Origin: Peptococcaceae bacterium BRH_c8a
GTDB lineage: Bacteria > Bacillota > Desulfotomaculia > Desulfotomaculales > Desulfallaceae
DNA: 64,000 nucleotides
Direction of reading: 5' to 3'
NCBI GenBank assembly: GCA_000961575.1
Contig: LADP01000013.1
Coordinates: 62,001-126,000, forward strand
Shown piece after piece: positions 1-64,000 of this stretch. The number at the start of each line of letters is the position of its first letter. Within the stretch, counting starts at the first letter, position 1. The notes below the pieces were generated by a model. It made no database searches. It saw only the letters and a program-made list of their open reading frames with translations, and was not told where the DNA came from. A program made the position numbers and the translations under genes.

Positions 1-748
1 TGATCTGGTTGATGTCGTTGTAGACAAGGTGATGGTTGATGGCCAAATGGTGGCCGAGAATGGACGGCTGAATCAAGCACTCCCAGCCTATACCTATCCC
101 CAAGCAGCGCGTAATACAGTGCATCTCAAGGAAAAGCTGTTGCCGCAGCATTTTGTGATTAAGGCACCAGCTGGCTCAACAAGTGTTAAGGCGCATGTAA
201 TGGAGATTATTGAAGCCCACGTGGGCACTTACCACCGGGTCATTGATATGCCGGTCGTGGCTGGACAACCCCGGCATCAAAAGGCGGATGATGTGGCTAA
301 AGTAATGGTGATGGAGCGGCATGGTGGGCCTGGAACCTACGGCATGGGTTATGTAAAAGGTTTTGGTTTACAAGCCGGAGCGGTAGCATCTACGGTAGCG
401 CATGACAGCCATAATCTTTTGATTGTGGGCACCAATGATGAGGATATGGCTCTGGCTGGCAATACGTTGGCTGAAGTCGGGGGTGGCATGATTGCTGTTA
501 AAGATGGTCAAGTCTTGGCTGTGCTGCCGCTGCCCATTGCCGGGCTGATGTCTGACAGGCCGCTGGAAGAAGTGGCTGCAAATGTGGCGCGGTTGGACGA
601 TGCCTGGAAGGAACTGGGGTGCCATCTAGTGTCTCCGTTCATGACAATGGCGCTGATTTCCCTACCCGTCCTGCCTGAACTGCGTCTTACCAACCGGGGC
701 CTGGTAGACTGCCTCAACTTTAAAATGCTGGCCTCGGTGGTTGAATAA
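1..748 (+). CDS. ade: Adenine deaminase, C-terminal part (5' end outside the window)
   Basis: Hydrolyses adenine to hypoxanthine and ammonia in purine salvage. The frame is open from base 2, so the metal-binding amidohydrolase N-terminal half lies upstream of the window. The visible 249 residues match the C-terminal domain of the family: RHGGPGTYGMGYVKGFG, then a SHNLLIVGTND segment, and LPLPIAGLMSD near the end. The gene stops with TAA at 746-748 and is followed at once by a large palindromic repeat that could act as its terminator. The family call is firm; nothing can be said about the start or promoter. Confidence 0.93.
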   Translation, partial: DLVDVVVDKVMVDGQMVAENGRLNQALPAYTYPQAARNTVHLKEKLLPQHFVIKAPAGSTSVKAHVMEIIEAHVGTYHRVIDMPVVAGQPRHQKADDVAKVMVMERHGGPGTYGMGYVKGFGLQAGAVASTVAHDSHNLLIVGTNDEDMALAGNTLAEVGGGMIAVKDGQVLAVLPLPIAGLMSDRPLEEVAANVARLDDAWKELGCHLVSPFMTMALISLPVLPELRLTNRGLVDCLNFKMLASVVE

Positions 749-760
749 AGGGGCAGCCGA

Positions 761-842
761 GGGGCCAGACAAGGGGACAGGGACTTGTCTGTTTTAAAAA
801 ACAGACAAGTCCCTGTCCCCTTGTCTGGCCCCCTTGTCTGGC
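761..842. repeat. Palindromic repeat, 35-bp perfect hairpin
   Basis: Two 35-base arms (761-795 and 798-832) are perfect reverse complements with a 2-base gap. Each arm carries the core AAGGGGACAGGGACTTGTC found at many sites in the window. A further half copy (CCCTTGTCTGG) follows at 832-842. It lies between the convergent ade and azlD genes, where it may work as a bidirectional terminator. Confidence 0.9.
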
Positions 843-849
843 AGTCCTG

Positions 850-1179
850 TTAGATATTGAACCAGCGCAAGGCGAACATCACCGTCAGGCCCAAAGTCAT
901 GGTGGCGATAACGCTGCGGCTTTTATAGGCGGTCACCGCTGCGACGCAACCCGCCAGCAAATAATGGTTGCCGGTGCTGATATCCAGGTGGCCCTGGGGC
1001 AGTAAAAGGGCGGGCACGATTAGGGCGGTTAAGATGGCGGTGGGTACGTGCTTCAGCCATTTGTTCATCCACCCGGGCACCCCGTTGCGGCTGAACAGGG
1101 CCAGGCAGGCGAACCGGGTGAAATAGGTGACCGCGGCCATGCCGGCGATAATTAGCAGGATTTCATTGTTGGGCATCAT
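850..1179 (-). CDS. azlD: AzlD-family branched-chain amino acid transport subunit
   Basis: Small hydrophobic protein of 109 aa with three or four membrane segments, the small partner of AzlC. Typical AzlD features are the N-terminal TYFTRFACLALF region and the VPTAILTALIVPALL segment. AzlCD pairs export branched-chain amino acids and some analogues across the cytoplasmic membrane. Its ATG at 1179 lies inside the end of azlC (17-base overlap), so the two are translationally coupled and form a two-gene operon. The exact substrate cannot be read from the sequence. Confidence 0.88.
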   Translation of the reverse strand: MMPNNEILLIIAGMAAVTYFTRFACLALFSRNGVPGWMNKWLKHVPTAILTALIVPALLLPQGHLDISTGNHYLLAGCVAAVTAYKSRSVIATMTLGLTVMFALRWFNI

Positions 1180-1891
1180 TTTTCCCTTCCAGCAGGCCGC
1201 CGGCGGCGCTGGCCGCCAAGCAGGCGATAATAATATACCATTTGCCCGGCAGATACATGGCGCCGACTACGGCAACCACTGCGGACAGGGCACAGACCAA
1301 GGCGCTGGTTCGATCCGCCAGGCGGGGCATTAAAAGAGCCAGAAACATGGCCGGCATGGCGAAGTCCAATCCCCAGCCCAGGGGGTCGGCGATACGCTCG
1401 CCCATGAAAACACCAACCACGGTTGAGGTCACCCAGACTATATAAAATGACAGATTGCACCCCAACTGGTAACCGGGGTGGTATCCACTTTGCCGCACGC
1501 GGTCTATGGTGAGCGCGTAAGTTTCGTCCACTATGCCAAAGGCCAGCAGCGCTTGCATGGGTACGGGCAGGCGGTTCATGTACGGTGCCAGCGAGGCCCC
1601 CATTAGCAGGTGGCGCAGGTTAACCAGCAGCGTAGTCAGCACAATTAACCCCCATCCGGCGGGGCCGGCGCCCAACATGGTCATGGCCACAAACTGGGAG
1701 GCGCCCGCGAAAACCAGGGCCGACATCAGCACTGTTGCCAGGGGCGTCAGGCCTATGGTAATGCCCATGATGCCGCAGGCCAGCCCGAAGGGCACCACGC
1801 CCACGATAACCGGCAGGCTGTCCCGGATTCCGGCCCGAAATTCTACCGTCATTACGCTGCCCCGGCCGGGCAGTATTCTGGCCATGCTCAT
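1163..1891 (-). CDS. azlC: AzlC-family amino acid permease
   Basis: Large subunit of an AzlCD exporter, 242 aa, with about six membrane segments. Characteristic stretches are LPVIVGVVPFGLACGIM near the N-terminus and ASQFVAMTMLGAG. The frame is open as far as 2098, but the ATG at 1891 is preceded by a good ribosome site (GGGAGGG, 6 bases upstream), so I take that start. The longer reading would run through the intergenic operator region. It is divergent from a MocR-type regulator, which is the obvious candidate controller. Confidence 0.9.
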   Translation of the reverse strand: MSMARILPGRGSVMTVEFRAGIRDSLPVIVGVVPFGLACGIMGITIGLTPLATVLMSALVFAGASQFVAMTMLGAGPAGWGLIVLTTLLVNLRHLLMGASLAPYMNRLPVPMQALLAFGIVDETYALTIDRVRQSGYHPGYQLGCNLSFYIVWVTSTVVGVFMGERIADPLGWGLDFAMPAMFLALLMPRLADRTSALVCALSAVVAVVGAMYLPGKWYIIIACLAASAAGGLLEGKNDAQQ

Positions 1892-2007
1892 CTGCGTCCC
1901 TCCCGGTATTTCCCCTACATCCCCATACCACAGCATTCTGTTGTTTATAATTCTGATCCTTTTTTCATAAACTTTTTCTATCTTAACCGGCAGGAAAAAC
2001 ACCGTAA

Positions 2008-2077
2008 ATATCCAATTAGTAATAATGTGCAGGCAATTGGATATTAAGGGGCGATTTTTACCGAATGGATATATCCA
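2008..2077. promoter_or_regulatory. Operator cluster with four TGGATAT boxes
   Basis: A perfect 10-bp inverted repeat, ATATCCAATT at 2008-2017 and AATTGGATAT at 2035-2044, lies between azlC and the MocR gene. A 12-bp palindrome TGGATATATCCA (2066-2077) overlaps the first codons of the regulator. All four half sites share TGGATAT. The placement suggests autoregulation and control of azlCD. Sequence symmetry is seen; binding is inferred. Confidence 0.55.
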
Positions 2078-3588
2078 AAATAATAACCGGTGTCCCAATG
2101 GATCCGCAATCCCGGCAGCCCATGTACTTGCAGATAGCCTGGATTATCGGGGAGAAAATCCGGGGCTTAATTTTAACCTCTGGTACCAAGCTGCCGCCGG
2201 AGCGGGAGCTGGCAGCCCTGTTCAGGGTTAGCCGCACCACGGCGATCAACGCTTACCGCTACCTGGAACAACAGGGGCTGGTGGTCACCAGGGTGGGCAG
2301 CGGCACCTATGTGGCCGAATTGTCCACAGGGACGGCAGAGGAAGGCAGTGCGGTGCCCTGGATGCAGTTAATGACCCCATTCCCCCGGCTGCCGCTGTCC
2401 ACAGTGTTGCGGGAACTCCTGGATATCGACTTTTCCGGCGGCAGTATTTCGCTGGCCGCCGGTATGCCCGACCCCGATTTGTACCCGGTCGAACTGCTGC
2501 AGCGCATTATGAGCGGGGTTGATAACAGCATTAACCCGGTTGACCTGGGCCACATCGCCACCGAGGGCTACGGCCCGCTGCGCCGTTTGGTGGCCCGCCT
2601 GCTGGTCGACCGGGATATTGAATCAACCGGAGAAAACGTGATGATTACCGCGGGCTCCCAGCAAGGGTTATACCTGCTCAGTAAGGCCCTGTTGGAACCC
2701 GGGGACTACGTGGTGGTGGAGTCACCTACTTTTATCGGTGCGCACCAAGTATTTAGCGCCGCCGGCGCCCGAATCCTGGGCCTGCCTACGGGGCGGTCTT
2801 ATTTTAGCATGCTGGAGGATTACCTGGTGCGCTACCGGCCTAAGCTGCTTTATTTGATACCCACCTACCACAATCCCACCGGGCGGGTGATGTCTGAAGC
2901 CGAGCGCCGGGAGTTACTCAGGCTGGCGGCCCGGCACCGGTTGGTGGTGGTGGAAGACGATCCATACAGCAGCCTGTATTACGGTGAAAAGCCGCCCGCG
3001 TCCCTTAAGGCGCTGGATACTTATGGCGGGGTGGTGTATTTAAGCACGTACTCCAAGGTTCTGTTCCCCGGGCTGCGCACCGGTTACGTGGTAGCCAACC
3101 CGGCCCTGATCAACCGGATGGCCCTGGAAAAGCAATTTATTGATTTGCACAGCAACAACCTGGCCCAGTGGCTGTTGTGCAGGTTTTTGGCCAGCGGCGC
3201 CCTGGATGAACATTTGACTCTGGTACGCAGTGAGTACAAAAAACGCCGGGATGCGCTGTCTAAAGCGCTGCGGCGGTATTGTGGTACAGATCTGTCTTTT
3301 GAGCTGCCCGGAGGCGGGTTCTTCATCTGGTGCCGCCTTAACCGGCTTTTTTCATCCAGCCGTTTGTTGCATCAGGCCACTGGTGAGGGCGTGTCTTTCG
3401 TGCCGGGTGAGGCGTTTTATGTGCACCCGCCCGAGGGTGAAAAAGAGCTTCGGCTTTGCTTTGCCACCCATGCTGAAAAACCGCTCCAGGAAGGTACCCG
3501 CCGGTTGGCCCGGGCCCTGGCCGGAATTAAAAGGACGGGTAAAGATCAAGATACTATAGTGAACCAACCGGTCAAACCGCTGATATAA
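2065..3588 (+). CDS. MocR/PdxR-type regulator (GntR HTH fused to aminotransferase fold)
   Basis: A 507-aa regulator. Residues about 12-80 are a GntR winged helix (KLPPERELAALFRVSRTTA, then YLEQQGLVVTRVGSGTYV). The rest is a fold-type I aminotransferase domain with HNPTGRVMS, VEDDPYSSLYYG and the PLP-lysine region STYSKVLFPGLRTGYV. In this family the aminotransferase domain senses PLP or an amino compound. It is divergent from azlCD, so it probably controls amino acid export. The ATG overlaps a TGGATAT palindrome, and the ribosome site is weak. The true ligand is unknown. Confidence 0.9.
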   Translation: MDISKIITGVPMDPQSRQPMYLQIAWIIGEKIRGLILTSGTKLPPERELAALFRVSRTTAINAYRYLEQQGLVVTRVGSGTYVAELSTGTAEEGSAVPWMQLMTPFPRLPLSTVLRELLDIDFSGGSISLAAGMPDPDLYPVELLQRIMSGVDNSINPVDLGHIATEGYGPLRRLVARLLVDRDIESTGENVMITAGSQQGLYLLSKALLEPGDYVVVESPTFIGAHQVFSAAGARILGLPTGRSYFSMLEDYLVRYRPKLLYLIPTYHNPTGRVMSEAERRELLRLAARHRLVVVEDDPYSSLYYGEKPPASLKALDTYGGVVYLSTYSKVLFPGLRTGYVVANPALINRMALEKQFIDLHSNNLAQWLLCRFLASGALDEHLTLVRSEYKKRRDALSKALRRYCGTDLSFELPGGGFFIWCRLNRLFSSSRLLHQATGEGVSFVPGEAFYVHPPEGEKELRLCFATHAEKPLQEGTRRLARALAGIKRTGKDQDTIVNQPVKPLI

Positions 3589-3670
3589 ACTTCCTGCAGG
3601 GAGCTTTGGGAAGGAACAATAGCTGGGGTGCAGAGAAAACAGGCAGTAGATTATATTACAGGGAATGGTT

Positions 3671-4486
3671 ATGATGGCTAAAATATATCTAAGCGAAGAA
3701 AAAGAAACTTTACTGATACCACTGTACGGTAAAGCCAAGGAAAGTCAAAAAAAAGCACCTATCCTTATTGACAAAAAGGCAGTCGAAATTGTTAATCAGA
3801 TAGATTACAACTTCAATCGGTTAAAGATACCTAAAAAAACAAACATCATGATGTCCTTAAGGGCTAAGCTTATTGATAATTTTGTTAAGTCGTTTCTTGA
3901 AAAGGGTAATGAAAGCGTTGTTTTGCACTTAGGGTGTGGTCTGGATAGTAGATATAATAGAATTGAAAACAATAATGCCCACTGGTACGACATAGACTTT
4001 AAAGAGGTTATTGATATCCGCAGGCATTTTTATGAAGAAACAGATCTATATCATCTAATTTCTTCCTCGGTCACAGAAAATAAATGGATAGAAGGAATTC
4101 CAAAGGGGAAAAAACAATATATTGTTATTGCTGAAGGGTTATTTATGTACCTTAAAGAAAATGATATCAAAGCACTAATAAATAATCTACTAAACAGTAT
4201 TGGCAAATTTACTTTAATTTTCGATGCCTTTAGTGTCTATACTGCAAAAAAAATAAAAAATCACCCCTCGATTAAGAAAACAGGTGCACAAATTTGGTGG
4301 GGTATTGATAACCCGGCAGAGCTCACCAAATGGGGGATGGCGATTAAATTAATTCAAGAACAATACTTTACAGTAAATGAAGAAATTAATAATCTAGACA
4401 CCGTTACAAAAACAATATTTAAAATAGCAAATTTATTTTCAGCAGCTAGAAAAGCGCACAGATTATTGATTTATCAAGTTGGTTAA
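3671..4486 (+). CDS. SAM-dependent methyltransferase of the LCM/TcmP family
   Basis: About 271 aa. The SAM-binding motif VVLHLGCGLDSRYNRIE and the acidic WYDIDFKEVIDIRR segment are those of leucine-carboxyl-methyltransferase-like O-methyltransferases (PPM1/TcmP/OMT group). A later AEGLFMYL motif is also typical. In-frame ATGs occur at 3665, 3671 and 3674; AGGGA at 3659-3663 best serves 3671. The coding sequence is strikingly AT-rich next to the GC-richer MocR gene, which suggests recent acquisition. The substrate is unknown, and the following flavoprotein need not be functionally linked. Confidence 0.8.
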   Translation: MMAKIYLSEEKETLLIPLYGKAKESQKKAPILIDKKAVEIVNQIDYNFNRLKIPKKTNIMMSLRAKLIDNFVKSFLEKGNESVVLHLGCGLDSRYNRIENNNAHWYDIDFKEVIDIRRHFYEETDLYHLISSSVTENKWIEGIPKGKKQYIVIAEGLFMYLKENDIKALINNLLNSIGKFTLIFDAFSVYTAKKIKNHPSIKKTGAQIWWGIDNPAELTKWGMAIKLIQEQYFTVNEEINNLDTVTKTIFKIANLFSAARKAHRLLIYQVG

Positions 4487-4530
4487 ACAGGCTTAAAAAA
4501 TATTAACTTTTGTAAAGGGAGGAAATTTTA

Positions 4531-5163
4531 ATGAAAGTAGTAGCCTTTAACGGCAGTCCCAATAAGGAAGGGAATACTTATCATGCATTAAAAATAGTGA
4601 CCGAGGCGCTTGAAACAGAAGGTATCGAAACAGAAATTGTTCATGTCGGCAACAAGTCGCTTAGAGGCTGTTTAGCATGTGGGCAATGCCGCAAGAAAAG
4701 AGATGAAAAGTGCATTACGGATGATGAAGTGAACGAATGGATTCAAAAATTTAAAGCAGCGGACGGCGTAATTTTAGGCTCACCTGTGCACTATGCGTCA
4801 ATTGGTGCTACCATGAAAGCCTTTTTAGACCGGGCGTTTTATGTTGCCGGTAACAACGGTGGAATATTTAGACATAAAGTCGGTGCGGCTGTAGTGGCTG
4901 TAAGACGTTCCGGGGGCATGGCAGCCTTTGACCAATTAAATCATTACCTTACTTATTCAGAAATGCTAATCCCAACTTCAAATTATTGGAATATTATTCA
5001 CGGCACCAGGCCCGGGGAAGCGTTACAAGATCAAGAAGGAGTGCAAATCATGAGGATCCTTGGTAAAAATATGGCTTGGCTCCTCAAATTAGTTGAAAAC
5101 GGAAACGGTTCGGTACCGATACCGGAACAAGAAAAAAAAGTAATGACAAATTTTATTCGCTAA
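4531..5163 (+). CDS. Flavodoxin-fold NAD(P)H-dependent oxidoreductase / iron-sulfur flavoprotein
   Basis: A 210-aa protein. The FMN-phosphate loop FNGSPNKEGNT (residues 6-16) is followed by a cysteine cluster CLACGQC with a further Cys ten residues on, as in iron-sulfur flavoproteins that carry a [4Fe-4S] cluster. LGSPVHYASIGATMKAFLDR is the usual flavodoxin-like binding segment. These cytoplasmic proteins pass electrons to small acceptors or reduce quinones. Start at ATG 4531 with AGGGAGG upstream. A hairpin terminator at 5246 probably ends the transcript. Confidence 0.85.
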   Translation: MKVVAFNGSPNKEGNTYHALKIVTEALETEGIETEIVHVGNKSLRGCLACGQCRKKRDEKCITDDEVNEWIQKFKAADGVILGSPVHYASIGATMKAFLDRAFYVAGNNGGIFRHKVGAAVVAVRRSGGMAAFDQLNHYLTYSEMLIPTSNYWNIIHGTRPGEALQDQEGVQIMRILGKNMAWLLKLVENGNGSVPIPEQEKKVMTNFIR

Positions 5164-5180
5164 AGGACAAAACAAGGGAG

Positions 5181-5207
5181 CAGACAAGGGGACAGGGACT
5201 TGTCTTG
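5181..5207. repeat. Palindromic repeat, single arm
   Basis: One copy of the AAGGGGACAGGGACTTGTC arm with flanking CAGAC, just after the flavoprotein gene. There is no second arm nearby. Confidence 0.85.
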
Positions 5208-5245
5208 TCCAGGGTCGGGATTATTTTGGGGCACCTTATTTTTTT

Positions 5246-5280
5246 GAGTCAGGGGATCGGTTCCTTGACTCTTTTTTTTT
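5246..5280 (+). terminator. Rho-independent terminator
   Basis: GAGTC...GACTC stem of about 11 pairs (with G-U pairs) at 5246-5271, followed by nine T residues. It sits downstream of the flavoprotein gene. Confidence 0.8.
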
Positions 5281-5458
5281 ACAAGGTGGGAGGCCTAACC
5301 TACACTCCCATCCGCCAGACATTGAAAGAGTAATGTTTTAATTTACGGACACGTGGTAAAATATTACTGGTGTGAAATCACATGCTTACCATCATAATTA
5401 AGTACCTAGCCGCATAACCGTAATCTGTTCATAATTTCTGATACGAGGAGGCCACAAC

Positions 5459-5764
5459 ATGCAATGTCCAAATTGCCAAAAAGCTCTGCAGGGGGACTTT
5501 AAATTTTGCCCCTATTGCGGTGCGGAAGTGGTTAAAAATTTCACCTGTCATACCTGCCACAAACAAGTTGACCCGGCCTGGGTTTCCTGCCCTTACTGTG
5601 GTAGCAATTTGAAGGCACCTGGCCAGCAGCCCGCTCAACAGCAGCCAGTCCGCAGACCGGAACAGCAACACCCGCCGTATGCCCACGGGCACTACCACGG
5701 CAGCAGTTCGGCCAAACGCTCCCATAAGCGCAAGGGCTTTTTAGGACGTATGTTTTCATCTTGA
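5459..5764 (+). CDS. Double zinc-ribbon protein
   Basis: A 101-aa protein with two treble-clef/zinc-ribbon units: CPNC...CPYCG (residues 3-21) and CHTC...CPYCG (residues 30-48). These are followed by a Gln/Pro/His-rich linker and a basic tail. The ATG has a strong ribosome site (GAGGAG). Its TGA stop (5762-5764) is in the same frame as the kinase that follows, and only 36 bases separate them. Zinc ribbons of this type often form the N-terminus of bacterial Ser/Thr kinases, so these may be two halves of one protein. A decayed copy of its first 116 coding bases lies at 19916-20029. Confidence 0.8.
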   Translation: MQCPNCQKALQGDFKFCPYCGAEVVKNFTCHTCHKQVDPAWVSCPYCGSNLKAPGQQPAQQQPVRRPEQQHPPYAHGHYHGSSSAKRSHKRKGFLGRMFSS

Positions 5765-5800
5765 AAAGAAAAGCCTTGCATTAGGGGATATGCGATTGAG

Positions 5801-6550
5801 GTGCCGCTTGGCGGCGGTAGTTACGGCGTAGTACTCAAAGCGACCCGGGAGGGCCGCAACTACGCTATTAAGGCTGTCATCAATGATCGTGACGAATCGC
5901 CCGCTAATATAATGCTCAAATTCAGGCTGGAGTCGGAAATCCTCAGGCGCGTCAAGCATCCCCAAATACCCGGGTTTGTAGAGGCCTTTTCAATGGCAGA
6001 GGCGCATTACCTGGTGCAGGAGTATGTTGAGGGGCTGCCGCTAAGCCACCTGATATATACTGGTCGACGTTTTAGTGAGGTGGAAGTAAAGGGGATTATT
6101 TATCAACTGCTGGTAATTTTAAACGCGCTGCATCATCCCCGGCATCAGCAAGATGCTGTTGTACACCGCGATTTACGTCTTTCCAACCTGATGCTAAGCG
6201 GCGATAATCTCTATTTAATTGATTTTGGTTTGGCCAGATTTATTGATGGCCAACAGTTTCCCTTTTGCCCCGACCCTTTGCAAAAAAAATGCGGGTCTGC
6301 TTCAAACTGCAAAGAAAGTTACACCTACCAACTGCTGCGCCGGGAAATATCACCGCGCAGCGACCTGTTCGGGGCCGGGGTGGTGGCTGTGGACCTGTTT
6401 ACTAACTGGGTGGAAGACGAAGCGCTTTTTAAAGAAAGCTGGGAGCACGTACTGCCGCTGTCAGAACCATTTAAGGAATTTATAAAAAAACTGCTTAGCC
6501 GGGAAGGTTTTACCACCACCGCAGAAGCCCTGGCTTATTTGTGTTTATGA
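5801..6550 (+). CDS. Ser/Thr protein kinase domain protein
   Basis: About 249 aa of eukaryotic-like kinase fold. Visible are the glycine loop LGGGSYGVV, the ATP-binding lysine in YAIKAV, the catalytic HRDLRLSNLM, and DFGLARF. The conserved Asp of the C-lobe is in SPRSDLFGAG. There is no transmembrane or sensor domain. GTG at 5801 would cut into the first beta strand; the frame is open back to 5765 and starts there with no normal start codon, directly after the zinc-ribbon TGA. So the kinase may be read through from the zinc-ribbon gene, start at a rare codon, or be a recently split fusion. Confidence 0.8.
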   Translation: MPLGGGSYGVVLKATREGRNYAIKAVINDRDESPANIMLKFRLESEILRRVKHPQIPGFVEAFSMAEAHYLVQEYVEGLPLSHLIYTGRRFSEVEVKGIIYQLLVILNALHHPRHQQDAVVHRDLRLSNLMLSGDNLYLIDFGLARFIDGQQFPFCPDPLQKKCGSASNCKESYTYQLLRREISPRSDLFGAGVVAVDLFTNWVEDEALFKESWEHVLPLSEPFKEFIKKLLSREGFTTTAEALAYLCL

Positions 6551-6910
6551 ACAGACAAGGGGACAGGGACTTGTCTGGTTAATCATACCGGGGTGGCATA
6601 ATATCCAAGGCATGCAAGTAATTAACCGTCAAACAATATTTGAAGATGACACAAGGATTTTATGAAATTTATTGAAATATTACAGTAATGCAAAGAAAAA
6701 TGGATTAAGTTTATGAACTGCTTAATAGGCAATTAACTCTGTTTTGCATTGGTACAATTGGTAATTTGATATTGAAGTTGCGCAAATTGAAGCGTACTTA
6801 ATATCAGCATTATGATGTTTCCACCAGAACCCAGTAGGCTGGTATAACTAATTAAGTAGCAAGTTAATGGTTTTTGTTGGATAACAGACAAGTCCCTGTC
6901 CCCTTGTCTG
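6551..6910. repeat. Composite palindrome-bounded element (copy A)
   Basis: A 360-bp intergenic segment bounded by inverted arms of the AAGGGGACAGGGAC family (6551-6577 and 6884-6910). Near its left arm is AATCATACCGGGGTGGCAT (6581-6599). Near its right arm is GCAAGTTAATGG (6859-6870). Both subterminal blocks recur in other copies. No ORF of note lies inside. It begins directly after the kinase stop codon and fills the gap up to the end of fmdB. Confidence 0.7.
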
Positions 6911-6947
6911 TTTAGGTTCGAACAGCACCTGTTGCTTATTTTATAAA

Positions 6948-7211
6948 TTAATGTTCCAGTTCTTTTTCCGTGGTATCACCACAGCAACTGCCCGGTGTGC
7001 AGTCCTGGTTTTCCGGTTTACTGCCGCAGCACGAGGAAGAACCGCGCAAGTCCGCTGGTGCGCCCACCGAGTTGGGCAGGAAAGGTTTGGATATTAATTT
7101 GGTCAATTCTACGCCTCCGCATTCAGGGCATTTAAGTTCGTTTTCTTTAGCAGGGAGGATAAGGGCTTCAAATTTGTTTCCACATTGACACTTATATTCA
7201 TAAATGGGCAT
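6948..7211 (-). CDS. FmdB-family zinc-ribbon protein
   Basis: An 87-aa protein with the FmdB zinc ribbon at its N-terminus: MPIYEYKCQCG, then CPECGG. The C-terminal half is unusual in being rich in cysteine (CCGSK, CTPGSCCGD), which adds four to five potential metal or redox ligands beyond the four ribbon cysteines. FmdB proteins are small putative regulators, first noted beside formamidase genes; their role is poorly defined. It stands alone on the minus strand between two repeat elements. Confidence 0.8.
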   Translation of the reverse strand: MPIYEYKCQCGNKFEALILPAKENELKCPECGGVELTKLISKPFLPNSVGAPADLRGSSSCCGSKPENQDCTPGSCCGDTTEKELEH

Positions 7212-7285
7212 AGTTCAATCTCCTTTTTTGAGTAATTCTCAACGGATATTTTTTCGACGTTGTTTTAAAAAATCCTGCTGCTAAG

Positions 7286-7351
7286 CAGACAAGGGGACAG
7301 GGACTTGTCTTGTTAAAAATATTTTTATAATCATGCCGAGGTGGTAGGATA
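7286..7351. repeat. Left end of a composite palindrome element (copy D)
   Basis: A single left arm (7286-7311) followed by AATCATGCCGAGGTGGTA (7329-7346), which matches the subterminal block of copies A and B. No right arm was found before the DUF3160 gene, so this copy is partial. The rest of the gap up to 7552 shows no clear feature. Confidence 0.55.
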
Positions 7352-7552
7352 CGCCGGCACGAATGGTTGCCAAAAAGCGTTTGGGCTGCTGTAGTTAGTA
7401 ATTGATAATTGATACTTGGAGCATAGGCTTTTGTGTTTCGGCATCAACCGGTTTTTTTAGACCGGCGTTATGGTGTTTTAATCGGGAACCAAATATTGGT
7501 TCCCGCCGTCTAGAAATAGTAAAAATTGAACGGGAAAAGAAGGTAGTTTCAA

Positions 7553-9700
7553 ATGCAAAGGAAAAAAATAATCTGTGTATGGGTGCTTAGCCTGTTTCTG
7601 CTTGTCACCGCTGTGTCGGGGTGCAGCGGCGACTCCGGACAAAAGCAGGATCTGGCCGCAGGAAAGTTGCCGGTGGACCTGGCTGCGGATTTTGCCAGTT
7701 ATAAAGATGTGCCGGTGGACTTTTCCCCAGCCGTGGAGCCCTATGCGGTCGAGCCGGGGCTAGGCAATATAACTAATAAGGAGATGTTTTATTTCTCTCC
7801 GGAGGCCGAGCGGTTGCTGGTAGAAAACAAATTTGTAGTGGTGCCGGGTCAAAACCGGGAGTTCTTTATGCTCTATGAAATCAACAGTTATGAACCGGTG
7901 CCCAGCTTTATCACTACCGACTCAATGTTACATAACTATCACTTGTTCTTCAGTCACCTGCTGCGGGTGATCGAAAAGGATAAACTGGCCCCGGAATTAA
8001 AGGAGCTTACCACAGCCATGCTCTCCGCATCCCAAGAACAGTATACTGCCCTTAAAGGCAGCGATTGGGAGAACGCCGCCAAGCGAAACCTGGGCTTTTT
8101 CGCGGTGGCCGGCAAGCTTTTGGATCCCCAAATGCCTGTTCCGGAACAGGTCAAGCAAGTGGTGCAAGAAGAACTGCGGCTGATCGAAAGCAGTACCGGC
8201 ATCCAGGACTCCCCCTTGATGAATATGGGGCAGGATTTAGTGACTCCGGATACCCTGCAAGAGGATTACTCCCAGTACATTCCCCGGGGCCACTATGCTA
8301 CTGACGAGTTGCTACAGTCATATTTCAAGGCGATGATGTGGTACGGGAGAATCACTTTCCGGCTCAAGAGTGAGGATGAAACCAAATCTGCTGTGTTAAT
8401 GACTTTGGCACTTGGTGCAGGCGATAACAGTCAAAAATGGGATAAAATATACCAGCCCACCAACTTTTTTGTCGGTAAGGCCGACGACCTGTCTTATCAG
8501 CAGTACCGGAAACTGTTGGATCAAACCTATGGTACCGGGGCCGGCCCGCAAGATCTGGCCTCCGGCGACGAGCAATGGATGGCATTTATGGAGGCGACAG
8601 CAAAGCTGGAACCTCCGCTTATCAACTCCATACCCATCTTTGATGAGCAAATACAACCCGATCGCGAGCGGGAAATCAAGGGCTTTCGCTTTATGGGGCA
8701 GCGGTTTACGCTTGATGCCGCCATTTTCCAGCGGCTGGTGTACCGCGAAGTAAAAGAAAATAGTCAGGGCGAGAGCAGGATGCTGCCCAAAGGCCTAGAC
8801 ATCCCTGCCGCTATGGGCTCGGCGGAAGCTTACGCCATATTGGAGGCCGCAGGGGAAACACAGTTCGCGGGCTATCCTGATCACATGAGTAAACTACAGC
8901 AATACATCGCCGGCCTGGATCAAAAAATTTGGACTCAGAACCTGTACTGGGGCTGGCTTTACACCCTTGAATCCCTACTTCAAACAAGAGAGGCGGGGTA
9001 CCCCTCATTTATGTACGGTCAGGCCTGGACCAGGAAAGAGCTGAATACCCTTTTATCCAGCTGGACCGAGCTTAAGCACGATACCATTCTTTACGCCAAA
9101 CAGATTTACGCTGAAATGGGCGGCGGTATGGCTGGAGTGGATGATCGAGGTTATGTCGAGCCCAATCCACACCTTTATGCGCGCTTGGCTGCACTGGTAG
9201 ACATGACGCGGGAGGGACTGGCGGCGCGGGATCTACTGGATCAGCAAGACCGGGACAGCCTGGACCGGCTGGAGCAACTGGCTCTCTCTTTAAAGACCAT
9301 TTCGGAAAAGGAGCTTTCCAATATCCCGCTTACTGATGAGGAATATGATTTAATCCGTTCTTACGGCGGGCAGTTGGAGCATTTCTGGCTGGACGCCCTG
9401 CGAGATATGGGGGTGGATCACCGCTCAGCGATAGCCGAAAACCCTGCCGCGCTGGTGGCCGATGTGGCCACCGACCCAAGTGGTCAGGTGCTGCAGGAGG
9501 CCACGGGACACGTTTTTGATATTTATGCCGTAGTGCCCGTAGATGGCAGCCTGAGAATTGCCCGGGGTGGTGTTTACTCTCACTATGAGTTCTCCTGGCC
9601 GCTCAGTGACCGTTTAACCGACCAAAAATGGCATGAGCTGCTGGACTCCGGACAGGCGCCACCCCTGGCCGGGTGGACCGATACCTTTATCGCCCCGTGA
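7553..9700 (+). CDS. DUF3160-family lipoprotein
   Basis: A 715-aa secreted protein. Residues 1-24 are a lipoprotein signal (basic start, hydrophobic core, VSGC lipobox with Cys24), so it should be anchored outside the cytoplasmic membrane. The body matches the DUF3160 family, with segments such as VPSFITTDSMLHNYHLFF near residue 120 and conserved Trp/Tyr-rich regions towards the C-terminus. The family's function is not known. The following gene overlaps its stop codon, so they are probably cotranscribed. Confidence 0.8.
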   Translation: MQRKKIICVWVLSLFLLVTAVSGCSGDSGQKQDLAAGKLPVDLAADFASYKDVPVDFSPAVEPYAVEPGLGNITNKEMFYFSPEAERLLVENKFVVVPGQNREFFMLYEINSYEPVPSFITTDSMLHNYHLFFSHLLRVIEKDKLAPELKELTTAMLSASQEQYTALKGSDWENAAKRNLGFFAVAGKLLDPQMPVPEQVKQVVQEELRLIESSTGIQDSPLMNMGQDLVTPDTLQEDYSQYIPRGHYATDELLQSYFKAMMWYGRITFRLKSEDETKSAVLMTLALGAGDNSQKWDKIYQPTNFFVGKADDLSYQQYRKLLDQTYGTGAGPQDLASGDEQWMAFMEATAKLEPPLINSIPIFDEQIQPDREREIKGFRFMGQRFTLDAAIFQRLVYREVKENSQGESRMLPKGLDIPAAMGSAEAYAILEAAGETQFAGYPDHMSKLQQYIAGLDQKIWTQNLYWGWLYTLESLLQTREAGYPSFMYGQAWTRKELNTLLSSWTELKHDTILYAKQIYAEMGGGMAGVDDRGYVEPNPHLYARLAALVDMTREGLAARDLLDQQDRDSLDRLEQLALSLKTISEKELSNIPLTDEEYDLIRSYGGQLEHFWLDALRDMGVDHRSAIAENPAALVADVATDPSGQVLQEATGHVFDIYAVVPVDGSLRIARGGVYSHYEFSWPLSDRLTDQKWHELLDSGQAPPLAGWTDTFIAP

Positions 9701-10350
9701 GATTTCCCCGGTTGGTGCTGGTTCTCCTGCTGGCGGTGGGACTGCTGTACTGTTTCGGTGCCCGGGCCCCGCAGCAGTACGGCAGCGGCAGGGAGTTCCA
9801 CGACCTGGCGGCCTTTAAAGCATACCGGATGAAACTGCTGGAAAAACAAGATTCTCTAATGCAAAGCCAACAGTTCGATTTGGACGATAATGGCAGCCTG
9901 GAAAAATTTAATCTAAGCAATGGGATGATCACGGTAAGAGCTAGTTCCCGTATAATCTGGCAGTCCCCGGACGACTGGTGGGTGAACTATTTCTTTCTGG
10001 GCGACGCCAACAACGATGGCATGGCGGAGCTTAACCTTTTGGTTTGGAAAGAAGGAAGCTTCGGTCCCTACAAGCCCTTTTGGCTGGAAGAGGAAGAGGA
10101 GGATACCAGTATTAAAAACCACCTCTTTATCTTCAAGCTGGTATCAGACAGCATTAAACCGGTGTGGCAGTCATCCAACCTGGATCGTCCCAATTACCGG
10201 GCTGCCCTGATTGACCTTAACAATGATGGAGAAAACGAGCTACTGGTTACCGAAGGCAGTTACACCGACCCCACCTGGCAAGCAATAACCTTATGGAAAT
10301 GGAACGGCTGGGGCTTTTCCAGACAAGGGGACAGGGACCTGTCTGGTTAA
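9697..10350 (+). CDS. Membrane-anchored FG-GAP-like protein, 3' end replaced by a repeat
   Basis: About 217 aa with an N-terminal signal anchor (LVLVLLLAVGLLYCF) and a periplasm-side body with FG-GAP/VCBS-like calcium-binding motifs: DLDDNGS, GDANNDGMAELN and DLNNDGENELL. GTG at 9697 overlaps the upstream stop (GTGA), and an earlier GTG at 9673 is also possible. The last ten codons (from 10320) are entirely palindromic-repeat sequence, reading RQGDRDLSG, so the natural C-terminus has been lost or overwritten. Probably works with the DUF3160 lipoprotein. The function is unknown. Confidence 0.7.
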   Translation: MRFPRLVLVLLLAVGLLYCFGARAPQQYGSGREFHDLAAFKAYRMKLLEKQDSLMQSQQFDLDDNGSLEKFNLSNGMITVRASSRIIWQSPDDWWVNYFFLGDANNDGMAELNLLVWKEGSFGPYKPFWLEEEEEDTSIKNHLFIFKLVSDSIKPVWQSSNLDRPNYRAALIDLNNDGENELLVTEGSYTDPTWQAITLWKWNGWGFSRQGDRDLSG

Positions 10351-10578
10351 AAAGTCATTAGCCATAATTATGCTGTAGTGGCATAGCATGCTAGAACAAG
10401 GAAAAAGAGTACAACAGGGATTAAATAATAATTCTAAGCGGCATTAACCGCCGGACAATATTTTAAAATATAAAATGATTGATCCTGATTATTCCAAACT
10501 TATTTAAATAATACAGCAATACGGTTATGCAAGTTCATGTTTAAAAGGTGTAACAGACAAGTCCCTGTCCCCTTGTCT
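10320..10578. repeat. Composite palindrome-bounded element (copy B)
   Basis: Left arm at 10320-10345, inside the end of the previous ORF; right arm at 10553-10578. The inner flanks hold AATTATGCTGTAGTGGCAT (10366-10384) and GCAAGTTCATGT (10529-10540), equivalent to the blocks in copy A. The interior has no coding potential. Confidence 0.7.
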
Positions 10579-10617
10579 TTTCCCTTGTCTTTTCCCTTGT
10601 CTTTTCCCTTGTCTTTT
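10570..10617. repeat. 12-bp tandem repeat, four copies
   Basis: CCCTTGTCTTTT is repeated four times without change, growing out of the right arm of the palindrome element. This is probably slippage of the arm's end. Confidence 0.9.
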
Positions 10618-10627
10618 AAACTTCTGG

Positions 10628-10668
10628 AACCCCGTCGGGAAGTAATTTCCTTGACGGGGTTTAATTTG
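10628..10668 (+). terminator. Rho-independent terminator
   Basis: AACCCCGTC at 10628 pairs with GACGGGGTT at 10653, with extra pairing inside, followed by a T-rich tail. It insulates the region ahead of pstS. Confidence 0.7.
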
Positions 10669-10731
10669 TTATTCATCTTTTACCATGCGCATGGTGCTTG
10701 TTAAAAAAGTTTGGTAATTTTTAATGATATC

Positions 10732-10746
10732 TTTACATTGTTTACA
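10732..10746 (+). promoter_or_regulatory. Putative PhoP box upstream of pstS
   Basis: Two TTTACA hexamers at 10732-10737 and 10741-10746, separated by 3 bp, resemble the repeated TT(A/T)ACA units bound by Gram-positive PhoP. They lie 84 bp before pstS, and a phoPR pair lies downstream. Inference from motif and context. Confidence 0.45.
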
Positions 10747-10829
10747 CAACATTTATTCCTGCTTAAAAAGCATCTGTTATATTGGCTTTAGAGTTTTTAA
10801 AGCATTCAACTTATTAAGGAGGCAAGGTT

Positions 10830-11741
10830 ATGGAGAGGGGCAGCAAGGTTTTAGGTCTACTAGTTGGTATTATTTTGTTGCTGGCAGTTGTTGCCGGCTG
10901 TGGAAGCGGCAAAACCGACCAACAAAGTGAGCAGGGACAGGAACAAAGCGGCGGATCTAAAGGTTCAATTACGGCTGTTGGTTCATCAGCGCTGCAACCA
11001 TTGGTAGAAGAAGCGGCCAAACAATTCATGACTGGCAACACCGAAGCGCAAGTTGTTGTGCAGGGCGGCGGCAGCGGCACTGGTCTTAGCCAGGTGATTT
11101 CGGGGGCGGCGGATATTGGTAACTCGGATGTGTTTGCAGAAGAAAAGCTTACCGCACCGGAGGCTTCCCAACTGGCTGACCACAAAGTGTGCGTAGTGGG
11201 CATAGCTGCGGTAGTCAATCCGGATGTGAAAGTGAACAATGTAACCCAGCAGCAACTAATTGATATTTTTAGCGGCAAAATAACCAACTGGCAAGAGCTT
11301 GGCGGAGCAGACGTAAAAATTCAACTGGTTAACCGGCCCAGCAGTTCGGGAACCAGGGCTACTTTTAAAGCCTTTGCATTAAAAGGTGCCGCAGAAGCTA
11401 ATGGTATTGAACAAGATTCTTCCGGCACCGTGCGTAAGATTATCAGCGAAACGCCGGGTGCCATTGGTTATCTGGCCCTGTCTTACCTTGACGGCAGTGT
11501 TACCCCGCTGCAATTGGACGGTATTGAACCTACTAAAGAAAATATAACTAGCGGGCAATACCCCGTATGGGCGTACGAGCACATGTATACCAAGGGTGAT
11601 GCTGCCGGGTTAGCTAAAGACTTCCTTGATTACATGTTATCAGATGACGTTCAAAAATCACTGGTAGTTGAACTTGGCTATATACCTTCCACCGAGATGC
11701 AAGTTGAGCGCGACGCACAGGGCAAGCTTACCCAAAAATAA
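10830..11741 (+). CDS. pstS: Phosphate ABC transporter substrate-binding lipoprotein PstS
   Basis: A 303-aa protein with a lipoprotein signal (VVAGCGSG lipobox, Cys about residue 28), then the PstS fold. Phosphate-binding loops are visible as GSSALQPL and the GGGSGTGLSQVISGAADIG segment (residues about 71-89), and a later NRPSSSGTRATF. It captures phosphate outside the membrane for PstCAB. ATG follows AAGGAGG. First gene of pstSCAB-phoU; a GTCAT-type repeat separates it from pstC. Confidence 0.95.
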   Translation: MERGSKVLGLLVGIILLLAVVAGCGSGKTDQQSEQGQEQSGGSKGSITAVGSSALQPLVEEAAKQFMTGNTEAQVVVQGGGSGTGLSQVISGAADIGNSDVFAEEKLTAPEASQLADHKVCVVGIAAVVNPDVKVNNVTQQQLIDIFSGKITNWQELGGADVKIQLVNRPSSSGTRATFKAFALKGAAEANGIEQDSSGTVRKIISETPGAIGYLALSYLDGSVTPLQLDGIEPTKENITSGQYPVWAYEHMYTKGDAAGLAKDFLDYMLSDDVQKSLVVELGYIPSTEMQVERDAQGKLTQK

Positions 11742-11781
11742 AATAATCATACCGTCAACTCAGTAAGTGGTAGAGATTCAC

Positions 11782-11845
11782 GTCATCTGAACGAAGTGAA
11801 GAATCTGGATCCTTCGAAGATCCTTCGCTAACGCTCAGGATGACA
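11782..11845. repeat. GTCATTCTGA-type inverted repeat, copy 1
   Basis: Begins GTCATCTGAACGAAGTGAAG and ends CTCAGGATGAC, the two ends being inverted. It is preceded by ATACCGTCAACTCAGTAAG, also found before the copy at 35957. It lies inside the pst operon, between pstS and pstC, where the hairpin may lower expression of the membrane subunits relative to pstS. Confidence 0.8.
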
Positions 11846-11944
11846 GCTGCCCTCTGTAATGCACAATGCTTTCACTTACCCCAAAAACAATTTTGGCGAG
11901 GTGTTTATTTGCTGGAGGTTACGGGTTTCCGAAGGAGTTTTTCG

Positions 11945-12832
11945 ATGTCTAAGAAATTACTTTACGACAGAGCCGGACGCGGCCTGACTATGTTGTGTGC
12001 AGCTTTTGTAATGGTACTGACATTGTCCATTATTTATTATATCGGCTCTAAGGGTTTATCCACTTTTATTAACCATGAAGTTAGCCTGCGGGAGTTTTTA
12101 CTTAGCGACCAATGGCGACCGGATCGCTCACTGGAAGCAGGGGGACCACAGGTTGGTGCACTGGCTTTTATTATTGGCTCTATTACAGTCACCTTTTTTG
12201 CGGTAGCTATAAGTGCGCCCCTGGGGGTAATAGTAGCGGTTTTTATTGTCGAAATTGCTCCCGGTTGGGGACAGCGACTGCTGCAGCCCGCGGTAGAACT
12301 GCTGGCCGGTATCCCTTCGGTGGTATACGGCTATATTGGCCTTAGCCTGCTGGTTCCTTTAATCAGGTCAGTTTTTGGTGGTGGGGGCTTTAGCCTGCTG
12401 GCCGGCTTTTTGGTGTTATCGGTAATGATCCTGCCTACCATAATCAGCGTTTCCACCGACACCCTGCGCGCGCAGCCTGTGGAATGGAAACATGCTTCTT
12501 ACGCCCTGGGGGCCACCCGCTGGCAGACTATCCGCATGGCCATGCTGCCTGCTGCCCGTTCCGGCCTGATTACTGCGGTGGTACTGGGGATGGCCCGGGC
12601 TTTTGGTGAAGCCCTGGCGGTGCAAATGGTTATTGGCAACACCAGAGAAATACCCACTTCGATCTTAAGTCCCATCATGACTCTCACCAGCGCCATCACT
12701 ATGGATATGGGGGCCACTGTTCAGGGTAACATTTGGAACAGCGCTCTTTGGTCAATGGGCTTGCTGCTGCTGTTGATGTCATTGTTCTTTATCCTAATGA
12801 TTCGGTTCGTGGTCAGGAGAGGGGCGGTTTAA
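11945..12832 (+). CDS. pstC: Phosphate ABC transporter permease PstC
   Basis: A 295-aa inner-membrane permease with six predicted helices. Typical stretches are ELLAGIPSVVYGYIGLS and the cytoplasmic EAA loop ASYALGATRWQTIRMAMLPA, which contacts PstB. The frame extends upstream to 11840, but those codons lie in a GTCAT repeat; ATG 11945 has GGAG seven bases before it. The last base of its stop is the first base of pstA. Confidence 0.95.
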   Translation: MSKKLLYDRAGRGLTMLCAAFVMVLTLSIIYYIGSKGLSTFINHEVSLREFLLSDQWRPDRSLEAGGPQVGALAFIIGSITVTFFAVAISAPLGVIVAVFIVEIAPGWGQRLLQPAVELLAGIPSVVYGYIGLSLLVPLIRSVFGGGGFSLLAGFLVLSVMILPTIISVSTDTLRAQPVEWKHASYALGATRWQTIRMAMLPAARSGLITAVVLGMARAFGEALAVQMVIGNTREIPTSILSPIMTLTSAITMDMGATVQGNIWNSALWSMGLLLLLMSLFFILMIRFVVRRGAV

Positions 12833-13716
12833 TGAATGCCAAGTTAAAGAATAAACTTGCCACAATAACATTTTGGGCCGGCGCCGGGTTAGTGCTGTTA
12901 ATTTTGGGCACCCTCCTGGGGTATATTTTTTACCACGGACTAAAGTCCATAGACTGGCAGTTTATCACTTCGCCCCCGGAAACAATTAGGGCCGGCGGGG
13001 GCATCGGACCACAGATTTTTAATTCATTTTATATTTTGTTTTTAACAATGCTGATATCTATCCCGATCGGCCTATTGGCCGGTATTTATCTGGCGGAATA
13101 TGCCGGGCGCAGTAAACTGGCCGAGGGAGTGCGGATTGCTATTGAAACTTTAACGTCTCTGCCTTCCATTGTTGTGGGCCTTTTTGGCTTGCTTGTCTTT
13201 GTTAACGCTACGGGGTGGGGTTATTCCATCATGTCTGGCGCGTTAGCTTTAACGGTCTTTAATCTGCCATTTTTAGTCAGGGTTTCAGAAGAATCCATCC
13301 GGGGTGTTTCCCGGGAACTGGTGGAAGGCAGCCTGGCCCTGGGGGCCACCCACTGGGAGACGATCTGGCGCATTATTGTACCCTGTGCGTTTCCCAGCCT
13401 GATTACCGGAATTATTATTACCTCGGGGCGAGTGTTTGGTGAGGCCGCGGCCCTGCTCTATACCGCGGGTATGAGCAGCCCCCCGCTGGATTTTGCCAAT
13501 TGGAATATCTTCAGCCATACATCACCCTTGAACCCTTTTAGACCTGCTGAAACACTGGCCGTGCATATCTGGAAGGTCAATTCGGAGGGCCTTATTCCTG
13601 ACTTGAGGCGGGTTGCCGACGGATCGGCGGCGATTTTGGTGCTAGTGGTATTATCCTTTAATTTTGGTGCCCGCTGGTTGGGCAGATTGATCCAAAAGCG
13701 CATTACAATGGTTTAA
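12832..13716 (+). CDS. pstA: Phosphate ABC transporter permease PstA
   Basis: A 294-aa permease subunit that pairs with PstC. Visible are AIETLTSLPSIVVGLFGLLV and the EAA loop EGSLALGATHWETIWRIIVP. ATG overlaps the pstC stop codon (TAATG), giving translational coupling; a longer frame from 12733 only duplicates pstC sequence. Confidence 0.95.
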   Translation: MNAKLKNKLATITFWAGAGLVLLILGTLLGYIFYHGLKSIDWQFITSPPETIRAGGGIGPQIFNSFYILFLTMLISIPIGLLAGIYLAEYAGRSKLAEGVRIAIETLTSLPSIVVGLFGLLVFVNATGWGYSIMSGALALTVFNLPFLVRVSEESIRGVSRELVEGSLALGATHWETIWRIIVPCAFPSLITGIIITSGRVFGEAAALLYTAGMSSPPLDFANWNIFSHTSPLNPFRPAETLAVHIWKVNSEGLIPDLRRVADGSAAILVLVVLSFNFGARWLGRLIQKRITMV

Positions 13717-13759
13717 GTTATGTCATCAAACCAATACTTAACTGGTTAGATATAAGAAA

Positions 13760-14536
13760 GTGGTGATTACCGTTAGTGCATCGATTAATAAAATGGAAAC
13801 AAAAAACCTGAACTTGTTTTATCAAAGCTTTCAGGCTCTATATGATGTTAATTTACCGGTTAAAAAAAATAAGGTCACCGCTTTAATCGGCCCTTCCGGT
13901 TGTGGGAAATCGTCCTACCTTAGAACTTTAAACCGCATGAATGATGTCATTGAAGGAACAAAGATTGAAGGCGAAGTGCTGCTTGACGGAACAGATATAT
14001 ATGGGCTTGGTGTAGACCCGGTGGAACTGCGCCGGGTAGTAGGTATGGTTTTTCAAAAACCTAATCCATTTCCGTTAAATATATTTGATAATGTAGCTTA
14101 TGGCCCACGTATTCATGGGATTAGCAACAAGGAAAAATTGGCGAATATTGTTGAAAACAGCCTGCGGTCAGCAGCCCTATGGGATGAGGTTAAAGACAGG
14201 CTGTACAAGTCTGCGCTAGGGCTTTCCGGCGGTCAACAGCAGAGGCTGGTAATAGCCAGGGTACTGGCCGTAGACCCGGAAGTAATCCTGATGGATGAAC
14301 CTGCATCGGCTCTGGATCCTATTTCCACGTCTAAAATTGAGGATTTGATTCACCAGCTAAAAAACAACTATACCATTGTAATAGTGACTCATAATATGCA
14401 GCAAGCCGCCCGGATTTCCGATTATACCGGTTTCTTTTTAAACGGCGCCATGATTGAATATGATATTACTAATAAAATATTCACCACGCCCCGGGATAAG
14501 CGCACCGAAGACTACATCACCGGCAGGTTCGGTTAA
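13760..14536 (+). CDS. pstB: Phosphate ABC transporter ATP-binding protein PstB
   Basis: ATPase of the phosphate transporter, 258 aa from GTG 13760. Walker A is GPSGCGKSS, the signature is [16 protein letters not shown], and Walker B is [13 protein letters not shown]; the switch histidine is in IVVTHN-like [12 protein letters not shown] 13763 and ATG 13793 are alternative starts; family comparisons put the conserved region at [10 protein letters not shown], but that ATG lacks a ribosome site. It energises PstCA and follows pstA by 43 bases. Confidence 0.95.
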
Positions 14537-14550
14537 AGGGGAGCTAAATA

Positions 14551-15210
14551 ATGGTTAGAGAGTCTTTTAATGAACAACTTAATCAATTGAGAAACGATAT
14601 TTTGCTGATGGGCAAAATGGTGGGCAATGCTATAGAATTGTCCATTGATGCTTTAAAGCGCCAGGACTTGGATCTGGCTGAGCAAGTGGTCATGGATGAT
14701 GAAAAAATTGACCGGCTCGAGTTGGCCATAGAGCGGGGGTGTCTGTCACTGCTGGCATTACAACAGCCGATGGCGCGTGACCTAAGGTTTATCGGAACGG
14801 CTTTAAAAATTAACACTGACCTGGAAAGGATGGGCGATTACGCCAGTAACATTGCCAAAATGGTTTTATCTATTGGTAATGAACCGTTTATCAAGCCGCT
14901 AATTGATATTCCCCTGATGGCCGATTTAGCCCAGGTAATGGTTCGGGAAAACTTGACGGCTTATGTCAATCAAGATCGTGATATGGCCCTGAAGGCTGCC
15001 ATGCATGACCATGACATAAATAATTACTATACCAAGGTATTTAATGAATTGCTCGAGTTAATGACCAGGGATTCCAGGAACATCAAGCAGGCGACTTACT
15101 TTTTATTTATAGCCCGATACCTGGAACGTATTGGTGACCACGCCACCAATTTAAGCGAGTGGATTATCTACATGATTACCGGCGAAAGGTTAGAGCTGAA
15201 TGAATCTTAG
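14551..15210 (+). CDS. phoU: Phosphate transport regulator PhoU
   Basis: A 219-aa all-helical protein with two PhoU repeats. The metal-binding E/D motifs appear as DLERMGDYASNIAKM (residues about 90-104) and YLERIGDHATNLSEW (residues about 190-204). PhoU links PstSCAB activity to the PhoR sensor, keeping the response off when phosphate is ample. It starts 15 bases after pstB with AGGGGAG as ribosome site and ends the operon. Confidence 0.95.
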   Translation: MVRESFNEQLNQLRNDILLMGKMVGNAIELSIDALKRQDLDLAEQVVMDDEKIDRLELAIERGCLSLLALQQPMARDLRFIGTALKINTDLERMGDYASNIAKMVLSIGNEPFIKPLIDIPLMADLAQVMVRENLTAYVNQDRDMALKAAMHDHDINNYYTKVFNELLELMTRDSRNIKQATYFLFIARYLERIGDHATNLSEWIIYMITGERLELNES

Positions 15211-15222
15211 TTCCCAATATAA

Positions 15223-15250
15223 AGCCACCCTTCACCAGGGTGGCTATTTG
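15223..15250. terminator. Hairpin terminator between phoU and phoR
   Basis: AGCCACCCT (15223-15231) pairs perfectly with AGGGTGGCT (15237-15245) over a 5-base loop. It lies between convergent genes and could serve both strands, although the T tracts are weak. Confidence 0.7.
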
Positions 15251-15266
15251 TAACCAGCTTAACACC

Positions 15267-17036
15267 TTAGGTTATTTTGGGTAAGGTAAAGAAAAACTCC
15301 GACCCCACTCCCGGGGTGCTTTGTACCCCTACTGTTCCGCCGTGCAGTTCCACGATGTGTTTTACTATGCTTAGTCCCAGGCCGGTACCACCCATAGCCC
15401 TGCTCCTGGTTTTATCCACGCGGTAAAACCTTTCAAAAATTCTGTCCAGATCCTTGGCGGGAATACCGATACCGTTGTCACGCACCCGAATGACAGCGTC
15501 TTGATCGTCGTCGGTAACTTCAACCGCTATCCTACCAGCGGTGTGCGTGTATTTCATGGCGTTATCGATAAGGTTAATCAGCACTTGATCAATCATGTCG
15601 CTGTTTGCTTTGATAAGCACCGGTTTGTTCGGTAGCGAAAGCTTTAGTTCAAGCCCGGCGCTATCAATTTGACCACGCAGTTTGGCAGCGGTATCCCGGA
15701 CTATTTCATTAATATCCACCGGACTGGTTTTAATCTGCATCGGTTTTGATTCTATTTTGGACAAGTCTAAAAGTTCGTGTACCAGGCGGCTTAAACGGGC
15801 GGTCTCGTTGTCAATTATTTCGATGAATTCGCGACAGGTATCCTGCTGGTACATCGCCCCGTCCAGTAGTGTTTCAGTAAAACCTTTAATCGCTGTGACC
15901 GGTGTTTTTAACTCGTGGGACACGTTATCAACAAATTCGGTGCGGATTTTTTCCAGTTTCCTAATGTGGCTGATATCGTGCATCACTGCCACCACGCCAT
16001 TTAGTGCACCCGACTGGTCGCGGAATGGAGAAACAATAACCTCCAGAATGGCCTCTTCCGGAACAAATATTTTTACTTCCTGCTCAATTACTTGTCCTTT
16101 TTGCAGTGCTTCATCTATCGCAGATGACAATGCCGAATATCTTATCGAAGAGCCGTGGGGTATGTCTGCGCCCCTTTTAATTAGGAAGGCCAGGAATTTT
16201 TCGGCCGCGGGATTAACTAGATCTATGCGACCTAATTTATCAATAAAAATAACCCCGCTGGACATGCTGGCCAGGACTGCTTCCAGCTTGTTCTTACCTT
16301 CTGAAATAAGCCGGACTTTCTCTTTAATTGTATTAGCCATTTCTTCTAGCGTGCTGGCTAATTTTTCTATTTCATCACCGCTTTTGACTTTAATCCGGCC
16401 ATCATAATTACCTTTAGCAATTTGCCTGGCAAATTCAATCAGTTGTTCAACCGGGCCGGTTATTCTTTTGCCCAGCGTAAGCCCGACCGGAATAGTAATT
16501 AAAAAAGCCAGCAATATAGCCTTCAATACGTCCGACCATAAACCCAAAAAAGCGTGCTTAATTTCGGTAAGGGGCAGTGCTAATCGCATATAACCAGCAC
16601 CGCCGTCTGTATTTATAGGTAAGGCCACGTACATCATATCGGTGTCCAGGGTGTTGCTGTAGCGAATGGCAGACCCGGCGCCTTTTTTTGCGGCAGCCTG
16701 AACTTCGGGGCGGTTAATATGATTTTCCATCGATGTAGCGTCTCGCTCTGAATCACCAAGCACAACTCCGGTACCACTAATGATGGTTACCCGGGCCTGA
16801 ACATCTTGGCTGATTTGTTTGGCCAGTTGATCAAGTCCGTTGGTATCTGAATGGCCGTTTTGGGCGGCCACCAGCTTAGCAGCAAGCAGTGCCTGTGTGG
16901 TAAGCCTTTTTTCAATGCTGTGATAAAAATAATCATCCAGCGAATTCAGTAGATAGGTGCCTAAAATAAGCATGGACAGGATTACCACAGACATATATGA
17001 AACTGTTATTTTCCAGCGCAGTCGTTTAAAAATCAT
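15267..17036 (-). CDS. phoR: Phosphate-regulon sensor histidine kinase PhoR
   Basis: A 589-aa membrane kinase. There is a helix at residues about 9-30, an extracytoplasmic sensing region, and a second helix at about 170-192. HAMP (GPVEQLIEF...), PAS (SGVIFIDKLGRI...), HisKA with SHELKTPVTAIKGFTETL (phosphorylated His) and HATPase_c with NLIDNAMKYTH and GTGLGLSIVKHI follow. It activates PhoP when phosphate is scarce. It lies 12 bases after phoP, in one operon, convergent with pstSCAB-phoU. Confidence 0.93.
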   Translation of the reverse strand: MIFKRLRWKITVSYMSVVILSMLILGTYLLNSLDDYFYHSIEKRLTTQALLAAKLVAAQNGHSDTNGLDQLAKQISQDVQARVTIISGTGVVLGDSERDATSMENHINRPEVQAAAKKGAGSAIRYSNTLDTDMMYVALPINTDGGAGYMRLALPLTEIKHAFLGLWSDVLKAILLAFLITIPVGLTLGKRITGPVEQLIEFARQIAKGNYDGRIKVKSGDEIEKLASTLEEMANTIKEKVRLISEGKNKLEAVLASMSSGVIFIDKLGRIDLVNPAAEKFLAFLIKRGADIPHGSSIRYSALSSAIDEALQKGQVIEQEVKIFVPEEAILEVIVSPFRDQSGALNGVVAVMHDISHIRKLEKIRTEFVDNVSHELKTPVTAIKGFTETLLDGAMYQQDTCREFIEIIDNETARLSRLVHELLDLSKIESKPMQIKTSPVDINEIVRDTAAKLRGQIDSAGLELKLSLPNKPVLIKANSDMIDQVLINLIDNAMKYTHTAGRIAVEVTDDDQDAVIRVRDNGIGIPAKDLDRIFERFYRVDKTRSRAMGGTGLGLSIVKHIVELHGGTVGVQSTPGVGSEFFFTLPKIT

Positions 17037-17048
17037 AAGTTTGGTTAC

Positions 17049-17744
17049 CTAATTTCCCATGAACTTGTAGCCCACGCCGCGCACTGTTTTGATGTAAACA
17101 GGGTTTTTGGGGTTGGCTTCAATTTTTTCGCGCAGGTGGCTAACATGTACATCTACAATCCTGGTATCGCCATCATATGTGTAATCCCAGATGCTGTTGA
17201 GCAGCACGTCCCTGGTCATTACCTTGCCTGCATTCCGGGCCAAAAATTCAAGCAGCTCAAATTCCTTGGGTGTAAGTTCAACTTGCTTGCCGCTCACCTT
17301 TACCTCGTATCGCGCCGCATCTATGGTCAACGGGCCAATTTTTATCCTTTCCCCTGGTTGGCTTATTTCTTCACGGGTTGATGTTCTCCTTAAGACCGCC
17401 TTGACCCGGGCAACCAGTTCCCGGGGGCTAAAAGGCTTGGTGATATAATCGTCGGCTCCCAGTTCCAAGCCCAGCACCCGATCTATTTCCTGATCCTTGG
17501 CGGTTAGCATAATCACGGCTACCGGCAATCCTTCCTGGCGCACGCGCCGGCAGACTTCCAGACCGTCGATTCCAGGGAGCATTAAGTCTAATATAACTAA
17601 ATCCGGCTGTTCAGTATTAATTTTGGCTAGCGCTTCATTGCCGTCGTTGGCTACGATGGTGTGGTAACCTTCTTTTTCCAGGTTAAATGTTATCAACCTG
17701 AGTATTGAATTTTCGTCATCAACAACTAATACCTTATGCGGCAT
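17049..17744 (-). CDS. phoP: Response regulator PhoP (OmpR family)
   Basis: A 231-aa protein. The receiver domain has the acidic pair in VVDDENS, the phosphoacceptor Asp in LVILDLMLPGIDG, and the conserved Lys in DDYITKPFSPRE. The C-terminal winged helix (LTPKEFELLEFLARNAGKV ... RIVDVHVSHLREKIE) binds DNA. It likely controls pstS through the paired TTTACA boxes. ATG at 17744 is preceded by a GGAGG sequence. Confidence 0.93.
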   Translation of the reverse strand: MPHKVLVVDDENSILRLITFNLEKEGYHTIVANDGNEALAKINTEQPDLVILDLMLPGIDGLEVCRRVRQEGLPVAVIMLTAKDQEIDRVLGLELGADDYITKPFSPRELVARVKAVLRRTSTREEISQPGERIKIGPLTIDAARYEVKVSGKQVELTPKEFELLEFLARNAGKVMTRDVLLNSIWDYTYDGDTRIVDVHVSHLREKIEANPKNPVYIKTVRGVGYKFMGN

Positions 17745-17801
17745 AAAACAACCTCCAGGAATTTTAAGGTAGAAATGAAGCTGACTAGTGCCTTTTTGTT
17801 A

Positions 17802-18185
17802 CTATGCTTCATCCAAAGGAAGATAAGGGCTGTGGCTAGGCTCAACAGAGAAATGTTCACCTAAATTGTATTGTAGCAGTAAATCCCCGGTATCTCCGTT
17901 AAGAATGCGTACATAAGCGCTGGATACCTGACCAAAGTTTTGTCGGCGGGCCTCGGCGTCAAAGATGGTAATTGCAAAATCTATTCTGGCTATATGGGCA
18001 GGAACATTATTAAAATCAATACTTAGTTTCTCGGCATCACCGTCAAGACCGCCCCTGCGGTTATCTCCGCTATACACTACGGAGTTTGCACCACCGTTGA
18101 AATTATTATAAAAAACCAGAGGCATCCAGGTCCTAAACTCTGCCCGCCGGTTCCAAATACGAATTAAAAGTTTTTTTAAATTCAT
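17802..18185 (-). pseudogene. TerD-family remnant, truncated at both ends
   Basis: 127 aa can be read. Residues about 24-110 match the middle of TerD (calcium-binding tellurite-resistance family): FYNNF, VYSGDNRRGGLDGDAEKLSI, ITIFDAEARRQNFGQVSSAY and LLQYNLGEHFSVE. The family's N-terminal strand with its LDAS motif is replaced by an unrelated basic stretch, and the C-terminal third after the DLS-like segment is missing. No other ter genes are near. More likely a decayed copy than a working short protein. Confidence 0.6.
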
Positions 18186-18498
18186 CTGATTAAATACAAC
18201 ACAAGAACGGTTAATCCTTTATGAAATTACAAATCATACATTCCACCACCAGCCGCGATTTATTATGTGGGCTAACTCATGGGCGAAAAAAAGGCCACTT
18301 ACGGCTTAGGTGCCATTATGGTGGCTTTCTTTAGCTTTGTTTCTTAAATAGAGAGCTTAATGGGGGATGCTTGGTGCTAATTATTTTTGGATAAATAAAG
18401 GCATTTTAAAGCCAAAGTAATATCTATATATTTCCACCCATAGTTATAATTACAAACCATTGTTTATGGTTTATGTAATTATGGAGGGAACTAATATT
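18186..18498. other. Intergenic region with a leader-like hairpin
   Basis: No gene seen. A stem of AAAGGCCAC (about 18288) with GTGGCTTT (about 18320) followed by a T-rich stretch lies ahead of the permease gene and could be a leader or attenuator. I recognise no riboswitch class. Confidence 0.3.
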
Positions 18499-19776
18499 GT
18501 GACCACCACAGCTATTTTAGTTTTTGTATGTACATATATACTTATTGTTTTTGGGATCGTCCATCGGACGGTGGCGGCTCTCGCCGGGGCACTTATAATG
18601 CTGGCTATTGGTGTTATTAAACCCGTTGAGGCCTTTGTTGCCCTAGATTTCGATACGATTGGCCTATTAATTGGGATGATGATAATTGTTGGTATTACTA
18701 AAACAACCGGCCTTTTTGAATTTCTGGCCGTTAAAGCGGCCAAGATTGCAAGAGGCGAGCCGGTTAAAATTCTTGCATCCCTATGTTTAATTACCGCGGT
18801 TTTTTCCGCTTTTTTGGATAATGTTACTACGGTGATGCTGATTATTCCGGTAACCTTGGCCATCACAAGGCGGCTCAAACTTACCCCGGTACCTTTTTTG
18901 TTGGCCATTATTATATCATCAAACATCGGTGGAACAGCCACACTGGTCGGTGACCCTCCGAATTTAATGATTAGCGGCTTTACCGGTATGGGGTTTATGG
19001 ACTTCTTTCTAAACCTGGCGCCGATAGCGGTTATTGTATATATTGTAACTGTGTACGTTATGAAAAGTATTTTTAAACACTATTTAATATCTCTTCCCGC
19101 ACTCAAACAGCAGGTAATCAAGTTAAACGCACAAAACGAACTAAAAGACAGGGCGTTGTTATATAAATGTTTAATTATCATTCTTTTGACTGTTTTGGGC
19201 TTTATCTTTCACCAAAAGGTCAAACTCGAGCCGGCATTTATTGCCGTGGTCGGGGCAGCCATTTTACTGTTAATAACCAACTATAATATTATTAGTGCTT
19301 TAAAAGCTGTTGAATGGAACGTGATTGTTTTTTTTGGCAGCCTTTTTATTATGGTCGGTGCTCTGGACAAAACAGGTATTTTTGAGGGACTGGCCAGGAC
19401 GAGCCTGGATATAACGGGTGGTAACATTTTATTAACGGGCCTTATCATTCTGTGGTTGTCTGCTTTATTTTCGTCTTTTATTGATAATATACCATTCGTG
19501 GCAGCAATGATCCCATTCATTCAGGATATGGGCACAATTGGCGGTATCACGGACTTAACCTTCTTTTGGTGGTCTTTATCACTTGGATCCTGTCTTGGCG
19601 GAAACGGGACAGCCGTCGGTGCATCAGCCAATATTGTTGTTATCGGCATGGCAGAAAAAGCAGGGGTGCATATAAGCTTCATAAACTTTATGAAAATTGG
19701 CTTCCCTTTAATGCTTTTATCAATGGTTTTATCTACAGTTTACCTTCTGTTATGGTATTTTTTAAACGTAAGGTAG
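18499..19776 (+). CDS. ArsB/NhaD-type (P-protein family) ion permease
   Basis: About 425 aa and 10-12 membrane helices. Two repeated halves each carry the ion-transporter hallmark: SAFLDNVTTVMLIIPVTLAI in the first and SSFIDNIPFVAAMIPF in the second, with GGTATLVGDPPNLMISG and GGNGTAVGASANIVV between and after. This is typical of ArsB/SLC13/NhaD permeases that move Na+, arsenite or organic anions. GTG 18499 has GGAGGG upstream; an earlier in-frame start at 18460 lacks one. No arsenic genes are adjacent, so a cation or anion role is open. Confidence 0.85.
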   Translation: MTTTAILVFVCTYILIVFGIVHRTVAALAGALIMLAIGVIKPVEAFVALDFDTIGLLIGMMIIVGITKTTGLFEFLAVKAAKIARGEPVKILASLCLITAVFSAFLDNVTTVMLIIPVTLAITRRLKLTPVPFLLAIIISSNIGGTATLVGDPPNLMISGFTGMGFMDFFLNLAPIAVIVYIVTVYVMKSIFKHYLISLPALKQQVIKLNAQNELKDRALLYKCLIIILLTVLGFIFHQKVKLEPAFIAVVGAAILLLITNYNIISALKAVEWNVIVFFGSLFIMVGALDKTGIFEGLARTSLDITGGNILLTGLIILWLSALFSSFIDNIPFVAAMIPFIQDMGTIGGITDLTFFWWSLSLGSCLGGNGTAVGASANIVVIGMAEKAGVHISFINFMKIGFPLMLLSMVLSTVYLLLWYFLNVR

Positions 19777-19780
19777 GGTA

Positions 19781-19886
19781 TTAAATTCGATATGCCGGCG
19801 GGTCTACTATCCACCCCTTTAATTTCCCGTATTCTAATAGCTCGTCATATATTTGCATTTCCTCAATTAAGTGTGCCTTAAAAAGC
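19781..19886 (-). pseudogene. C-terminal fragment of a DUF3231 (CotF-like) gene
   Basis: Read on the minus strand, 34 codons to a TAA stop give EEMQIYDELLEYGKLKGWIV and a PPAYRI end. This matches the end of DUF3231 proteins; the intact gene at 42187 ends with the comparable EEIDILGRYVKFGKLKGWLY. The fragment has no start and is cut off exactly where the zinc-ribbon copy begins at 19887. Confidence 0.65.
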
Positions 19887-20029
19887 CATAATTTCTGATA
19901 CGAGGAGGCCACAACATGCAATGTCTAAATTGCCAAAAAGCTCTGCAGGGGACTTTAAATTTTGCCCTTATTGCGGTGCGGAAGTGGTTAAAAATTTCAC
20001 CTGTCATACCTGCCACAAACAAGTTGACC
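19887..20029 (+). pseudogene. Truncated, frameshifted copy of the zinc-ribbon gene
   Basis: 143 bases match 5430-5573 with two substitutions and one deleted G, covering the ribosome site, ATG (19916) and first 38 codons. The deletion shifts the frame after codon 12. The copy stops abruptly at a palindromic repeat arm (20031). A dead duplicate. Confidence 0.92.
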
Positions 20030-20030
20030 A

Positions 20031-20056
20031 ACAGACAAGTCCCTGTCCCCTTGTCT
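20031..20056. repeat. Palindromic repeat, single right arm
   Basis: ACAGACAAGTCCCTGTCCCC arm at the breakpoint of the duplicated zinc-ribbon fragment. Confidence 0.85.
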
Positions 20057-20143
20057 TTTTAGGGTAAGGAACTTCTTTCTTTAAGTCAACGTCTATTGAG
20101 TAGTGTTGAAATTCCTAAAAAATTAGGTATAGGCGGTAAATTA

Positions 20144-21064
20144 ATGTCCAATGAAAAACGATTTGTAGTCTTGTTATCTTTGGTTCTAATACTTTTGTTA
20201 ACCAATTGGTTAACTTGGTCAACGACCAGGGCAATGCAGTCAGATATCAAATGGCTGCAGGGAAACTTGAATAATTTGCACTCCAGCGTATCCGGTGAAG
20301 TTTCCGGTATCAGAGGCGTCGTTAAGCAAATGAAGGATGATGCGCGCTGGTGGGAACCTGCCGAGGCAGAGTTTTTAGACGTAAATAAAGATGAGGCTCA
20401 AGTAAAGATAAGTTGGTCGTTAAGGGAATACAGGGCTGGCAGCCAAGTAATGCTTAACTATCAAAAACCCGGTGAACAGGAATACATACAAATTGCCGCG
20501 AAGGAAGAAGCCAAGGGACGTTTTTATGTAAACTTACCAGTTGCTGTCCCCCGGGAACCAGTCATCAATGTAAATGTTAAACAAGTTGGAGACTTTACAA
20601 ATTCAAAAGCCCCAGTTGAAGTTGAGGAATCCCTTAAAGAGGCCCGTGTTTCCGGCACTGAAGATTTAAACTTTACGTATTATATCTCTGTGCAAGAAGG
20701 GCAGACCATTCGTACCAGCGAAAGACATTCGTTATCCCTGGGCAGTTTAAACTATCAGCTTTTTAGCCCCTTAATCGCAGAAGTAAGGTTAATGGATAAT
20801 GGTGAAATTGAAGCATCCGTGCACTATGAATTAGTGGGCAGTCCACATTATGAATTAAAGGAAATTTATTTGGAAAGCAGGACAGGTGAAGATACTGTCC
20901 TTGAAAAATGGCCTTTAGAGCGTGAACATACCTATGTCTACCCGGTTCCCGCCGGGGCAGAAGGTTTTTTATATTTAAAACCAACTTCTGCTAAAGATTA
21001 TGATTCCCTGTTCCTGGTTATTAATTATTCGGATAATCTAAAGGTGGAAAGGAAAATTTTATAA
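20144..21064 (+). CDS. Membrane-anchored protein of unknown function
   Basis: 306 aa from ATG 20144. A single N-terminal helix (VVLLSLVLILLLTNWLTW, residues about 8-25) is followed by a short helical/coiled segment (residues 30-65) and a beta-rich extracytoplasmic body. No family is recognised. The N-in, C-out anchor with a coiled stalk suggests a surface or envelope protein. It is followed after 26 bases by a DUF2164 gene. The open frame back to 20096 lacks a convincing start. Confidence 0.6.
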   Translation: MSNEKRFVVLLSLVLILLLTNWLTWSTTRAMQSDIKWLQGNLNNLHSSVSGEVSGIRGVVKQMKDDARWWEPAEAEFLDVNKDEAQVKISWSLREYRAGSQVMLNYQKPGEQEYIQIAAKEEAKGRFYVNLPVAVPREPVINVNVKQVGDFTNSKAPVEVEESLKEARVSGTEDLNFTYYISVQEGQTIRTSERHSLSLGSLNYQLFSPLIAEVRLMDNGEIEASVHYELVGSPHYELKEIYLESRTGEDTVLEKWPLEREHTYVYPVPAGAEGFLYLKPTSAKDYDSLFLVINYSDNLKVERKIL

Positions 21065-21068
21065 CAAG

Positions 21069-21080
21069 CAGACAAGGGGA
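21069..21080. repeat. Palindromic repeat, half arm
   Basis: CAGACAAGGGGA only. It supplies the AGGGGAG-like ribosome site of the following DUF2164 gene, so part of a repeat appears to serve translation. Confidence 0.6.
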
Positions 21081-21090
21081 GACCATCGGC

Positions 21091-21324
21091 ATGAATAACA
21101 ATAAAATCCAGATTAGCAAAGAGAAAAGAGATTATATGATCTCTGAAATTAAAACTTATTTTTCTAAAGAAAGAAATGAGGATTTAGGCGACTTGGCTTC
21201 TATGATTATACTGGATTTCTTTATAGAAAAATTGGCACCGGAATTCTACAACCAGGGAGTTTATGATTCACAAAAATATATGATGGATCGAGTTGAGGAT
21301 TTGCTGGAAATTCAAAAATATTAG
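21091..21324 (+). CDS. DUF2164-family small protein
   Basis: A 77-aa cytoplasmic protein. The central stretch LASMIILDFFIEKLAPEFYN followed by QGVYDSQ is the DUF2164 signature (dff.e.lgp.yYNqgv.d). The role of the family is not known; members are short helical proteins found in many Gram-positive and Gram-negative bacteria. ATG 21091 with AGGGGAG ten bases upstream. Confidence 0.75.
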   Translation: MNNNKIQISKEKRDYMISEIKTYFSKERNEDLGDLASMIILDFFIEKLAPEFYNQGVYDSQKYMMDRVEDLLEIQKY

Positions 21325-21328
21325 CCAT

Positions 21329-21407
21329 GACCAGACAAGGGGACAGGGACCTGTCTGGTGTTAACCAGACAGGTCCCTGTCCCCTTGTCTGGTCCCCCTT
21401 GTCTACC
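21329..21407. repeat. Palindromic repeat, 31-bp perfect hairpin
   Basis: Arms at 21329-21359 and 21364-21394 are perfect reverse complements around a GTTA loop; both carry the ACCTGTC variant of the core. An extra half copy follows to 21405. It lies between the DUF2164 gene and the sigma-54 activator. Confidence 0.9.
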
Positions 21408-21430
21408 CCTTAAGAACTGGAGATGTGATT

Positions 21431-23167
21431 ATGAGTACCGCAACAGAGTATGCCAAATTAATCAGTGAGTACCAGTTTATTTTAAGTGAGTTGCCGTGCG
21501 CAGTTGTTTTTATCTCCGGTGCAGGGATCATCAGCGACTTCAATAAAACAGCTCAAACCATCCTGGGAAAAAATAAAGAAAGTGCGGTGGGTAAACATTT
21601 CAGCCGCGTGTTTACCTGTGCCAAGCTTCAGGAGCAGATTAATAAGACCCTGCAGAGCAGCGAATCGCTCTTTATGTTGGAAAAGGTAAATAATGTTGAG
21701 GTTATTTTTAATTGCATCCCTGTAACGTCCGGTGGCGACAAGGGCATGCTGATTATTTTCGAAGACCAGACCGAGAAAAACGCTCTTTACAGCGAGTTGA
21801 ATATCATCAGGCAATTGAATCAGGAACTGACCCAGGTTCTGGAATCGTCCTACGACGGCATTATTATTGCTGATCATAAGGGTAAAATTATTAAAGCCAA
21901 TAAAAGTGTAGAGCGCATAACGGGGTTTAGGCCTGAAGAAATATTACAAAAATCGATGTTTCAATTGGAAAAAGAGGGGTATGTAAAAATCAACGAGATT
22001 CAGGCTAACAAACATACCCGCATCATAAAACAACGCCTAAAGACGGGCAAGGAAGTGCTGGTTTCCAGTAACCATATTTTTAACCAACAAGGTCAGCTCA
22101 GTTTTATCATCAGTAATATTAAGGATCTTACCGAAATAAAACAACAAATTGAACCCCTGAACTTAACTCAAAAATATTACAATGAGTTAAACGATTTTCG
22201 GGATAAGGTGAATCATATTATTTTTGACAGCAGTGAAATGAGCGGTGTGTTGGAAAAAGCCTATAAAGTAGCCAAGGTGGACTCGACGGTGCTGATCTCA
22301 GGCGAATCTGGCGTAGGTAAAGAAGTTATCTCCAAATTCATCTACAATAACAGCCAGCGCCGGAACGGCCCGATGATTAGTATAAACTGCGGTGCAATTC
22401 CGGAGAACCTGCTGGAATCCGAACTATTCGGCCATGAGAAAGGGGCTTTTACCGGGGCCACCGATAAAAAATTAGGGCTATTTGAACTAGCCAACAGCGG
22501 GACGATATTTCTGGACGAGATTGCTGAATTACAACTTAACTTACAGAGCAAGCTATTGCGTTTTTTGCAGGAAAAGGAAATTTACCGGGTCGGTGGTAAT
22601 AAACCGATCCAGTTGGATGTGCGGATTATTTCAGCCACCAATAAGGACATTGCAGCGCTGGTTAAAAACAAGCTTTTTAGGGATGATTTATTCTACAGAC
22701 TAAATGTAATCCCGATTCATATTCCGCCGCTGCGCAATCGGAGAAAAGATATTAGGCCACTGGTTAATAGCTTTTTAGAGAAAGAGTGCAAAAAGCATGG
22801 CCTGGTTAAAACTATTCCCTTGGAAGTTTATGACGCGTTAGAAAACTATGATTGGCCGGGTAATGTTAGGGAATTATTAAATGTAGTGGAATATCTGGTT
22901 GTGATGAGCCGCAGCAGCATAATTCATCTGGATGAGTTGCCTATACATATAGTCAATAGCAAGTTCAAAAATATAGAGGTTAATATAAATAAACTTATTC
23001 CTTTAAAAGAAGCCAAGGAAATTATGGAGCGGGAAGTAGTGGTTAACGCTTTAAGGAAGTATCGCTCCACAAAAAAAGTAGCGGCAGCGTTAAAAATGGA
23101 TAATTCTACAATCTTTCGGATCATGAAAAAATATAAATTGCATGACGATCCCAACGAAGACTTCTAA
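21431..23167 (+). CDS. Sigma-54-dependent PAS-domain transcriptional activator
   Basis: A 578-aa enhancer-binding protein. Two PAS domains (residues about 10-110 and 130-235; the second includes SYDGIIIADHKGKII) sense a signal. The AAA+ domain has Walker A GESGVGKE, the sigma-54 contact loop GAFTGA and Walker B GTIFLDEIAEL. A Fis-type helix-turn-helix (KKVAAALKMDNSTIFRIMKK) ends the protein. There is no receiver domain. It lies directly upstream of two TTGCA-N4-TGCAA dyads and a sigma-54 promoter, so it should drive the mutase-ligase operon when it detects the substrate. Confidence 0.92.
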   Translation: MSTATEYAKLISEYQFILSELPCAVVFISGAGIISDFNKTAQTILGKNKESAVGKHFSRVFTCAKLQEQINKTLQSSESLFMLEKVNNVEVIFNCIPVTSGGDKGMLIIFEDQTEKNALYSELNIIRQLNQELTQVLESSYDGIIIADHKGKIIKANKSVERITGFRPEEILQKSMFQLEKEGYVKINEIQANKHTRIIKQRLKTGKEVLVSSNHIFNQQGQLSFIISNIKDLTEIKQQIEPLNLTQKYYNELNDFRDKVNHIIFDSSEMSGVLEKAYKVAKVDSTVLISGESGVGKEVISKFIYNNSQRRNGPMISINCGAIPENLLESELFGHEKGAFTGATDKKLGLFELANSGTIFLDEIAELQLNLQSKLLRFLQEKEIYRVGGNKPIQLDVRIISATNKDIAALVKNKLFRDDLFYRLNVIPIHIPPLRNRRKDIRPLVNSFLEKECKKHGLVKTIPLEVYDALENYDWPGNVRELLNVVEYLVVMSRSSIIHLDELPIHIVNSKFKNIEVNINKLIPLKEAKEIMEREVVVNALRKYRSTKKVAAALKMDNSTIFRIMKKYKLHDDPNEDF

Positions 23168-23189
23168 CCCTTGTGTCTTTGCAAAAAGG

Positions 23190-23207
23190 CATTGCAGTTT
23201 TGCAATG
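23190..23207. promoter_or_regulatory. Enhancer-like dyad, site 1
   Basis: CATTGCA and TGCAATG separated by four bases (core TTGCA-N4-TGCAA). The centre is about 77 bp upstream of the second dyad with the same core. Likely a binding site of the adjacent sigma-54 activator. Confidence 0.6.
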
Positions 23208-23261
23208 TCAAGTATACTCGGTGAACAGCTGTTTTGCTGGCATTCTGGTAAGATTAATTAT

Positions 23262-23289
23262 GCACCATTTGCAAATATGCAAGTGGTGC
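23262..23289. promoter_or_regulatory. Enhancer-like dyad, site 2
   Basis: A 28-bp imperfect palindrome starting GCACCATTTGCA and ending TGCAAGTGGTGC, with the TTGCA-N4-TGCAA core at 23269-23282. It sits about 110 bp upstream of the sigma-54 promoter, a normal distance for an enhancer. Confidence 0.65.
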
Positions 23290-23380
23290 TTTCTTTTGGC
23301 TAGCCCATGCGAGGTGCTAAAGGGGCGCAGAACCGCCGCAGAGACTGCCTTGGCGGCCTATTTTTAGTCTGGCCCGGTAG

Positions 23381-23398
23381 TTGGCAGAGCTCTTGCAA
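23381..23398 (+). promoter_or_regulatory. Sigma-54 (-24/-12) promoter of the mutase operon
   Basis: TTGGCAGAGCTCTTGCAA has the GG and GC elements exactly 10 bases apart, close to the consensus TGGCAC-N5-TTGC. It lies 52 bases before the mutase ATG and downstream of two dyads. Confidence 0.75.
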
Positions 23399-23449
23399 TA
23401 GGATTAAGAATATTCAGAAAAATTATCTATGCGGAAAGGAGTTTAAACT

Positions 23450-25075
23450 ATGTCGCAATCGCAGCAAGAAGCACTGTTTAAGAACCAAGACCAAAGTAGA
23501 AGCTTTACCAGCAAATCGGGCATTGAGTTACAACCTTGCTATGCCCCTGACAGCCTGCCTGATTTTGATTACAGTCAGTTGGGTTACCCCGGCAGTCCGC
23601 CCTATACAAGGGGCATATATCCCCAAATGTATCGAAACCAACCCTGGACCTTTCGGCAGTTGGCGGGTTACGGCAGTGCCGAGGACACTAACGAAAGATA
23701 CCGGTTTTTAATCGCCAACGGGGCGACCGGGATTAATGGCGTGTTTGATTATCCGACGCTACGGGGGTACAACTCAGACAACCCTGTCGCTGAAGGAGAT
23801 TTAGGCCAGGGAGGTGTGGCCGTAGACTCAATCGAGGATATGCATTTGTTATTTAAAGATATTCCCATTGATGAAGTGAGCGTATCGCTGGTGGTGTGCA
23901 ATCCCGTCATGGCCGTGCCTGTTTTTGCTATGTATCTGGCTATGGCAGAAGAAAGAGGAATCCCGTGGAGCTCTTTACGGGGCACCAATCAAAATGACTT
24001 TCTAATGGAAACTGCCATTACCACAGCGCCGGTTATTTTGCAGCCTCATTTTTCGTTCAAATTAAGTACCGATATTGTGGAATTTTGCACCGGCCAGGTC
24101 CCTCGCTGGCATCCCATTAGTTACACCGGCTATAACTACCGGGAATCTGGCGTTAATGCGATCCAGGAAGTGGGGATAGTGATGGCCAATGCCATCGCTA
24201 CTATTGAAGAGATGCTGAAGCGCGGTTACCAAATAGATGATTTTGCTCCCAGACTGTCTGTGTTTTTCTCGTCAGATAGTGATTTCTTTGAAGAGGTGGC
24301 CAAATATCGGGCCGCCCGGCGGGTGTGGTTCAATTTAATGAGCGCCAGCTATGGCGCCACTAAAAAGAACAGCCAGACATTAAGGTTTCATGTGCAGACG
24401 TCCGGAGCATCATTGACCCCACAGCAACCGCTCAACAATGTTACGCGTTCGGCATTCCAGGCCTTAGCGGCGGTACTCGGCGGCGCTCAGTCGATCCATG
24501 TTAACGGTTACGATGAAGCACTGGCCATCCCTACCGAAGAAGCTGCCATCGTAGCGCTAAGAACCCAGCAGATTATTTTGCATGAAACAAATGCCGCCTA
24601 CACTGCCGACCCGCTCGGCGGCTCATATTTTGTTGAAACACTGACCAATAAACTGGAAAAACAAATTAATGCCTTTGTCAGTGAAGTTACAGCGGTTGGC
24701 GGTATGGTGGCAGCCGTGGAAACAGGTATGATTCACGACGTGATCAGCCAGGCCGCCAACGAACATTTTAGGCAAGTCCGGTCCGGAGAACAAAAAGTGG
24801 TAGGCTTGAATTGCTTTAAACACGATGATGAACCGGAAATTGAAATATTTCGGGCGCCGGATATTCTAGAAAAACAGAAACAGAAATTAAGCGCTCTACG
24901 CCAAAGCAGGGACGCCGGGGCGGTGGAAGTCAGCCTGGCCAAGGTTAAAACTGCCTGTCTGGAAGAGCGCAATGTGATGTCTGCGGTGCTGGAAGCGGTA
25001 AAAAACAGGGCCACCCTGGAAGAAGTTTGCAATGTGTTCAGAGATTATAAGGGTGGCTGGAGACTGCCTATTTAA
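23450..25075 (+). CDS. Divergent B12-dependent acyl-CoA mutase, large subunit
   Basis: A 541-aa protein of the methylmalonyl-CoA mutase catalytic family (TIM barrel), without the B12 domain, which is a separate gene as in isobutyryl- and 2-hydroxyisobutyryl-CoA mutases. Family segments are TRGIYPQMYRNQPWTFRQ, GYNSDNPVAEGD, QNDFL and DDFAPRLSVFF. The active site differs: SGYH of known mutases reads TGYN (residue 229), replacing the conserved catalytic His, and the Arg that holds the methylmalonyl carboxylate appears to be Thr191. So it should not act on methylmalonyl-CoA; the substrate is unknown. ATG has GGAAAGGAG-type site upstream. Confidence 0.88.
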   Translation: MSQSQQEALFKNQDQSRSFTSKSGIELQPCYAPDSLPDFDYSQLGYPGSPPYTRGIYPQMYRNQPWTFRQLAGYGSAEDTNERYRFLIANGATGINGVFDYPTLRGYNSDNPVAEGDLGQGGVAVDSIEDMHLLFKDIPIDEVSVSLVVCNPVMAVPVFAMYLAMAEERGIPWSSLRGTNQNDFLMETAITTAPVILQPHFSFKLSTDIVEFCTGQVPRWHPISYTGYNYRESGVNAIQEVGIVMANAIATIEEMLKRGYQIDDFAPRLSVFFSSDSDFFEEVAKYRAARRVWFNLMSASYGATKKNSQTLRFHVQTSGASLTPQQPLNNVTRSAFQALAAVLGGAQSIHVNGYDEALAIPTEEAAIVALRTQQIILHETNAAYTADPLGGSYFVETLTNKLEKQINAFVSEVTAVGGMVAAVETGMIHDVISQAANEHFRQVRSGEQKVVGLNCFKHDDEPEIEIFRAPDILEKQKQKLSALRQSRDAGAVEVSLAKVKTACLEERNVMSAVLEAVKNRATLEEVCNVFRDYKGGWRLPI

Positions 25076-25092
25076 TAGAAAGGGGTGTTAAA

Positions 25093-25488
25093 ATGCGCAA
25101 GGTCTTGCTTGGCAAGTTGGGATTGGACGCTCACTGGCGAGGTGCTGCCGTGGTGGCGAAATACTTAATGGACAAAGGTTATGAGGTTGTTTATGTGGGC
25201 AACCAGACTCCTGAGCAGATGGTTGAGTCTGCCATTCAGGAAGACCCCAGCTTAATTGGCGTTAGCATGCTATCCGGCAGCCATATTTTATTAATGTCGA
25301 AATTTATGCAACTGCTGCAGGATAAGGAAATGAAGGACATTCCTGTAGTCTTGGGCGGGACGATACCAAAGCAGGACAAAGCGAAACTGCAAGAGCTGGG
25401 TGTGGCTTGTGTTTATACACCGGGCGATTCACTGGATACCCTGGGGGATTTTATTTCGGGGATCAACGTGAATACCGTTAATAGCTGA
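25093..25488 (+). CDS. Cobalamin-binding subunit of the acyl-CoA mutase
   Basis: 131 aa, the B12-binding partner of the large subunit. The cobalt-ligand motif DAHWRG (residues 12-17; consensus DxHxxG) is intact, followed by the SxL motif in VSMLSG and the GG motif in VVLGGTIP. Together with the large subunit it forms an adenosylcobalamin-dependent carbon-skeleton rearranging enzyme. It follows the large subunit by 17 bases with AAAGGGG as ribosome site. Confidence 0.92.
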   Translation: MRKVLLGKLGLDAHWRGAAVVAKYLMDKGYEVVYVGNQTPEQMVESAIQEDPSLIGVSMLSGSHILLMSKFMQLLQDKEMKDIPVVLGGTIPKQDKAKLQELGVACVYTPGDSLDTLGDFISGINVNTVNS

Positions 25489-25540
25489 CCTGCCAGTTGA
25501 GGTAAGTGATTAAAGTAAAAGAATGAACGGAGGCGTGAAT

Positions 25541-26887
25541 ATGTATAAACGCTACTGGGACGAGGAAAGAGAAACAATGCCCCGGGAAAAGCGAGAGAAA
25601 CTGATTCTGGAAAAGATCAAAAAACAGCTGCACTATGTCTATCAGGAGATTCCGTTTTACAGAGATTTGTATGACCGGGCCGGCGTTAAACCCGATGATG
25701 TGGTAACCCTGGAAGATTTTACAGCCAAGATTCCGGTCGTTAAAAAGAGCATGTTACGGGAAAGCCAAGAGCAACATCATCCCTTTGGCAACTACCTGGG
25801 TGCCAATCTTTCCCCCATTGTACGTATTCACGGCTCTTCCGGGACTACCGGCAAGCCAACATTTTATGCCATCTCGCAAAAAGACTGGGAGCATGTGGCC
25901 GAAGTACACGCCATGTGTTTTTGGGCTGCGGGCATTCGACCATCTGACCGGGTACATCTGGCCACTCATTTTAGTCTCTTCATCGGCAGTTGGGGCTCTT
26001 TAATCGGGGTGGAGAAACTTGGCGCCACCGCTTTTCCCATCGGCTCGGGTGAAACTGACCGGCAGTTAAACCTGTTGTGGCATTTGGGAAATACTGTTTT
26101 GATTTCGACGCCGTCTTACTGTCTGCATATGCTGGAAACGGCCAGGCATCAGGGACGGGACACTGCTAATTCCCCGTTGCGGATGGGCATTTTTATCGGC
26201 GAACCCGGTGCCGGCATTCCGGCCACCAAAAGAGCAATTGGCGAAGGCTGGGGGATTAGCGTTGCTGACTGTGCCACCACGTCTGAAATGACACCGTGGA
26301 CTACCAACTGTGAGTGTGAGGAACGTACGGGGATGCACGTCTTTAATGACGCGGTATACACCGAAGTGGTCAGCAAGGATAACCCCAATGAGCCTGTCCC
26401 CGAAATGACCAGCGGCGGGCTGGTGTACACCCACCTGGAACGAGAGTCGCAGCCGATGATCCGTTTTTGGTCCGGGGATGAATCCCGGATGACGAACGAG
26501 CCCTGTGCCTGCGGCCGCACCTATCCCCGCCTGCCTGACGGCGTCTACGGCAGGCTTGACGATATGCTGATTATCCGTGGCGCTAATGTATATCCCAGTG
26601 CGGTGCAAAAAGAACTGCTCGAAGTGCCCGGCACCGGTGTGGAATTCCGTATTGTATTGGAAAAGAAGGGGCATCTGGATCATGCCACTGTGCAGGTGGA
26701 GTATAACCCCGTTTATTACAACAACATTCCGGCCCATGAACTGCCGCAGCAGTTAGATGCCTTGCAAAAAGCGGCGGCCGTAAAGCTGAAAAACGCTACG
26801 GGGGTACGCTTCGATGTAGAAGTTCTCCAACCCGAGACACTGGAAAGAGCAATCTCCAAAGCCAAACGAGTTTTCGACCACCGCTAA
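25541..26887 (+). CDS. Phenylacetate-CoA-ligase-like AMP-forming acyl-CoA ligase
   Basis: 448 aa of the PaaK branch of the ANL superfamily. The AMP/ATP loop is GSSGTTGKPTFYA, and the C-terminal hinge contains GRLDDMLIIRGANVYPSAV. It activates a carboxylic acid to its CoA ester with ATP. ATG 25541 has GGAGG nine bases before it; an earlier ATG at 25523 has none. As last gene of the sigma-54-driven operon it probably activates the acid whose CoA thioester the mutase rearranges. The stop is directly abutted by a 90-bp palindrome. Confidence 0.85.
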   Translation: MYKRYWDEERETMPREKREKLILEKIKKQLHYVYQEIPFYRDLYDRAGVKPDDVVTLEDFTAKIPVVKKSMLRESQEQHHPFGNYLGANLSPIVRIHGSSGTTGKPTFYAISQKDWEHVAEVHAMCFWAAGIRPSDRVHLATHFSLFIGSWGSLIGVEKLGATAFPIGSGETDRQLNLLWHLGNTVLISTPSYCLHMLETARHQGRDTANSPLRMGIFIGEPGAGIPATKRAIGEGWGISVADCATTSEMTPWTTNCECEERTGMHVFNDAVYTEVVSKDNPNEPVPEMTSGGLVYTHLERESQPMIRFWSGDESRMTNEPCACGRTYPRLPDGVYGRLDDMLIIRGANVYPSAVQKELLEVPGTGVEFRIVLEKKGHLDHATVQVEYNPVYYNNIPAHELPQQLDALQKAAAVKLKNATGVRFDVEVLQPETLERAISKAKRVFDHR

Positions 26888-26977
26888 CAGACAAGGGGAC
26901 AGCAGACAAGGGGACAGGGACCTGTCTGTTTATAAACAGACAGGTCCCTGTCCCCTTGTCTGCTGTCCCCTTGTCTG
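26888..26977. repeat. Perfect 90-bp palindrome of the repeat family
   Basis: The 45-base halves are exact reverse complements with no loop, centred at 26932/26933. Each half has one full and one partial AAGGGGACAG unit. It lies between the stop codons of two convergent genes (ligase and SIR2) and starts at the base after the ligase stop. It would make a very strong bidirectional hairpin. Confidence 0.95.
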
Positions 26978-26983
26978 AGCTGG

Positions 26984-27793
26984 CTACCCGAGCACGCGAT
27001 CCCGCAGGTCGGTCATAAACCTGGTAAAATCAGCGGAAAAATCATCGGAATCCAGGCAAATTATTTTCATACCCTTTTTCCCGTAAACTGTTTCAAAAAC
27101 ATAGTTGGGCCTCATGGTAACCATATATGCTTTGCAATTGGCCTGCATTATTTTAAACAATTTGCTCCACATGTACCGGATATTCAAATCCCGGAAGCTA
27201 TATCCCAAAAATAAAACTGTTTTACCCAACAAATCGGCCCGCAGTTTAATATCCAGGGGTTCTTCCATGTCCATCCGGTTGTGATAGTCGGTTTCACTGA
27301 TAACCAAGGTTTCATCCAGATCCAAAGTGCCGTGAAACTTGACAATCTGGGTCACGTTATCCGGGGCGTTCATGATGTCATCCAGGGTGGCGATGGGATA
27401 GTGGGGCACGTTATGGCACCGAAAAGCCATTTCAATCATTTCATCAAAATTGGTAGTGTATATTTTGGGGAAATTCATGTCAATCAGGCACTTGTGCACC
27501 CGGGAGGCCGCAATATCCACTTCAATGGAGCGCAAATTGCGGTCAATAATTTTGCTGATGCGGTTTTTACTACCGCCGTGACAGATAATATGGTACTCGT
27601 TAATTTGCAGAAAATCCCCGTGCAGGGCCAGGATGTCCGGGTCGATATCCAGGTCCTCGGCCACTTTGGCCATTAATGACTCCCATTCCGGCAGGCCCAG
27701 GTTACGGGAAAGACCGGCACCAACAAAGGGGATGATTTTCTTTTCCCGAATGTCGTGAGCTAATTCATCAATTAACTTATCGTAACTCACCAT
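26984..27793 (-). CDS. SIR2-like NAD-binding protein (candidate defence NADase)
   Basis: A 269-aa SIR2_2-type Rossmann protein. The NAD-binding motifs are intact: VGAGLS (residues 24-29), TTNFD (113-117), FHG with the expected catalytic His (154), and GYSFRD (197-202). Stand-alone SIR2 proteins of this type are usually NAD-degrading effectors of anti-phage systems rather than deacetylases, and no zinc-finger cysteines of classical sirtuins are seen. Its ATG overlaps the end of the HAM1-like gene by 7 bases, so the two are coupled. The pairing recalls the effector complex of the Kongming defence system. Confidence 0.85.
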   Translation of the reverse strand: MVSYDKLIDELAHDIREKKIIPFVGAGLSRNLGLPEWESLMAKVAEDLDIDPDILALHGDFLQINEYHIICHGGSKNRISKIIDRNLRSIEVDIAASRVHKCLIDMNFPKIYTTNFDEMIEMAFRCHNVPHYPIATLDDIMNAPDNVTQIVKFHGTLDLDETLVISETDYHNRMDMEEPLDIKLRADLLGKTVLFLGYSFRDLNIRYMWSKLFKIMQANCKAYMVTMRPNYVFETVYGKKGMKIICLDSDDFSADFTRFMTDLRDRVLG

Positions 27794-28350
27794 GTCCTCA
27801 CCGCCTGGCTGTCTAGGAACTTTTTAAACTTGCGGGCCGCTTTAGCACGCGCCGTTACCTTGATTCTTTCTTCCACCGTTAAGGAAGCCAAAGATTTGTC
27901 AAAACCCTCGGGGATAAACAGGCATTCCCAGGTATCCCCGGCTCCGTCCGGCTGGGTGGCAACTACACCCTGCATTTCGGCCTCAAAAATTTGAATGCGG
28001 CGGCTGCAGCAATACCCGATAATGGTGCGCAGCGTAACCTTGCGGTTGGTTTCACACTGCATCAGCCGTAAAAAACCCTGCATCCCCAGCTTGCTCCAGA
28101 TTTCGGGAGTCAGCCCGCCCGGCAGCTCATTCCAGGCCTCAATACTTAACCCGGTATGATCCACAAAAAGGGAGGCCCTTTTTTCGGCAAACGCCATCAA
28201 CACTTTTCTGCGTACTATTTCCCGCTGGTCATCTCCCTGGGGCTCGCGAACAATAAGGCGAACCGGGATAAAGGTATACGGCTCTAAAAGTCGGGTGTAT
28301 TCTTCAATTTTTCTTTTATTCCCGGTAACAAAACGCATTGGTTTGATCAT
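27787..28350 (-). CDS. HAM1/RdgB-like nucleotide-binding protein, divergent
   Basis: 187 aa. The family fold is shown by FVTGNKRKIEEYTRLL at the N-terminus, FVDHTGLSIEAWNELPGG around Asp64, and the block ending FIPEGFDKSLASLT. Normal members hydrolyse ITP, dITP and XTP. Here the family's GYDP motif reads DTWEC and the SHR near the C-terminus reads TAR, so hydrolysis may be weak or lost and nucleotide sensing kept. ATG 28350 follows GGAG by nine bases; an ATG at 28365 would contain that ribosome site. It is coupled to the SIR2 gene. Confidence 0.82.
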   Translation of the reverse strand: MIKPMRFVTGNKRKIEEYTRLLEPYTFIPVRLIVREPQGDDQREIVRRKVLMAFAEKRASLFVDHTGLSIEAWNELPGGLTPEIWSKLGMQGFLRLMQCETNRKVTLRTIIGYCCSRRIQIFEAEMQGVVATQPDGAGDTWECLFIPEGFDKSLASLTVEERIKVTARAKAARKFKKFLDSQAVRTW

Positions 28351-28482
28351 GACACAAATCTCCAATGTTTTTAAGGTTTAAAACAATTTTCACGTGTATT
28401 ATAACAATTATATCATGTATGGTCTAAACCTTGAAAACTTTCAGATATGGCATTTCTTTTTGACCGTCTATGGTAAATAATT

Positions 28483-29079
28483 TTACAACAGGATTGATGC
28501 CACCAGTTTCCAATCATCCAAGAAATATTTATTTAATACCGGTCTTCTCCGTACTGCCAATGGATGGTATGAAACTACCATGCTATATTGTTTATGCTTG
28601 TATATAGTACCCCGCAAATTTTTAACTTCGGCGGTTGGTTCGCCAAGAAAAGATTGGGTGGCCACATTGCCAAGAGTCACAATTATTTTAGGCTTGATAA
28701 TATTAACTTGTTCCCGGAGGTAACTAAGGCATTCCGTTCTGGCCTTAGGTTTATCATAAGCACGAATAGGCCTGCATTTTAAAATATAGGTCACATATAA
28801 TTGTTCTGGTTTCATTCCGACTTTAGATGCCGCCAACTGGAGAGTTTCTCTTGTCCCACAAAGGTAAGGCTCACCATATTTATTCTCTCTTGCCCCGGGG
28901 TTATCCAGAACCACAACTATAGACGCCGAGGGATTTCCTTCCCCCCATATTACCCTGGTTCTTTGATGTGCCAATTCACACTTTTGGCAGCCCGGTACAC
29001 CGTCGGGTGGATTGTCTTCAGGCAATATTATCGGCATTGGTTTGGCCAAAAACAAAACAGCTCCTTTAAAGAAAAGCAT
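28483..29079 (-). CDS. Family-4-like uracil-DNA glycosylase
   Basis: Up to 198 aa. Four cysteines in the Fe-S spacing of family 4/5 glycosylases are present: CQKC (31, 34), KCRP (102) and Cys117, plus the SYHP motif (His172). The usual GEAPG active-site motif is altered to LDNPGARENKYGEPYLCG, so the base specificity may differ. ATG 29079 has no ribosome site, whereas AAAGGAG inside the frame points to a TTG start near 29049-29055, which would still keep all motifs. It lies 132 bases upstream of the HAM1-like gene on the same strand; co-transcription is possible. Confidence 0.78.
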   Translation of the reverse strand: MLFFKGAVLFLAKPMPIILPEDNPPDGVPGCQKCELAHQRTRVIWGEGNPSASIVVVLDNPGARENKYGEPYLCGTRETLQLAASKVGMKPEQLYVTYILKCRPIRAYDKPKARTECLSYLREQVNIIKPKIIVTLGNVATQSFLGEPTAEVKNLRGTIYKHKQYSMVVSYHPLAVRRRPVLNKYFLDDWKLVASILL

Positions 29080-29221
29080 ATACCAAATATAAACATTCTA
29101 TTAGTTTGGTAGGGGAACCCTCCTTCACAATCACCTTTTAACAGTTTTTGACCGTCAGCCAATAGGGTTTTAAACCAGTCCAAGCCGAGGCTAAAAGACT
29201 GCTTAAGGGGTGGGTGTCAAA

Positions 29222-29250
29222 AAATAAAAAACCTCCTATATAACAGGAGG
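29222..29250 (-). terminator. Rho-independent terminator
   Basis: On the minus strand CCTCCT pairs with AGGAGG over a 7-base loop, followed by TTTTTTATTTTT. It ends the double-cubane/activator transcript. Confidence 0.8.
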
Positions 29251-29311
29251 CGTTAATGTAAAATTGTACGTCATCCAGGCTAATCGTTACAGTTTTACTG
29301 TCCTCTTCCCC

Positions 29312-30052
29312 CTAGGCCAATGCCGCGCCCAGGGCCCCAATCAACTGTGGGTTTTCCGGAACCACCACCAAGCCCTTAACTTGCTTCCGCAGCATGGTTA
29401 AAATACAAGGGTTCATGGCCACGCCACCGGTGAATACCAGTGGCGTTTGGTAACCTACCCGCTGTAGCAAGCCCATAGTTCTTTCCACCACCGAGGCATG
29501 CAAAGCCCAACCGATATCGCGCCTGTCAACACCCTTGTGCATTAGTGAAACAGCTTCAGATTCGGCAAAAACAGTGCACATGCTGGAAATTTTGGTTCCC
29601 GGGCTGCCCAGCAGGGATTCCCGCCCGAATTCCTCAACTGTTATATAACCAAGGGCGCCCGCCATCACTTCTAGAAATTTTCCGGTGCCGGCCGCGCATT
29701 TGTCGTTCATTTGAAAGTCTTCCAAGTTGCCCAGACCGTCTAGTAAAATGACTTTGGTATCCTGTCCGCCAATGTCCAGAACCGTTCTGGCATCCGGCAC
29801 AAAGTGACCGACACCCAGGGCGTGAGCTTTAATTTCGGTCACCACCCGGTGGGCAAAATCCGCCTTGGCGGCGTGCCTGCCGTAACCGGTGGCGGTAATG
29901 GTCGCTCCCGGCGGCAGTGTGGCCAGCAGTGCCCGCGCCGTTTCCAGGGGTGAGTAACCCGTGTCCACAAGATCAGAGCGTACCGTTTCCAAATTGTTTA
30001 GCTCCACCAAAGCTATTGTCCGGGAACCGATATCAAGGCCGGCACTAATCAC
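29312..30052 (-). CDS. ATPase activator of a 2-hydroxyacyl-CoA dehydratase-type enzyme
   Basis: 246 aa of the BadF/BcrA/HgdC family (ASKHA fold). Visible are the phosphate loop LDIGSRTIALVEL, the second motif VLDIGGQDTKVILLDG and the cluster-binding cysteines in MNDKCAAGTGKFLEV and SMCTVFAESE. A homodimer holds one [4Fe-4S] cluster between the subunits and drives one low-potential electron into its partner at the cost of ATP. It overlaps the stop of the upstream gene by 4 bases, which marks that gene as its partner. Confidence 0.92.
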   Translation of the reverse strand: MISAGLDIGSRTIALVELNNLETVRSDLVDTGYSPLETARALLATLPPGATITATGYGRHAAKADFAHRVVTEIKAHALGVGHFVPDARTVLDIGGQDTKVILLDGLGNLEDFQMNDKCAAGTGKFLEVMAGALGYITVEEFGRESLLGSPGTKISSMCTVFAESEAVSLMHKGVDRRDIGWALHASVVERTMGLLQRVGYQTPLVFTGGVAMNPCILTMLRKQVKGLVVVPENPQLIGALGAALA

Positions 30053-31323
30053 CTAATCATCTCCAAAAATGCTTCCACCCTGGTTTGTAATTGACCGGTA
30101 TCCTCTTGGCCGTAATCGGTTTCAATTTTCAGCAGTGGAATACCGTGCTCCTTCAATACTTTTTCCACCCGGTTGGCTTCAATCAGGTAAGGATCGCAGA
30201 AAGCCAGGGAACAGTGGATGATCCCATCGGCATTGTATTCCTTGGCCAAGCGCACCAGCTTTTCCATCCGTCCTTCATTGGGGGTAAAGCAAGCACAATT
30301 GATGCCCAGATATCTTTCGGCAATGGCATCTATTGATTGATCCAGGTTGGTACCGTTTTCGGCAACGGTATTTTCAAAATAACGCAGTCCGGTGCAAAGT
30401 TCCTCGGCCACAATAACAGCGCCCGCGCTTTCAATGATGTGCGGTACCTTCCAGTTCGGTATCGCCATTGGGGTACCGGTGACGATAATCCGTGGCGCGT
30501 CTGCAGCATGAACTCCATTGTTGCCCTGCACGCGAGTTTCCAACTCGTCACATAGTTCATTGACTTTTAAGGTAAACCGCTCGACATCGTCATACATGGC
30601 AATCTGTTCGATCAGCAGGCTGTCCTTGCCGCTGATGGGGGCGGGGTTTTGCTTACGCAGCCCGGCCAGTCGTAGCAGGGCCAGTCGTTTATTGTTTACG
30701 TCTTTTATGGAACGCTGTATGTTTTCAAGATTAATTTGGTTGCCCGTATATTCCTCCACCCGGACAACGAAATCCTGTACCTCGCTGCGCCAGAGGGCCC
30801 GATCCTTTTCCCGCTTCATTTGGGGTGTTTCCATAACGTGAACGGGAACGTAATCATTCAGGATTTCAAAAGCCTTCTTTTTGCCGTCGCAAGTAGTTTC
30901 CCCCACCACCATGTCGCAGGACTCGAAGTAAGGACACACTTTGGCCAGTTTAAATCCCATGAAGGATTTGATAAGGGGGCAGACATTCCGGGGCAGCACT
31001 TTTTCGGCCTGGGCAGCACCAATTTCAACCCCCGAACAAAGGCCAATGCAAATAGCCCCGGCGGCGCGGATAATCTCCTCGGGCACAAAAACGCAAAAGG
31101 TACCGATTACCTTGCCACCGTTGCTTTTGTGTTCCTGCAGTTCCTGGATCCGCAACCCGTGGATTTCACTTACCACAAAGTCAAAATACTCCATGCTGTC
31201 GGGACGGTTTGACTGGCTTAAATAAACATCCTTATAAGTGGGAGGCAACACTTGCATCAACTGACCGTGGGCATCCAGGTCAAGCCCGATTTTATCCCAC
31301 ATCTTACGATAGTCCGTGGCCAT
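30049..31323 (-). CDS. Double-cubane cluster protein / 2-hydroxyacyl-CoA dehydratase family
   Basis: A 424-aa HgdB/YjiM-type protein. Conserved cysteines occur in GTFCVFVPEEIIRAAGA, NVCPLIKS, GETTCDGKKKAFE, GINCACFTP and HCSLAFCDPY, which fits one subunit binding one or two Fe-S clusters. The single-gene arrangement with one activator, rather than A and B subunits, is that of double-cubane cluster proteins (DCCP/YjiM with DCCP-R/YjiL), which reduce small molecules such as acetylene in vitro. Its natural substrate is unknown. Confidence 0.85.
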   Translation of the reverse strand: MATDYRKMWDKIGLDLDAHGQLMQVLPPTYKDVYLSQSNRPDSMEYFDFVVSEIHGLRIQELQEHKSNGGKVIGTFCVFVPEEIIRAAGAICIGLCSGVEIGAAQAEKVLPRNVCPLIKSFMGFKLAKVCPYFESCDMVVGETTCDGKKKAFEILNDYVPVHVMETPQMKREKDRALWRSEVQDFVVRVEEYTGNQINLENIQRSIKDVNNKRLALLRLAGLRKQNPAPISGKDSLLIEQIAMYDDVERFTLKVNELCDELETRVQGNNGVHAADAPRIIVTGTPMAIPNWKVPHIIESAGAVIVAEELCTGLRYFENTVAENGTNLDQSIDAIAERYLGINCACFTPNEGRMEKLVRLAKEYNADGIIHCSLAFCDPYLIEANRVEKVLKEHGIPLLKIETDYGQEDTGQLQTRVEAFLEMIR

Positions 31324-31422
31324 AACAACACCTCTTCTAAATAAAAATATAAACCAATTATATATAAAACTAGTTTATTGGACAAATAAATATATTTTAT
31401 GAAACTTGAGGTGTTAATAAGG

Positions 31423-31617
31423 CAGACAAGGGGACAGGGACTTGTCTGGTAAAATTATTTGCTGTGAAAATGAACACATTAAATAAAACAAAAAAAATCA
31501 AGGGAATAACAATGTTACAGTAAAGATAACTTAAATTGAAGTAACTGAAATAAGCAAGTTCATGGCTAAAAAGGATAACAGACAAGTCCCTGTCCCCCTG
31601 CCTTTTCCCTTGTCTTG
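31423..31617. repeat. Composite palindrome-bounded element (copy C)
   Basis: 195 bp bounded by inverted arms (31423-31448 and 31578-31617; the right one is partly decayed). GCAAGTTCATGG at 31554-31565 lies 12 bases inside the right arm, as in copies A and B. No ORF inside. It occupies most of the gap upstream of the MalT-like gene; an AAACTAGTTT palindrome at 31367-31376 is the only other structure there. Confidence 0.68.
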
Positions 31618-31744
31618 TTAATTTGTGTACTTTTAGGTATTTTTGTATTTTAGTGGTTGATATTTTTCCATTTAGTAGTATTATGAAGTAAAAATTTAGA
31701 ATTATTGCATTATTTAATTAATCAAAGTAGTTTGGAGGTGAATT

Positions 31745-34231
31745 ATGCGTAAAAATAAAAAGTACGATACCAGAAGCCTGTATTTTTCCGAACGAATTAC
31801 CAACGCCATGCGCCAGATTCCCGATTATCCACTGACTATTGTTGAAGCGCCAATGGGCTATGGTAAAACAACTGCTGTTCGAGAGCAGCTTAATTTTTAC
31901 CAAGACAATGTTATGTGGCTGAGGGTTTATGATCATTCACTAAGCAGTTTCTGGAACGAATTCTGTCACCTTTTCAGCAAATTCGATGAGGCCCAATCCC
32001 AGAGCTTATTACAACTTGAATTCCCCAATGACAGTGTATCGCTGAAGACAGTGCTAAATGTTATAGAGCGTATTGAGTTGCCTGCCAACTCAGTGCTTGT
32101 AATTGACGATTATCACCTGGTTGAATGTGCAGAAACCAACAGCTTTATTGAATTTCTGGTGCTGAGTGAAACAACGGATGTGCATATTGTTCTTATAACC
32201 CGGTATACATATTTTTTCAGACTTGAAGAACTGCAACTTAAGGGTTATCTCTATCATATCAAACAGGCATCCTTTGAACTTATGCCTATGGATATCATTA
32301 GCTATTACAAGCAATGCGGCATAAGCATTAATACCAAGGATGCAGGCGAACTTTATGCCTTGACTGAAGGCTGGATTAGTGCCTTGTATCTACTCATGCT
32401 GAATTTTGGTTCCAGGGGCAGTTCTTTACATTTAACCGATATTCATACCCTTATTGATAAAGTGGTTTATAGTCCGCTGCCTGAAGTAATCAGGAACTTG
32501 TTAGTTAATATGTGTATTTTTAATAGTTTCACTTTAGAGCAGGCGCATTATGTCTGTAAAGGGGAGAATCCAGTATCACATATTGAAGAGCTGGTGGGGA
32601 AAAACGCTTTTGTAAATTATGAATCCAGGGAAAAAACCTATTACATGCACAGCATGTTAAAGAGCTTTCTTAGGGGAAAACTGGAAAGCAAAGAGAAGCC
32701 CTACCAGGAGGCGCTGTATAAAAAGGCTGCGCATTGGTATATGGAGAACGGGGACTATCTTGTTTCCATGAGTTATGCCTATTTGGCGGGTGACTTTAAT
32801 GCTTTACTCCAGGCAATGGAGATTGACAAGGGGCAAAGCTTCAATTACGAATACAAAGATACGGTTATCAAATACTATGAGGAATGCCCAGCGGAAAGCA
32901 AACAGAAGTTTCCGTATGCCATGCTGATTTTTGCCAGACGGATGTTTTCTTATAATGAAGTTGACTTGTTTAAAAGAATATGCGGTGAATTTATGACCAA
33001 TATGCAGAACATGGACGGCCTGGATGCCGACTTTAAAAACAGGCTTTTAGGTGAGTATGAGCTGCTATTTAGCTTTACAGGATACAATGACATCGAGAAA
33101 ATGGCGGAATATCACAGACGGGCCTGCGACCTTTTAAAATCACCTTCATCTATTTATGACGGCAAAGGCAGTTGGACTTTCGGCTCACCTTCTGTTTTGT
33201 ATATGTTTTACAGGCAGACCGGGGAGCTTGCCAACGAGGTGCGAATCATCAAGGAAGCCATGCCCAACTACTACCAGATTACCAACCACCACGGCAAAGG
33301 CGCTGAGAAGGTCATGGAAGCAGAACGCTATTATTATCTGGGGGATTTTGAAAACTCGGAAATAGCAATGCATAATGCTTTTCAGGCAGCAAACGAAACT
33401 CCACAGTCCGGGATTATTATTTGTGCTGTTTTCCTGCAGATAAAATTGGCGTTGATGCAAGGCGACTTTGACAGGATACTTAAGTTACTTAAACAAATGC
33501 GGGAGGATATTAACGACAACAAATTGTATCTTTTTATGCATACATTGGATATGTGTGAGGCTTACATATACGCCAGTCTGAATATCAAGGAGCTTATTCA
33601 GCCATGGATTAAAAACGGGGAATTCAAAAATACAAGACTTTTGTTCCCGGCAATGGCTTTTCTGAATATTGTTTACGGCCGGGTGCTGTTAATAAACGGA
33701 GCATACTTAAAGCTCATCGGCAGCACCGAGGGTTTTATCGGCATCGCCTCTGTTTTTCCCAACCTGCTGGGACAGATTTATACCTACATTTACCTGGCGG
33801 CAGCCAACAACCGGATATTCAGGCAGCATGACGCACTGATCGCCTTGAAACAGTCACTGGATATAGCCATGCCGGACAAGGTTTATATGCCCTTTGTGGA
33901 AAACTGCGATTACATAAAGCCTCTGTTGGAGGAGCTTGACCGGCAGGGCCTATATCGCCGGGAAATAGCCAGGATATTCGAGCTGTATAAGCCATATCAA
34001 AAAGCTGTTGCACTAATTAGTAAGGAGTATTTTGCCGAGAGCAAGCCTGCACTTACTGAAAGAGAAATAGCGATAGCAAAGCTTGCGGCAGCAGGGTTTT
34101 CCAACAAGGAAATAGGAGCAAGGTTGTTTATTTCGCAGAACACGGTAAAAACCCAGCTGAAAAGAATTTTTGAAAAGCTTCAGATAAACTCAAGGGCTCT
34201 CTTAAAACAACATTTGAATGAAAAGTCTTAG
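31745..34231 (+). CDS. MalT-like LuxR-family regulator (LAL type)
   Basis: An 828-aa regulator. An N-terminal STAND ATPase has Walker A in APMGYGKTTAVREQL (residues about 35-49) and Walker B in VLVIDDYHLVE (about 118). A long helical TPR-like sensor region follows. The C-terminal LuxR helix-turn-helix reads LTEREIAIAKLAAAGFSNKE and SQNTVKTQLKRIFEKL. Such proteins bind an inducer through the TPR region and ATP in the STAND domain. No obvious target gene is adjacent; the next gene is trkH on the opposite strand. ATG has GGAGG. Confidence 0.9.
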   Translation: MRKNKKYDTRSLYFSERITNAMRQIPDYPLTIVEAPMGYGKTTAVREQLNFYQDNVMWLRVYDHSLSSFWNEFCHLFSKFDEAQSQSLLQLEFPNDSVSLKTVLNVIERIELPANSVLVIDDYHLVECAETNSFIEFLVLSETTDVHIVLITRYTYFFRLEELQLKGYLYHIKQASFELMPMDIISYYKQCGISINTKDAGELYALTEGWISALYLLMLNFGSRGSSLHLTDIHTLIDKVVYSPLPEVIRNLLVNMCIFNSFTLEQAHYVCKGENPVSHIEELVGKNAFVNYESREKTYYMHSMLKSFLRGKLESKEKPYQEALYKKAAHWYMENGDYLVSMSYAYLAGDFNALLQAMEIDKGQSFNYEYKDTVIKYYEECPAESKQKFPYAMLIFARRMFSYNEVDLFKRICGEFMTNMQNMDGLDADFKNRLLGEYELLFSFTGYNDIEKMAEYHRRACDLLKSPSSIYDGKGSWTFGSPSVLYMFYRQTGELANEVRIIKEAMPNYYQITNHHGKGAEKVMEAERYYYLGDFENSEIAMHNAFQAANETPQSGIIICAVFLQIKLALMQGDFDRILKLLKQMREDINDNKLYLFMHTLDMCEAYIYASLNIKELIQPWIKNGEFKNTRLLFPAMAFLNIVYGRVLLINGAYLKLIGSTEGFIGIASVFPNLLGQIYTYIYLAAANNRIFRQHDALIALKQSLDIAMPDKVYMPFVENCDYIKPLLEELDRQGLYRREIARIFELYKPYQKAVALISKEYFAESKPALTEREIAIAKLAAAGFSNKEIGARLFISQNTVKTQLKRIFEKLQINSRALLKQHLNEKS

Positions 34232-34241
34232 AAATTGGGCA

Positions 34242-34340
34242 GACAGGGGCAGGGCAGACAAGGGGACAGGGACCTGTCTGGTTAACACCAGACAGGTCCC
34301 TGTCCCCTTGTCTGCCCTGCCCCTGTCCCCTTGTCTTTTT
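34242..34340. repeat. Palindromic repeat, 41-bp perfect hairpin
   Basis: Arms 34242-34282 and 34287-34327 are exact reverse complements around a TAAC loop, with the ACCTGTC variant of the core and an added GGGGCAGGG unit. A further half copy ends at 34337. It separates the convergent MalT-like and trkH genes. Confidence 0.92.
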
Positions 34341-34343
34341 CTC

Positions 34344-35789
34344 TTAGCAGGTGCGCCAGAAGCGGACGCTTAATACCACTAGCACGGTGTAGATTTCTAA
34401 GCGACCCACCAGCATGCACAGAGCCAGAAGTATTTTACCCAGGTCGGGAATAGCGGCGAAATTAGACATTGGACCCACGGCACCAAAACCGGGGCCGATG
34501 TTACCCAGGCTGGCTGCAACTGCGGTCAGCGCACTGAGCAGGTCGAATCCCATTGAGGCGATAACCAGGGTGCAGCCCAACAGGATGGCAAAATATAAGA
34601 AGAAAAAGGTCTGCACACTGCCCACCAGTTCCTCGGGGATTACATTACGACCCAGCCGCACCGGAATTACAGCTTTGGGATGAATAAGTCTGGCAATTTG
34701 TCTGGAAGCGGTTTTAAACAGAATCAGATAACGTACATTTTTCATACCACCGCTAGTGGAACCCGCGCATCCGCCAATAAACATGAGCAGGAAAATAACA
34801 GCCTGGCTTAAAAAAGGCCATTGGATGTAGTCAGCGGTGGCATAACCAGTGGTGGTGAGGATGGAAACGGTTTGAAAAGCCGACTGCCGGAATGCTTCTT
34901 CTGCGTTATAGCCCAGCGAAGCTATTAGGTTGGCTGTGATTAACAGGCAGGCGCCAGTAGTTATAAACATGTACAAACGGGTTTCCGGATCTTTAAGATA
35001 GGAGCGGAAATCACCGCGCAGGGCAAGAAAATGCAAAGCAAAGTTCATGCCGCAAATAAGCATGAAAAATATAATGATGTAATGTACCACCGGGTTGGCA
35101 AAGGCACCCACACTGGCGTTATAGTTGGAGAATCCGCCGGTGGCTACAGTGCCAAAGGTTTGAATAATCGAGTCGAACCAGGACAGCCCGGCTATTTTTA
35201 GGGCTACTATTTCAGCCACCGTGATAATAATGTACAGCTTATACAATTCGCGGGATGTCTGCGCCACCCGGGGCAGCACCTTGTTCTTGGTCGGGCCGGG
35301 CACCTCGGCCCGGAACAGTTTCATGCCGGCTATTTTTAGTGACGGGATTAGGGCCAGGGTAAGCACAATAACACCCATGCCGCCCAGCCAGTGCGTTATA
35401 CTGCGCCAAAACAAAATGCTTTGGGGCAGTATTTCTACGTTTGTAAGCACTGAAGCGCCGGTGGTGGTGAACCCCGACATAGTTTCAAAAAAAGCATTGA
35501 CTAAACCGGGGATAGCCCCGGACAGTATAAAGGGCAGGGTGCCAAACAGTGCCATGAACAACCAGCCGGCAGTGGCGATAACAAAACCTTCCCGGTAACC
35601 CACATCGTTGGATTGCACTTTAATACGGATTAGGGCAACGCCAATTAACCCGATTACAATTACCGAAATAATAAAAGCCCGGTAAGCGTTCTCGTGTAGA
35701 TACAGGGCGATACCCAGGGAAGGCAGCATGGCAACGGCTTCACATAATAACACTAGACCAAGCGAGCGTAAAACCAGTGCTTTATTCAA
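34344..35789 (-). CDS. trkH: TrkH-family potassium uptake permease
   Basis: A 481-aa membrane protein with four M1-P-M2 units. The selectivity-filter regions are visible as FETMSGFTTTGASVL, TFGTVATGGFSNYN, SILTTTGYATADYIQW and NIGPGFGAVGPMSNF, each with the filter glycine. It conducts K+ (or Na+) inwards and is normally gated by a TrkA/KtrA protein, which is not in this window. ATG at 35789. Confidence 0.92.
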   Translation of the reverse strand: MNKALVLRSLGLVLLCEAVAMLPSLGIALYLHENAYRAFIISVIVIGLIGVALIRIKVQSNDVGYREGFVIATAGWLFMALFGTLPFILSGAIPGLVNAFFETMSGFTTTGASVLTNVEILPQSILFWRSITHWLGGMGVIVLTLALIPSLKIAGMKLFRAEVPGPTKNKVLPRVAQTSRELYKLYIIITVAEIVALKIAGLSWFDSIIQTFGTVATGGFSNYNASVGAFANPVVHYIIIFFMLICGMNFALHFLALRGDFRSYLKDPETRLYMFITTGACLLITANLIASLGYNAEEAFRQSAFQTVSILTTTGYATADYIQWPFLSQAVIFLLMFIGGCAGSTSGGMKNVRYLILFKTASRQIARLIHPKAVIPVRLGRNVIPEELVGSVQTFFFLYFAILLGCTLVIASMGFDLLSALTAVAASLGNIGPGFGAVGPMSNFAAIPDLGKILLALCMLVGRLEIYTVLVVLSVRFWRTC

Positions 35790-35956
35790 GCTATTGCGCC
35801 TCCAAGACCAGAATTAGATGATGCTCACAAGTTAAGTATTTAGTGAGAGCATGAAAACAGTATAGTGCATGAGTATTCTTTTTACAATCTGCTTTTATCA
35901 CCAGCTTAAAATATTATATGGTTATACCGTTAACTCAGTAAATGGTACAGCGTCGT

Positions 35957-36009
35957 GTCATTCTGAACGAAGTGAAGAATCTAGATCCTTCGCTAACGCT
36001 CAGGATGAC
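35957..36009. repeat. GTCATTCTGA-type inverted repeat, copy 2
   Basis: Starts GTCATTCTGAACGAAGTGAA and ends CTCAGGATGAC. Upstream ATACCGTTAACTCAGTAAATG matches the flank of copy 1 (ATACCGTCAACTCAGTAAG), so the repeat unit is larger than the hairpin. No gene in this 348-base gap. Confidence 0.8.
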
Positions 36010-36060
36010 AGCTCTCCCCAATGGGGTTACTGAGTAAAGGGAGTAATCATGAAATATTAA

Positions 36061-36100
36061 AGTGCTTGCCATAAGTATGGCAAGCACTAATTACATCAAG
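36061..36100 (-). terminator. Hairpin terminator downstream of the DUF169-CoaE gene
   Basis: AGTGCTTGCCATA (36061-36073) pairs perfectly with TATGGCAAGCACT (36076-36088). On the minus strand it is followed by TTTAATATTT. Confidence 0.7.
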
Positions 36101-36137
36101 GCACCAAAAAGGCGCGTACTAAGGGAACTGTTTTGTT

Positions 36138-37553
36138 TTAAGCGTGTTTTTCTTGCTGAATTTGTTTTAGCTTTGCCCAGAGTTCATCAACCTGCTTTTG
36201 GGTTGCTGCTAACTCACCTTCATTGTTAATGACATAGTCGGCGTAGCCAACCTTTTCTTCAATGGGCAGTTGGGCCTTTAGCATGTTGGCCGCTTCCTCC
36301 CGGCTTATCCCGTCACGCTTCATAAGCCGCTCGATCTGTAATGCGCCAGGAATATAGACAAGCATGAGCTTGTGGAAGATGTACTGGAGGTTTAGTTCAA
36401 TCATCAGCGGTACATCCACCAGTATAATGGCATTAGGATCTTGGGCCGTAATCTCGTTTAACTCTTTGGCAAATTCTTCATATATCCGGGGGTGGGTAAA
36501 ACTCTCCAGTTTTTTCCGTTTCTCAAGATCCCGGAAGATTAGTTCCGACAGCTTTTTGCGATCTAAAGCCCGGTCATCCTGAAGCACTTGCTGGCCGAAA
36601 TAAGCCACAATGTCCTGCCAGGCCGGCTCATCCGGTTCGACTACCTTTCGGGCCAGCAGGTCGAAATCGATTACCGGGGCCCCTTTTTGCTGAAGCATCT
36701 TCACCACCGTGCTCTTGCCGGTGGCAATGCCCCCGGTTACGCCAAGCAGCAAGCGGTTATCCTGGCCCCGAAACTGCTCCAACTGTCCCATGCTGCCGTA
36801 GGAGCCGGGAAAAGCCTGCGCCAGATCCTGTTCGGCCCCGGCATAGCTGATGGGGTAACGGACGCCCCGGCGGTACAGGGTTTCCAATCCCCGCAAGGCT
36901 TTTTCCATCATGTCTACCGGTACCGCCATGACCAGGTCTTCGTCCTGAGCATGACCGTAGCGCCGCTCGCCATAACAGGGAATGGTTAGTGATGGTTTGC
37001 CGGTCAGGTAGCACCGGGCAATGGCATCGGAGCAGGAAGATTCGCCGACGCAGTGAAATTGCATTGTTTCGTAGTTTTCAAACTGGAGCGCGTTAATTAA
37101 GAGCATCATTTGGGCCGGGTTGGCATAAAACAGTACGATATCGGGCTCAAAAGGGTTGTATACCAGGGGAGCCATAGCTACCGCTTCGTACTTACCCAGC
37201 GGGAGACGGGGGATGGAGGCTTCATACTTCCTGGCGTCTGCGCGGGTTTTGACCCAGACGATGCTGCGGAAGGTGCCGTCTTTGTGTACCTCGGGAATGT
37301 CTTCCAGACCCAGGATGGAAGAACAGGTGGGGGTGAGGAAGTCGGACAGTTCGGCGCCCACTGTCCAGTCGAAATTTCTAACCAGCGTGATCATCTGGCA
37401 GAGGGTGGATTTTTGGGCTACCCGGCGCAGGAACGAAATATTATGCAGTTCTTCTTTGTTGGCCAGCATTTTAAAAGCTACCGGAAACGACTTTAGCCGC
37501 ATCAGCAGTTCCATTCTTCGGACAATCTTTTCCCAGTCTCTTTGGGTCTGCAT
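36138..37553 (-). CDS. DUF169 - dephospho-CoA kinase fusion protein
   Basis: 471 aa in two parts. Residues 1 to about 250 are a DUF169 domain (LCQMITLVRN, cysteines in TPTCSSILG, SSCSDAIARC and TIPCYGERR). Residues about 265-470 are a CoaE-like P-loop kinase: GVTGGIATGKSTVVKML (Walker A), FDLLARKVVEPDEPAW, and IILVDVPLMIELNL. CoaE makes CoA from dephospho-CoA; normal bacterial CoaE is a single domain of about 200 aa. The fusion to DUF169, a domain of unknown role often near Fe-S or formate genes, is unusual. It is the last gene of a three-gene minus-strand set. Confidence 0.85.
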   Translation of the reverse strand: MQTQRDWEKIVRRMELLMRLKSFPVAFKMLANKEELHNISFLRRVAQKSTLCQMITLVRNFDWTVGAELSDFLTPTCSSILGLEDIPEVHKDGTFRSIVWVKTRADARKYEASIPRLPLGKYEAVAMAPLVYNPFEPDIVLFYANPAQMMLLINALQFENYETMQFHCVGESSCSDAIARCYLTGKPSLTIPCYGERRYGHAQDEDLVMAVPVDMMEKALRGLETLYRRGVRYPISYAGAEQDLAQAFPGSYGSMGQLEQFRGQDNRLLLGVTGGIATGKSTVVKMLQQKGAPVIDFDLLARKVVEPDEPAWQDIVAYFGQQVLQDDRALDRKKLSELIFRDLEKRKKLESFTHPRIYEEFAKELNEITAQDPNAIILVDVPLMIELNLQYIFHKLMLVYIPGALQIERLMKRDGISREEAANMLKAQLPIEEKVGYADYVINNEGELAATQKQVDELWAKLKQIQQEKHA

Positions 37554-37575
37554 ATTTTTCTCCCTTCAGATAAAA

Positions 37576-38676
37576 TTATTTGTTTCTAAAAGTAACCGGG
37601 GAGTAACCTCCCTTTTTTAGCGCCTTAATAAGATCCTGTTCGTTTTGGATTAGGCCGGGGAACCGGGTGGCATAGTTGCCTACCTCACCGGGCCCATGAG
37701 CATCGCTGCCGCCGGTAACCGGAAGCCCCAAGCCTGCCGCCACCTGGGCCGCAAAACTGTTCTCTTCTTCTGAAACCTTACTGTTTAAAACCTCTACCGC
37801 ATCCACCCACTTAAAGACCGGCCTGGCCATAGCCTTTTCCTTGGTCAGACCCAGGTAACCTACGCCGAAGGTCAAAAAGCCTCTAAAGGGATGGGCTACA
37901 ATCATAAAACCGCCTGCCTGCAGAACCTTTTCCCTGAGCGCTTCTAATTTGATTACACCCTTGACCTCTTCTTCAAGGCCAAAGACCAGGATATCTCCCT
38001 GTTCGGTAGTTATTTCGTTGCCCCTCAAGATCAGAAAATCATGCTTTTGCCTTAAATCTTCCACCTGATTGGGCGCCCATAAATGGTTGTGGTCAGTTAA
38101 GCAAATCCCGTCCAAGCCAATTTCTTTAGCCTGTTCAATAAGTTGCTCCACAGAGATGGTGCTGCAGGGTGAAGCAGGCAGGGAATGGACATGAAGGTCG
38201 ATTACCATGCCCCCGGTTACTTCCGGCCCGGGTGGATGATTCTTTTCCTGTACCGAGATGGCTGGTTTACTTTTGCCGAACAGCTCGTCGATTTCGATAT
38301 CGGGCGGCTTTTCTTGGCCTTCCTCCTGCAGAATCATTGTAGCGGCATCTTTTGCGGTTTGGCAGCATTCCAGGATGAGGTCGGCAAAATGTCTGCATGC
38401 CTTGCGGCCCACAATCTTTTGTACTTTGCGGGTAAAGTCCTCCTCATTCATCCTAAACCCCACGGCCTCTTGCAGAAAAGGTATGGCCCGCGGGCACTCC
38501 GAATTTTCCATCCGGTTCCATTTGCCTCGGATGGCCAGAATCTCCAAATTAAAAAGTCCAATGTCCAGGTCAACCTCAAAACCGTAAATATCGTCTTCCA
38601 GGACTCCATGTACCGCTAGAGTCCGCCCGTCTTTTCTATAAACGGTGGCCAGTTTATTGCGTGTGAATTTAAGCAT
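37576..38676 (-). CDS. DUF2889-like domain fused to a PHP phosphoesterase domain
   Basis: 366 aa. Residues 1 to about 120 look like a DUF2889 domain (FTRKVQKIVGRKACRHFADL and following Cys-Cys pair), similar in position to the neighbouring gene. Residues about 155-360 form a PHP domain with metal ligands in IDLHVHS, LTDHNH, RGNEITT, VAHPFRG and GGSDAHG. PHP enzymes hydrolyse phosphoesters or nucleotides such as 3',5'-bisphosphates. It lies between a DUF2889 gene and the DUF169-CoaE gene with gaps of 16 and 22 bases, so one operon is likely. The substrate is unknown. Confidence 0.8.
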   Translation of the reverse strand: MLKFTRNKLATVYRKDGRTLAVHGVLEDDIYGFEVDLDIGLFNLEILAIRGKWNRMENSECPRAIPFLQEAVGFRMNEEDFTRKVQKIVGRKACRHFADLILECCQTAKDAATMILQEEGQEKPPDIEIDELFGKSKPAISVQEKNHPPGPEVTGGMVIDLHVHSLPASPCSTISVEQLIEQAKEIGLDGICLTDHNHLWAPNQVEDLRQKHDFLILRGNEITTEQGDILVFGLEEEVKGVIKLEALREKVLQAGGFMIVAHPFRGFLTFGVGYLGLTKEKAMARPVFKWVDAVEVLNSKVSEEENSFAAQVAAGLGLPVTGGSDAHGPGEVGNYATRFPGLIQNEQDLIKALKKGGYSPVTFRNK

Positions 38677-38692
38677 GGTTACCTCCGTAGAT

Positions 38693-39193
38693 TTAGTTCT
38701 TATCCAGTTCCAAGGACTCCATGAGCGGGCTGTCCGGAGTTAGGGCTGCGCAGCTGTTATACAACCGTGGGTTGGCCTTCACCATGTTGGCAAAAAACAA
38801 TTTTTCTCCCGCCTTATCTTGGGGGGCGTTGAGGAAGACGTCCCTGGCAAAGGATAGAATAACGCCATTGCAGCATTCATCCAGCAGGGTGGCTACTGAT
38901 TCGGCATAAGGTACATGTTCCACGATGCTGCCGATGATCTTTCTAATCCCGGGACCCACCCGGGAACCGGCAACCTTTTGCAAATCATCCAGGATGATTA
39001 AGTCTGTACCCTGGGGGGAGCGTCTAATTTCACCTTTAGCCTGAATTAGTTCCAGGTCGGGAAGTTTGACCATAATCTCCACATAGGCATCCATTAGGTT
39101 ATCTTGCACCCGGCAGGTTGATCGTATGGTCTGGTCATCCACGTGTTCGATACTGGTGCATCGATTTCTTGAAAAACACAGTATATCCGCCAT
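38693..39193 (-). CDS. DUF2889-family protein
   Basis: A 166-aa cytoplasmic protein, first gene of the DUF2889 / PHP / DUF169-CoaE set. It shares with the next gene an N-terminal beta-rich part and a C-terminal helical part with paired cysteines (LLDECCNGVILSFARDVFL). No catalytic motif is recognised. The conserved company of a CoA-biosynthesis-like kinase hints at a role in acyl-CoA metabolism or its control. The assignment to DUF2889 is by pattern and is moderate. Confidence 0.6.
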   Translation of the reverse strand: MADILCFSRNRCTSIEHVDDQTIRSTCRVQDNLMDAYVEIMVKLPDLELIQAKGEIRRSPQGTDLIILDDLQKVAGSRVGPGIRKIIGSIVEHVPYAESVATLLDECCNGVILSFARDVFLNAPQDKAGEKLFFANMVKANPRLYNSCAALTPDSPLMESLELDKN

Positions 39194-39338
39194 GCTTAAT
39201 CGCTCCTATCTACTTTCTGCTATTAATTGATTATAAACAATGGCTGTCGCCAAACTGTCGCCAAACTATACAGTTTGGCTAGTTCCTGGTATTATTTTGT
39301 TACACGATTATTCCCTTTACCCAGTAATCATAAAAGTT

Positions 39339-39398
39339 GTCATCCTGAGCGTAGCGAAGGATCTAATCTTTAAGATTCTTCGCTGCGCTCAGAATGAC
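39339..39398. repeat. GTCATTCTGA-type inverted repeat, copy 3
   Basis: GTCATCCTGAGCGTAGCGAA pairs with TTCGCTGCGCTCAGAATGAC at the other end. It lies inside the open frame of the following gene and encodes VILSVAKDL, the usual false translation of this repeat, so that frame must start later. Confidence 0.88.
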
Positions 39399-39479
39399 AG
39401 ATTCGTTGTATGCATAGCAATAACAGGCTTAATGACGAGATTACCATTCATAAACATGGGCCAAGGTGGTGACAGACGG

Positions 39480-41621
39480 GTGTCGAATAGACAGTTTTCA
39501 GATCTAACGCCGGGCACGCTGGAAATATACTTGATGGGTCCGCCGCATTTAAAATATAACGGTACGCAAGTGGATCTGGCGCGTAAAAAAGAGCGCGCCC
39601 TGCTTTTTTACCTGGGTATGGCCGACCGGATGGTGGCCAGAAACGTGCTGGCCGACTTGCTGTGGGGCGGCTTGCCGGAAGAAAAGGCCCTCCACGGTTT
39701 AAGCAACGCGGTATATAGGATTAACCGCAGCATTACCCCGGCGGCACCAAATCAGTCTACGACGCTGCTGACCGGTTCCCGGGACAGCGTTGGTTTTAAC
39801 CCGCAGTTTCCCGTATTTATTGATGCTTTGGCTCTCGAAGTACTGGCCGGAAACGGGCGGGAAGAAAACCCCGCCAGTTTGGAAGAAGTGATTACTCTTT
39901 ACCGCGGGGATTTTCTGGAAGGATTTTTTATTCGGCAGGCAGATGAATTTGAGAAATGGTCTCTGGAACAGCGAGAACGCTTACAGGTTAATTATCTGTC
40001 TGCGCTGTACCGGCTGCTTCACCGGGCTATGGAAGCAAAAGACTATAATAAAGCCCTGGATTATGCCCACCAGGCCTTGAATAGGGATGAACTGCAGGAG
40101 GACATCCATTGCGTAATTATGCAGCTGCACTGGTTATCCGGTAAACGGGCGGCTGCCCTCCGTCAGTACCAGGTTTGCAGCCAGCTATTGCGCAAGGAAT
40201 TGGGGGTCGAACCCCAATCCAGAACCAGGGCGCTATACGACCGGATTAGCGCCGGCGAAGCGGCGGACGGCGCGGGTGCCGCTCCGCCGGCGCCCAGTGC
40301 TAAGGAAAATAGCCGTCCGGCCGGGTTCCTGTTATCCGTTAATGAAAATCGCGGCCAGGCCTTTTTTAACCTGGGGGAATATGACCGGGCTGCTAAGGAA
40401 TTTAACAGCATGCAGCAGTTGGCCGCCGGCGCCGGGGACACCCAACTGGGCAGCAAGGCCACTTACTTACTGGGCCTTACCAACCTGTGCAACCGTGATT
40501 TTAGCCCGGCGGAAAAAAACCTGGCCGGGGCCTACCAAACCGCGCTGGCGGGTGGGGACACGCGCCTGGCTGTTTCTTGCGTCACCGGCCTGTCCCTTAT
40601 GTACAGCATGGCTGGCCGGTTGGAAGAGGCTAGAAAGTTCAGCGATTTGGCACAAAAGCTGGGCCGGGAAACCAACGATGACGATTCCCGCTGCCACGCT
40701 CTCATCGATATCGGCCGGCGATTGCTTTTGAAGGGCCGGGCTTCTACCGCCGTTGCGGGGTTGGTGGAGGCTCTGCTGCTGTCGCAAAATGCCAGGCAAA
40801 TTTTTAATGAGCTGTTTGCCCGGTTTTTTCTGGGTCTGGCCTACGCCGAGCAAGGCAGTTTTATGCCTGCCATCGAACAACTAACCGTTAACTTGGCACA
40901 AGCCCAGCAAGTTGGCAATTCCTTCATGCTGACCCGGTTGCCCAATTCTATCGGCTACGTCTACCACGAATTGGGTGACCTGGACAGCGCGGCAGCTTGG
41001 AACGAGCGGGGAGTTGAAATATGCCGGCAGTACCCCTGGCCCGAGCCGCTGGGTTACTCACTGGTTAACCTGGCCTTTGACTGCCTGTATCTGGGGGACC
41101 AGGGGCGGGCGCGTTCGTTATTGCGGGAGGCGGAGAAACTGGCTGCCCGGGATACCAAGGTCACCTGGCGCTGGGAGAGCCGCGTGTGGCTGGGTCTGGG
41201 TGAGTTGGCCCTGCAGGAAGGAAACGCACCACAAGCCCGCCGTTACTACGACCGGGCTTATAGTTGTGCCAGCCAAACCAGGGTGCGCAAGAACGTAGCC
41301 CGCTCGCTGCTTTTCCAAGGGAAAATTCACTACCTGGACGGCGCCTACGACGAGGCCGCGGCGAGTGCCAGTGAAGCCCTAATCCAGGCCGGGCATCTGG
41401 AAAACCCGCTGCTGTTGTTTTACTGCCATGAAAGCCTAGCCGCCGCATACCGCGCGTTGGGTGCAAGCGAGGTGGCGCGGCGGCACACGAACCTGGCCGC
41501 CGAAATAGTAAAAACAATTTGCCACCAGTTGGAAGACCGCCAAACCCTTATTTTTAAAACAAAGCTGCACAATAGCAGCATAAATGGTTGGGGATCTCGG
41601 GATATTACTAGAAGAACTTAA
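39480..41621 (+). CDS. BTAD/TPR transcriptional regulator (SARP-like)
   Basis: About 713 aa. The N-terminal winged helix (LEIYLMGPPHLKYNG ... ALLFYLGMADRMVARNVLAD, LSNAVYRINR) is followed by a bacterial transcriptional activation domain (YRGDFLEGFFIRQADEFEKW ... QLHWLSGKRAAALRQYQVC) and then by many TPRs to the end. Such regulators are ligand- or protein-controlled activators. The frame is open from 39240, but the first 60 codons run through a GTCAT repeat. GTG 39480 with AAGGTGG upstream is the best start; ATG 39432 and 39456 lack ribosome sites. The targets are unknown. Confidence 0.8.
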   Translation: MSNRQFSDLTPGTLEIYLMGPPHLKYNGTQVDLARKKERALLFYLGMADRMVARNVLADLLWGGLPEEKALHGLSNAVYRINRSITPAAPNQSTTLLTGSRDSVGFNPQFPVFIDALALEVLAGNGREENPASLEEVITLYRGDFLEGFFIRQADEFEKWSLEQRERLQVNYLSALYRLLHRAMEAKDYNKALDYAHQALNRDELQEDIHCVIMQLHWLSGKRAAALRQYQVCSQLLRKELGVEPQSRTRALYDRISAGEAADGAGAAPPAPSAKENSRPAGFLLSVNENRGQAFFNLGEYDRAAKEFNSMQQLAAGAGDTQLGSKATYLLGLTNLCNRDFSPAEKNLAGAYQTALAGGDTRLAVSCVTGLSLMYSMAGRLEEARKFSDLAQKLGRETNDDDSRCHALIDIGRRLLLKGRASTAVAGLVEALLLSQNARQIFNELFARFFLGLAYAEQGSFMPAIEQLTVNLAQAQQVGNSFMLTRLPNSIGYVYHELGDLDSAAAWNERGVEICRQYPWPEPLGYSLVNLAFDCLYLGDQGRARSLLREAEKLAARDTKVTWRWESRVWLGLGELALQEGNAPQARRYYDRAYSCASQTRVRKNVARSLLFQGKIHYLDGAYDEAAASASEALIQAGHLENPLLLFYCHESLAAAYRALGASEVARRHTNLAAEIVKTICHQLEDRQTLIFKTKLHNSSINGWGSRDITRRT

Positions 41622-41673
41622 AGGAATAATTAGATAACATCAATTAGTTAGCCTCAAGAAGGGAGCCATCAAT

Positions 41674-42129
41674 ATGATGGAGCGGGATCGTCTAACGCGG
41701 GGTTTTTATGCCGGGTTAGGAGCGACTGTTCTACAAAATGTATGGAGTTTTCTTGCCTATGCCGTTGGGCTAACCACACTTCGCATGGCTGACTGGTCGG
41801 CCATAATCATTTTTGGGAGAGGCGGACCTTTTTCCACGGCTGAGACATTGTTTGGTCTTTTGGGCCACCTGGTATGGGGCGGTTTTCTTGGCATCGTTTT
41901 TGTGTATTTAATTCCGCACGTAAAGCACCGGCACCTCACCTTAAAAGGGTTGCTGTACGGCTGGTCTATATGGTTCTTTATTTATAGTCTGACACTATTA
42001 TTCAGCGTAGAACCTACATTAAATCTCCCTTTATTGACACCAATATCCGACTTTATCGGAGCGACTATTTACGGCCTTGTGCTAGCCTGGGTCGTGAATA
42101 GCTTAACAGAAAAAGAACCCTCAATATAA
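41674..42129 (+). CDS. Four-helix membrane protein of unknown function
   Basis: 151 aa with four membrane helices (about residues 8-28, 60-82, 92-112 and 122-142). The layout and the GGFLGIVFVYLIPHV segment resemble the YqhR-like integral membrane proteins of Firmicutes. ATG 41674 has GGGAG nine bases before it. It precedes a DUF3231 protein gene on the same strand by 57 bases; both families are common in spore formers, but a shared role is only a guess. Confidence 0.65.
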   Translation: MMERDRLTRGFYAGLGATVLQNVWSFLAYAVGLTTLRMADWSAIIIFGRGGPFSTAETLFGLLGHLVWGGFLGIVFVYLIPHVKHRHLTLKGLLYGWSIWFFIYSLTLLFSVEPTLNLPLLTPISDFIGATIYGLVLAWVVNSLTEKEPSI

Positions 42130-42186
42130 ATATTGTATCTTACAACCAGCAAAAATAGTTACAATTAAGTTAGGGGGCTTCTTTGC

Positions 42187-43164
42187 ATGGTACTGGAAAT
42201 AATTAGGAATAAAATACAAAAGCAAGAACTAAGACAGATTGATGCCCAGGAAGCGTTTAACTTATGGGATATTTTAAATTCTAAATACCATGAGATCGAA
42301 CGTTTACTGATCCTGGAGCATTTTGTGCATGATATAGACTTAAAATTACTTATTAGATACTTTGTAGGCGAACTCAATGAAAATGTTGCCATACTAAAGA
42401 AAGAAATGAACAAGTATAAAGTTACCGCCCCTGCTCCCAACCGGATTATCGGGCCGCCGCCGTGTAATATAGAAATGTACACCGACGAGTTTATTGCCGG
42501 CGAAATACTGTTATACATACAGGAACATATTGAAAACCTTTTAAGAACGCTGCGCAACAGTATGACCAATGATAGCATACGAACCGTGATAAGTAAGATG
42601 ACCAAGGATTCCATTGATAATGAAACAAAGATTGTTAATTATATGACCTTAAAAGGGTGGATTAAAAAATGCCCGCATTACAACAGTGTGCCAGCCAGCG
42701 TCGATGAGAAAATTAGCGCGGCAGAAGCTTACCACCTGTGGGATCACCTTTGTTTTCGTTATGATAATATCCAGCAAACCAGGTTTTACCTGGCTTATGT
42801 GCACGATATCGATTTCAGGGTTGTTCTGGAACAAGGCCTGCGTAAATTAACGCTGCAAACAGAGATGTTGGAAAAGGAAATCCAACACTTTGGTATCGTG
42901 GCACCTAAAAAACCCACGGATGTTATTATTTCCACCGGAAGAATGGACTTTATGGAAGACGATTACATGTACCGCATGATTTTGATCGGGCTGCAAGGGG
43001 CTTCCATGATCCATACACAATCGTTAAAGCAGTGTACTTATAACATGCGCATCAAAAATATATTTAAGAAATTACTTAAGGAAGAGATCGATATTTTAGG
43101 TAGGTACGTCAAATTCGGCAAGCTAAAAGGGTGGCTTTATCCGGGGCCGGCTTTTACCACCTAA
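42187..43164 (+). CDS. Tandem DUF3231 (CotF-like) protein
   Basis: 325 aa made of two copies of a helical, ferritin/CotF-like domain. Each half has the same plan: EAFNLWDILNSKYHEIE ... VHDIDLKLLIRYF in the first, and EAYHLWDHLCFRYDNIQ ... VHDIDFRVVLEQG in the second, each ending in a KGW motif (LKGWIKKCPHY and KLKGWLYPGPAF). DUF3231 proteins occur in spore formers and are thought to associate with spore coat or stress functions. A pseudogene scrap of a related gene lies at 19781-19886. Confidence 0.82.
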   Translation: MVLEIIRNKIQKQELRQIDAQEAFNLWDILNSKYHEIERLLILEHFVHDIDLKLLIRYFVGELNENVAILKKEMNKYKVTAPAPNRIIGPPPCNIEMYTDEFIAGEILLYIQEHIENLLRTLRNSMTNDSIRTVISKMTKDSIDNETKIVNYMTLKGWIKKCPHYNSVPASVDEKISAAEAYHLWDHLCFRYDNIQQTRFYLAYVHDIDFRVVLEQGLRKLTLQTEMLEKEIQHFGIVAPKKPTDVIISTGRMDFMEDDYMYRMILIGLQGASMIHTQSLKQCTYNMRIKNIFKKLLKEEIDILGRYVKFGKLKGWLYPGPAFTT

Positions 43165-43223
43165 TTTGCTGCAGCAACAATTATGGTGAGGCATTTGAGC
43201 ATCACGTTCCCTTAAAAATATGT

Positions 43224-43254
43224 AACCCTCAGGCAAATGTGCTTGGGGTTTTTG
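43224..43254 (+). terminator. Likely terminator of the DUF3231 gene
   Basis: AACCC...GGGGTT stem with an inner GCA/TGC and a following TTTTT. The rest of the gap to 43513 holds only AT-rich DNA and a weak CAAAAAG/CTTTTTG hairpin at 43441 that may end the MFS gene on the other strand. Confidence 0.6.
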
Positions 43255-43513
43255 TATTAGAAATAATTTTCCAAAAAAGGTTTTTGCTGTTTTAGATAGA
43301 ATTTATTATGTCATCTGATTTAGATTACTTTTATTATAAAAATCCAAAATTTATGGGTGGGGAATTAAAATATTTCGACGTTACAATGACTATTAAATAT
43401 AATTATTCCAAATATTTCAATGAGAATATAAAAAAAGACCCAAAAAGCACTTTTTGAATGTGAGGCAACCGCCCTCAAAGCCTAGTGACATCAATGTTCT
43501 GCACATTAAGTGA

Positions 43514-44638
43514 TTAATTCATTTTAGCTTCTGTTCTGCCTTGACGGGGAACAGCTACCACCAATCCTGCTACCCCAAGAGCAGCGGCAAAAATCATTAC
43601 CCCGTGGTAGCCTGCGAATTGGGCTATAATTCCACCCAATAGAGGCCCAAAAACACTGCATAAGTTTAATGTAGCCTGAAAAACGCCACTTGCGGTACCT
43701 CTGTCCTCACCTGACCTTAGTACCAATAGCAATGCACCCACATAAAGGCAAGACCATGCTACCCCCAACAATACTTGCACTGCTATCAGCGGTATCAGCT
43801 TGCTTACCAAGACATAGGCCACAAATACTATGATTGACAATACTTGACCGAAAGCAAAAGTTTTATTAGCGTCAAATCTATTTACATAACGCATAACAAT
43901 AAATTGCACAGCAAAATTTACCCCCCAGAGCATGCCCACCCAGAATCGATCCAGGCCCAGGGACGTAAAATAAAGGGGTAGAATAATCCACACCGCCGCG
44001 GCCCCCAGATGGCGTAGAAAAACGGCCAGGTAAATTGGAAATCCAGCTTTTGCAACATCCCGAAAAGATGCGACTTCTTTCTTTTTACCACGCACATCTA
44101 GGTCGGTCGCTGATGAGAAAAACAAAGCAATAGCGAAAGCCACTAAACAACACATAGCACTTGCCAAAAATAATATATTAAAATCCTTCAGGAAAGCGGC
44201 ACCCAACGCCCCCGCAATCCAGCCCAGTGACCCATAAGAACTGAAACGCCCCATGTCAACCCCTGATTCGTAAGCATAAGCCATTAAGGCAGCCATCGTA
44301 ACTCCAAGGGAAAAACCAACCCCTGCCCTTACAAGGGTCAAAATGTATAAATCATGAGCCAGCAACTGGATCGCAAAGGCAATTACACAGAGTAGTAGTC
44401 CGGATCGGACATAGGCTATTCTTCCCCTTCGATCCGACTGCCGGCCGAAATAAAGAGATGATAAAAGGTAAGCACCACCATATGCTGCGCCAATTAAACC
44501 TACTTGAAAATCCGAAGCGCCCAACTGGGCGCCCAAAAGTGGTATAAATATAATCGAGCCTTGAATGGCAATGTTTAATAAGAAGTTCACACAGGTAACA
44601 AGCACAACAGAGTTAACCATGCCTACGCCTTCTTCCAT
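43514..44638 (-). CDS. MFS transporter
   Basis: 374 aa with 11-12 predicted membrane helices. The MFS signature after helix 2 is YFGRQSDRRGRIAYVRSG. Start is ATG 44638 or, with a better ribosome site (GAAGAAGG), ATG 44620. The transported substrate cannot be read. Its 5' region is shared with the small gene at 44946 and contains several dyads, so the pair may be co-regulated. Confidence 0.85.
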   Translation of the reverse strand: MEEGVGMVNSVVLVTCVNFLLNIAIQGSIIFIPLLGAQLGASDFQVGLIGAAYGGAYLLSSLYFGRQSDRRGRIAYVRSGLLLCVIAFAIQLLAHDLYILTLVRAGVGFSLGVTMAALMAYAYESGVDMGRFSSYGSLGWIAGALGAAFLKDFNILFLASAMCCLVAFAIALFFSSATDLDVRGKKKEVASFRDVAKAGFPIYLAVFLRHLGAAAVWIILPLYFTSLGLDRFWVGMLWGVNFAVQFIVMRYVNRFDANKTFAFGQVLSIIVFVAYVLVSKLIPLIAVQVLLGVAWSCLYVGALLLVLRSGEDRGTASGVFQATLNLCSVFGPLLGGIIAQFAGYHGVMIFAAALGVAGLVVAVPRQGRTEAKMN

Positions 44639-44730
44639 GATATGTCATAAGAAGTAATTTATCATTATGGAAGAGTAATATCAAGAGACAATATCACACA
44701 GAAAGATTACTGATATTGAAAGGTTTAAGA

Positions 44731-44769
44731 CATCGTGGTAAGGCAAACATGGCCACGGTGTTTTTTGTT
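44731..44769 (+). terminator. Terminator-like hairpin in the MFS/small-gene intergenic region
   Basis: CATCGTGG pairs with CCACGGTG and is followed by six T residues. No plus-strand gene lies just upstream, so it may be an attenuator of the 44946 transcript or part of an RNA leader. Confidence 0.5.
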
Positions 44770-44785
44770 TAAGCTGGCCATTAAT

Positions 44786-44855
44786 GTCCAGCAATTGATG
44801 GTGTTAATTGTCCGGAAATTGACGGACATGATGGTTCATGTCATAAACGATGTGA
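44786..44855. promoter_or_regulatory. Tandem operator-like dyads
   Basis: GTCCAGCAATTGATGG (44786) and GTCCGGAAATTGACGG (44810) are 13/16 identical repeats 24 bp apart; the second is the dyad TGTCCG-N8-CGGACA. GACATGA-TGGT-TCATGTC (44825-44842) and TGTCA...TGACA follow. Such spacing suggests a cooperative repressor or activator. No regulator gene is adjacent. Confidence 0.5.
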
Positions 44856-44945
44856 CAAATACATGCTGTGCGCCTGACTACTAGTAACATTTTCCTTGCT
44901 TGTAGAATAATGTATATCGTTAATATATTCCAAGGAGGTATAGTT

Positions 44946-45191
44946 ATGAGTAATCAAGGATACAAACCACATGTTCCCCCGAATGAAGAATGCCCTCAAT
45001 TACCTGGAACTATCCTACGCATTTTTATCCCCGCTGGCGCCGTAATAAACCTATTAAACCTGATTGAATTAACTTCACCCTCCGGTATTTGCCTGATTAT
45101 CAGGATTCCGGTGCTGGGTGGAAGCGGCCTCAATAATATAGTTGAAGCTATCAAAGATGCTGGAGGTACCATTGAGGTTGTAAAAGAGTAA
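44946..45191 (+). CDS. Small protein of unknown function
   Basis: 81 aa from ATG 44946, which has a perfect AAGGAGG eight bases upstream; the longer frame from 44868 has none. It is soluble-looking with a short beta-alpha pattern (GTILRIFIPAGAVINLLNLI, then LIIRIPVLGG) and ends in an alpha-beta unit. No family recognised. The preceding dyads suggest regulated expression. Confidence 0.6.
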   Translation: MSNQGYKPHVPPNEECPQLPGTILRIFIPAGAVINLLNLIELTSPSGICLIIRIPVLGGSGLNNIVEAIKDAGGTIEVVKE

Positions 45192-45329
45192 AAAGCTCTT
45201 TACCGACCACGCTAATCTAATGCTTATTTTCCTGTGTTGTTAATGTTTGAGTTTGAACAGTCGAGAGATGCAGGCTCATAAGGTCCCATAATAGTCGAGA
45301 CTAAGGAACATTCTGGGTTTCGCGTAATA

Positions 45330-45359
45330 GTTCATGGCAACCGAAAGGTTGTCATGAAC
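45330..45359. terminator. Hairpin after the small gene
   Basis: GTTCATGGCAACC (45330-45342) pairs with GGTTGTCATGAAC (45347-45359) over a GAAA loop, 13 pairs with one G-U. The 125-bp direct repeat starts three bases later. The rest of the gap to 45721 is AT-rich with no gene. Confidence 0.6.
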
Positions 45360-45361
45360 TA

Positions 45362-45486
45362 TATTTCATTATTTATTAAGCCACCTTCTTTTTCCAATTC
45401 ATTATATAATATTCATTTCTCAATAGTTAATAGAATCTCATGCCGACTGGTATTACATTTTTCGGACAACACAAAAGCGTTCTGAC
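45362..45486 (+). repeat. 125-bp direct repeat, copy 1
   Basis: Nearly identical to 56865-56989, in the same orientation (for example ATTATATAATATTCATTTCT in both). Copy 2 is the upstream region and start codon of the LuxR gene; here it leads to no LuxR coding sequence. The short ORF at 45440 within it has no support. Confidence 0.9.
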
Positions 45487-45721
45487 AATGAATAAGTTAA
45501 TGCCAATTGGAAGTGATATTAGTGGAACCTTATCCATATATACAACACTTCCTTTTTATTGTACTATATTTGACATAAATAACCTTTTTCCTTTTATGCA
45601 TTTTGGGGCGCGAAAAGGGCATTTGGGGGAAACGGGGTTAAAAAATGCTTATACGGGGTTTATTCTATACATAAAATAACCAATGATTTGGCTTTTGGTA
45701 GTGGTAGGTTTGGAGGCCGAA

Positions 45722-46561
45722 ATGGGTAATAAAAAAGCGGCAGCATTAGCCGCTATAGTAATTCTGTTGGGGTTGTCAGTAGTGTTAACAGAATCTAAGG
45801 TTTTGGCATATCTTCCCGCTAACTGGTGGTTGAGGCTGCTGGAGCCAGTGCGCGGATTACTGATTGCTGTGGCCGGCTTCTTATCGTGGAAGTACTATAA
45901 GCAGTCACATAACATATTTTTTAAACTCTTGGCCTTTGCTCTGTTCTTTAGTACCATAATGGAGCTTGAGGGTTTGCTGTTTAGAATCGTTGCGAATTTC
46001 CACCTCGCCTATCCGGGTCAGTTTTCTATCCACCCAGTTATTAGATTAGTTCAGATATTGTTTCAGCAGGCCGGGGCATTTCTTTTTGCCATCCTTTTGG
46101 TACATGCCATCAGGAATTACGGCGTCCGCGAACGGTCTGTAACTCTGCAACGGGGCTTTCTACTTCTGCTTATTGTGTTCAGTTTGTTGTGGGTTACATG
46201 GGCAGCATACATTATGTTAAGGTCAGATTTAAACCGGTCATTTGACTTAACAACTATATTTATCATTGTTCATTCCGTTTTATTAACGGTAATTTACCTC
46301 GACGGCATCAGGATAGCTATGCGAAAAAAGAGTATATCCGAGAATTGGTTACTAAAGAGCTTAGTGACAGTGATGGCGATGGAGATTTTTTTATCCCTAA
46401 CCTGGGTCTTCCCCTTTTTCGTATTAAATGCCTGGCTCGGAACAACATTTTCTGTGATATATAACTATACTATTATGTTTATTTCCATAGCCATACCAGT
46501 ACTGTTTGTGGCCGGCCTGGTAGCGTGCGGCAAGAAATGTCGTGGTGAGAGTGAATTCTAA
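45722..46561 (+). CDS. Integral membrane protein of unknown function
   Basis: 279 aa with seven to eight predicted helices and little outside the membrane. ATG 45722 has TTGGAGG nine bases before it; the frame from 45683 lacks a site. No motif recognised; the arrangement recalls 7TM sensor domains without their output part. It is followed by another small membrane protein and a large secreted/membrane protein on the same strand, which suggests an envelope operon. Confidence 0.6.
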   Translation: MGNKKAAALAAIVILLGLSVVLTESKVLAYLPANWWLRLLEPVRGLLIAVAGFLSWKYYKQSHNIFFKLLAFALFFSTIMELEGLLFRIVANFHLAYPGQFSIHPVIRLVQILFQQAGAFLFAILLVHAIRNYGVRERSVTLQRGFLLLLIVFSLLWVTWAAYIMLRSDLNRSFDLTTIFIIVHSVLLTVIYLDGIRIAMRKKSISENWLLKSLVTVMAMEIFLSLTWVFPFFVLNAWLGTTFSVIYNYTIMFISIAIPVLFVAGLVACGKKCRGESEF

Positions 46562-46599
46562 AAACATAACATCTGAGCAAGTACCAAAAACTGACTGTT

Positions 46600-46974
46600 G
46601 TGTTTATCTTGCTTAGCGCTGCATCCCTGATGTTTGGGCAGATAAGTAAAACATCCTTTACCAATGCGCCAGTGGTCGGATTCTTATTAGGTTTTGCATT
46701 TAGCATCTTTGCTACTTTTACGGCGCTTAAAGCTTATGCAGTAAGAAAAAACAATAATCAAAGGGGTTGGTCTGTAATGCCTATTGCGACGGGGTATTAT
46801 TTAGGATTTGTATTTCTAGTTATTGGGTTACTGTTTTTAGGGACTCTGTTACTACAGTATCTCTGGAATACAACGATACCAGAATTATTTAACTTAAAGC
46901 CAGTAAGCTATTGGCAAGCTTTCAGACTTCTACTTATAGCTAGTATTCTGTTTGGTGGCCCGTATATTAATTAA
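46600..46974 (+). CDS. Small membrane protein of unknown function
   Basis: 124 aa with three to four helices (about residues 1-15, 22-45, 62-88, 103-120) and a basic loop RKNNNQRG. GTG start at 46600, with weak ribosome site; the frame is open only back to 46570. No family recognised. It lies 38 bases after the previous membrane gene. Confidence 0.5.
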   Translation: MFILLSAASLMFGQISKTSFTNAPVVGFLLGFAFSIFATFTALKAYAVRKNNNQRGWSVMPIATGYYLGFVFLVIGLLFLGTLLLQYLWNTTIPELFNLKPVSYWQAFRLLLIASILFGGPYIN

Positions 46975-47026
46975 TTGATATACACATGAATATAGATTAT
47001 AAGGTTCTTCAAACGGAGGTGCAGTG

Positions 47027-49597
47027 ATGCACCGGCAAGAACATTCAAGATATGCAGGCAAATACTCTATAATATCCCTGATTGCCCTTTCAATGCTGCT
47101 GTTTTTAGTGCTTCCAGGAACCGTCCTTGCTGCGTCGGGAGAGTTAGTTCAGATCGATGCGGAAATGGGATGGCAGGGGCAGGGTGTGCCTGGTCGCTAC
47201 CTACCAGCTAAAGTGTTTTTAAAGAATACCGGCAACAAAGACCTTGCCGGAGAATTGGAAGCTATCAACTATGTAAAATATACACCACCCGAATTGCCTG
47301 GTTCACCACATGTATACCGGCCTACAAGTTACATTCCCTGGGCTGCATATGGTGAAAAGGTGTCGCTGCCCGCAGGCACGGAAACGAATCTTACTTTATG
47401 GTTACCCATGAATGAAAATGCCAATGAGCGTACCGACTTCATATTCCGCACAGGCGACAAGGAACTGGCCAAAGTAAGCAAAGGTAGGCCAAAGGTCGTT
47501 TTAAATACACGCGATACCTTGCCCGGAGCCGTAGGGGTGCTTGGTCAGATTCCTCCGGCTCTAAAAATGCTGCGGATGGTTTTACCTGGTAATAATGTAC
47601 GATATGTAACTGCGCTGCAGATTACTGCAGACTTATTTCCCCACCGGGGAAGTGAATTAAACGCCTTTGGTGTTATTTTACTTACCGATGAGGGGACTTC
47701 GATACTTAACAAAAAACAGAGTCAGGCTCTTGTGCAGTGGGTAAAAAACGGCGGGCACCTAGTGGTGAGCGGCGGTTCTGGAATTAAGGATGCTCTGGCT
47801 GCCCTGCCCTCAAACACAATTCCTTTCACTGTGGAACTCATTAGGCAACAGTCAGCATGGCAAGTAGAGGCCGAGTGGGTAAATCAACTTGATCCCGGTT
47901 CTGTTGCTGCTCCGGTGGCTATTCTATCCGGGGCGGGCAAATCCTGGGGACCACCGGATAACCCCTTGGGCAGGCGGCTCTTACTCGGTAACGGTATGGT
48001 CACGGTACTTAGCGTTGATCCCGGTCAGCCCCCGTGGGGGACAGGAGCACTGGGAGAAGGTTTATGGCAAAGTATGCTAACGTCGGAGGAAATGAATAAC
48101 TGGCAAAGGGAGCCGCATGACGTTAATAATGGGTTAGTGGATTTGTCCAGCTTTACATATGATTTCCCAGCAGAGGCGTTCCCGGGGTGGCGTTTCGTGG
48201 CACTGTTTTTACTAATCTACGTGGTGGTGGTTGGCCCGGGTGCATACTGGTTTTTAAATCGTATCGACCGTCCTGAATACAACCTGGCGGTAGTGCCGCT
48301 TGTAGCCGCGCTATTTGCAGGTGGAATCTACCTATATGTGGTATTTACAGGCGCCAACGTTTTAGTCAACGTGGTTCAGGTGGTGGAAGACAGGGGGAAC
48401 GGAAACCCCGTTGGGCACACGGCAGTGGGCTATTTTACTCCCATGAAGCCGGATTTAGACGTGGTATTCAAAGACCCTGACCAAGTAATAGAAGCTCAGA
48501 TATTGGATTTAAACCCGCGTTTAATAAGCGAGGACGGCAAACCATCCTACCGGATAATCAAAGGTTCTGACCTGTTGGTCCGTTTCAGCGACGTTGCGCC
48601 ACGGAACATGCGTTGTAATTACTTCTGGAATGAAAGCGCCGCCGAAACAGCGGAGGGATTAATACCCGTTATCGAAGTGCACGGTAGCAGGATTACAGGT
48701 ACAATACAAAACAACACCGGGTTGAAGCTGGATCACGTAACGGTTTTACAGGGCTGGCAACACAAGATGGTTGGGAATCTGGGTTCGGGTGAAACAGCGG
48801 CTTTTGATATGGAAATCAGTGCGCCGCATCACAGCTCCCAGGGTAAAGCGTTGCCTCGTTATCATTCACCATGGTATATTTTTCAATACCCTAATGGCCC
48901 GCCCGGTCCTCCGGGGCTAGGTATGCAGGCATCCACTTGGCCTGACCGGCGTCTTGACGCGGCCGAACAACGCCGGGTTAGCTTACTGGAAAGGTGGATG
49001 AACGTTATTTGCCGCGGGTCCGTAGACACCGGCTGGCCGCTGACCGTGCTGGCCTGGTGCAGCGAACAGGTGGGAGAATTAGGTGTAAAAAATTTAAACC
49101 GTCAACCGCATTACCTTACGATGTTTGTGCTCAATCCCAAATTTGGACTGCCCGGCGAGCAGTTCAATATCCCTGCCGGGCTGGTTATACCGAAAGTTAC
49201 GGAGTTAAATGCACATGGAGGGTTTTCAACAAGCAACGAGTTTTTTGGTATTCAAGACGGCTCAGTGATGATGGTTTTTAACCCACAGTTGCCTGCGGAA
49301 GTAAAATTAAACGAAGTTATACTGCGGTTTAATTATTTTCCTATAGCGAATATGAATCGGAACATGGCAACACCGACAGCGCCGTCCACAGTACCCGAAG
49401 GGGTGCTGGAAGTTTACCACCACGCAAGTGGCACGTGGCAGCCGCTGTCCGGATCGGGCACTTTTAATCTGAATAGTCAATTTGCCTCATTGGAAGGGGA
49501 AGTTAAAATAAAGGTAATGGGGGGAAACCCCGAAGTGGATACTGAATTTTATTTTGAAGTTCCCACGGTGGAATATAATGGTGCAAATAATATATAA
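47027..49597 (+). CDS. Large secreted/membrane protein of unknown function
   Basis: 856 aa. A signal peptide (residues about 14-35, ending VLAAS) leads to a beta-rich region, then a glutamine-amidotransferase-like stretch (VQWVKNGGHLVVSGGSG, residues about 239-255). Two helices follow at about 390-412 and 422-444 (FVALFLLIYVVVVGPGAYWF and the next hydrophobic block). A long C-terminal region follows. The layout resembles membrane proteins found with ABC exporters in Firmicutes, but no transporter gene is beside it. GGAGG precedes GTG 47024 and ATG 47027. A strong terminator follows. Confidence 0.65.
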   Translation: MHRQEHSRYAGKYSIISLIALSMLLFLVLPGTVLAASGELVQIDAEMGWQGQGVPGRYLPAKVFLKNTGNKDLAGELEAINYVKYTPPELPGSPHVYRPTSYIPWAAYGEKVSLPAGTETNLTLWLPMNENANERTDFIFRTGDKELAKVSKGRPKVVLNTRDTLPGAVGVLGQIPPALKMLRMVLPGNNVRYVTALQITADLFPHRGSELNAFGVILLTDEGTSILNKKQSQALVQWVKNGGHLVVSGGSGIKDALAALPSNTIPFTVELIRQQSAWQVEAEWVNQLDPGSVAAPVAILSGAGKSWGPPDNPLGRRLLLGNGMVTVLSVDPGQPPWGTGALGEGLWQSMLTSEEMNNWQREPHDVNNGLVDLSSFTYDFPAEAFPGWRFVALFLLIYVVVVGPGAYWFLNRIDRPEYNLAVVPLVAALFAGGIYLYVVFTGANVLVNVVQVVEDRGNGNPVGHTAVGYFTPMKPDLDVVFKDPDQVIEAQILDLNPRLISEDGKPSYRIIKGSDLLVRFSDVAPRNMRCNYFWNESAAETAEGLIPVIEVHGSRITGTIQNNTGLKLDHVTVLQGWQHKMVGNLGSGETAAFDMEISAPHHSSQGKALPRYHSPWYIFQYPNGPPGPPGLGMQASTWPDRRLDAAEQRRVSLLERWMNVICRGSVDTGWPLTVLAWCSEQVGELGVKNLNRQPHYLTMFVLNPKFGLPGEQFNIPAGLVIPKVTELNAHGGFSTSNEFFGIQDGSVMMVFNPQLPAEVKLNEVILRFNYFPIANMNRNMATPTAPSTVPEGVLEVYHHASGTWQPLSGSGTFNLNSQFASLEGEVKIKVMGGNPEVDTEFYFEVPTVEYNGANNI

Positions 49598-49615
49598 AAA
49601 TTAACGCAAATAAAA

Positions 49616-49655
49616 CCCATAACCTTGGCAAACAAAAGGTTATGGGCTTTTCTTT
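49616..49655 (+). terminator. Rho-independent terminator
   Basis: CCCATAACCTT (49616-49626) pairs with AAGGTTATGGG (49636-49646), then TTTTCTTTT. Confidence 0.88.
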
Positions 49656-49848
49656 TAAGTTACAGCAAGTACGTTTATCCAAAATTATTATTGAAGTATC
49701 AAATTTAGATTTGGATGATAAGGAAGAATTACTAAGGATCTTGCATAACTGGAAGAACGGTAATTTCAAGAATTGTGTTAGCGAGCACAACTATGTATGG
49801 ACATGTTTGAAAGGAGAAGTTGGCTGGGCAAATGGCCTTAAGAAGTAG
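49642..49848 (+). CDS. Possible small protein
   Basis: 68 codons. The ATG lies inside the terminator stem and has no ribosome site, so a start further on would be needed if it is real. The peptide has a protein-like middle (SNLDLDDKEELLRILHNW) and a C/W-containing end, but no family is recognised. Confidence 0.3.
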   Translation: MGFSFKLQQVRLSKIIIEVSNLDLDDKEELLRILHNWKNGNFKNCVSEHNYVWTCLKGEVGWANGLKK

Positions 49849-50075
49849 GTTTTGGGGCTATTCTGTATTTATACTTTTAATAATCGTACTAATGGGTTAA
49901 CTGGTGGAAAACCAACCCGTAGTAAGGCGTTTCTTAATCAGCGAGGCTAATTGCTAAGTAATGAGAACGCTACCAAATGCTTATAATATATTAAACCCGT
50001 TAATAAAATTTTGCTGATATTCGTTGGAAGCAAAAAATAGGAAGCTACTAGGACTTATTAAAAGGAGATCTGTTT

Positions 50076-50561
50076 ATGCCTGAAACTAAAAAAGTAAAAG
50101 AGCTTATGTTACTACCTGGCGAGTATCCTGCCATTAGAGATACCGATTCTTTAAAAGAAGCTTTGGAAACTCTAAGAGAGTATAGGGAAGGACAAGGACA
50201 CCACCATAGGTCGCTGTTAGTGTTTAACAATGAAGATAAGTTGGTCGGCATCCTAACCATCCGAGGTATTATGGATGGTTTACAGCGCAGTATGATGCAA
50301 TATGAGAATACGGAGTTATGGAATATTGGCTGGGCTGCTCTATATAAGAAAGACGCCTTTAAAAAATACACCATATCTGAGGTAAAGCAGGTCATGCGTC
50401 CTCTGGTAGAGGCTTGGGTGAGCAGTGACGACACTGTAAACACAGCAATTAAGTTGATGATGACTAAAAAAGTAAATATCTTACCTGTGTTTAAAGAAGG
50501 TAAAGCTGTAGGTATTTTAAGGCTAGTTGATATCCTTGATTATGTTTATGAGCTTACTTAA
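50076..50561 (+). CDS. CBS-domain pair protein
   Basis: 161 aa with two CBS domains: residues about 5-70 (LLVFNNEDKLVGILTIRGIM) and about 105-158 (VNILPVFKEGKAVGILRLVDI). Stand-alone CBS pairs bind adenine nucleotides and act as energy or redox sensors for partner proteins. ATG with AAAGGAG. No partner is adjacent. Confidence 0.88.
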   Translation: MPETKKVKELMLLPGEYPAIRDTDSLKEALETLREYREGQGHHHRSLLVFNNEDKLVGILTIRGIMDGLQRSMMQYENTELWNIGWAALYKKDAFKKYTISEVKQVMRPLVEAWVSSDDTVNTAIKLMMTKKVNILPVFKEGKAVGILRLVDILDYVYELT

Positions 50562-50570
50562 TATGCTTTG

Positions 50571-50643
50571 GATTTGGTAGTCTAGAGGCTTAGACGCTAG
50601 GTTGTGGCCCTAGTTTAAGCGGGTTGGAATCCCGTTCTACAAA
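50571..50643 (+). tRNA. tRNA-His(GTG)-like sequence, probably degenerate
   Basis: Three arms of a tRNA are intact. The D stem is GTCT/AGAC with a GG-containing loop. The anticodon stem CTAGG/CCTAG is perfect with loop TTGTGGC (anticodon GTG, U33, G37). The T stem is GCGGG/CCCGT with loop TTGGAAT. The acceptor ends (GATTTGG and TCTACAA) do not pair in the normal register; TTG-TAG could pair with CTACAA only with a bulged G. No CCA is encoded, and loop base C56 is G. Most likely a decayed tRNA-His. Confidence 0.55.
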
Positions 50644-50927
50644 AATTTATGATTATGGACTTATTATTGGAAGCCGTATTTCCTATGTACAGGATTACGG
50701 CTTAATTTTTTTTGAATCATCATCTAGTACTTTCATTCCTGATACAAGTTATTCATTAATAAATGTGATTATATGACGGCATGAATGGTTATTTGTCTAA
50801 AGTAGTAAAAACATGTATAAGTATCAGTGTTTTTGTTTGTTAATATTTAACTAATTAGGAAAGGGCTATTTAAACTGTTGTAAAATAAGAATCTATATAG
50901 TCATTACCATTTGGAGGTGTATTTTGG

Positions 50928-51821
50928 TTGATCGATAAAGTCAATGAGCTTTTAATAGGCGCTTGCGATTTACATATTCATGGTGGCCCTGATGTGGTAC
51001 CCAGGCGGCAAGACATAATACAAATAGCTGAAGAAGCTAAAAGCGCAGGAATGAGTGCTGTAGTATTTAAAGACCACAATACCTGCACGGCTGATAGGGC
51101 ATATGTCGCTAGTAAAGTAGTCTCGGGTATTAGTATCTTTGGAGGTTTGGTTTTAAATCATTCTGTAGGCGGTTTTAATGCACATGCTGTGGATATGGCC
51201 ATAAAGTTGGGTGCAAGGGTGATTTGGATGCCAAGCGTTGACGCATCCTATACAATTCAAAAAGTTGTAGTAGAAAGTGAAACGCCGTGGTTAAAGCAAG
51301 CTGTTTGGTTAAGTAGGCCAGAACAAGGTTTATCTATATTTAAAAAAGGTGGTGAAGCTAATGAAATAGCCCCTGAAATTAAAGAAATCCTTTATTTAAT
51401 ACGTGAGGCAGATATTATCTTGGATACGTGTCACCTATCCCCTAAAGAGACTTTTATTTTGGTAAAAGAAGCTAAAAATATAGGTTTAAGTAAGATAGCT
51501 GTGTCTCACCCCAATTGTAGTGTAAATCGGATGAGTATTTCTGAACAAAAGGAACTGGCGGAAATGGGTGCATATTTTACTTATGCCTTCCTACCATGTA
51601 TGCCAATGATTGATGGCCAAAAGCCAACAGAAATTGCCAAAATGATTACTGAAGTGGGACCTAAACATAGTATTTTAATTACTGATTTTGGTCAATTACA
51701 GAACCCTACAGTTGTTGAGGGTATGCGTATGTATATTACACATATGTTATTAGCTGGTTTAAAAGAAAGTGATATAAAATTGATGATTAATGAAAACCCA
51801 AGCAAGCTATTAAATACTTAA
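50928..51821 (+). CDS. DUF6282-family amidohydrolase-like protein
   Basis: 297 aa from TTG 50928, with TTGGAGGTG upstream. Metal-ligand-like motifs are DLHIHGGPD (residues about 14-22), FKDHNT (47-52), SHPN and TDFGQL, typical of the DUF6282 branch of the metal-dependent hydrolases. The reaction is unknown. First of four plus-strand genes (with MBL hydrolase, acyl-CoA dehydrogenase, amidase) that look like one catabolic set. Confidence 0.78.
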   Translation: MIDKVNELLIGACDLHIHGGPDVVPRRQDIIQIAEEAKSAGMSAVVFKDHNTCTADRAYVASKVVSGISIFGGLVLNHSVGGFNAHAVDMAIKLGARVIWMPSVDASYTIQKVVVESETPWLKQAVWLSRPEQGLSIFKKGGEANEIAPEIKEILYLIREADIILDTCHLSPKETFILVKEAKNIGLSKIAVSHPNCSVNRMSISEQKELAEMGAYFTYAFLPCMPMIDGQKPTEIAKMITEVGPKHSILITDFGQLQNPTVVEGMRMYITHMLLAGLKESDIKLMINENPSKLLNT

Positions 51822-51863
51822 AAGGTTCAATAAAACCTTTTTTATAAAAGGAGGGAAATTCAG

Positions 51864-52655
51864 ATGAAATTATACTTGTTGGATTACGGCCAGTTAACAG
51901 CGGATCAAGGGTTTTTCTTTGAAGGTGCCGGGACTTCTACTTACAGCCAAACTGAACCACCTGTTGTACGAAAGAATTTAGCTATGGTAGGCGCTTTGAT
52001 TGAGCATCCTCAGTACGGTCTTATTCTTTATGAGGCAGGTCCTGCACCTAATTATAAAGAGCTTTGGCCTGAAGGAGTTTTTGAAATATTCGCTGTTACT
52101 TCCTATACTGACGATAATCGATTAGATAACATATTACAGAAATTAGGCTATGGAATTAAAGATATTAAAGCCGTAATTATTGGTCACCTCCATCTTGATC
52201 ATGCCGGGGGGTTAGAGTTATTTAGGGGTACTAATGTACCAATATACGTTCATGAGGAAGAATTAAAATATGCCTTTTACGCAGTAGCTACTAAAGAAGA
52301 TTTTGGAGCGTATTTACCACATTACTTAGATAGTCAGTTTAATTGGAAAGCTGTACATGGAAATGAGACAGAACTTTTTAAAAATATGACGTTATACCAT
52401 ACACCCGGACATACTCCTGGTCTAATGTCTTTGAAGGTTGAGTTACCCAATTCTGGCACCTTCGTATTTACTAGTGACTTATGTTTTTTTAAAGAGAATT
52501 TTGAACAGGAAGTTCCTCTAGGTTGGCTTATGCGCGACACGCGTTCTTGGTATTCAAGTATAAGCATTGTGCAAAAAACGGATGCCAAAGTGATTTTTGG
52601 GCATGACCCAGAAGTTTTAGCAAGCTTTAAAAGAGCTCCTGAATTCTATGATTGA
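51864..52655 (+). CDS. Metallo-beta-lactamase-fold hydrolase, lactonase-like
   Basis: 263 aa. The metal-site motif is GHLHLDHAGG (residues about 109-118), then HTPGHTPG (about 177-184), TSDL and GHDPE. The long N-terminal extension and the HxHxDH-H-D-H set resemble N-acyl-homoserine lactonases (AiiA/AttM group). It would open a lactone or hydrolyse a similar ester. ATG has GGAGGG. It lies 42 bases after the DUF6282 gene. Confidence 0.82.
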   Translation: MKLYLLDYGQLTADQGFFFEGAGTSTYSQTEPPVVRKNLAMVGALIEHPQYGLILYEAGPAPNYKELWPEGVFEIFAVTSYTDDNRLDNILQKLGYGIKDIKAVIIGHLHLDHAGGLELFRGTNVPIYVHEEELKYAFYAVATKEDFGAYLPHYLDSQFNWKAVHGNETELFKNMTLYHTPGHTPGLMSLKVELPNSGTFVFTSDLCFFKENFEQEVPLGWLMRDTRSWYSSISIVQKTDAKVIFGHDPEVLASFKRAPEFYD

Positions 52656-52688
52656 TTTTTTCTCAATTTAATAAGGGAGGTTCTACTA

Positions 52689-54035
52689 ATGTCTGAAAAC
52701 TACAAAATGTTATCCCCGGAGTATAAGTATTGTAAAGCATTCTGCACAGATGATGATATTCAAATGGCGGAAAGCTTTAGAAAATTTGTAGATAAAGAAA
52801 TAATGCCCTTACGGCACGACCTCGAAGGTGGTTGGCATAAAGACGAGAAGCTAGCATTAAAGACACAGCACGAATTATACGCTAAGTTAGTAAAGTTAGG
52901 TGTAACTAAATCAAACCTTCCTGCTGAATTTGGCGGGTTAGGTCTATCACCCGTAGTTCGCCAAATGATAAATGAAGAGCTTTCCAGGGGTGATATTGGC
53001 CTAGCAACTATGGTTGGGAAGTTCCATTGGATTATCTCAATTATGGTTGCTGCGAAGAGGGACGATTTATTAAAAGAGTTTTCCCCTATTCTTGCAGGAG
53101 ACGATGCATGGACTGCATGTGTTGCTATTACTGAACCCGCTGGCGGGGCTAATTTAGAGGATCCTGCGCTACAATTTAAAACCATTAAAACGATAGCACG
53201 TCCAGATGGTGATGACTATGTAATTAAAGGGCATAAAATATGGCCTGGTCCAGCAGGTTGGATTGAACGATTTCAAAGTGAAAATTTAAAAGGTCATATT
53301 GGGTATTGGACTGTAGTTAGTACAGACCCAACCTTAGGTGAGGATGGAGCTGCAATTTTCTATATTCCACCTGACGCAAAAGGTTTAAGTTTCTCAAATC
53401 CCTATGAAAAAATGGGGTTTGCATGGTCCGATGAAAATGTAGACATTTATTTTGATGATGTTCGAGTTCCAAAAAGATATCGAATTGATACAGAACCAGG
53501 AGAAGGCGCAAAGCTCATTAAGGGTTATATAATGGGATTAGGAAGATTAGCCGGAGCGGCAAGGCTAGTGGGTTTATCTCAGGCTGTTTTAGAAATTTGC
53601 TTAGATTACACAAAACACAGGGAAATAGCTGGCTTACCAACGCGTGAAAGGTCACTTTTTGCAACCTTGATTGCTGAAATGTTTAGGGCCATTGATATCT
53701 CAAGAAATTATTACCTTTCTGTAACCTGGCAAGTCACTCAACCAGATACTTATGGTCCTCCTTGGTCCAGAGAGATGATCGCAAAGTTTTCTGCTGCACG
53801 TTCGTTTGCAGCGGATACGGCTAAGTTTGTAACAAACACTAGCATGGAATTAATGGGCTCATATGGCTACTCTTATGAATTCCATGTTGAAAAATATATG
53901 AGAGATTATAAAATAGTTCAAATGTGGTTAGGTGGGGCTCATCGTGATAGGTTAGATATTTCTCAAGGTCTTTACGGCCCATTTAAGTGGGGCGGTTTTG
54001 AAGAATGGGCAAAGAAAGAGAAATTAATTCCTTAA
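52689..54035 (+). CDS. Acyl-CoA dehydrogenase family protein
   Basis: 448 aa with the ACAD fold: N-terminal helical domain, FAD/substrate segment CVAITEPAGGANLEDPA (about residue 140), beta domain, and C-terminal helical domain with LMGSYGYSYEFHVEKYMRD. It oxidises an acyl-CoA (or related thioester) at the alpha-beta bond, passing electrons to ETF. The canonical catalytic Glu position cannot be fixed by eye. It starts 33 bases after the lactonase gene (GGGAGG site) and ends before a terminator at 54101. Confidence 0.88.
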   Translation: MSENYKMLSPEYKYCKAFCTDDDIQMAESFRKFVDKEIMPLRHDLEGGWHKDEKLALKTQHELYAKLVKLGVTKSNLPAEFGGLGLSPVVRQMINEELSRGDIGLATMVGKFHWIISIMVAAKRDDLLKEFSPILAGDDAWTACVAITEPAGGANLEDPALQFKTIKTIARPDGDDYVIKGHKIWPGPAGWIERFQSENLKGHIGYWTVVSTDPTLGEDGAAIFYIPPDAKGLSFSNPYEKMGFAWSDENVDIYFDDVRVPKRYRIDTEPGEGAKLIKGYIMGLGRLAGAARLVGLSQAVLEICLDYTKHREIAGLPTRERSLFATLIAEMFRAIDISRNYYLSVTWQVTQPDTYGPPWSREMIAKFSAARSFAADTAKFVTNTSMELMGSYGYSYEFHVEKYMRDYKIVQMWLGGAHRDRLDISQGLYGPFKWGGFEEWAKKEKLIP

Positions 54036-54100
54036 ATTTTATTAAGTTACACATTGGAGCAAACACTATGACCGTCTAATAGAAACTAATTAACAATGGG

Positions 54101-54126
54101 GCGGGGCTTGAAAAAGTCCCGCTTTC
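54101..54126 (+). terminator. Rho-independent terminator
   Basis: GCGGGGCTT (54101) pairs with AAGTCCCGC (54114) over a GAAA loop; a short T run follows. Confidence 0.7.
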
Positions 54127-54266
54127 ACTGTGCACGTTGAATTACCCTGAGAAAATATTGACCCTGCTATGCAACGCTGGCATACAAAATAACACTTTAG
54201 TATTATTGTCAACTTACAGCACAATTAAGATAATATTTCTAAGCTTTAAAAAAAGGGGGCTAACTA

Positions 54267-55709
54267 ATGAGTATTAAATTATCAGAATACTCGAAATATG
54301 ATGGTCTTGGTTTAGCAAAATTAGTTAGGGATAAGGAAGTTACACCTAATGAACTGTTAGAAACATCAATTGAAGGCATAAAAGAGCTTAATCCAAAATT
54401 GAACTGTGTTTACAATATACTATACGAGCAGGCGTTAAAAGAAATTAGTAATGGTTTACCAGATGGACCGTTTAGGGGAGTTCCATTTTTAATTAAGGAA
54501 GTAGTTCTACATGCCGCTGGTGTTCCTGTAAATATGGGGAGCTATCTGGCAGAAGGATTGGTTTTCCCGTATGATACTGAACTAATGAGTCGTTTTCGAA
54601 AAGCAGGGTTAGTAACGATCGGGACAACTCCTACGCCCGAATTTGCTTATAATGCGACTACTGAAGCCACTTTTTACGGTCCCACTCGCAATCCTTGGAA
54701 TACAAATCACAGTCCAGGAGGTTCAAGCGGAGGTTCAGCAGCCTCTATTGCGGCGGGAATAGTACCTTTGGCTCATGCAAATGATGGCGGAGGATCAATA
54801 CGTATTCCAGCATCTTGTAATGGACTGGTTGGATTAAAACCAACCAGGGGACGTACTCCTACCGGTCCTGATTATGGTGAACCATTAAATGGTATTGGAA
54901 TTGAATTTGCACTAACTAAAACTGTTAGAGATGCTGCTTCGTTATTAGATTCCGTTGCAGGTTCTGACCCAGGATGCTATGCATACGCAGAACCTCCACA
55001 ACGCCCATATTCTGAGGAGATTAATATAAACCCAGGAAAATTACGCATTGCATGGATGGACAATCCGTTATCAGGTGTATCAGTGGATCAGGAATGCAAA
55101 GACGTTCTTTATGAAACAGTCAAGCTTTGTGAAGACCTTGGACATGAAATGGTAGAGGCTTCTCCAAAAATTGATGTAGAAATGTTTTCTTTAGCAACTT
55201 TACGTATTTGGGCTGCAAATCTTGCAAACATGATGGATGGTGTGGCTACCTTACTTCAGCGAACTCCCTCTGAAGATAATTTAGAAGCAACTAGTTGGGC
55301 TTGTTATAAATTTGGTAAGGAGATGAAAGCTTCTGAGCTTTTACAGGCGTTAGACATCTATACTATGGTTTCTCGTTCTGTTGGTAATTTCTTTACCAAT
55401 TTTGATTTATTACTATCGCCAACTACTGCACGTCCACCACTGCCTCTTGGTGAATTAAATGCTAATGCCCCTGGAGTAGATGCTAAACAATGGACTGAAC
55501 AAATTTTTACTTATGCACCATTCACAAATTTATTTAATACTACTGGTCAACCGGCTATTTCGTTACCTCTTGGTTGGAGTAAGGGAGGTTTACCCATTGG
55601 AATGCAATTTGCTGCTCGCTTTGCCGATGAGGCAACGCTTTTTAGATTAGCTAGTCAATTAGAGCAGTCCTGTCCCTGGAAAGACAAATCTCCGCCTGTA
55701 CATTTTTAG
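54267..55709 (+). CDS. Amidase (amidase-signature family)
   Basis: 480 aa with the Ser-Ser-Lys triad: Lys in [12 protein letters not shown] (about residue 78), cis-Ser and nucleophile in [16 protein letters not shown] and [19 protein letters not shown]. It hydrolyses an amide to acid and amine or ammonia. No GatB/GatC genes are near, and the sequence diverges from GatA at the C-terminus, so a catabolic role is more likely than tRNA amidation. ATG with GGGGG upstream. Its own promoter is likely, since a terminator precedes it. Confidence 0.85.
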
Positions 55710-55726
55710 AATTTAAATTCCGTAGT

Positions 55727-56872
55727 TTAGGTTTCGGTATTTTCTCCGAAACCTTTTTCATTTCTAATATAACGATTTAATTCCGTTTTGTAGCATAGAC
55801 TTGTTCTGTTTTTAACACCTATTTTACTAAAAATATTTTGCATATGTTTTTTCACTGTATTAAGACTTATAAATAATTCATTGGCGATATCCTGATTTCT
55901 GTAACCTTCTTTAATTAAAGTTATAATTTCACGTTCCCGAATGGTTAAATCGCTTGTATTTAATATCTTAACATCTTTTTCATGCTTTTGTTGCAGGTTT
56001 AGTGGTGTCAATGTGAAGATGTAAAATGGTTTTAGGGGGCTATTTCTCAAAGTGCTAGTTGGCAATATCTTAATTTCATAGTTATTTAATGATGATGATA
56101 GAAATTCTTTTTTAAGACCTAGTTTCCATGTATAAAGATATTCAGTGATTATCTGATTTATAAATTTTTCTATTGGATTACCCCATCTTTCTGTCGTCGA
56201 AGCAAGCTCTTTGCAGATTTCAACAGCAGCTTTATTAAAGTGGTAGATAGATAAATATTCATTAATGACAATTAAGCCAATTGGTGAATCATTAGCATAA
56301 CATTCGAATGAATTTTTAAGATTCTCTAAGCTATATATTCTTAGGCAATCCCCAAGATCCTTTGAAATTAAATTAGAAAGTATACTTAATAAATTAATAT
56401 CTTTGCTGTTAAATTGTTTTTCTTCTTTTGATCTTAGTAAAGCAATACCACCAATTAAACTATTTTGATTAGTTAAATAAATTGCAAGATAGTGGTATAA
56501 ACCAAAATCGCAAAAAAACCTTTTAAAATAATCAGTATTTTCAAATTTTCTTAGTGACATTAAATCTTGGACTCGTATCACGCTAGTTTTTGAACAACTC
56601 TGTAACCCCACATTTTTAGGATGAAGAACGTCGCTTTTATAGTGTTGAAATTTAAGATAATCACGTATTATTTTTTCATTAATGTTAAGGACTAAAGGTT
56701 CAGATAGATTCCCTTCATGGTCTACAATCCAGGAAGTAGACTTGTGATAACCGAAAATTTGGGATAGTAAAATCATAACTTTAATTCGATAATTTTCTGG
56801 CTTTGATTGAATGGACTCAATAAATTTAATTATTTTGGCATAATCAGCTTTCGACAATCTATTGTATTTCAT
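55727..56872 (-). CDS. LuxR-family regulator with GAF/PAS-like sensor part
   Basis: 381 aa. Residues about 20-185 look like a GAF domain and about 190-290 like a PAS-type segment (SPIGLIVINEYLSIYHFNKA). The C-terminal LuxR helix-turn-helix is LTIREREIITLIKEGYRNQD and SLNTVKKHMQNIFSKIG. There is no receiver phosphorylation site. Convergent with the amidase and close to the lactonase/acyl-CoA dehydrogenase genes, it is the likely regulator of that set. Its start and upstream region lie in the 125-bp direct repeat. Confidence 0.85.
   Translation of the reverse strand: MKYNRLSKADYAKIIKFIESIQSKPENYRIKVMILLSQIFGYHKSTSWIVDHEGNLSEPLVLNINEKIIRDYLKFQHYKSDVLHPKNVGLQSCSKTSVIRVQDLMSLRKFENTDYFKRFFCDFGLYHYLAIYLTNQNSLIGGIALLRSKEEKQFNSKDINLLSILSNLISKDLGDCLRIYSLENLKNSFECYANDSPIGLIVINEYLSIYHFNKAAVEICKELASTTERWGNPIEKFINQIITEYLYTWKLGLKKEFLSSSLNNYEIKILPTSTLRNSPLKPFYIFTLTPLNLQQKHEKDVKILNTSDLTIREREIITLIKEGYRNQDIANELFISLNTVKKHMQNIFSKIGVKNRTSLCYKTELNRYIRNEKGFGENTET
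55729..55758. terminator. Bidirectional terminator between amidase and LuxR genes
   Basis: AGGTTTCGG (55729) pairs with CCGAAACCT (55746) followed by TTTTT; it overlaps the last codons of the LuxR gene. Confidence 0.8.
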
Positions 56873-56989
56873 TATTTATTAAGCCACCTTCTTTTTCCAG
56901 TTCATTATATAATATTCATTTCTCAATAGCTAATATAATCTCATGCCCACTGATATTACATTTTTCGAACAAAAAAAAGGCGTTTGACA
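56865..56989 (+). repeat. 125-bp direct repeat, copy 2
   Basis: Matches 45362-45486 with few changes. It contains the LuxR start codon (56870-56872) and its upstream DNA. Confidence 0.9.
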
Positions 56990-57092
56990 TAGGATGCCAA
57001 AACGTCTTTTAAGCCTTACTTAGGGCACTAAAGGCACAGGGACGGTGCCGGGGAGCGCGTTAGTAATAACTAAATTAAATATACTGGTATAA

Positions 57093-57120
57093 CCCCCGGA
57101 AGTTTTACATTTTCCGGGGG
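57093..57120. terminator. CCCCCGGAA/TTCCGGGGG hairpin
   Basis: Nine perfect pairs with a 10-base loop between the LuxR gene's 5' region and the DUF6506 gene's end. It could terminate the minus-strand DUF6506 transcript, though the T run is weak. Confidence 0.5.
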
Positions 57121-57206
57121 GTGAGTATTTTATGAAATAGACCCTGAAGTGGGCGTATTCGATTTTCTAGCGTGAAGTAGCGATTTTTTAGAGACCGTAC
57201 ACTTAA

Positions 57207-57503
57207 TTAAAATAATGAGTCGCCACTTTTACAGTTAAGCCCAGGATGCACATCGAAACGTACCGCCCCTACGGCAACATTACCAGCTGCTCTGGTTGCT
57301 CTGGCTACTCCTTCGTGTCCAAAGCCTCCGCATAACTCTATTGCTTTTACCCCTTCAGACACCAGCTTTCGTATGACTTCCTCGGCCGCCTGGTAGTCCT
57401 GCACTCCTACCACTTTCAATTCTACCTCTGGTGTCTGCACATCTGCTTTATGTTGGGATGGCTCGGCACCGGGTGCTAAAAAAATAAACGCGGCTTTAAG
57501 CAT
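57207..57503 (-). CDS. DUF6506-family protein
   Basis: A 98-aa small cytoplasmic protein. The stretch GVKAIELCGGFGHEGVARAT followed by AVGAVRFDVHPGL is characteristic of the DUF6506 family, whose function is unknown. ATG 57503 with a GGAGG site. It is divergent from acoR. Confidence 0.75.
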   Translation of the reverse strand: MLKAAFIFLAPGAEPSQHKADVQTPEVELKVVGVQDYQAAEEVIRKLVSEGVKAIELCGGFGHEGVARATRAAGNVAVGAVRFDVHPGLNCKSGDSLF

Positions 57504-57616
57504 AACAAGACCTCCTCTTAAAATATTCTGGGGTTTTAACTCTCAAAACATATGCCTGGTCTATAATCAAGGCTTTATAAATATGTACTGCCTAAAACTG
57601 CCCGGCATCCGAACAC

Positions 57617-57646
57617 TGTCCTGTAAATGTCCATGTCCTGTAAATG
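57617..57646. repeat. 13-bp tandem direct repeat
   Basis: TGTCCTGTAAATG occurs at 57617 and 57634, 17 bp apart, in the DUF6506-acoR intergenic region. Confidence 0.7.
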
Positions 57647-57687
57647 AACAGCTCAAAGCTAATTTATTTAATTTCTTCTTGATATAA

Positions 57688-57703
57688 ATTATGGTACCAT
57701 AAT
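57688..57703. promoter_or_regulatory. 16-bp perfect palindrome upstream of acoR
   Basis: ATTATGGTACCATAAT, operator-like, about 140 bp before acoR and 185 bp before the DUF6506 start on the other strand. Binding protein unknown. Confidence 0.4.
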
Positions 57704-57839
57704 ACAATATTGGTATATAAATCTAAATATTCATAAAATCAAAAAATACCTGACACCCATAATTTTTTGCTGCGCACTTTGGTGATTGTATAAGGACAAT
57801 AGTGTAACAGTATTTTTGTTTTAGGGGGTCCGGGGAAAA

Positions 57840-59942
57840 ATGGTATTAAGCTCCACAGGAATGAAAGAGCAAAAAAAAATAGAAAAACGTTGGGAAAATT
57901 TTATACATTCAGATCAATGTGATTTAAGTATGCTTAATAGCACTATAGCGTCATCCTGGCAGAGGTGTAAAAAAACTAACGTAAATCCCCTTGGTGGTAA
58001 GTGTAATTATTTATACGGGCAGGAGCACCTGAAACATTTCTGGGAGAACAATAAAATGCTTATGGAAGTGGCTAAGCCTGTTATTGAATCAGTGTTTTAT
58101 ACTGTTCAGGGGTCTGGCTTTATGGTAGTACTAGTGGATAACAAAGGCACCATACTTAAAACGATGGGTGATTATCAAACCCTGAGTAAAGCAGAGCATT
58201 TGAATTTTGGACAGGGAGCTGTCTGGTCAGAAGAGTCAGTAGGTACAAATGCCATAGGAACTTCACTGGTATCCGGTATTCCCATTCAAATCACAGGCGC
58301 TGAGCATTTTTGCTATGACCACCATGTCTGGACCTGCTCAGCGGCACCCATACGGGACCCGGGCGGACATATACTGGGTTGCTTGGATATGTCGGGACCT
58401 TATGATAAAATGCACCCGCATACGCTGGGCATGATAGTTGCGGCGACTCAAGCCATCGAGAGCCAGCTGCGCAAAGAATTATCAAAAACTGAATTGGAGT
58501 TAGCCCATCAAAGGTTAGCAAGAACAGTGGATACGATCACTGATGGAATAATCTATATTAATAATGCTGGGGTAATTACTGGTGCAAATATACCCGCGCG
58601 CAATTTTTTGCGCCTTTCAGAGGTCGACCTGAGGGGGATGCTGGTTGATCATGTGCTGGGAGGCGGTTTTGCTTCTCGCTATTTGTCTAATGGTAGGTCA
58701 ATGGATGGGGAGTATTTTGTAATCTCCGCACCAACGGGCAAGTTAATCTGCGCTATCAAAGCCATTTCCGACGGTAGTGACAAAATTGACGGTGCCGGGT
58801 TTGTTATCTGTATCCGAAAAAATAGTGTTATGGAAACAAAAAAATATTGTAGAGGAACAGTACTGGAACTTGACGGTATAACTGGTATTGATAGCGACTT
58901 CGGTAAAGGCTCCCTTCAGGCTAATGGCAGGGCAACCAGCGGTATTCAAAACAAACAGGTTGCTCCTTTCAAGAATATAGTAGGCTGCAGCCAGCCTATT
59001 GCTGCAGCGATAAACCTGGCCCAGCGGGCGGCGGCCTGTTCATCTACTGTACTGCTGCTGGGGGAAAGCGGCAGCGGCAAGGAAGTGTTTGCCAGATCCA
59101 TCCACATGGCCAGTAACCGCTGCCAAGGCCCCTTTATACCAGTTAACTGTGCATCACTGCCCAGTGGGCTGATTCAAAGCGAACTTTTTGGCTATAGCGG
59201 TGGCTCTTTTACCGGTGCCAAGCGCAGCGGTCAGCCTGGCAAATTCGAACTGGCCCACGGTGGGACACTGTTTTTAGATGAAATTGGTGATATGGCGCTG
59301 GATATGCAGGCTAATTTGCTTCGTGTTCTGCAGGAAAAGTCAGTAATGCGTGTTGGTGGGAAAGATTTTATTCCTGTTGACGTGCGGGTAATAGCTGCTA
59401 CCAACAAGAACTTATATAAAAGAATGCAAGAGGGTAATTTTCGTGAAGACCTTTTCTACCGGATTAATGTTCTGTGTATTGAAATACCTTCCCTGCGGGA
59501 GAGAGGCGCCAGTGACCTGCAGCTTCTAACACAACATTTATTTACTTCCATTGCTGCTAAATTAGGAAGGCCGGTATGCAAGCTTGATCCCTTAGTCTTG
59601 CAAATGCTGGCAAAGTACCACTGGCCGGGCAATGTTCGAGAACTGTCCAATGTACTGGAGCAGATGCTGATTATCACTGATGATGAAGTCATCCGCGCAG
59701 ACCACTTACCACGTTTTTTACAAAAGCTTTCACTAACCACTAAAGGATCCTCTAAAGAGGCGGCTGGTAACCAACGTAAATCTGGGAACAATCAAATGGG
59801 CATCTTGGAGCAAATGGAGCAACAAGCAATTAAAGAAGCCCTGCAGCGTTTTAGTGGCAATATTAGCCAAACGGCCCGGGCACTGGGTATAGGTAGGAAC
59901 ACACTATATGAAAAACTAAAAAAGTTAAATTTAAAGTACTAA
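57840..59942 (+). CDS. acoR: AcoR-like sigma-54-dependent activator
   Basis: 700 aa. An N-terminal GAF domain (residues about 70-210, with [19 protein letters not shown]) is the AcoR-type sensor; a PAS-like segment follows. The AAA+ core has Walker [17 protein letters not shown], the loop [10 protein letters not shown] (GAFTGA with Ala to Ser) and Walker [13 protein letters not shown] Fis-type helix-turn-helix ([20 protein letters not shown]) ends it. AcoR activates acetoin operons at sigma-54 promoters, and one lies at 60103. The Ser variant of GAFTGA is known among AcoR-like proteins. Terminator follows. Confidence 0.92.
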
Positions 59943-59944
59943 TA

Positions 59945-59986
59945 AAAGGGATTGATTGCTTTTAAATTAGCAGTCAGTCCCTTTTA
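59945..59986 (+). terminator. Rho-independent terminator of acoR
   Basis: AAAGGGATTGATTGCT pairs with AGCAGTCAGTCCCTTT (16 pairs with two or three G-U) over an 8-base loop; TTTT follows. Confidence 0.8.
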
Positions 59987-60102
59987 AACGTTCTGGGTAT
60001 GGCCATTGCATTGTTCGGTATTAGGACAGTTATATAAATTTTATATAAATTATAGTTTATCAATCTACCTTTGTTCGTAGATTTATTAAAGGCATTATGT
60101 TT

Positions 60103-60118
60103 AGGCATGCTTTTTGCA
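60103..60118 (+). promoter_or_regulatory. Sigma-54 promoter of the acetoin operon
   Basis: AGGCATGCTTTTTGCA has GG and GC 10 bases apart, as in the mutase promoter. It lies about 130 bases upstream of the SDR gene and downstream of acoR. An ATCTAC-N8-GTAGAT dyad (60063-60082) just upstream may be a binding site. Confidence 0.65.
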
Positions 60119-60251
60119 ATTTACTAATTTATACAAAAAATGCAAAAAGAGGTTTCACATTAAAGCTGCATTATGTTATGGGAAGATGGTGGTCCAAACA
60201 ATTATTTATAGGTATTAAACACTAAAATTTATCGTATAGGGGGGAATAAAA

Positions 60252-61019
60252 ATGGACAAGGTTGCCATTGTAACGGGAGCAGGACGCGGAATTGGCAGAG
60301 GAATTGCTTTTAGACTGGCTAAGGATGGCTTAGATGTCGTGGTTAATGATATTGATGCTGAAAATGTCAATCAGGTTTCACAGGAATTAAAATCTCTTGG
60401 AAGCAATACTATGGCCATTGTTGCTGATGTGTCCAACGAAAAAGAAGTTTATGCTATGGTCGATCAGGTTGTCGAGAAATATGGGAAATTAGATGTAATG
60501 GTCGCCAATGCCGGGATAGCCAAGGTTAAGCTGGCTATAGAGATGACTGCAAGTGAATGGGATGAAATTTTTGCAATAAACTGCAGGGGAGTTTTTCTGT
60601 GTGACCAGGCGGCTGCCAAACAGATGATTAAGCAAAAGAACGGTAAAATAATCAACTGTGCTAGTGTAGCAGCGCATTCTGGTTTTAATCTTTTGGCGGC
60701 TTACAGCGCCACCAAATTTGCTGTGCGGGGATTTACGCAGGCACTGGCCAAAGAACTAGGGCCATCTGGAATCACAGTCAATGCATATTGCCCCGGCATT
60801 GTAGGAACAGACATGTGGGATCTCATTGATGAAAAAATTGGACCTTACCTGAACCTGCCTAAAGGCGAGGTTTTAAAAAAGTATTCCGAACTAATTACAT
60901 TGGGCCGGGTGCAAACTCCTGATGACGTGGCATGTTTTGTATCTTATCTGGCTTCATCGGATTCAGATTATATGACCGGACAGTCTGTAATGATCGACGG
61001 TGGAATAGTTATGAGCTAA
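60252..61019 (+). CDS. SDR-family oxidoreductase, probable acetoin/diacetyl reductase
   Basis: 255 aa. The cofactor loop is TGAGRGIGRGIAF; Asp in VVNDIDAENV favours NAD over NADP. NAG is in ANAGIAK and the Ser-Tyr-Lys triad in CASVAAHS ... YSATKFA. Family resemblance is to BudC/ButA-type acetoin (diacetyl) reductase and 2,3-butanediol dehydrogenase. Position between acoR and acoAB supports interconversion of 2,3-butanediol and acetoin, feeding the acetoin dehydrogenase. Ribosome site GGGGGG. It probably is the first gene under the sigma-54 promoter. Confidence 0.82.
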   Translation: MDKVAIVTGAGRGIGRGIAFRLAKDGLDVVVNDIDAENVNQVSQELKSLGSNTMAIVADVSNEKEVYAMVDQVVEKYGKLDVMVANAGIAKVKLAIEMTASEWDEIFAINCRGVFLCDQAAAKQMIKQKNGKIINCASVAAHSGFNLLAAYSATKFAVRGFTQALAKELGPSGITVNAYCPGIVGTDMWDLIDEKIGPYLNLPKGEVLKKYSELITLGRVQTPDDVACFVSYLASSDSDYMTGQSVMIDGGIVMS

Positions 61020-61061
61020 TTTAACATGACTTTTATCTAAATTTTTAATAAAGGAGACTTA

Positions 61062-61568
61062 ATGAATATGCTGGACAAACCGGTATTTAACGGTATTCTA
61101 CAGGTTGCCATTGTCGTAAAGGATTGCGACGCCACGGTAAAAAAATACGCTGATGAATACGGTATAGGACCGTGGTCAATCTATGAATTTAATCCAGATA
61201 CTGTTAATAATATGATTTTGCGTGGCCAACCAGAGGGATATGCCATGCGGTTAGCTTTGGCTGATATTGGCTCAACGCAATTTGAAATTATTGAACCCAA
61301 GGACGATAAAAGCATATATGCAGAATTTTTAGAAGAACACGGTGAAGGGCTGCACCATATTGCTTTAGGAACCAGCGAAGAATATGAAAACGCAATGAAA
61401 TTCTTTAAAGCAAAAGGACATAGTATTTTGCAGGGGGGCACCTGGCACGACTTTACCTACACTTACTTGACGACCCAGGGTGATCTAAAGCTAATTGCTG
61501 AAATATACAATCCACCACCGGACTTTCAGTGGCCAAAGCCTGATGCCGTTTACCCACCAATTAAATGA
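61062..61568 (+). CDS. VOC-superfamily (glyoxalase/epimerase-like) protein
   Basis: 168 aa with the paired beta-alpha-beta-beta-beta units of the VOC fold. Probable metal ligands are in GEGLHHIALG and a Glu near the C-terminus (AEIYNP). It resembles methylmalonyl-CoA epimerase-like proteins, but the reaction here is unknown. It is placed inside the acetoin operon, so it may handle a diketone or hydroxyketone. ATG 61062 with AAAGGAG six bases before it. Confidence 0.78.
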   Translation: MNMLDKPVFNGILQVAIVVKDCDATVKKYADEYGIGPWSIYEFNPDTVNNMILRGQPEGYAMRLALADIGSTQFEIIEPKDDKSIYAEFLEEHGEGLHHIALGTSEEYENAMKFFKAKGHSILQGGTWHDFTYTYLTTQGDLKLIAEIYNPPPDFQWPKPDAVYPPIK

Positions 61569-61702
61569 TGAGGCAAATTAGATATAGTGGTATATATTGC
61601 AAAATTTATAATATAACAGTATATATCTTGTGACGCAGACTTTATGCTTTTAGATGTCTGAAGATTGTGAATTAACTATAAATAAAGTTAGGAGGGACAT
61701 TT

Positions 61703-62665
61703 ATGGCTTTAACAAAAGAAGAAATGCTGGCCATGTACGAAAAAATGCTTTTGATCCGTGAGTTTGAAGAAACAGTGGCCAATGTATTTTCCCAGGGGCA
61801 GATCCCCGGCTTCGTGCACCTGTATGTGGGAGAAGAGGCTGTGGCGGTAGGTGTTTGCAGTAACCTTGGAGTCAAGGATTACATAGCCAGTACCCACCGC
61901 GGCCACGGTCACGGTATTGCCCGGGGGGCTTCAGTGAACAAAATGATGGCGGAAATCTTCGGAAAAATTGACGGCTACTGCAAGGGGAAAGGCGGCTCCA
62001 TGCACATTGCCGATGTGGAACTGGGCTTTTTAGGGGCCAACGGTATCGTGGGGGCCGGCCTGCCTTTGGCTACGGGGGCGGCCTTTGCCAATAATTATCT
62101 GAAGAACAATGGTGTGGCAGTATGCTTCTTTGGCGATGGTGCCTCCAACCGGGCCACCTTCCATGAGGCGCTTAACTTGGCTAGCATATGGAAATTACCT
62201 GTGGTCTTTGTCTGTGAGAATAACATGTATGGAATTTCCATGAGCCAGAAGGTGCACCAGAATATTACCGATGTATCGGACCGGGCCACAGCTTACGGCA
62301 TCCCGGGCCTCACCGTGGATGGAAACGACTTAATGGCAGTGTACGAGGCCTCAGCCGAGGCTGTTAAACGGGCACGGGCCGGGGAGGGGCCCACCCTCCT
62401 TGAATGCAAAACTTACCGGCACCGGGGCCATTTTGAAGGTGACGCCTGTGTCTATAGATGTGAGGATGAGCTTAATCAGTGGAAAAAGAAGTGCCCTATT
62501 GAAAGGTTTGCCGCCAGGCTGTTGGAAATGAGTCTGGCCGAACAGGATGAATTGAACGTGATCAAGGAGCAGGTTAAAGAGCAAATCAAGGGCGCCCTGG
62601 AATTCGCCCGGCAGAGTCCGCTGCCTGACGTAACAGAACTGACTAAAGATGTTTATTGTGATTAA
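61703..62665 (+). CDS. acoA: Acetoin dehydrogenase E1 component, alpha subunit
   Basis: 320-aa TPP-dependent E1 alpha. The TPP/Mg2+ motif GDGASNRATFHEALNLAS followed by ENNMYGIS (GDG...NN) is complete, and THRGHGHGIARG, GGSMH and the TYRHRGHFEGD segment fit E1 alpha. With AcoB it cleaves acetoin oxidatively, giving acetaldehyde and an acetyl group passed to lipoyl E2. ATG has AGGAGGG. It lies 134 bases after the VOC gene. The pyruvate dehydrogenase alternative is less likely given acoR and acoX. Confidence 0.9.
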   Translation: MALTKEEMLAMYEKMLLIREFEETVANVFSQGQIPGFVHLYVGEEAVAVGVCSNLGVKDYIASTHRGHGHGIARGASVNKMMAEIFGKIDGYCKGKGGSMHIADVELGFLGANGIVGAGLPLATGAAFANNYLKNNGVAVCFFGDGASNRATFHEALNLASIWKLPVVFVCENNMYGISMSQKVHQNITDVSDRATAYGIPGLTVDGNDLMAVYEASAEAVKRARAGEGPTLLECKTYRHRGHFEGDACVYRCEDELNQWKKKCPIERFAARLLEMSLAEQDELNVIKEQVKEQIKGALEFARQSPLPDVTELTKDVYCD

Positions 62666-62704
62666 AAAGTTAATTAAACAATTTATGTCGAAGGGGTGAT
62701 TGAT

Positions 62705-63676
62705 ATGTTAGAAATGACTTATGCTCAGGCTATCAACGCTGCCCTTAGGGAAGAGATGAGGCGTGACAGTACTGTTTATATACTGGGCGAAGATGTGGGC
62801 GTCTTTGGCGGCTGCTTTGGTGTTACAACTGGTTTGCTAGAAGAATTCGGCGGCCAGAGGGTGCTGGACACCCCGATATCAGAAACCGCAATCATCGGCA
62901 GCGCTGTCGGTGCGGCTGCAGCGGGGCTTAGGCCGGTGCCGGAAATTATGTTTATGGACTTTATGGCGGTTTGTTTAGACGAATTCTTTAACCAGGCTGC
63001 CAAGATGAGATATATGTTTGGCGGCAAGGCCAAGGTTCCGGTAACCTTGCGCACTGCCTGCGGGGCGGGGGTTGGGGCGGCAGCCCAGCATTCCCAAAGC
63101 CTGGAGGCCTGGTTTACCCACATGCCCGGGGTGAAAGTGGTGATGCCTTCTACACCGGCTGATGCCAAAGGGCTGCTGGTGGCGTCTATTCGGGACGATA
63201 ATCCTGTAATCTTTATTGAACACAAAGTACTTTACGGCTTATCCGGTGAGGTACCTGAAGGGGAATATGTTATTCCTCTGGGCAAGGCCGATATCAAGCG
63301 AAAGGGCAGTGACGTTACCGTTGTAGCTACCGCCATGATGGTGCATAAAGCGCTGGCTGCGGCCCAAACTTTGGCTGGTGAAGGCATTGAAGTGGAAGTT
63401 GTCGACCCCCGCACACTGTCACCTTTGGACAAGGACACTATTTTGGCGTCTGTGGCCAAAACAGGTCGCCTGGTAGTTGTCCACGAGGCCGTGAAAAACA
63501 GCGGCTTTGGCGGGGAAATAGCCGCCATCGTGGCTGAGGAGGGATTTGACTATCTGGATGCCCCCATTATGCGTATCGGGGCTCCCTTTACTCCTGTGCC
63601 CTTTAGCCCGCCTCTTGAGACAGCCTACATCCCGGATGAAAACAAGATTATTGCGGCAATCAAAGAGATATTGTAA
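62705..63676 (+). CDS. acoB: Acetoin dehydrogenase E1 component, beta subunit
   Basis: 323 aa. N-terminal half binds TPP with AcoA (LGEDVGVFGG, DTPISETAIIGSAVGAAAAG), C-terminal half is the transketolase_C domain (EVVDPRTLSPLD). It forms the alpha2beta2 E1. ATG 62705 has AAGGGG 12 bases upstream; GTG 62696 is an alternative. It follows acoA by 39 bases. Confidence 0.92.
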   Translation: MLEMTYAQAINAALREEMRRDSTVYILGEDVGVFGGCFGVTTGLLEEFGGQRVLDTPISETAIIGSAVGAAAAGLRPVPEIMFMDFMAVCLDEFFNQAAKMRYMFGGKAKVPVTLRTACGAGVGAAAQHSQSLEAWFTHMPGVKVVMPSTPADAKGLLVASIRDDNPVIFIEHKVLYGLSGEVPEGEYVIPLGKADIKRKGSDVTVVATAMMVHKALAAAQTLAGEGIEVEVVDPRTLSPLDKDTILASVAKTGRLVVVHEAVKNSGFGGEIAAIVAEEGFDYLDAPIMRIGAPFTPVPFSPPLETAYIPDENKIIAAIKEIL

Positions 63677-63696
63677 ATTAAGAGAGGAAGAGAAAA

Positions 63697-64000
63697 GTGC
63701 CATCTGTGGGGATAATATCCAACCCGGCCTCCGGCAAAGACATCCGGAGGCTGGTGGCCTACGCCACGGTTTTTGGTAACAACGAAAAGGTAAATTTGAT
63801 TAAGAGAGTATTGCTGGGCCTGGATGCGCTGGGGGTGCAAAGGGTTTATTTTATGCCCGAATACTTTGGCTTTTATCACCGGGTTATAGAAAGCCTGAGT
63901 GGACAGCACCGTCCGGCACTTGAAGCCCGTATGTTGGATATGCCCATAGAGGCCAACCAGTCGGATTCCCGGCGGGCGGCCGCCCTGATGGCCAGCGTCG
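63697..64000 (+). CDS. acoX: AcoX-like ATP-NAD kinase family protein (3' end outside the window)
   Basis: First 101 codons from GTG 63697, with GAGGAAG upstream. The start VGIISNPASGKDIRRLVA is the nucleotide-binding glycine-rich stretch of the NAD-kinase-like AcoX group. AcoX is encoded in many acetoin operons, and its exact role is not settled. The reading frame stays open to the end of the window. acoC/acoL (E2/E3) genes would be expected further on. Confidence 0.85.
   Translation, partial: MPSVGIISNPASGKDIRRLVAYATVFGNNEKVNLIKRVLLGLDALGVQRVYFMPEYFGFYHRVIESLSGQHRPALEARMLDMPIEANQSDSRRAAALMASV

Follow-up and report, generated by a model that had tools for sequence, protein, structure and literature searches.

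What controls the three-gene acyl-CoA-mutase operon that begins 282 bases downstream of the gene of a sigma-54 activator in the 64-kb stretch of DNA analysed here (the window)? These bases contain two matched dyads and a −24/−12 element (Table 1). They appear to constitute a sigma-54-dependent promoter region driven by the adjacent upstream activator, i.e. a signal-gated, RpoN-dependent switch, a reading to which we assign a probability of roughly 0.78.

Table 1. Features of the activator–mutase region (window coordinates; L052 is the related locus of a second genome)
Feature	Position	Strand	Remarks
Activator gene: sigma-54 enhancer-binding protein, PAS (PAS_4)-PAS-AAA+ (GAFTGA)-HTH_50	21431..23167	+	Pfam/NCBIfam matches; L052 ortholog 90% identical
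Extra palindromic half-site TTGCAA	23179..23184	.	Centre 17 bp upstream of dyad 1 centre; L052 likewise, same offset
Dyad 1, TTGCAGTTTTGCAA, exact TTGCA-N4-TGCAA, predicted upstream activator site	23192..23205	.	Centre 23198.5; both arms invariant in L052, spacer alone changed
Intrinsic-terminator-like hairpin around dyad 2	23262..23297	+	Stem 23262–23289, tail TTTCTTTT; probably ends activator transcript
Dyad 2, TTGCAAATATGCAA, exact TTGCA-N4-TGCAA, predicted second activator site	23269..23282	.	Centre 23275.5; identical in L052, 77 bp from dyad 1
GC-rich bulged hairpin, CCGCCGCAG-AGA-CTGC..GGCGG, then TATTTTT	23333..23364	+	In stretch mostly absent from L052
Sigma-54 −24/−12 promoter, TTGGCAGAGCTCTTGCA	23381..23397	+	GG 23383–23384, GC 23395–23396; score 22.0 of 23.5; core kept in L052 as TTGGCGCAACTCTTGCA; predicted start near 23408
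B12-dependent acyl-CoA mutase large subunit, Asn (GYN) clade	23450..25075	+	PF01642/TIGR00641, active-site comparison, clade tree
B12-binding small subunit of mutase	25093..25488	+	PF02310/TIGR00640
PaaK-like acyl-CoA ligase, last operon gene	25523..26887	+	PF14535; TIGR02155 well below cut-off; next gene on opposite strand

The sequence-only reading of this DNA had described two TTGCA-N4-TGCAA dyads with centres 77 bp apart, an activator gene that ends just upstream of them and a promoter about 110 bp after them. This layout is accurate: both dyads are exact, the stop codon of the activator gene (23165–23167) stands 24 bp before dyad 1, and the centre of dyad 2 is 107.5 bp from the GG of the promoter (98 bp edge to edge). 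There are no exact matches to this palindrome in the window other than these two, both in the activator–mutase gap. Dinucleotide shuffles of the window carry 0.27 exact dyads on average, and two, counted anywhere in the window, were reached in 3 of 100 shuffles. The region thus has what is expected of an enhancer, namely at least two matched dyads roughly 80–250 bp upstream of a promoter. An Rfam search of positions 21000–27200 returned no match.

The promoter element has its GG and GC 10 bp apart in a TTGGCA-N6-TTGC context, so that the −24/−12 spacing is indeed correct, as had been claimed. It is the only exact match to TGGCA-N6-TTGCA in the window, and the 4.17 Mb genome contains nine such sites versus five for the reversed control. 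The word is therefore not rare genome-wide, and its significance lies in its place between the activator stop and the operon start. The + strand from 23168 to 23449 showed no sigma-70-like pair of hexamers. RpoN is encoded both in the window genome and in the second genome (G340).

In the activator, a pair of PAS domains precedes a complete Sigma54_activat AAA+ domain, which carries the ESELFGHEKGAFTGA loop; an AAA lid and a DNA-binding HTH_50 domain follow. Its translation contains the Walker motifs, GAFTGA and a C-terminal HTH, which are the hallmarks of a bacterial enhancer-binding protein (bEBP). The Pfam architecture also agrees with the earlier proposal of PAS domains rather than a receiver: the receiver is absent and the sensory domains are of the PAS type, as in a one-component bEBP. 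The L052 ortholog begins at the codon that corresponds to ATG 21431, 6 bp after the GTG (21425) at which the ORF caller had opened the frame. The nearest NCBIfam equivalog is PrdR, with a score of 418.9 bits versus a cut-off of 795. About 22 proteins of the window genome match the AAA+ region of the activator, and several other activators of this genome also adjoin a strong −24/−12 site; at least one such match (L190) is itself located inside a REP-like palindrome. A search for near orthologs of the activator in the class of the window genome found none, the best hit being 45% identical. Just 5′ of the activator gene (21336–21400) there is a long palindrome, GGGGACAGGGACCTGTCTGG...CCAGACAGGTCCCTGTCCCC, apparently another dispersed repeat.

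Among the genomes scanned for orthologs, one per species, a single close relative of the mutase turned up, in locus L052 on contig C32 of G340. Its mutase is 87% identical to that of the window, and an activator with 90% identity lies directly upstream; none of the other orthologs found has this activator next to its mutase. In the footprint formed by this one pair of sequences, the dyad arms (20/20) and the promoter core (9/9) are identical, versus 136 of 219 positions in the rest of the intergenic alignment (Fisher 3e-6; 2e-4 for a gappier alignment). The 77-bp spacing of the dyads is equal in both genomes, with 28 of the 63 bp between them (44%) identical. The spacer of dyad 1 and the inner bases of the promoter are changed in L052, and the gap between dyad 2 and the promoter is 33 bp shorter than in the window, a difference tolerable for enhancers. 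Arms, core and spacing that are kept amid divergent DNA form the pattern of protein-binding sites, and phylogenetic footprinting, one of the checks suggested earlier, thus supports the switch in this one pair. The GC-rich hairpin was considered as a conserved part of the region and rejected, as it is not kept in L052 and its fold has a z of only −1.4; it is not essential to the circuit.

A second suggested check, a dyad scan of orthologous operons, gave a divided answer. L052, which has the activator, has the dyads, but no dyads were found 5′ of the more distant mutase orthologs, where the activator is absent; these mostly have no sigma-54 promoter, and none that is consistent. Dyads and sigma-54 sites were therefore rejected as a general feature of the mutase family, and the circuit belongs to this cassette. 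The dyads could also belong to a different regulator, either a repressor or an activator that acts as a homodimer, with the operon not run by the adjacent activator at all. TTGCA-N4-TGCAA is a generic dimer site, and it is unlike the TGT/ACA type of 15 clostridial EBP groups tabulated in PMC6615313. However, dyads and promoter are inherited along with the activator, there is no further regulator gene adjacent, and sites some 130 and 210 bp ahead of the start are not where a classical repressor would be expected to bind. We consider another regulator highly improbable and retain the adjacent activator as the protein that would bind the dyads.

The exact dyad occurs eight times in the window genome: twice here, five times in GGGGTCAGGCC-type REP-like palindromes and once as a lone site. 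In G340, there are 34 exact dyads versus none for the control, most of them in GGGGACGGTTC palindromes and often about 34 bp apart. The idea that the dyad is a genome-wide activator word in G340 was rejected since most copies are in GGGGACGGTTC repeats and no activator homolog was found in the regions examined around these dyads. The REP-like palindromes are dispersed (L161–L165, L168–L176, L178, L180, L181 and L183 in G340, GGGGACGGTTC; L132–L134 in the window genome, G000, GGGGTCAGGCC), and their TTGCA-N4-TGCAA cores often stand in 33–35 bp tandem. A RAYT-like protein (REP-associated tyrosine transposase, assigned by eye) is encoded at 332–1120 of L052, some 1.8 kb ahead of the activator gene of the cassette.

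With dyads so abundant in REP-like repeats, the motif alone is no marker of enhancers, and any search for this enhancer by its motif would be led astray by these palindromes. The presence of five of the eight exact dyads of the window genome, and of most of the 34 in G340, inside GGGGTCAGGCC or GGGGACGGTTC palindromes could mean that the window dyads are relics of such palindromes, which have the same core in both genomes, and play no regulatory role. But repeat arms flank neither window dyad, and both dyads are better conserved than the DNA around them and keep a constant spacing, so we give this origin hardly any credence. The window pair, which we continue to regard as a predicted enhancer, is set apart by its context, the absence of repeat arms and its conservation. 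That the dyad is otherwise confined, in the window genome, to REP-like copies and one lone site would fit a regulon of one operon.

A larger palindrome of 28 nt, GCACCATTTGCAAATATGCAAGTGGTGC, has dyad 2 at its core and is followed by the T-rich TTTCTTTT, a terminator-like setting overlooked in the sequence-only reading. The hairpin has a 12-bp stem in the window (−19.5 kcal/mol, z −4.9), and its L052 counterpart is weaker (−13.6 kcal/mol, z −3.8) and has a longer T run. Dyad 2 thus presents a stable stem-loop with a T run 3′ of a gene, as intrinsic terminators do. Ending the activator transcript is probably an added function of dyad 2, or its sole one. No T tail follows dyad 1 on the + strand. 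If dyad 2 were the activator's terminator only, dyad 1 and the TTGCAA half-site would be the sole enhancer, and the matching cores would be coincidental. Besides the stem and tail in the window and the longer T run in L052, the conserved 3′ arm and tail, GGTGCTTTCTTTT, fit such a role. It does not explain why the ten arm bases match dyad 1 and are the same in both genomes when the outer arms of the stem have changed and pair less well in L052, nor why dyad 2 stands exactly 77 bp from dyad 1 in either genome. We find the terminator-only role unlikely. The fixed inner ten bases within a changed outer stem lead us to read dyad 2 as dual use, a predicted enhancer and terminator. The earlier account of the control circuit is supported by the type of the activator, the presence of RpoN and the dyads and promoter conserved in L052, but has to be qualified in that dyad 2 is terminator-like and the circuit is local to the cassette.

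The enzyme under this predicted control belongs to a separate group of B12-dependent mutases. In alignments with 5REQ and 4R3U (chain numbering offset by one), the window mutase has Leu at Tyr89 and Asn at the active-site His244 of methylmalonyl-CoA mutase (MCM; P. shermanii numbering), with residue names as in established MCM work. MCM Arg207 aligns with a Thr in the 5REQ alignment, in a gapped and less certain column. With Tyr89 and His244, the pair by which an MCM is recognised, both replaced, the window protein is not a methylmalonyl-CoA mutase. In the mutase tree, all 45 Asn sequences form one clade (support 1.0) that excludes the 70 His sequences. The Asn at His244 goes along with Leu or Ile at position 89, and Ser114 is mostly replaced by Asn. 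The clade as taken here (window 23450–25075; L048, L049, L052–L082, L107, L121, L138–L143, L146 and L147) has hosts among Deltaproteobacteria, Bacillota, Actinomycetota and Archaeoglobales. We know of no characterised Asn-clade mutase, and a search for a solved structure of one found none.

The PaaK-like ligase is also present at three Bacillus loci and at L053–L055. In Bacillus methanolicus (L081, 216–9502), an Asn-clade mutase is accompanied by a TRAP transporter, a GntR regulator, a MeaB-like protein, a PaaK-like ligase and an SDR (assigned by eye), which looks like a complete pathway that takes up, activates and isomerises a small acid of the hydroxy or branched type. Sigma-54 activators of differing types are found near Asn-clade mutases in L079, L149 and L184. 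In L149 (4458–8389), from another genome of the same order, an Asn-clade mutase operon is next to a divergent sigma-54 activator and a plausible −24/−12 site, GAGGCATGAGAATTGCA, a combination found only there among the more distant mutase orthologs. It is a second, independent pairing of an Asn-clade mutase with sigma-54 control.

The conserved cassette comprises the activator, the control region, the mutase and the B12 subunit (window 21431–25488; L052 2967–7040); the PaaK-like ligase of the window locus is absent from L052. The window genome and G340 belong to the same phylum and to different classes. Their RpoN proteins are 46.7% identical, versus 87–90% for the cassette, and no mutase more than 46% identical to that of the window was found in the examined genomes of its genus and family. 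These figures argue that the cassette moved between classes, most likely by recent lateral transfer; G340 is a metagenome bin, and contig misassignment would undercut this reading.

A scheme of signal, binding, activation and termination can be drawn from the sequence elements, the protein domains, RpoN and the conservation in the second genome. The PAS domains of the activator would sense a signal. They do not reveal their ligand, which may be a small molecule or a redox signal, as suggested earlier, and since the operon encodes a CoA ligase, the cognate acid or its CoA ester is the first and most likely candidate. The HTH would bind the tandem dyads, which lie some 210 and 130 bp ahead of the predicted start, and the AAA+ GAFTGA module would contact RNA polymerase–sigma-54 held at the −24/−12 element and open the promoter for the mutase, the B12 subunit and the ligase. 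The hairpin around dyad 2 would terminate transcription of the activator gene, so that this palindrome probably has a double role.

A broader proposal, to which we give slightly less than even odds, is that the switch controls an uncharacterised B12 mutase of a separate clade, in which Asn stands for His244 and Leu/Ile for Tyr89 and a carboxylate-binding Arg is not evident, and that this mutase isomerises a monocarboxylic acyl-CoA, branched or unusual in some other way, supplied by the PaaK-like ligase. The cassette of activator, enhancers, promoter, mutase and B12 subunit would be self-regulated and move between bacterial classes, and its enhancer would double as the activator's terminator. 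A defined on-switch would thereby be linked to an enzyme without an assigned substrate. Should the acid of the pathway be what the activator responds to, induction by candidate acids would reveal the substrate of the Asn clade of mutases. The locus would also offer a clean case of a palindrome with a possible double function, as enhancer and as terminator, and of a catabolic operon moving with its own regulation.

The closest solved mutase to that of the window is 2-hydroxyisobutyryl-CoA mutase (HCM, 4R3U), and both enzymes have separate large and small subunits. The HCM operon, too, includes a CoA ligase. At the MCM Tyr89 position and at its own Asp117, HCM carries Ile and Asp, whereas the window mutase carries Leu and Val, and Asn for His244. 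A second sigma-54-linked mutase operon is found on contig C43 of the window genome (L210, G000:C43:19000-34000), where an apparent propionate/methylmalonyl (mmc) operon follows a sigma-54 activator and a strong −24/−12 site, TTGGCATGATACTTGCG; this arrangement resembles MmcZ–mmc of Pelotomaculum thermopropionicum. Similar to the window, the activator is on the same strand directly upstream, the −24/−12 site is strong and the operon contains an acyl-CoA mutase. Unlike in the window, the mutase is of the GYH type, succinyl-CoA synthetase-like genes are part of the operon, there are no exact TTGCA-N4-TGCAA dyads, and the activator is 35% identical to that of the window.

An adjacent PAS-EBP with multiple sites and a single target operon is the norm in Clostridiales according to Nie et al. 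2019 (PMC6615313). In that survey, 65% of 263 activators of this kind control one operon, 32 of 39 EBP groups have multiple sites, and most sites are 100–250 bp from the promoter. The window region shares with these operons the adjacent PAS-EBP, the multiple sites about 100–250 bp upstream, the TTGGCA-N6-TTGC promoter and the one target operon. It differs from them in that none of the 39 tabulated groups controls a B12-dependent acyl-CoA mutase operon. Its dyad is also unlike the TGT-N10-12-ACA sites of 15 of the 39 groups, the 15 with which it was compared (PMC6615313). These include PrdR, the proline reductase activator, which is the nearest family model but from which the window activator is separated both by its sub-cut-off score and by the type of site. 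The switch architecture of adjacent PAS-EBP, multiple enhancers and one target operon is standard in Clostridia, and the less ordinary part is the clade of the mutase that it targets.
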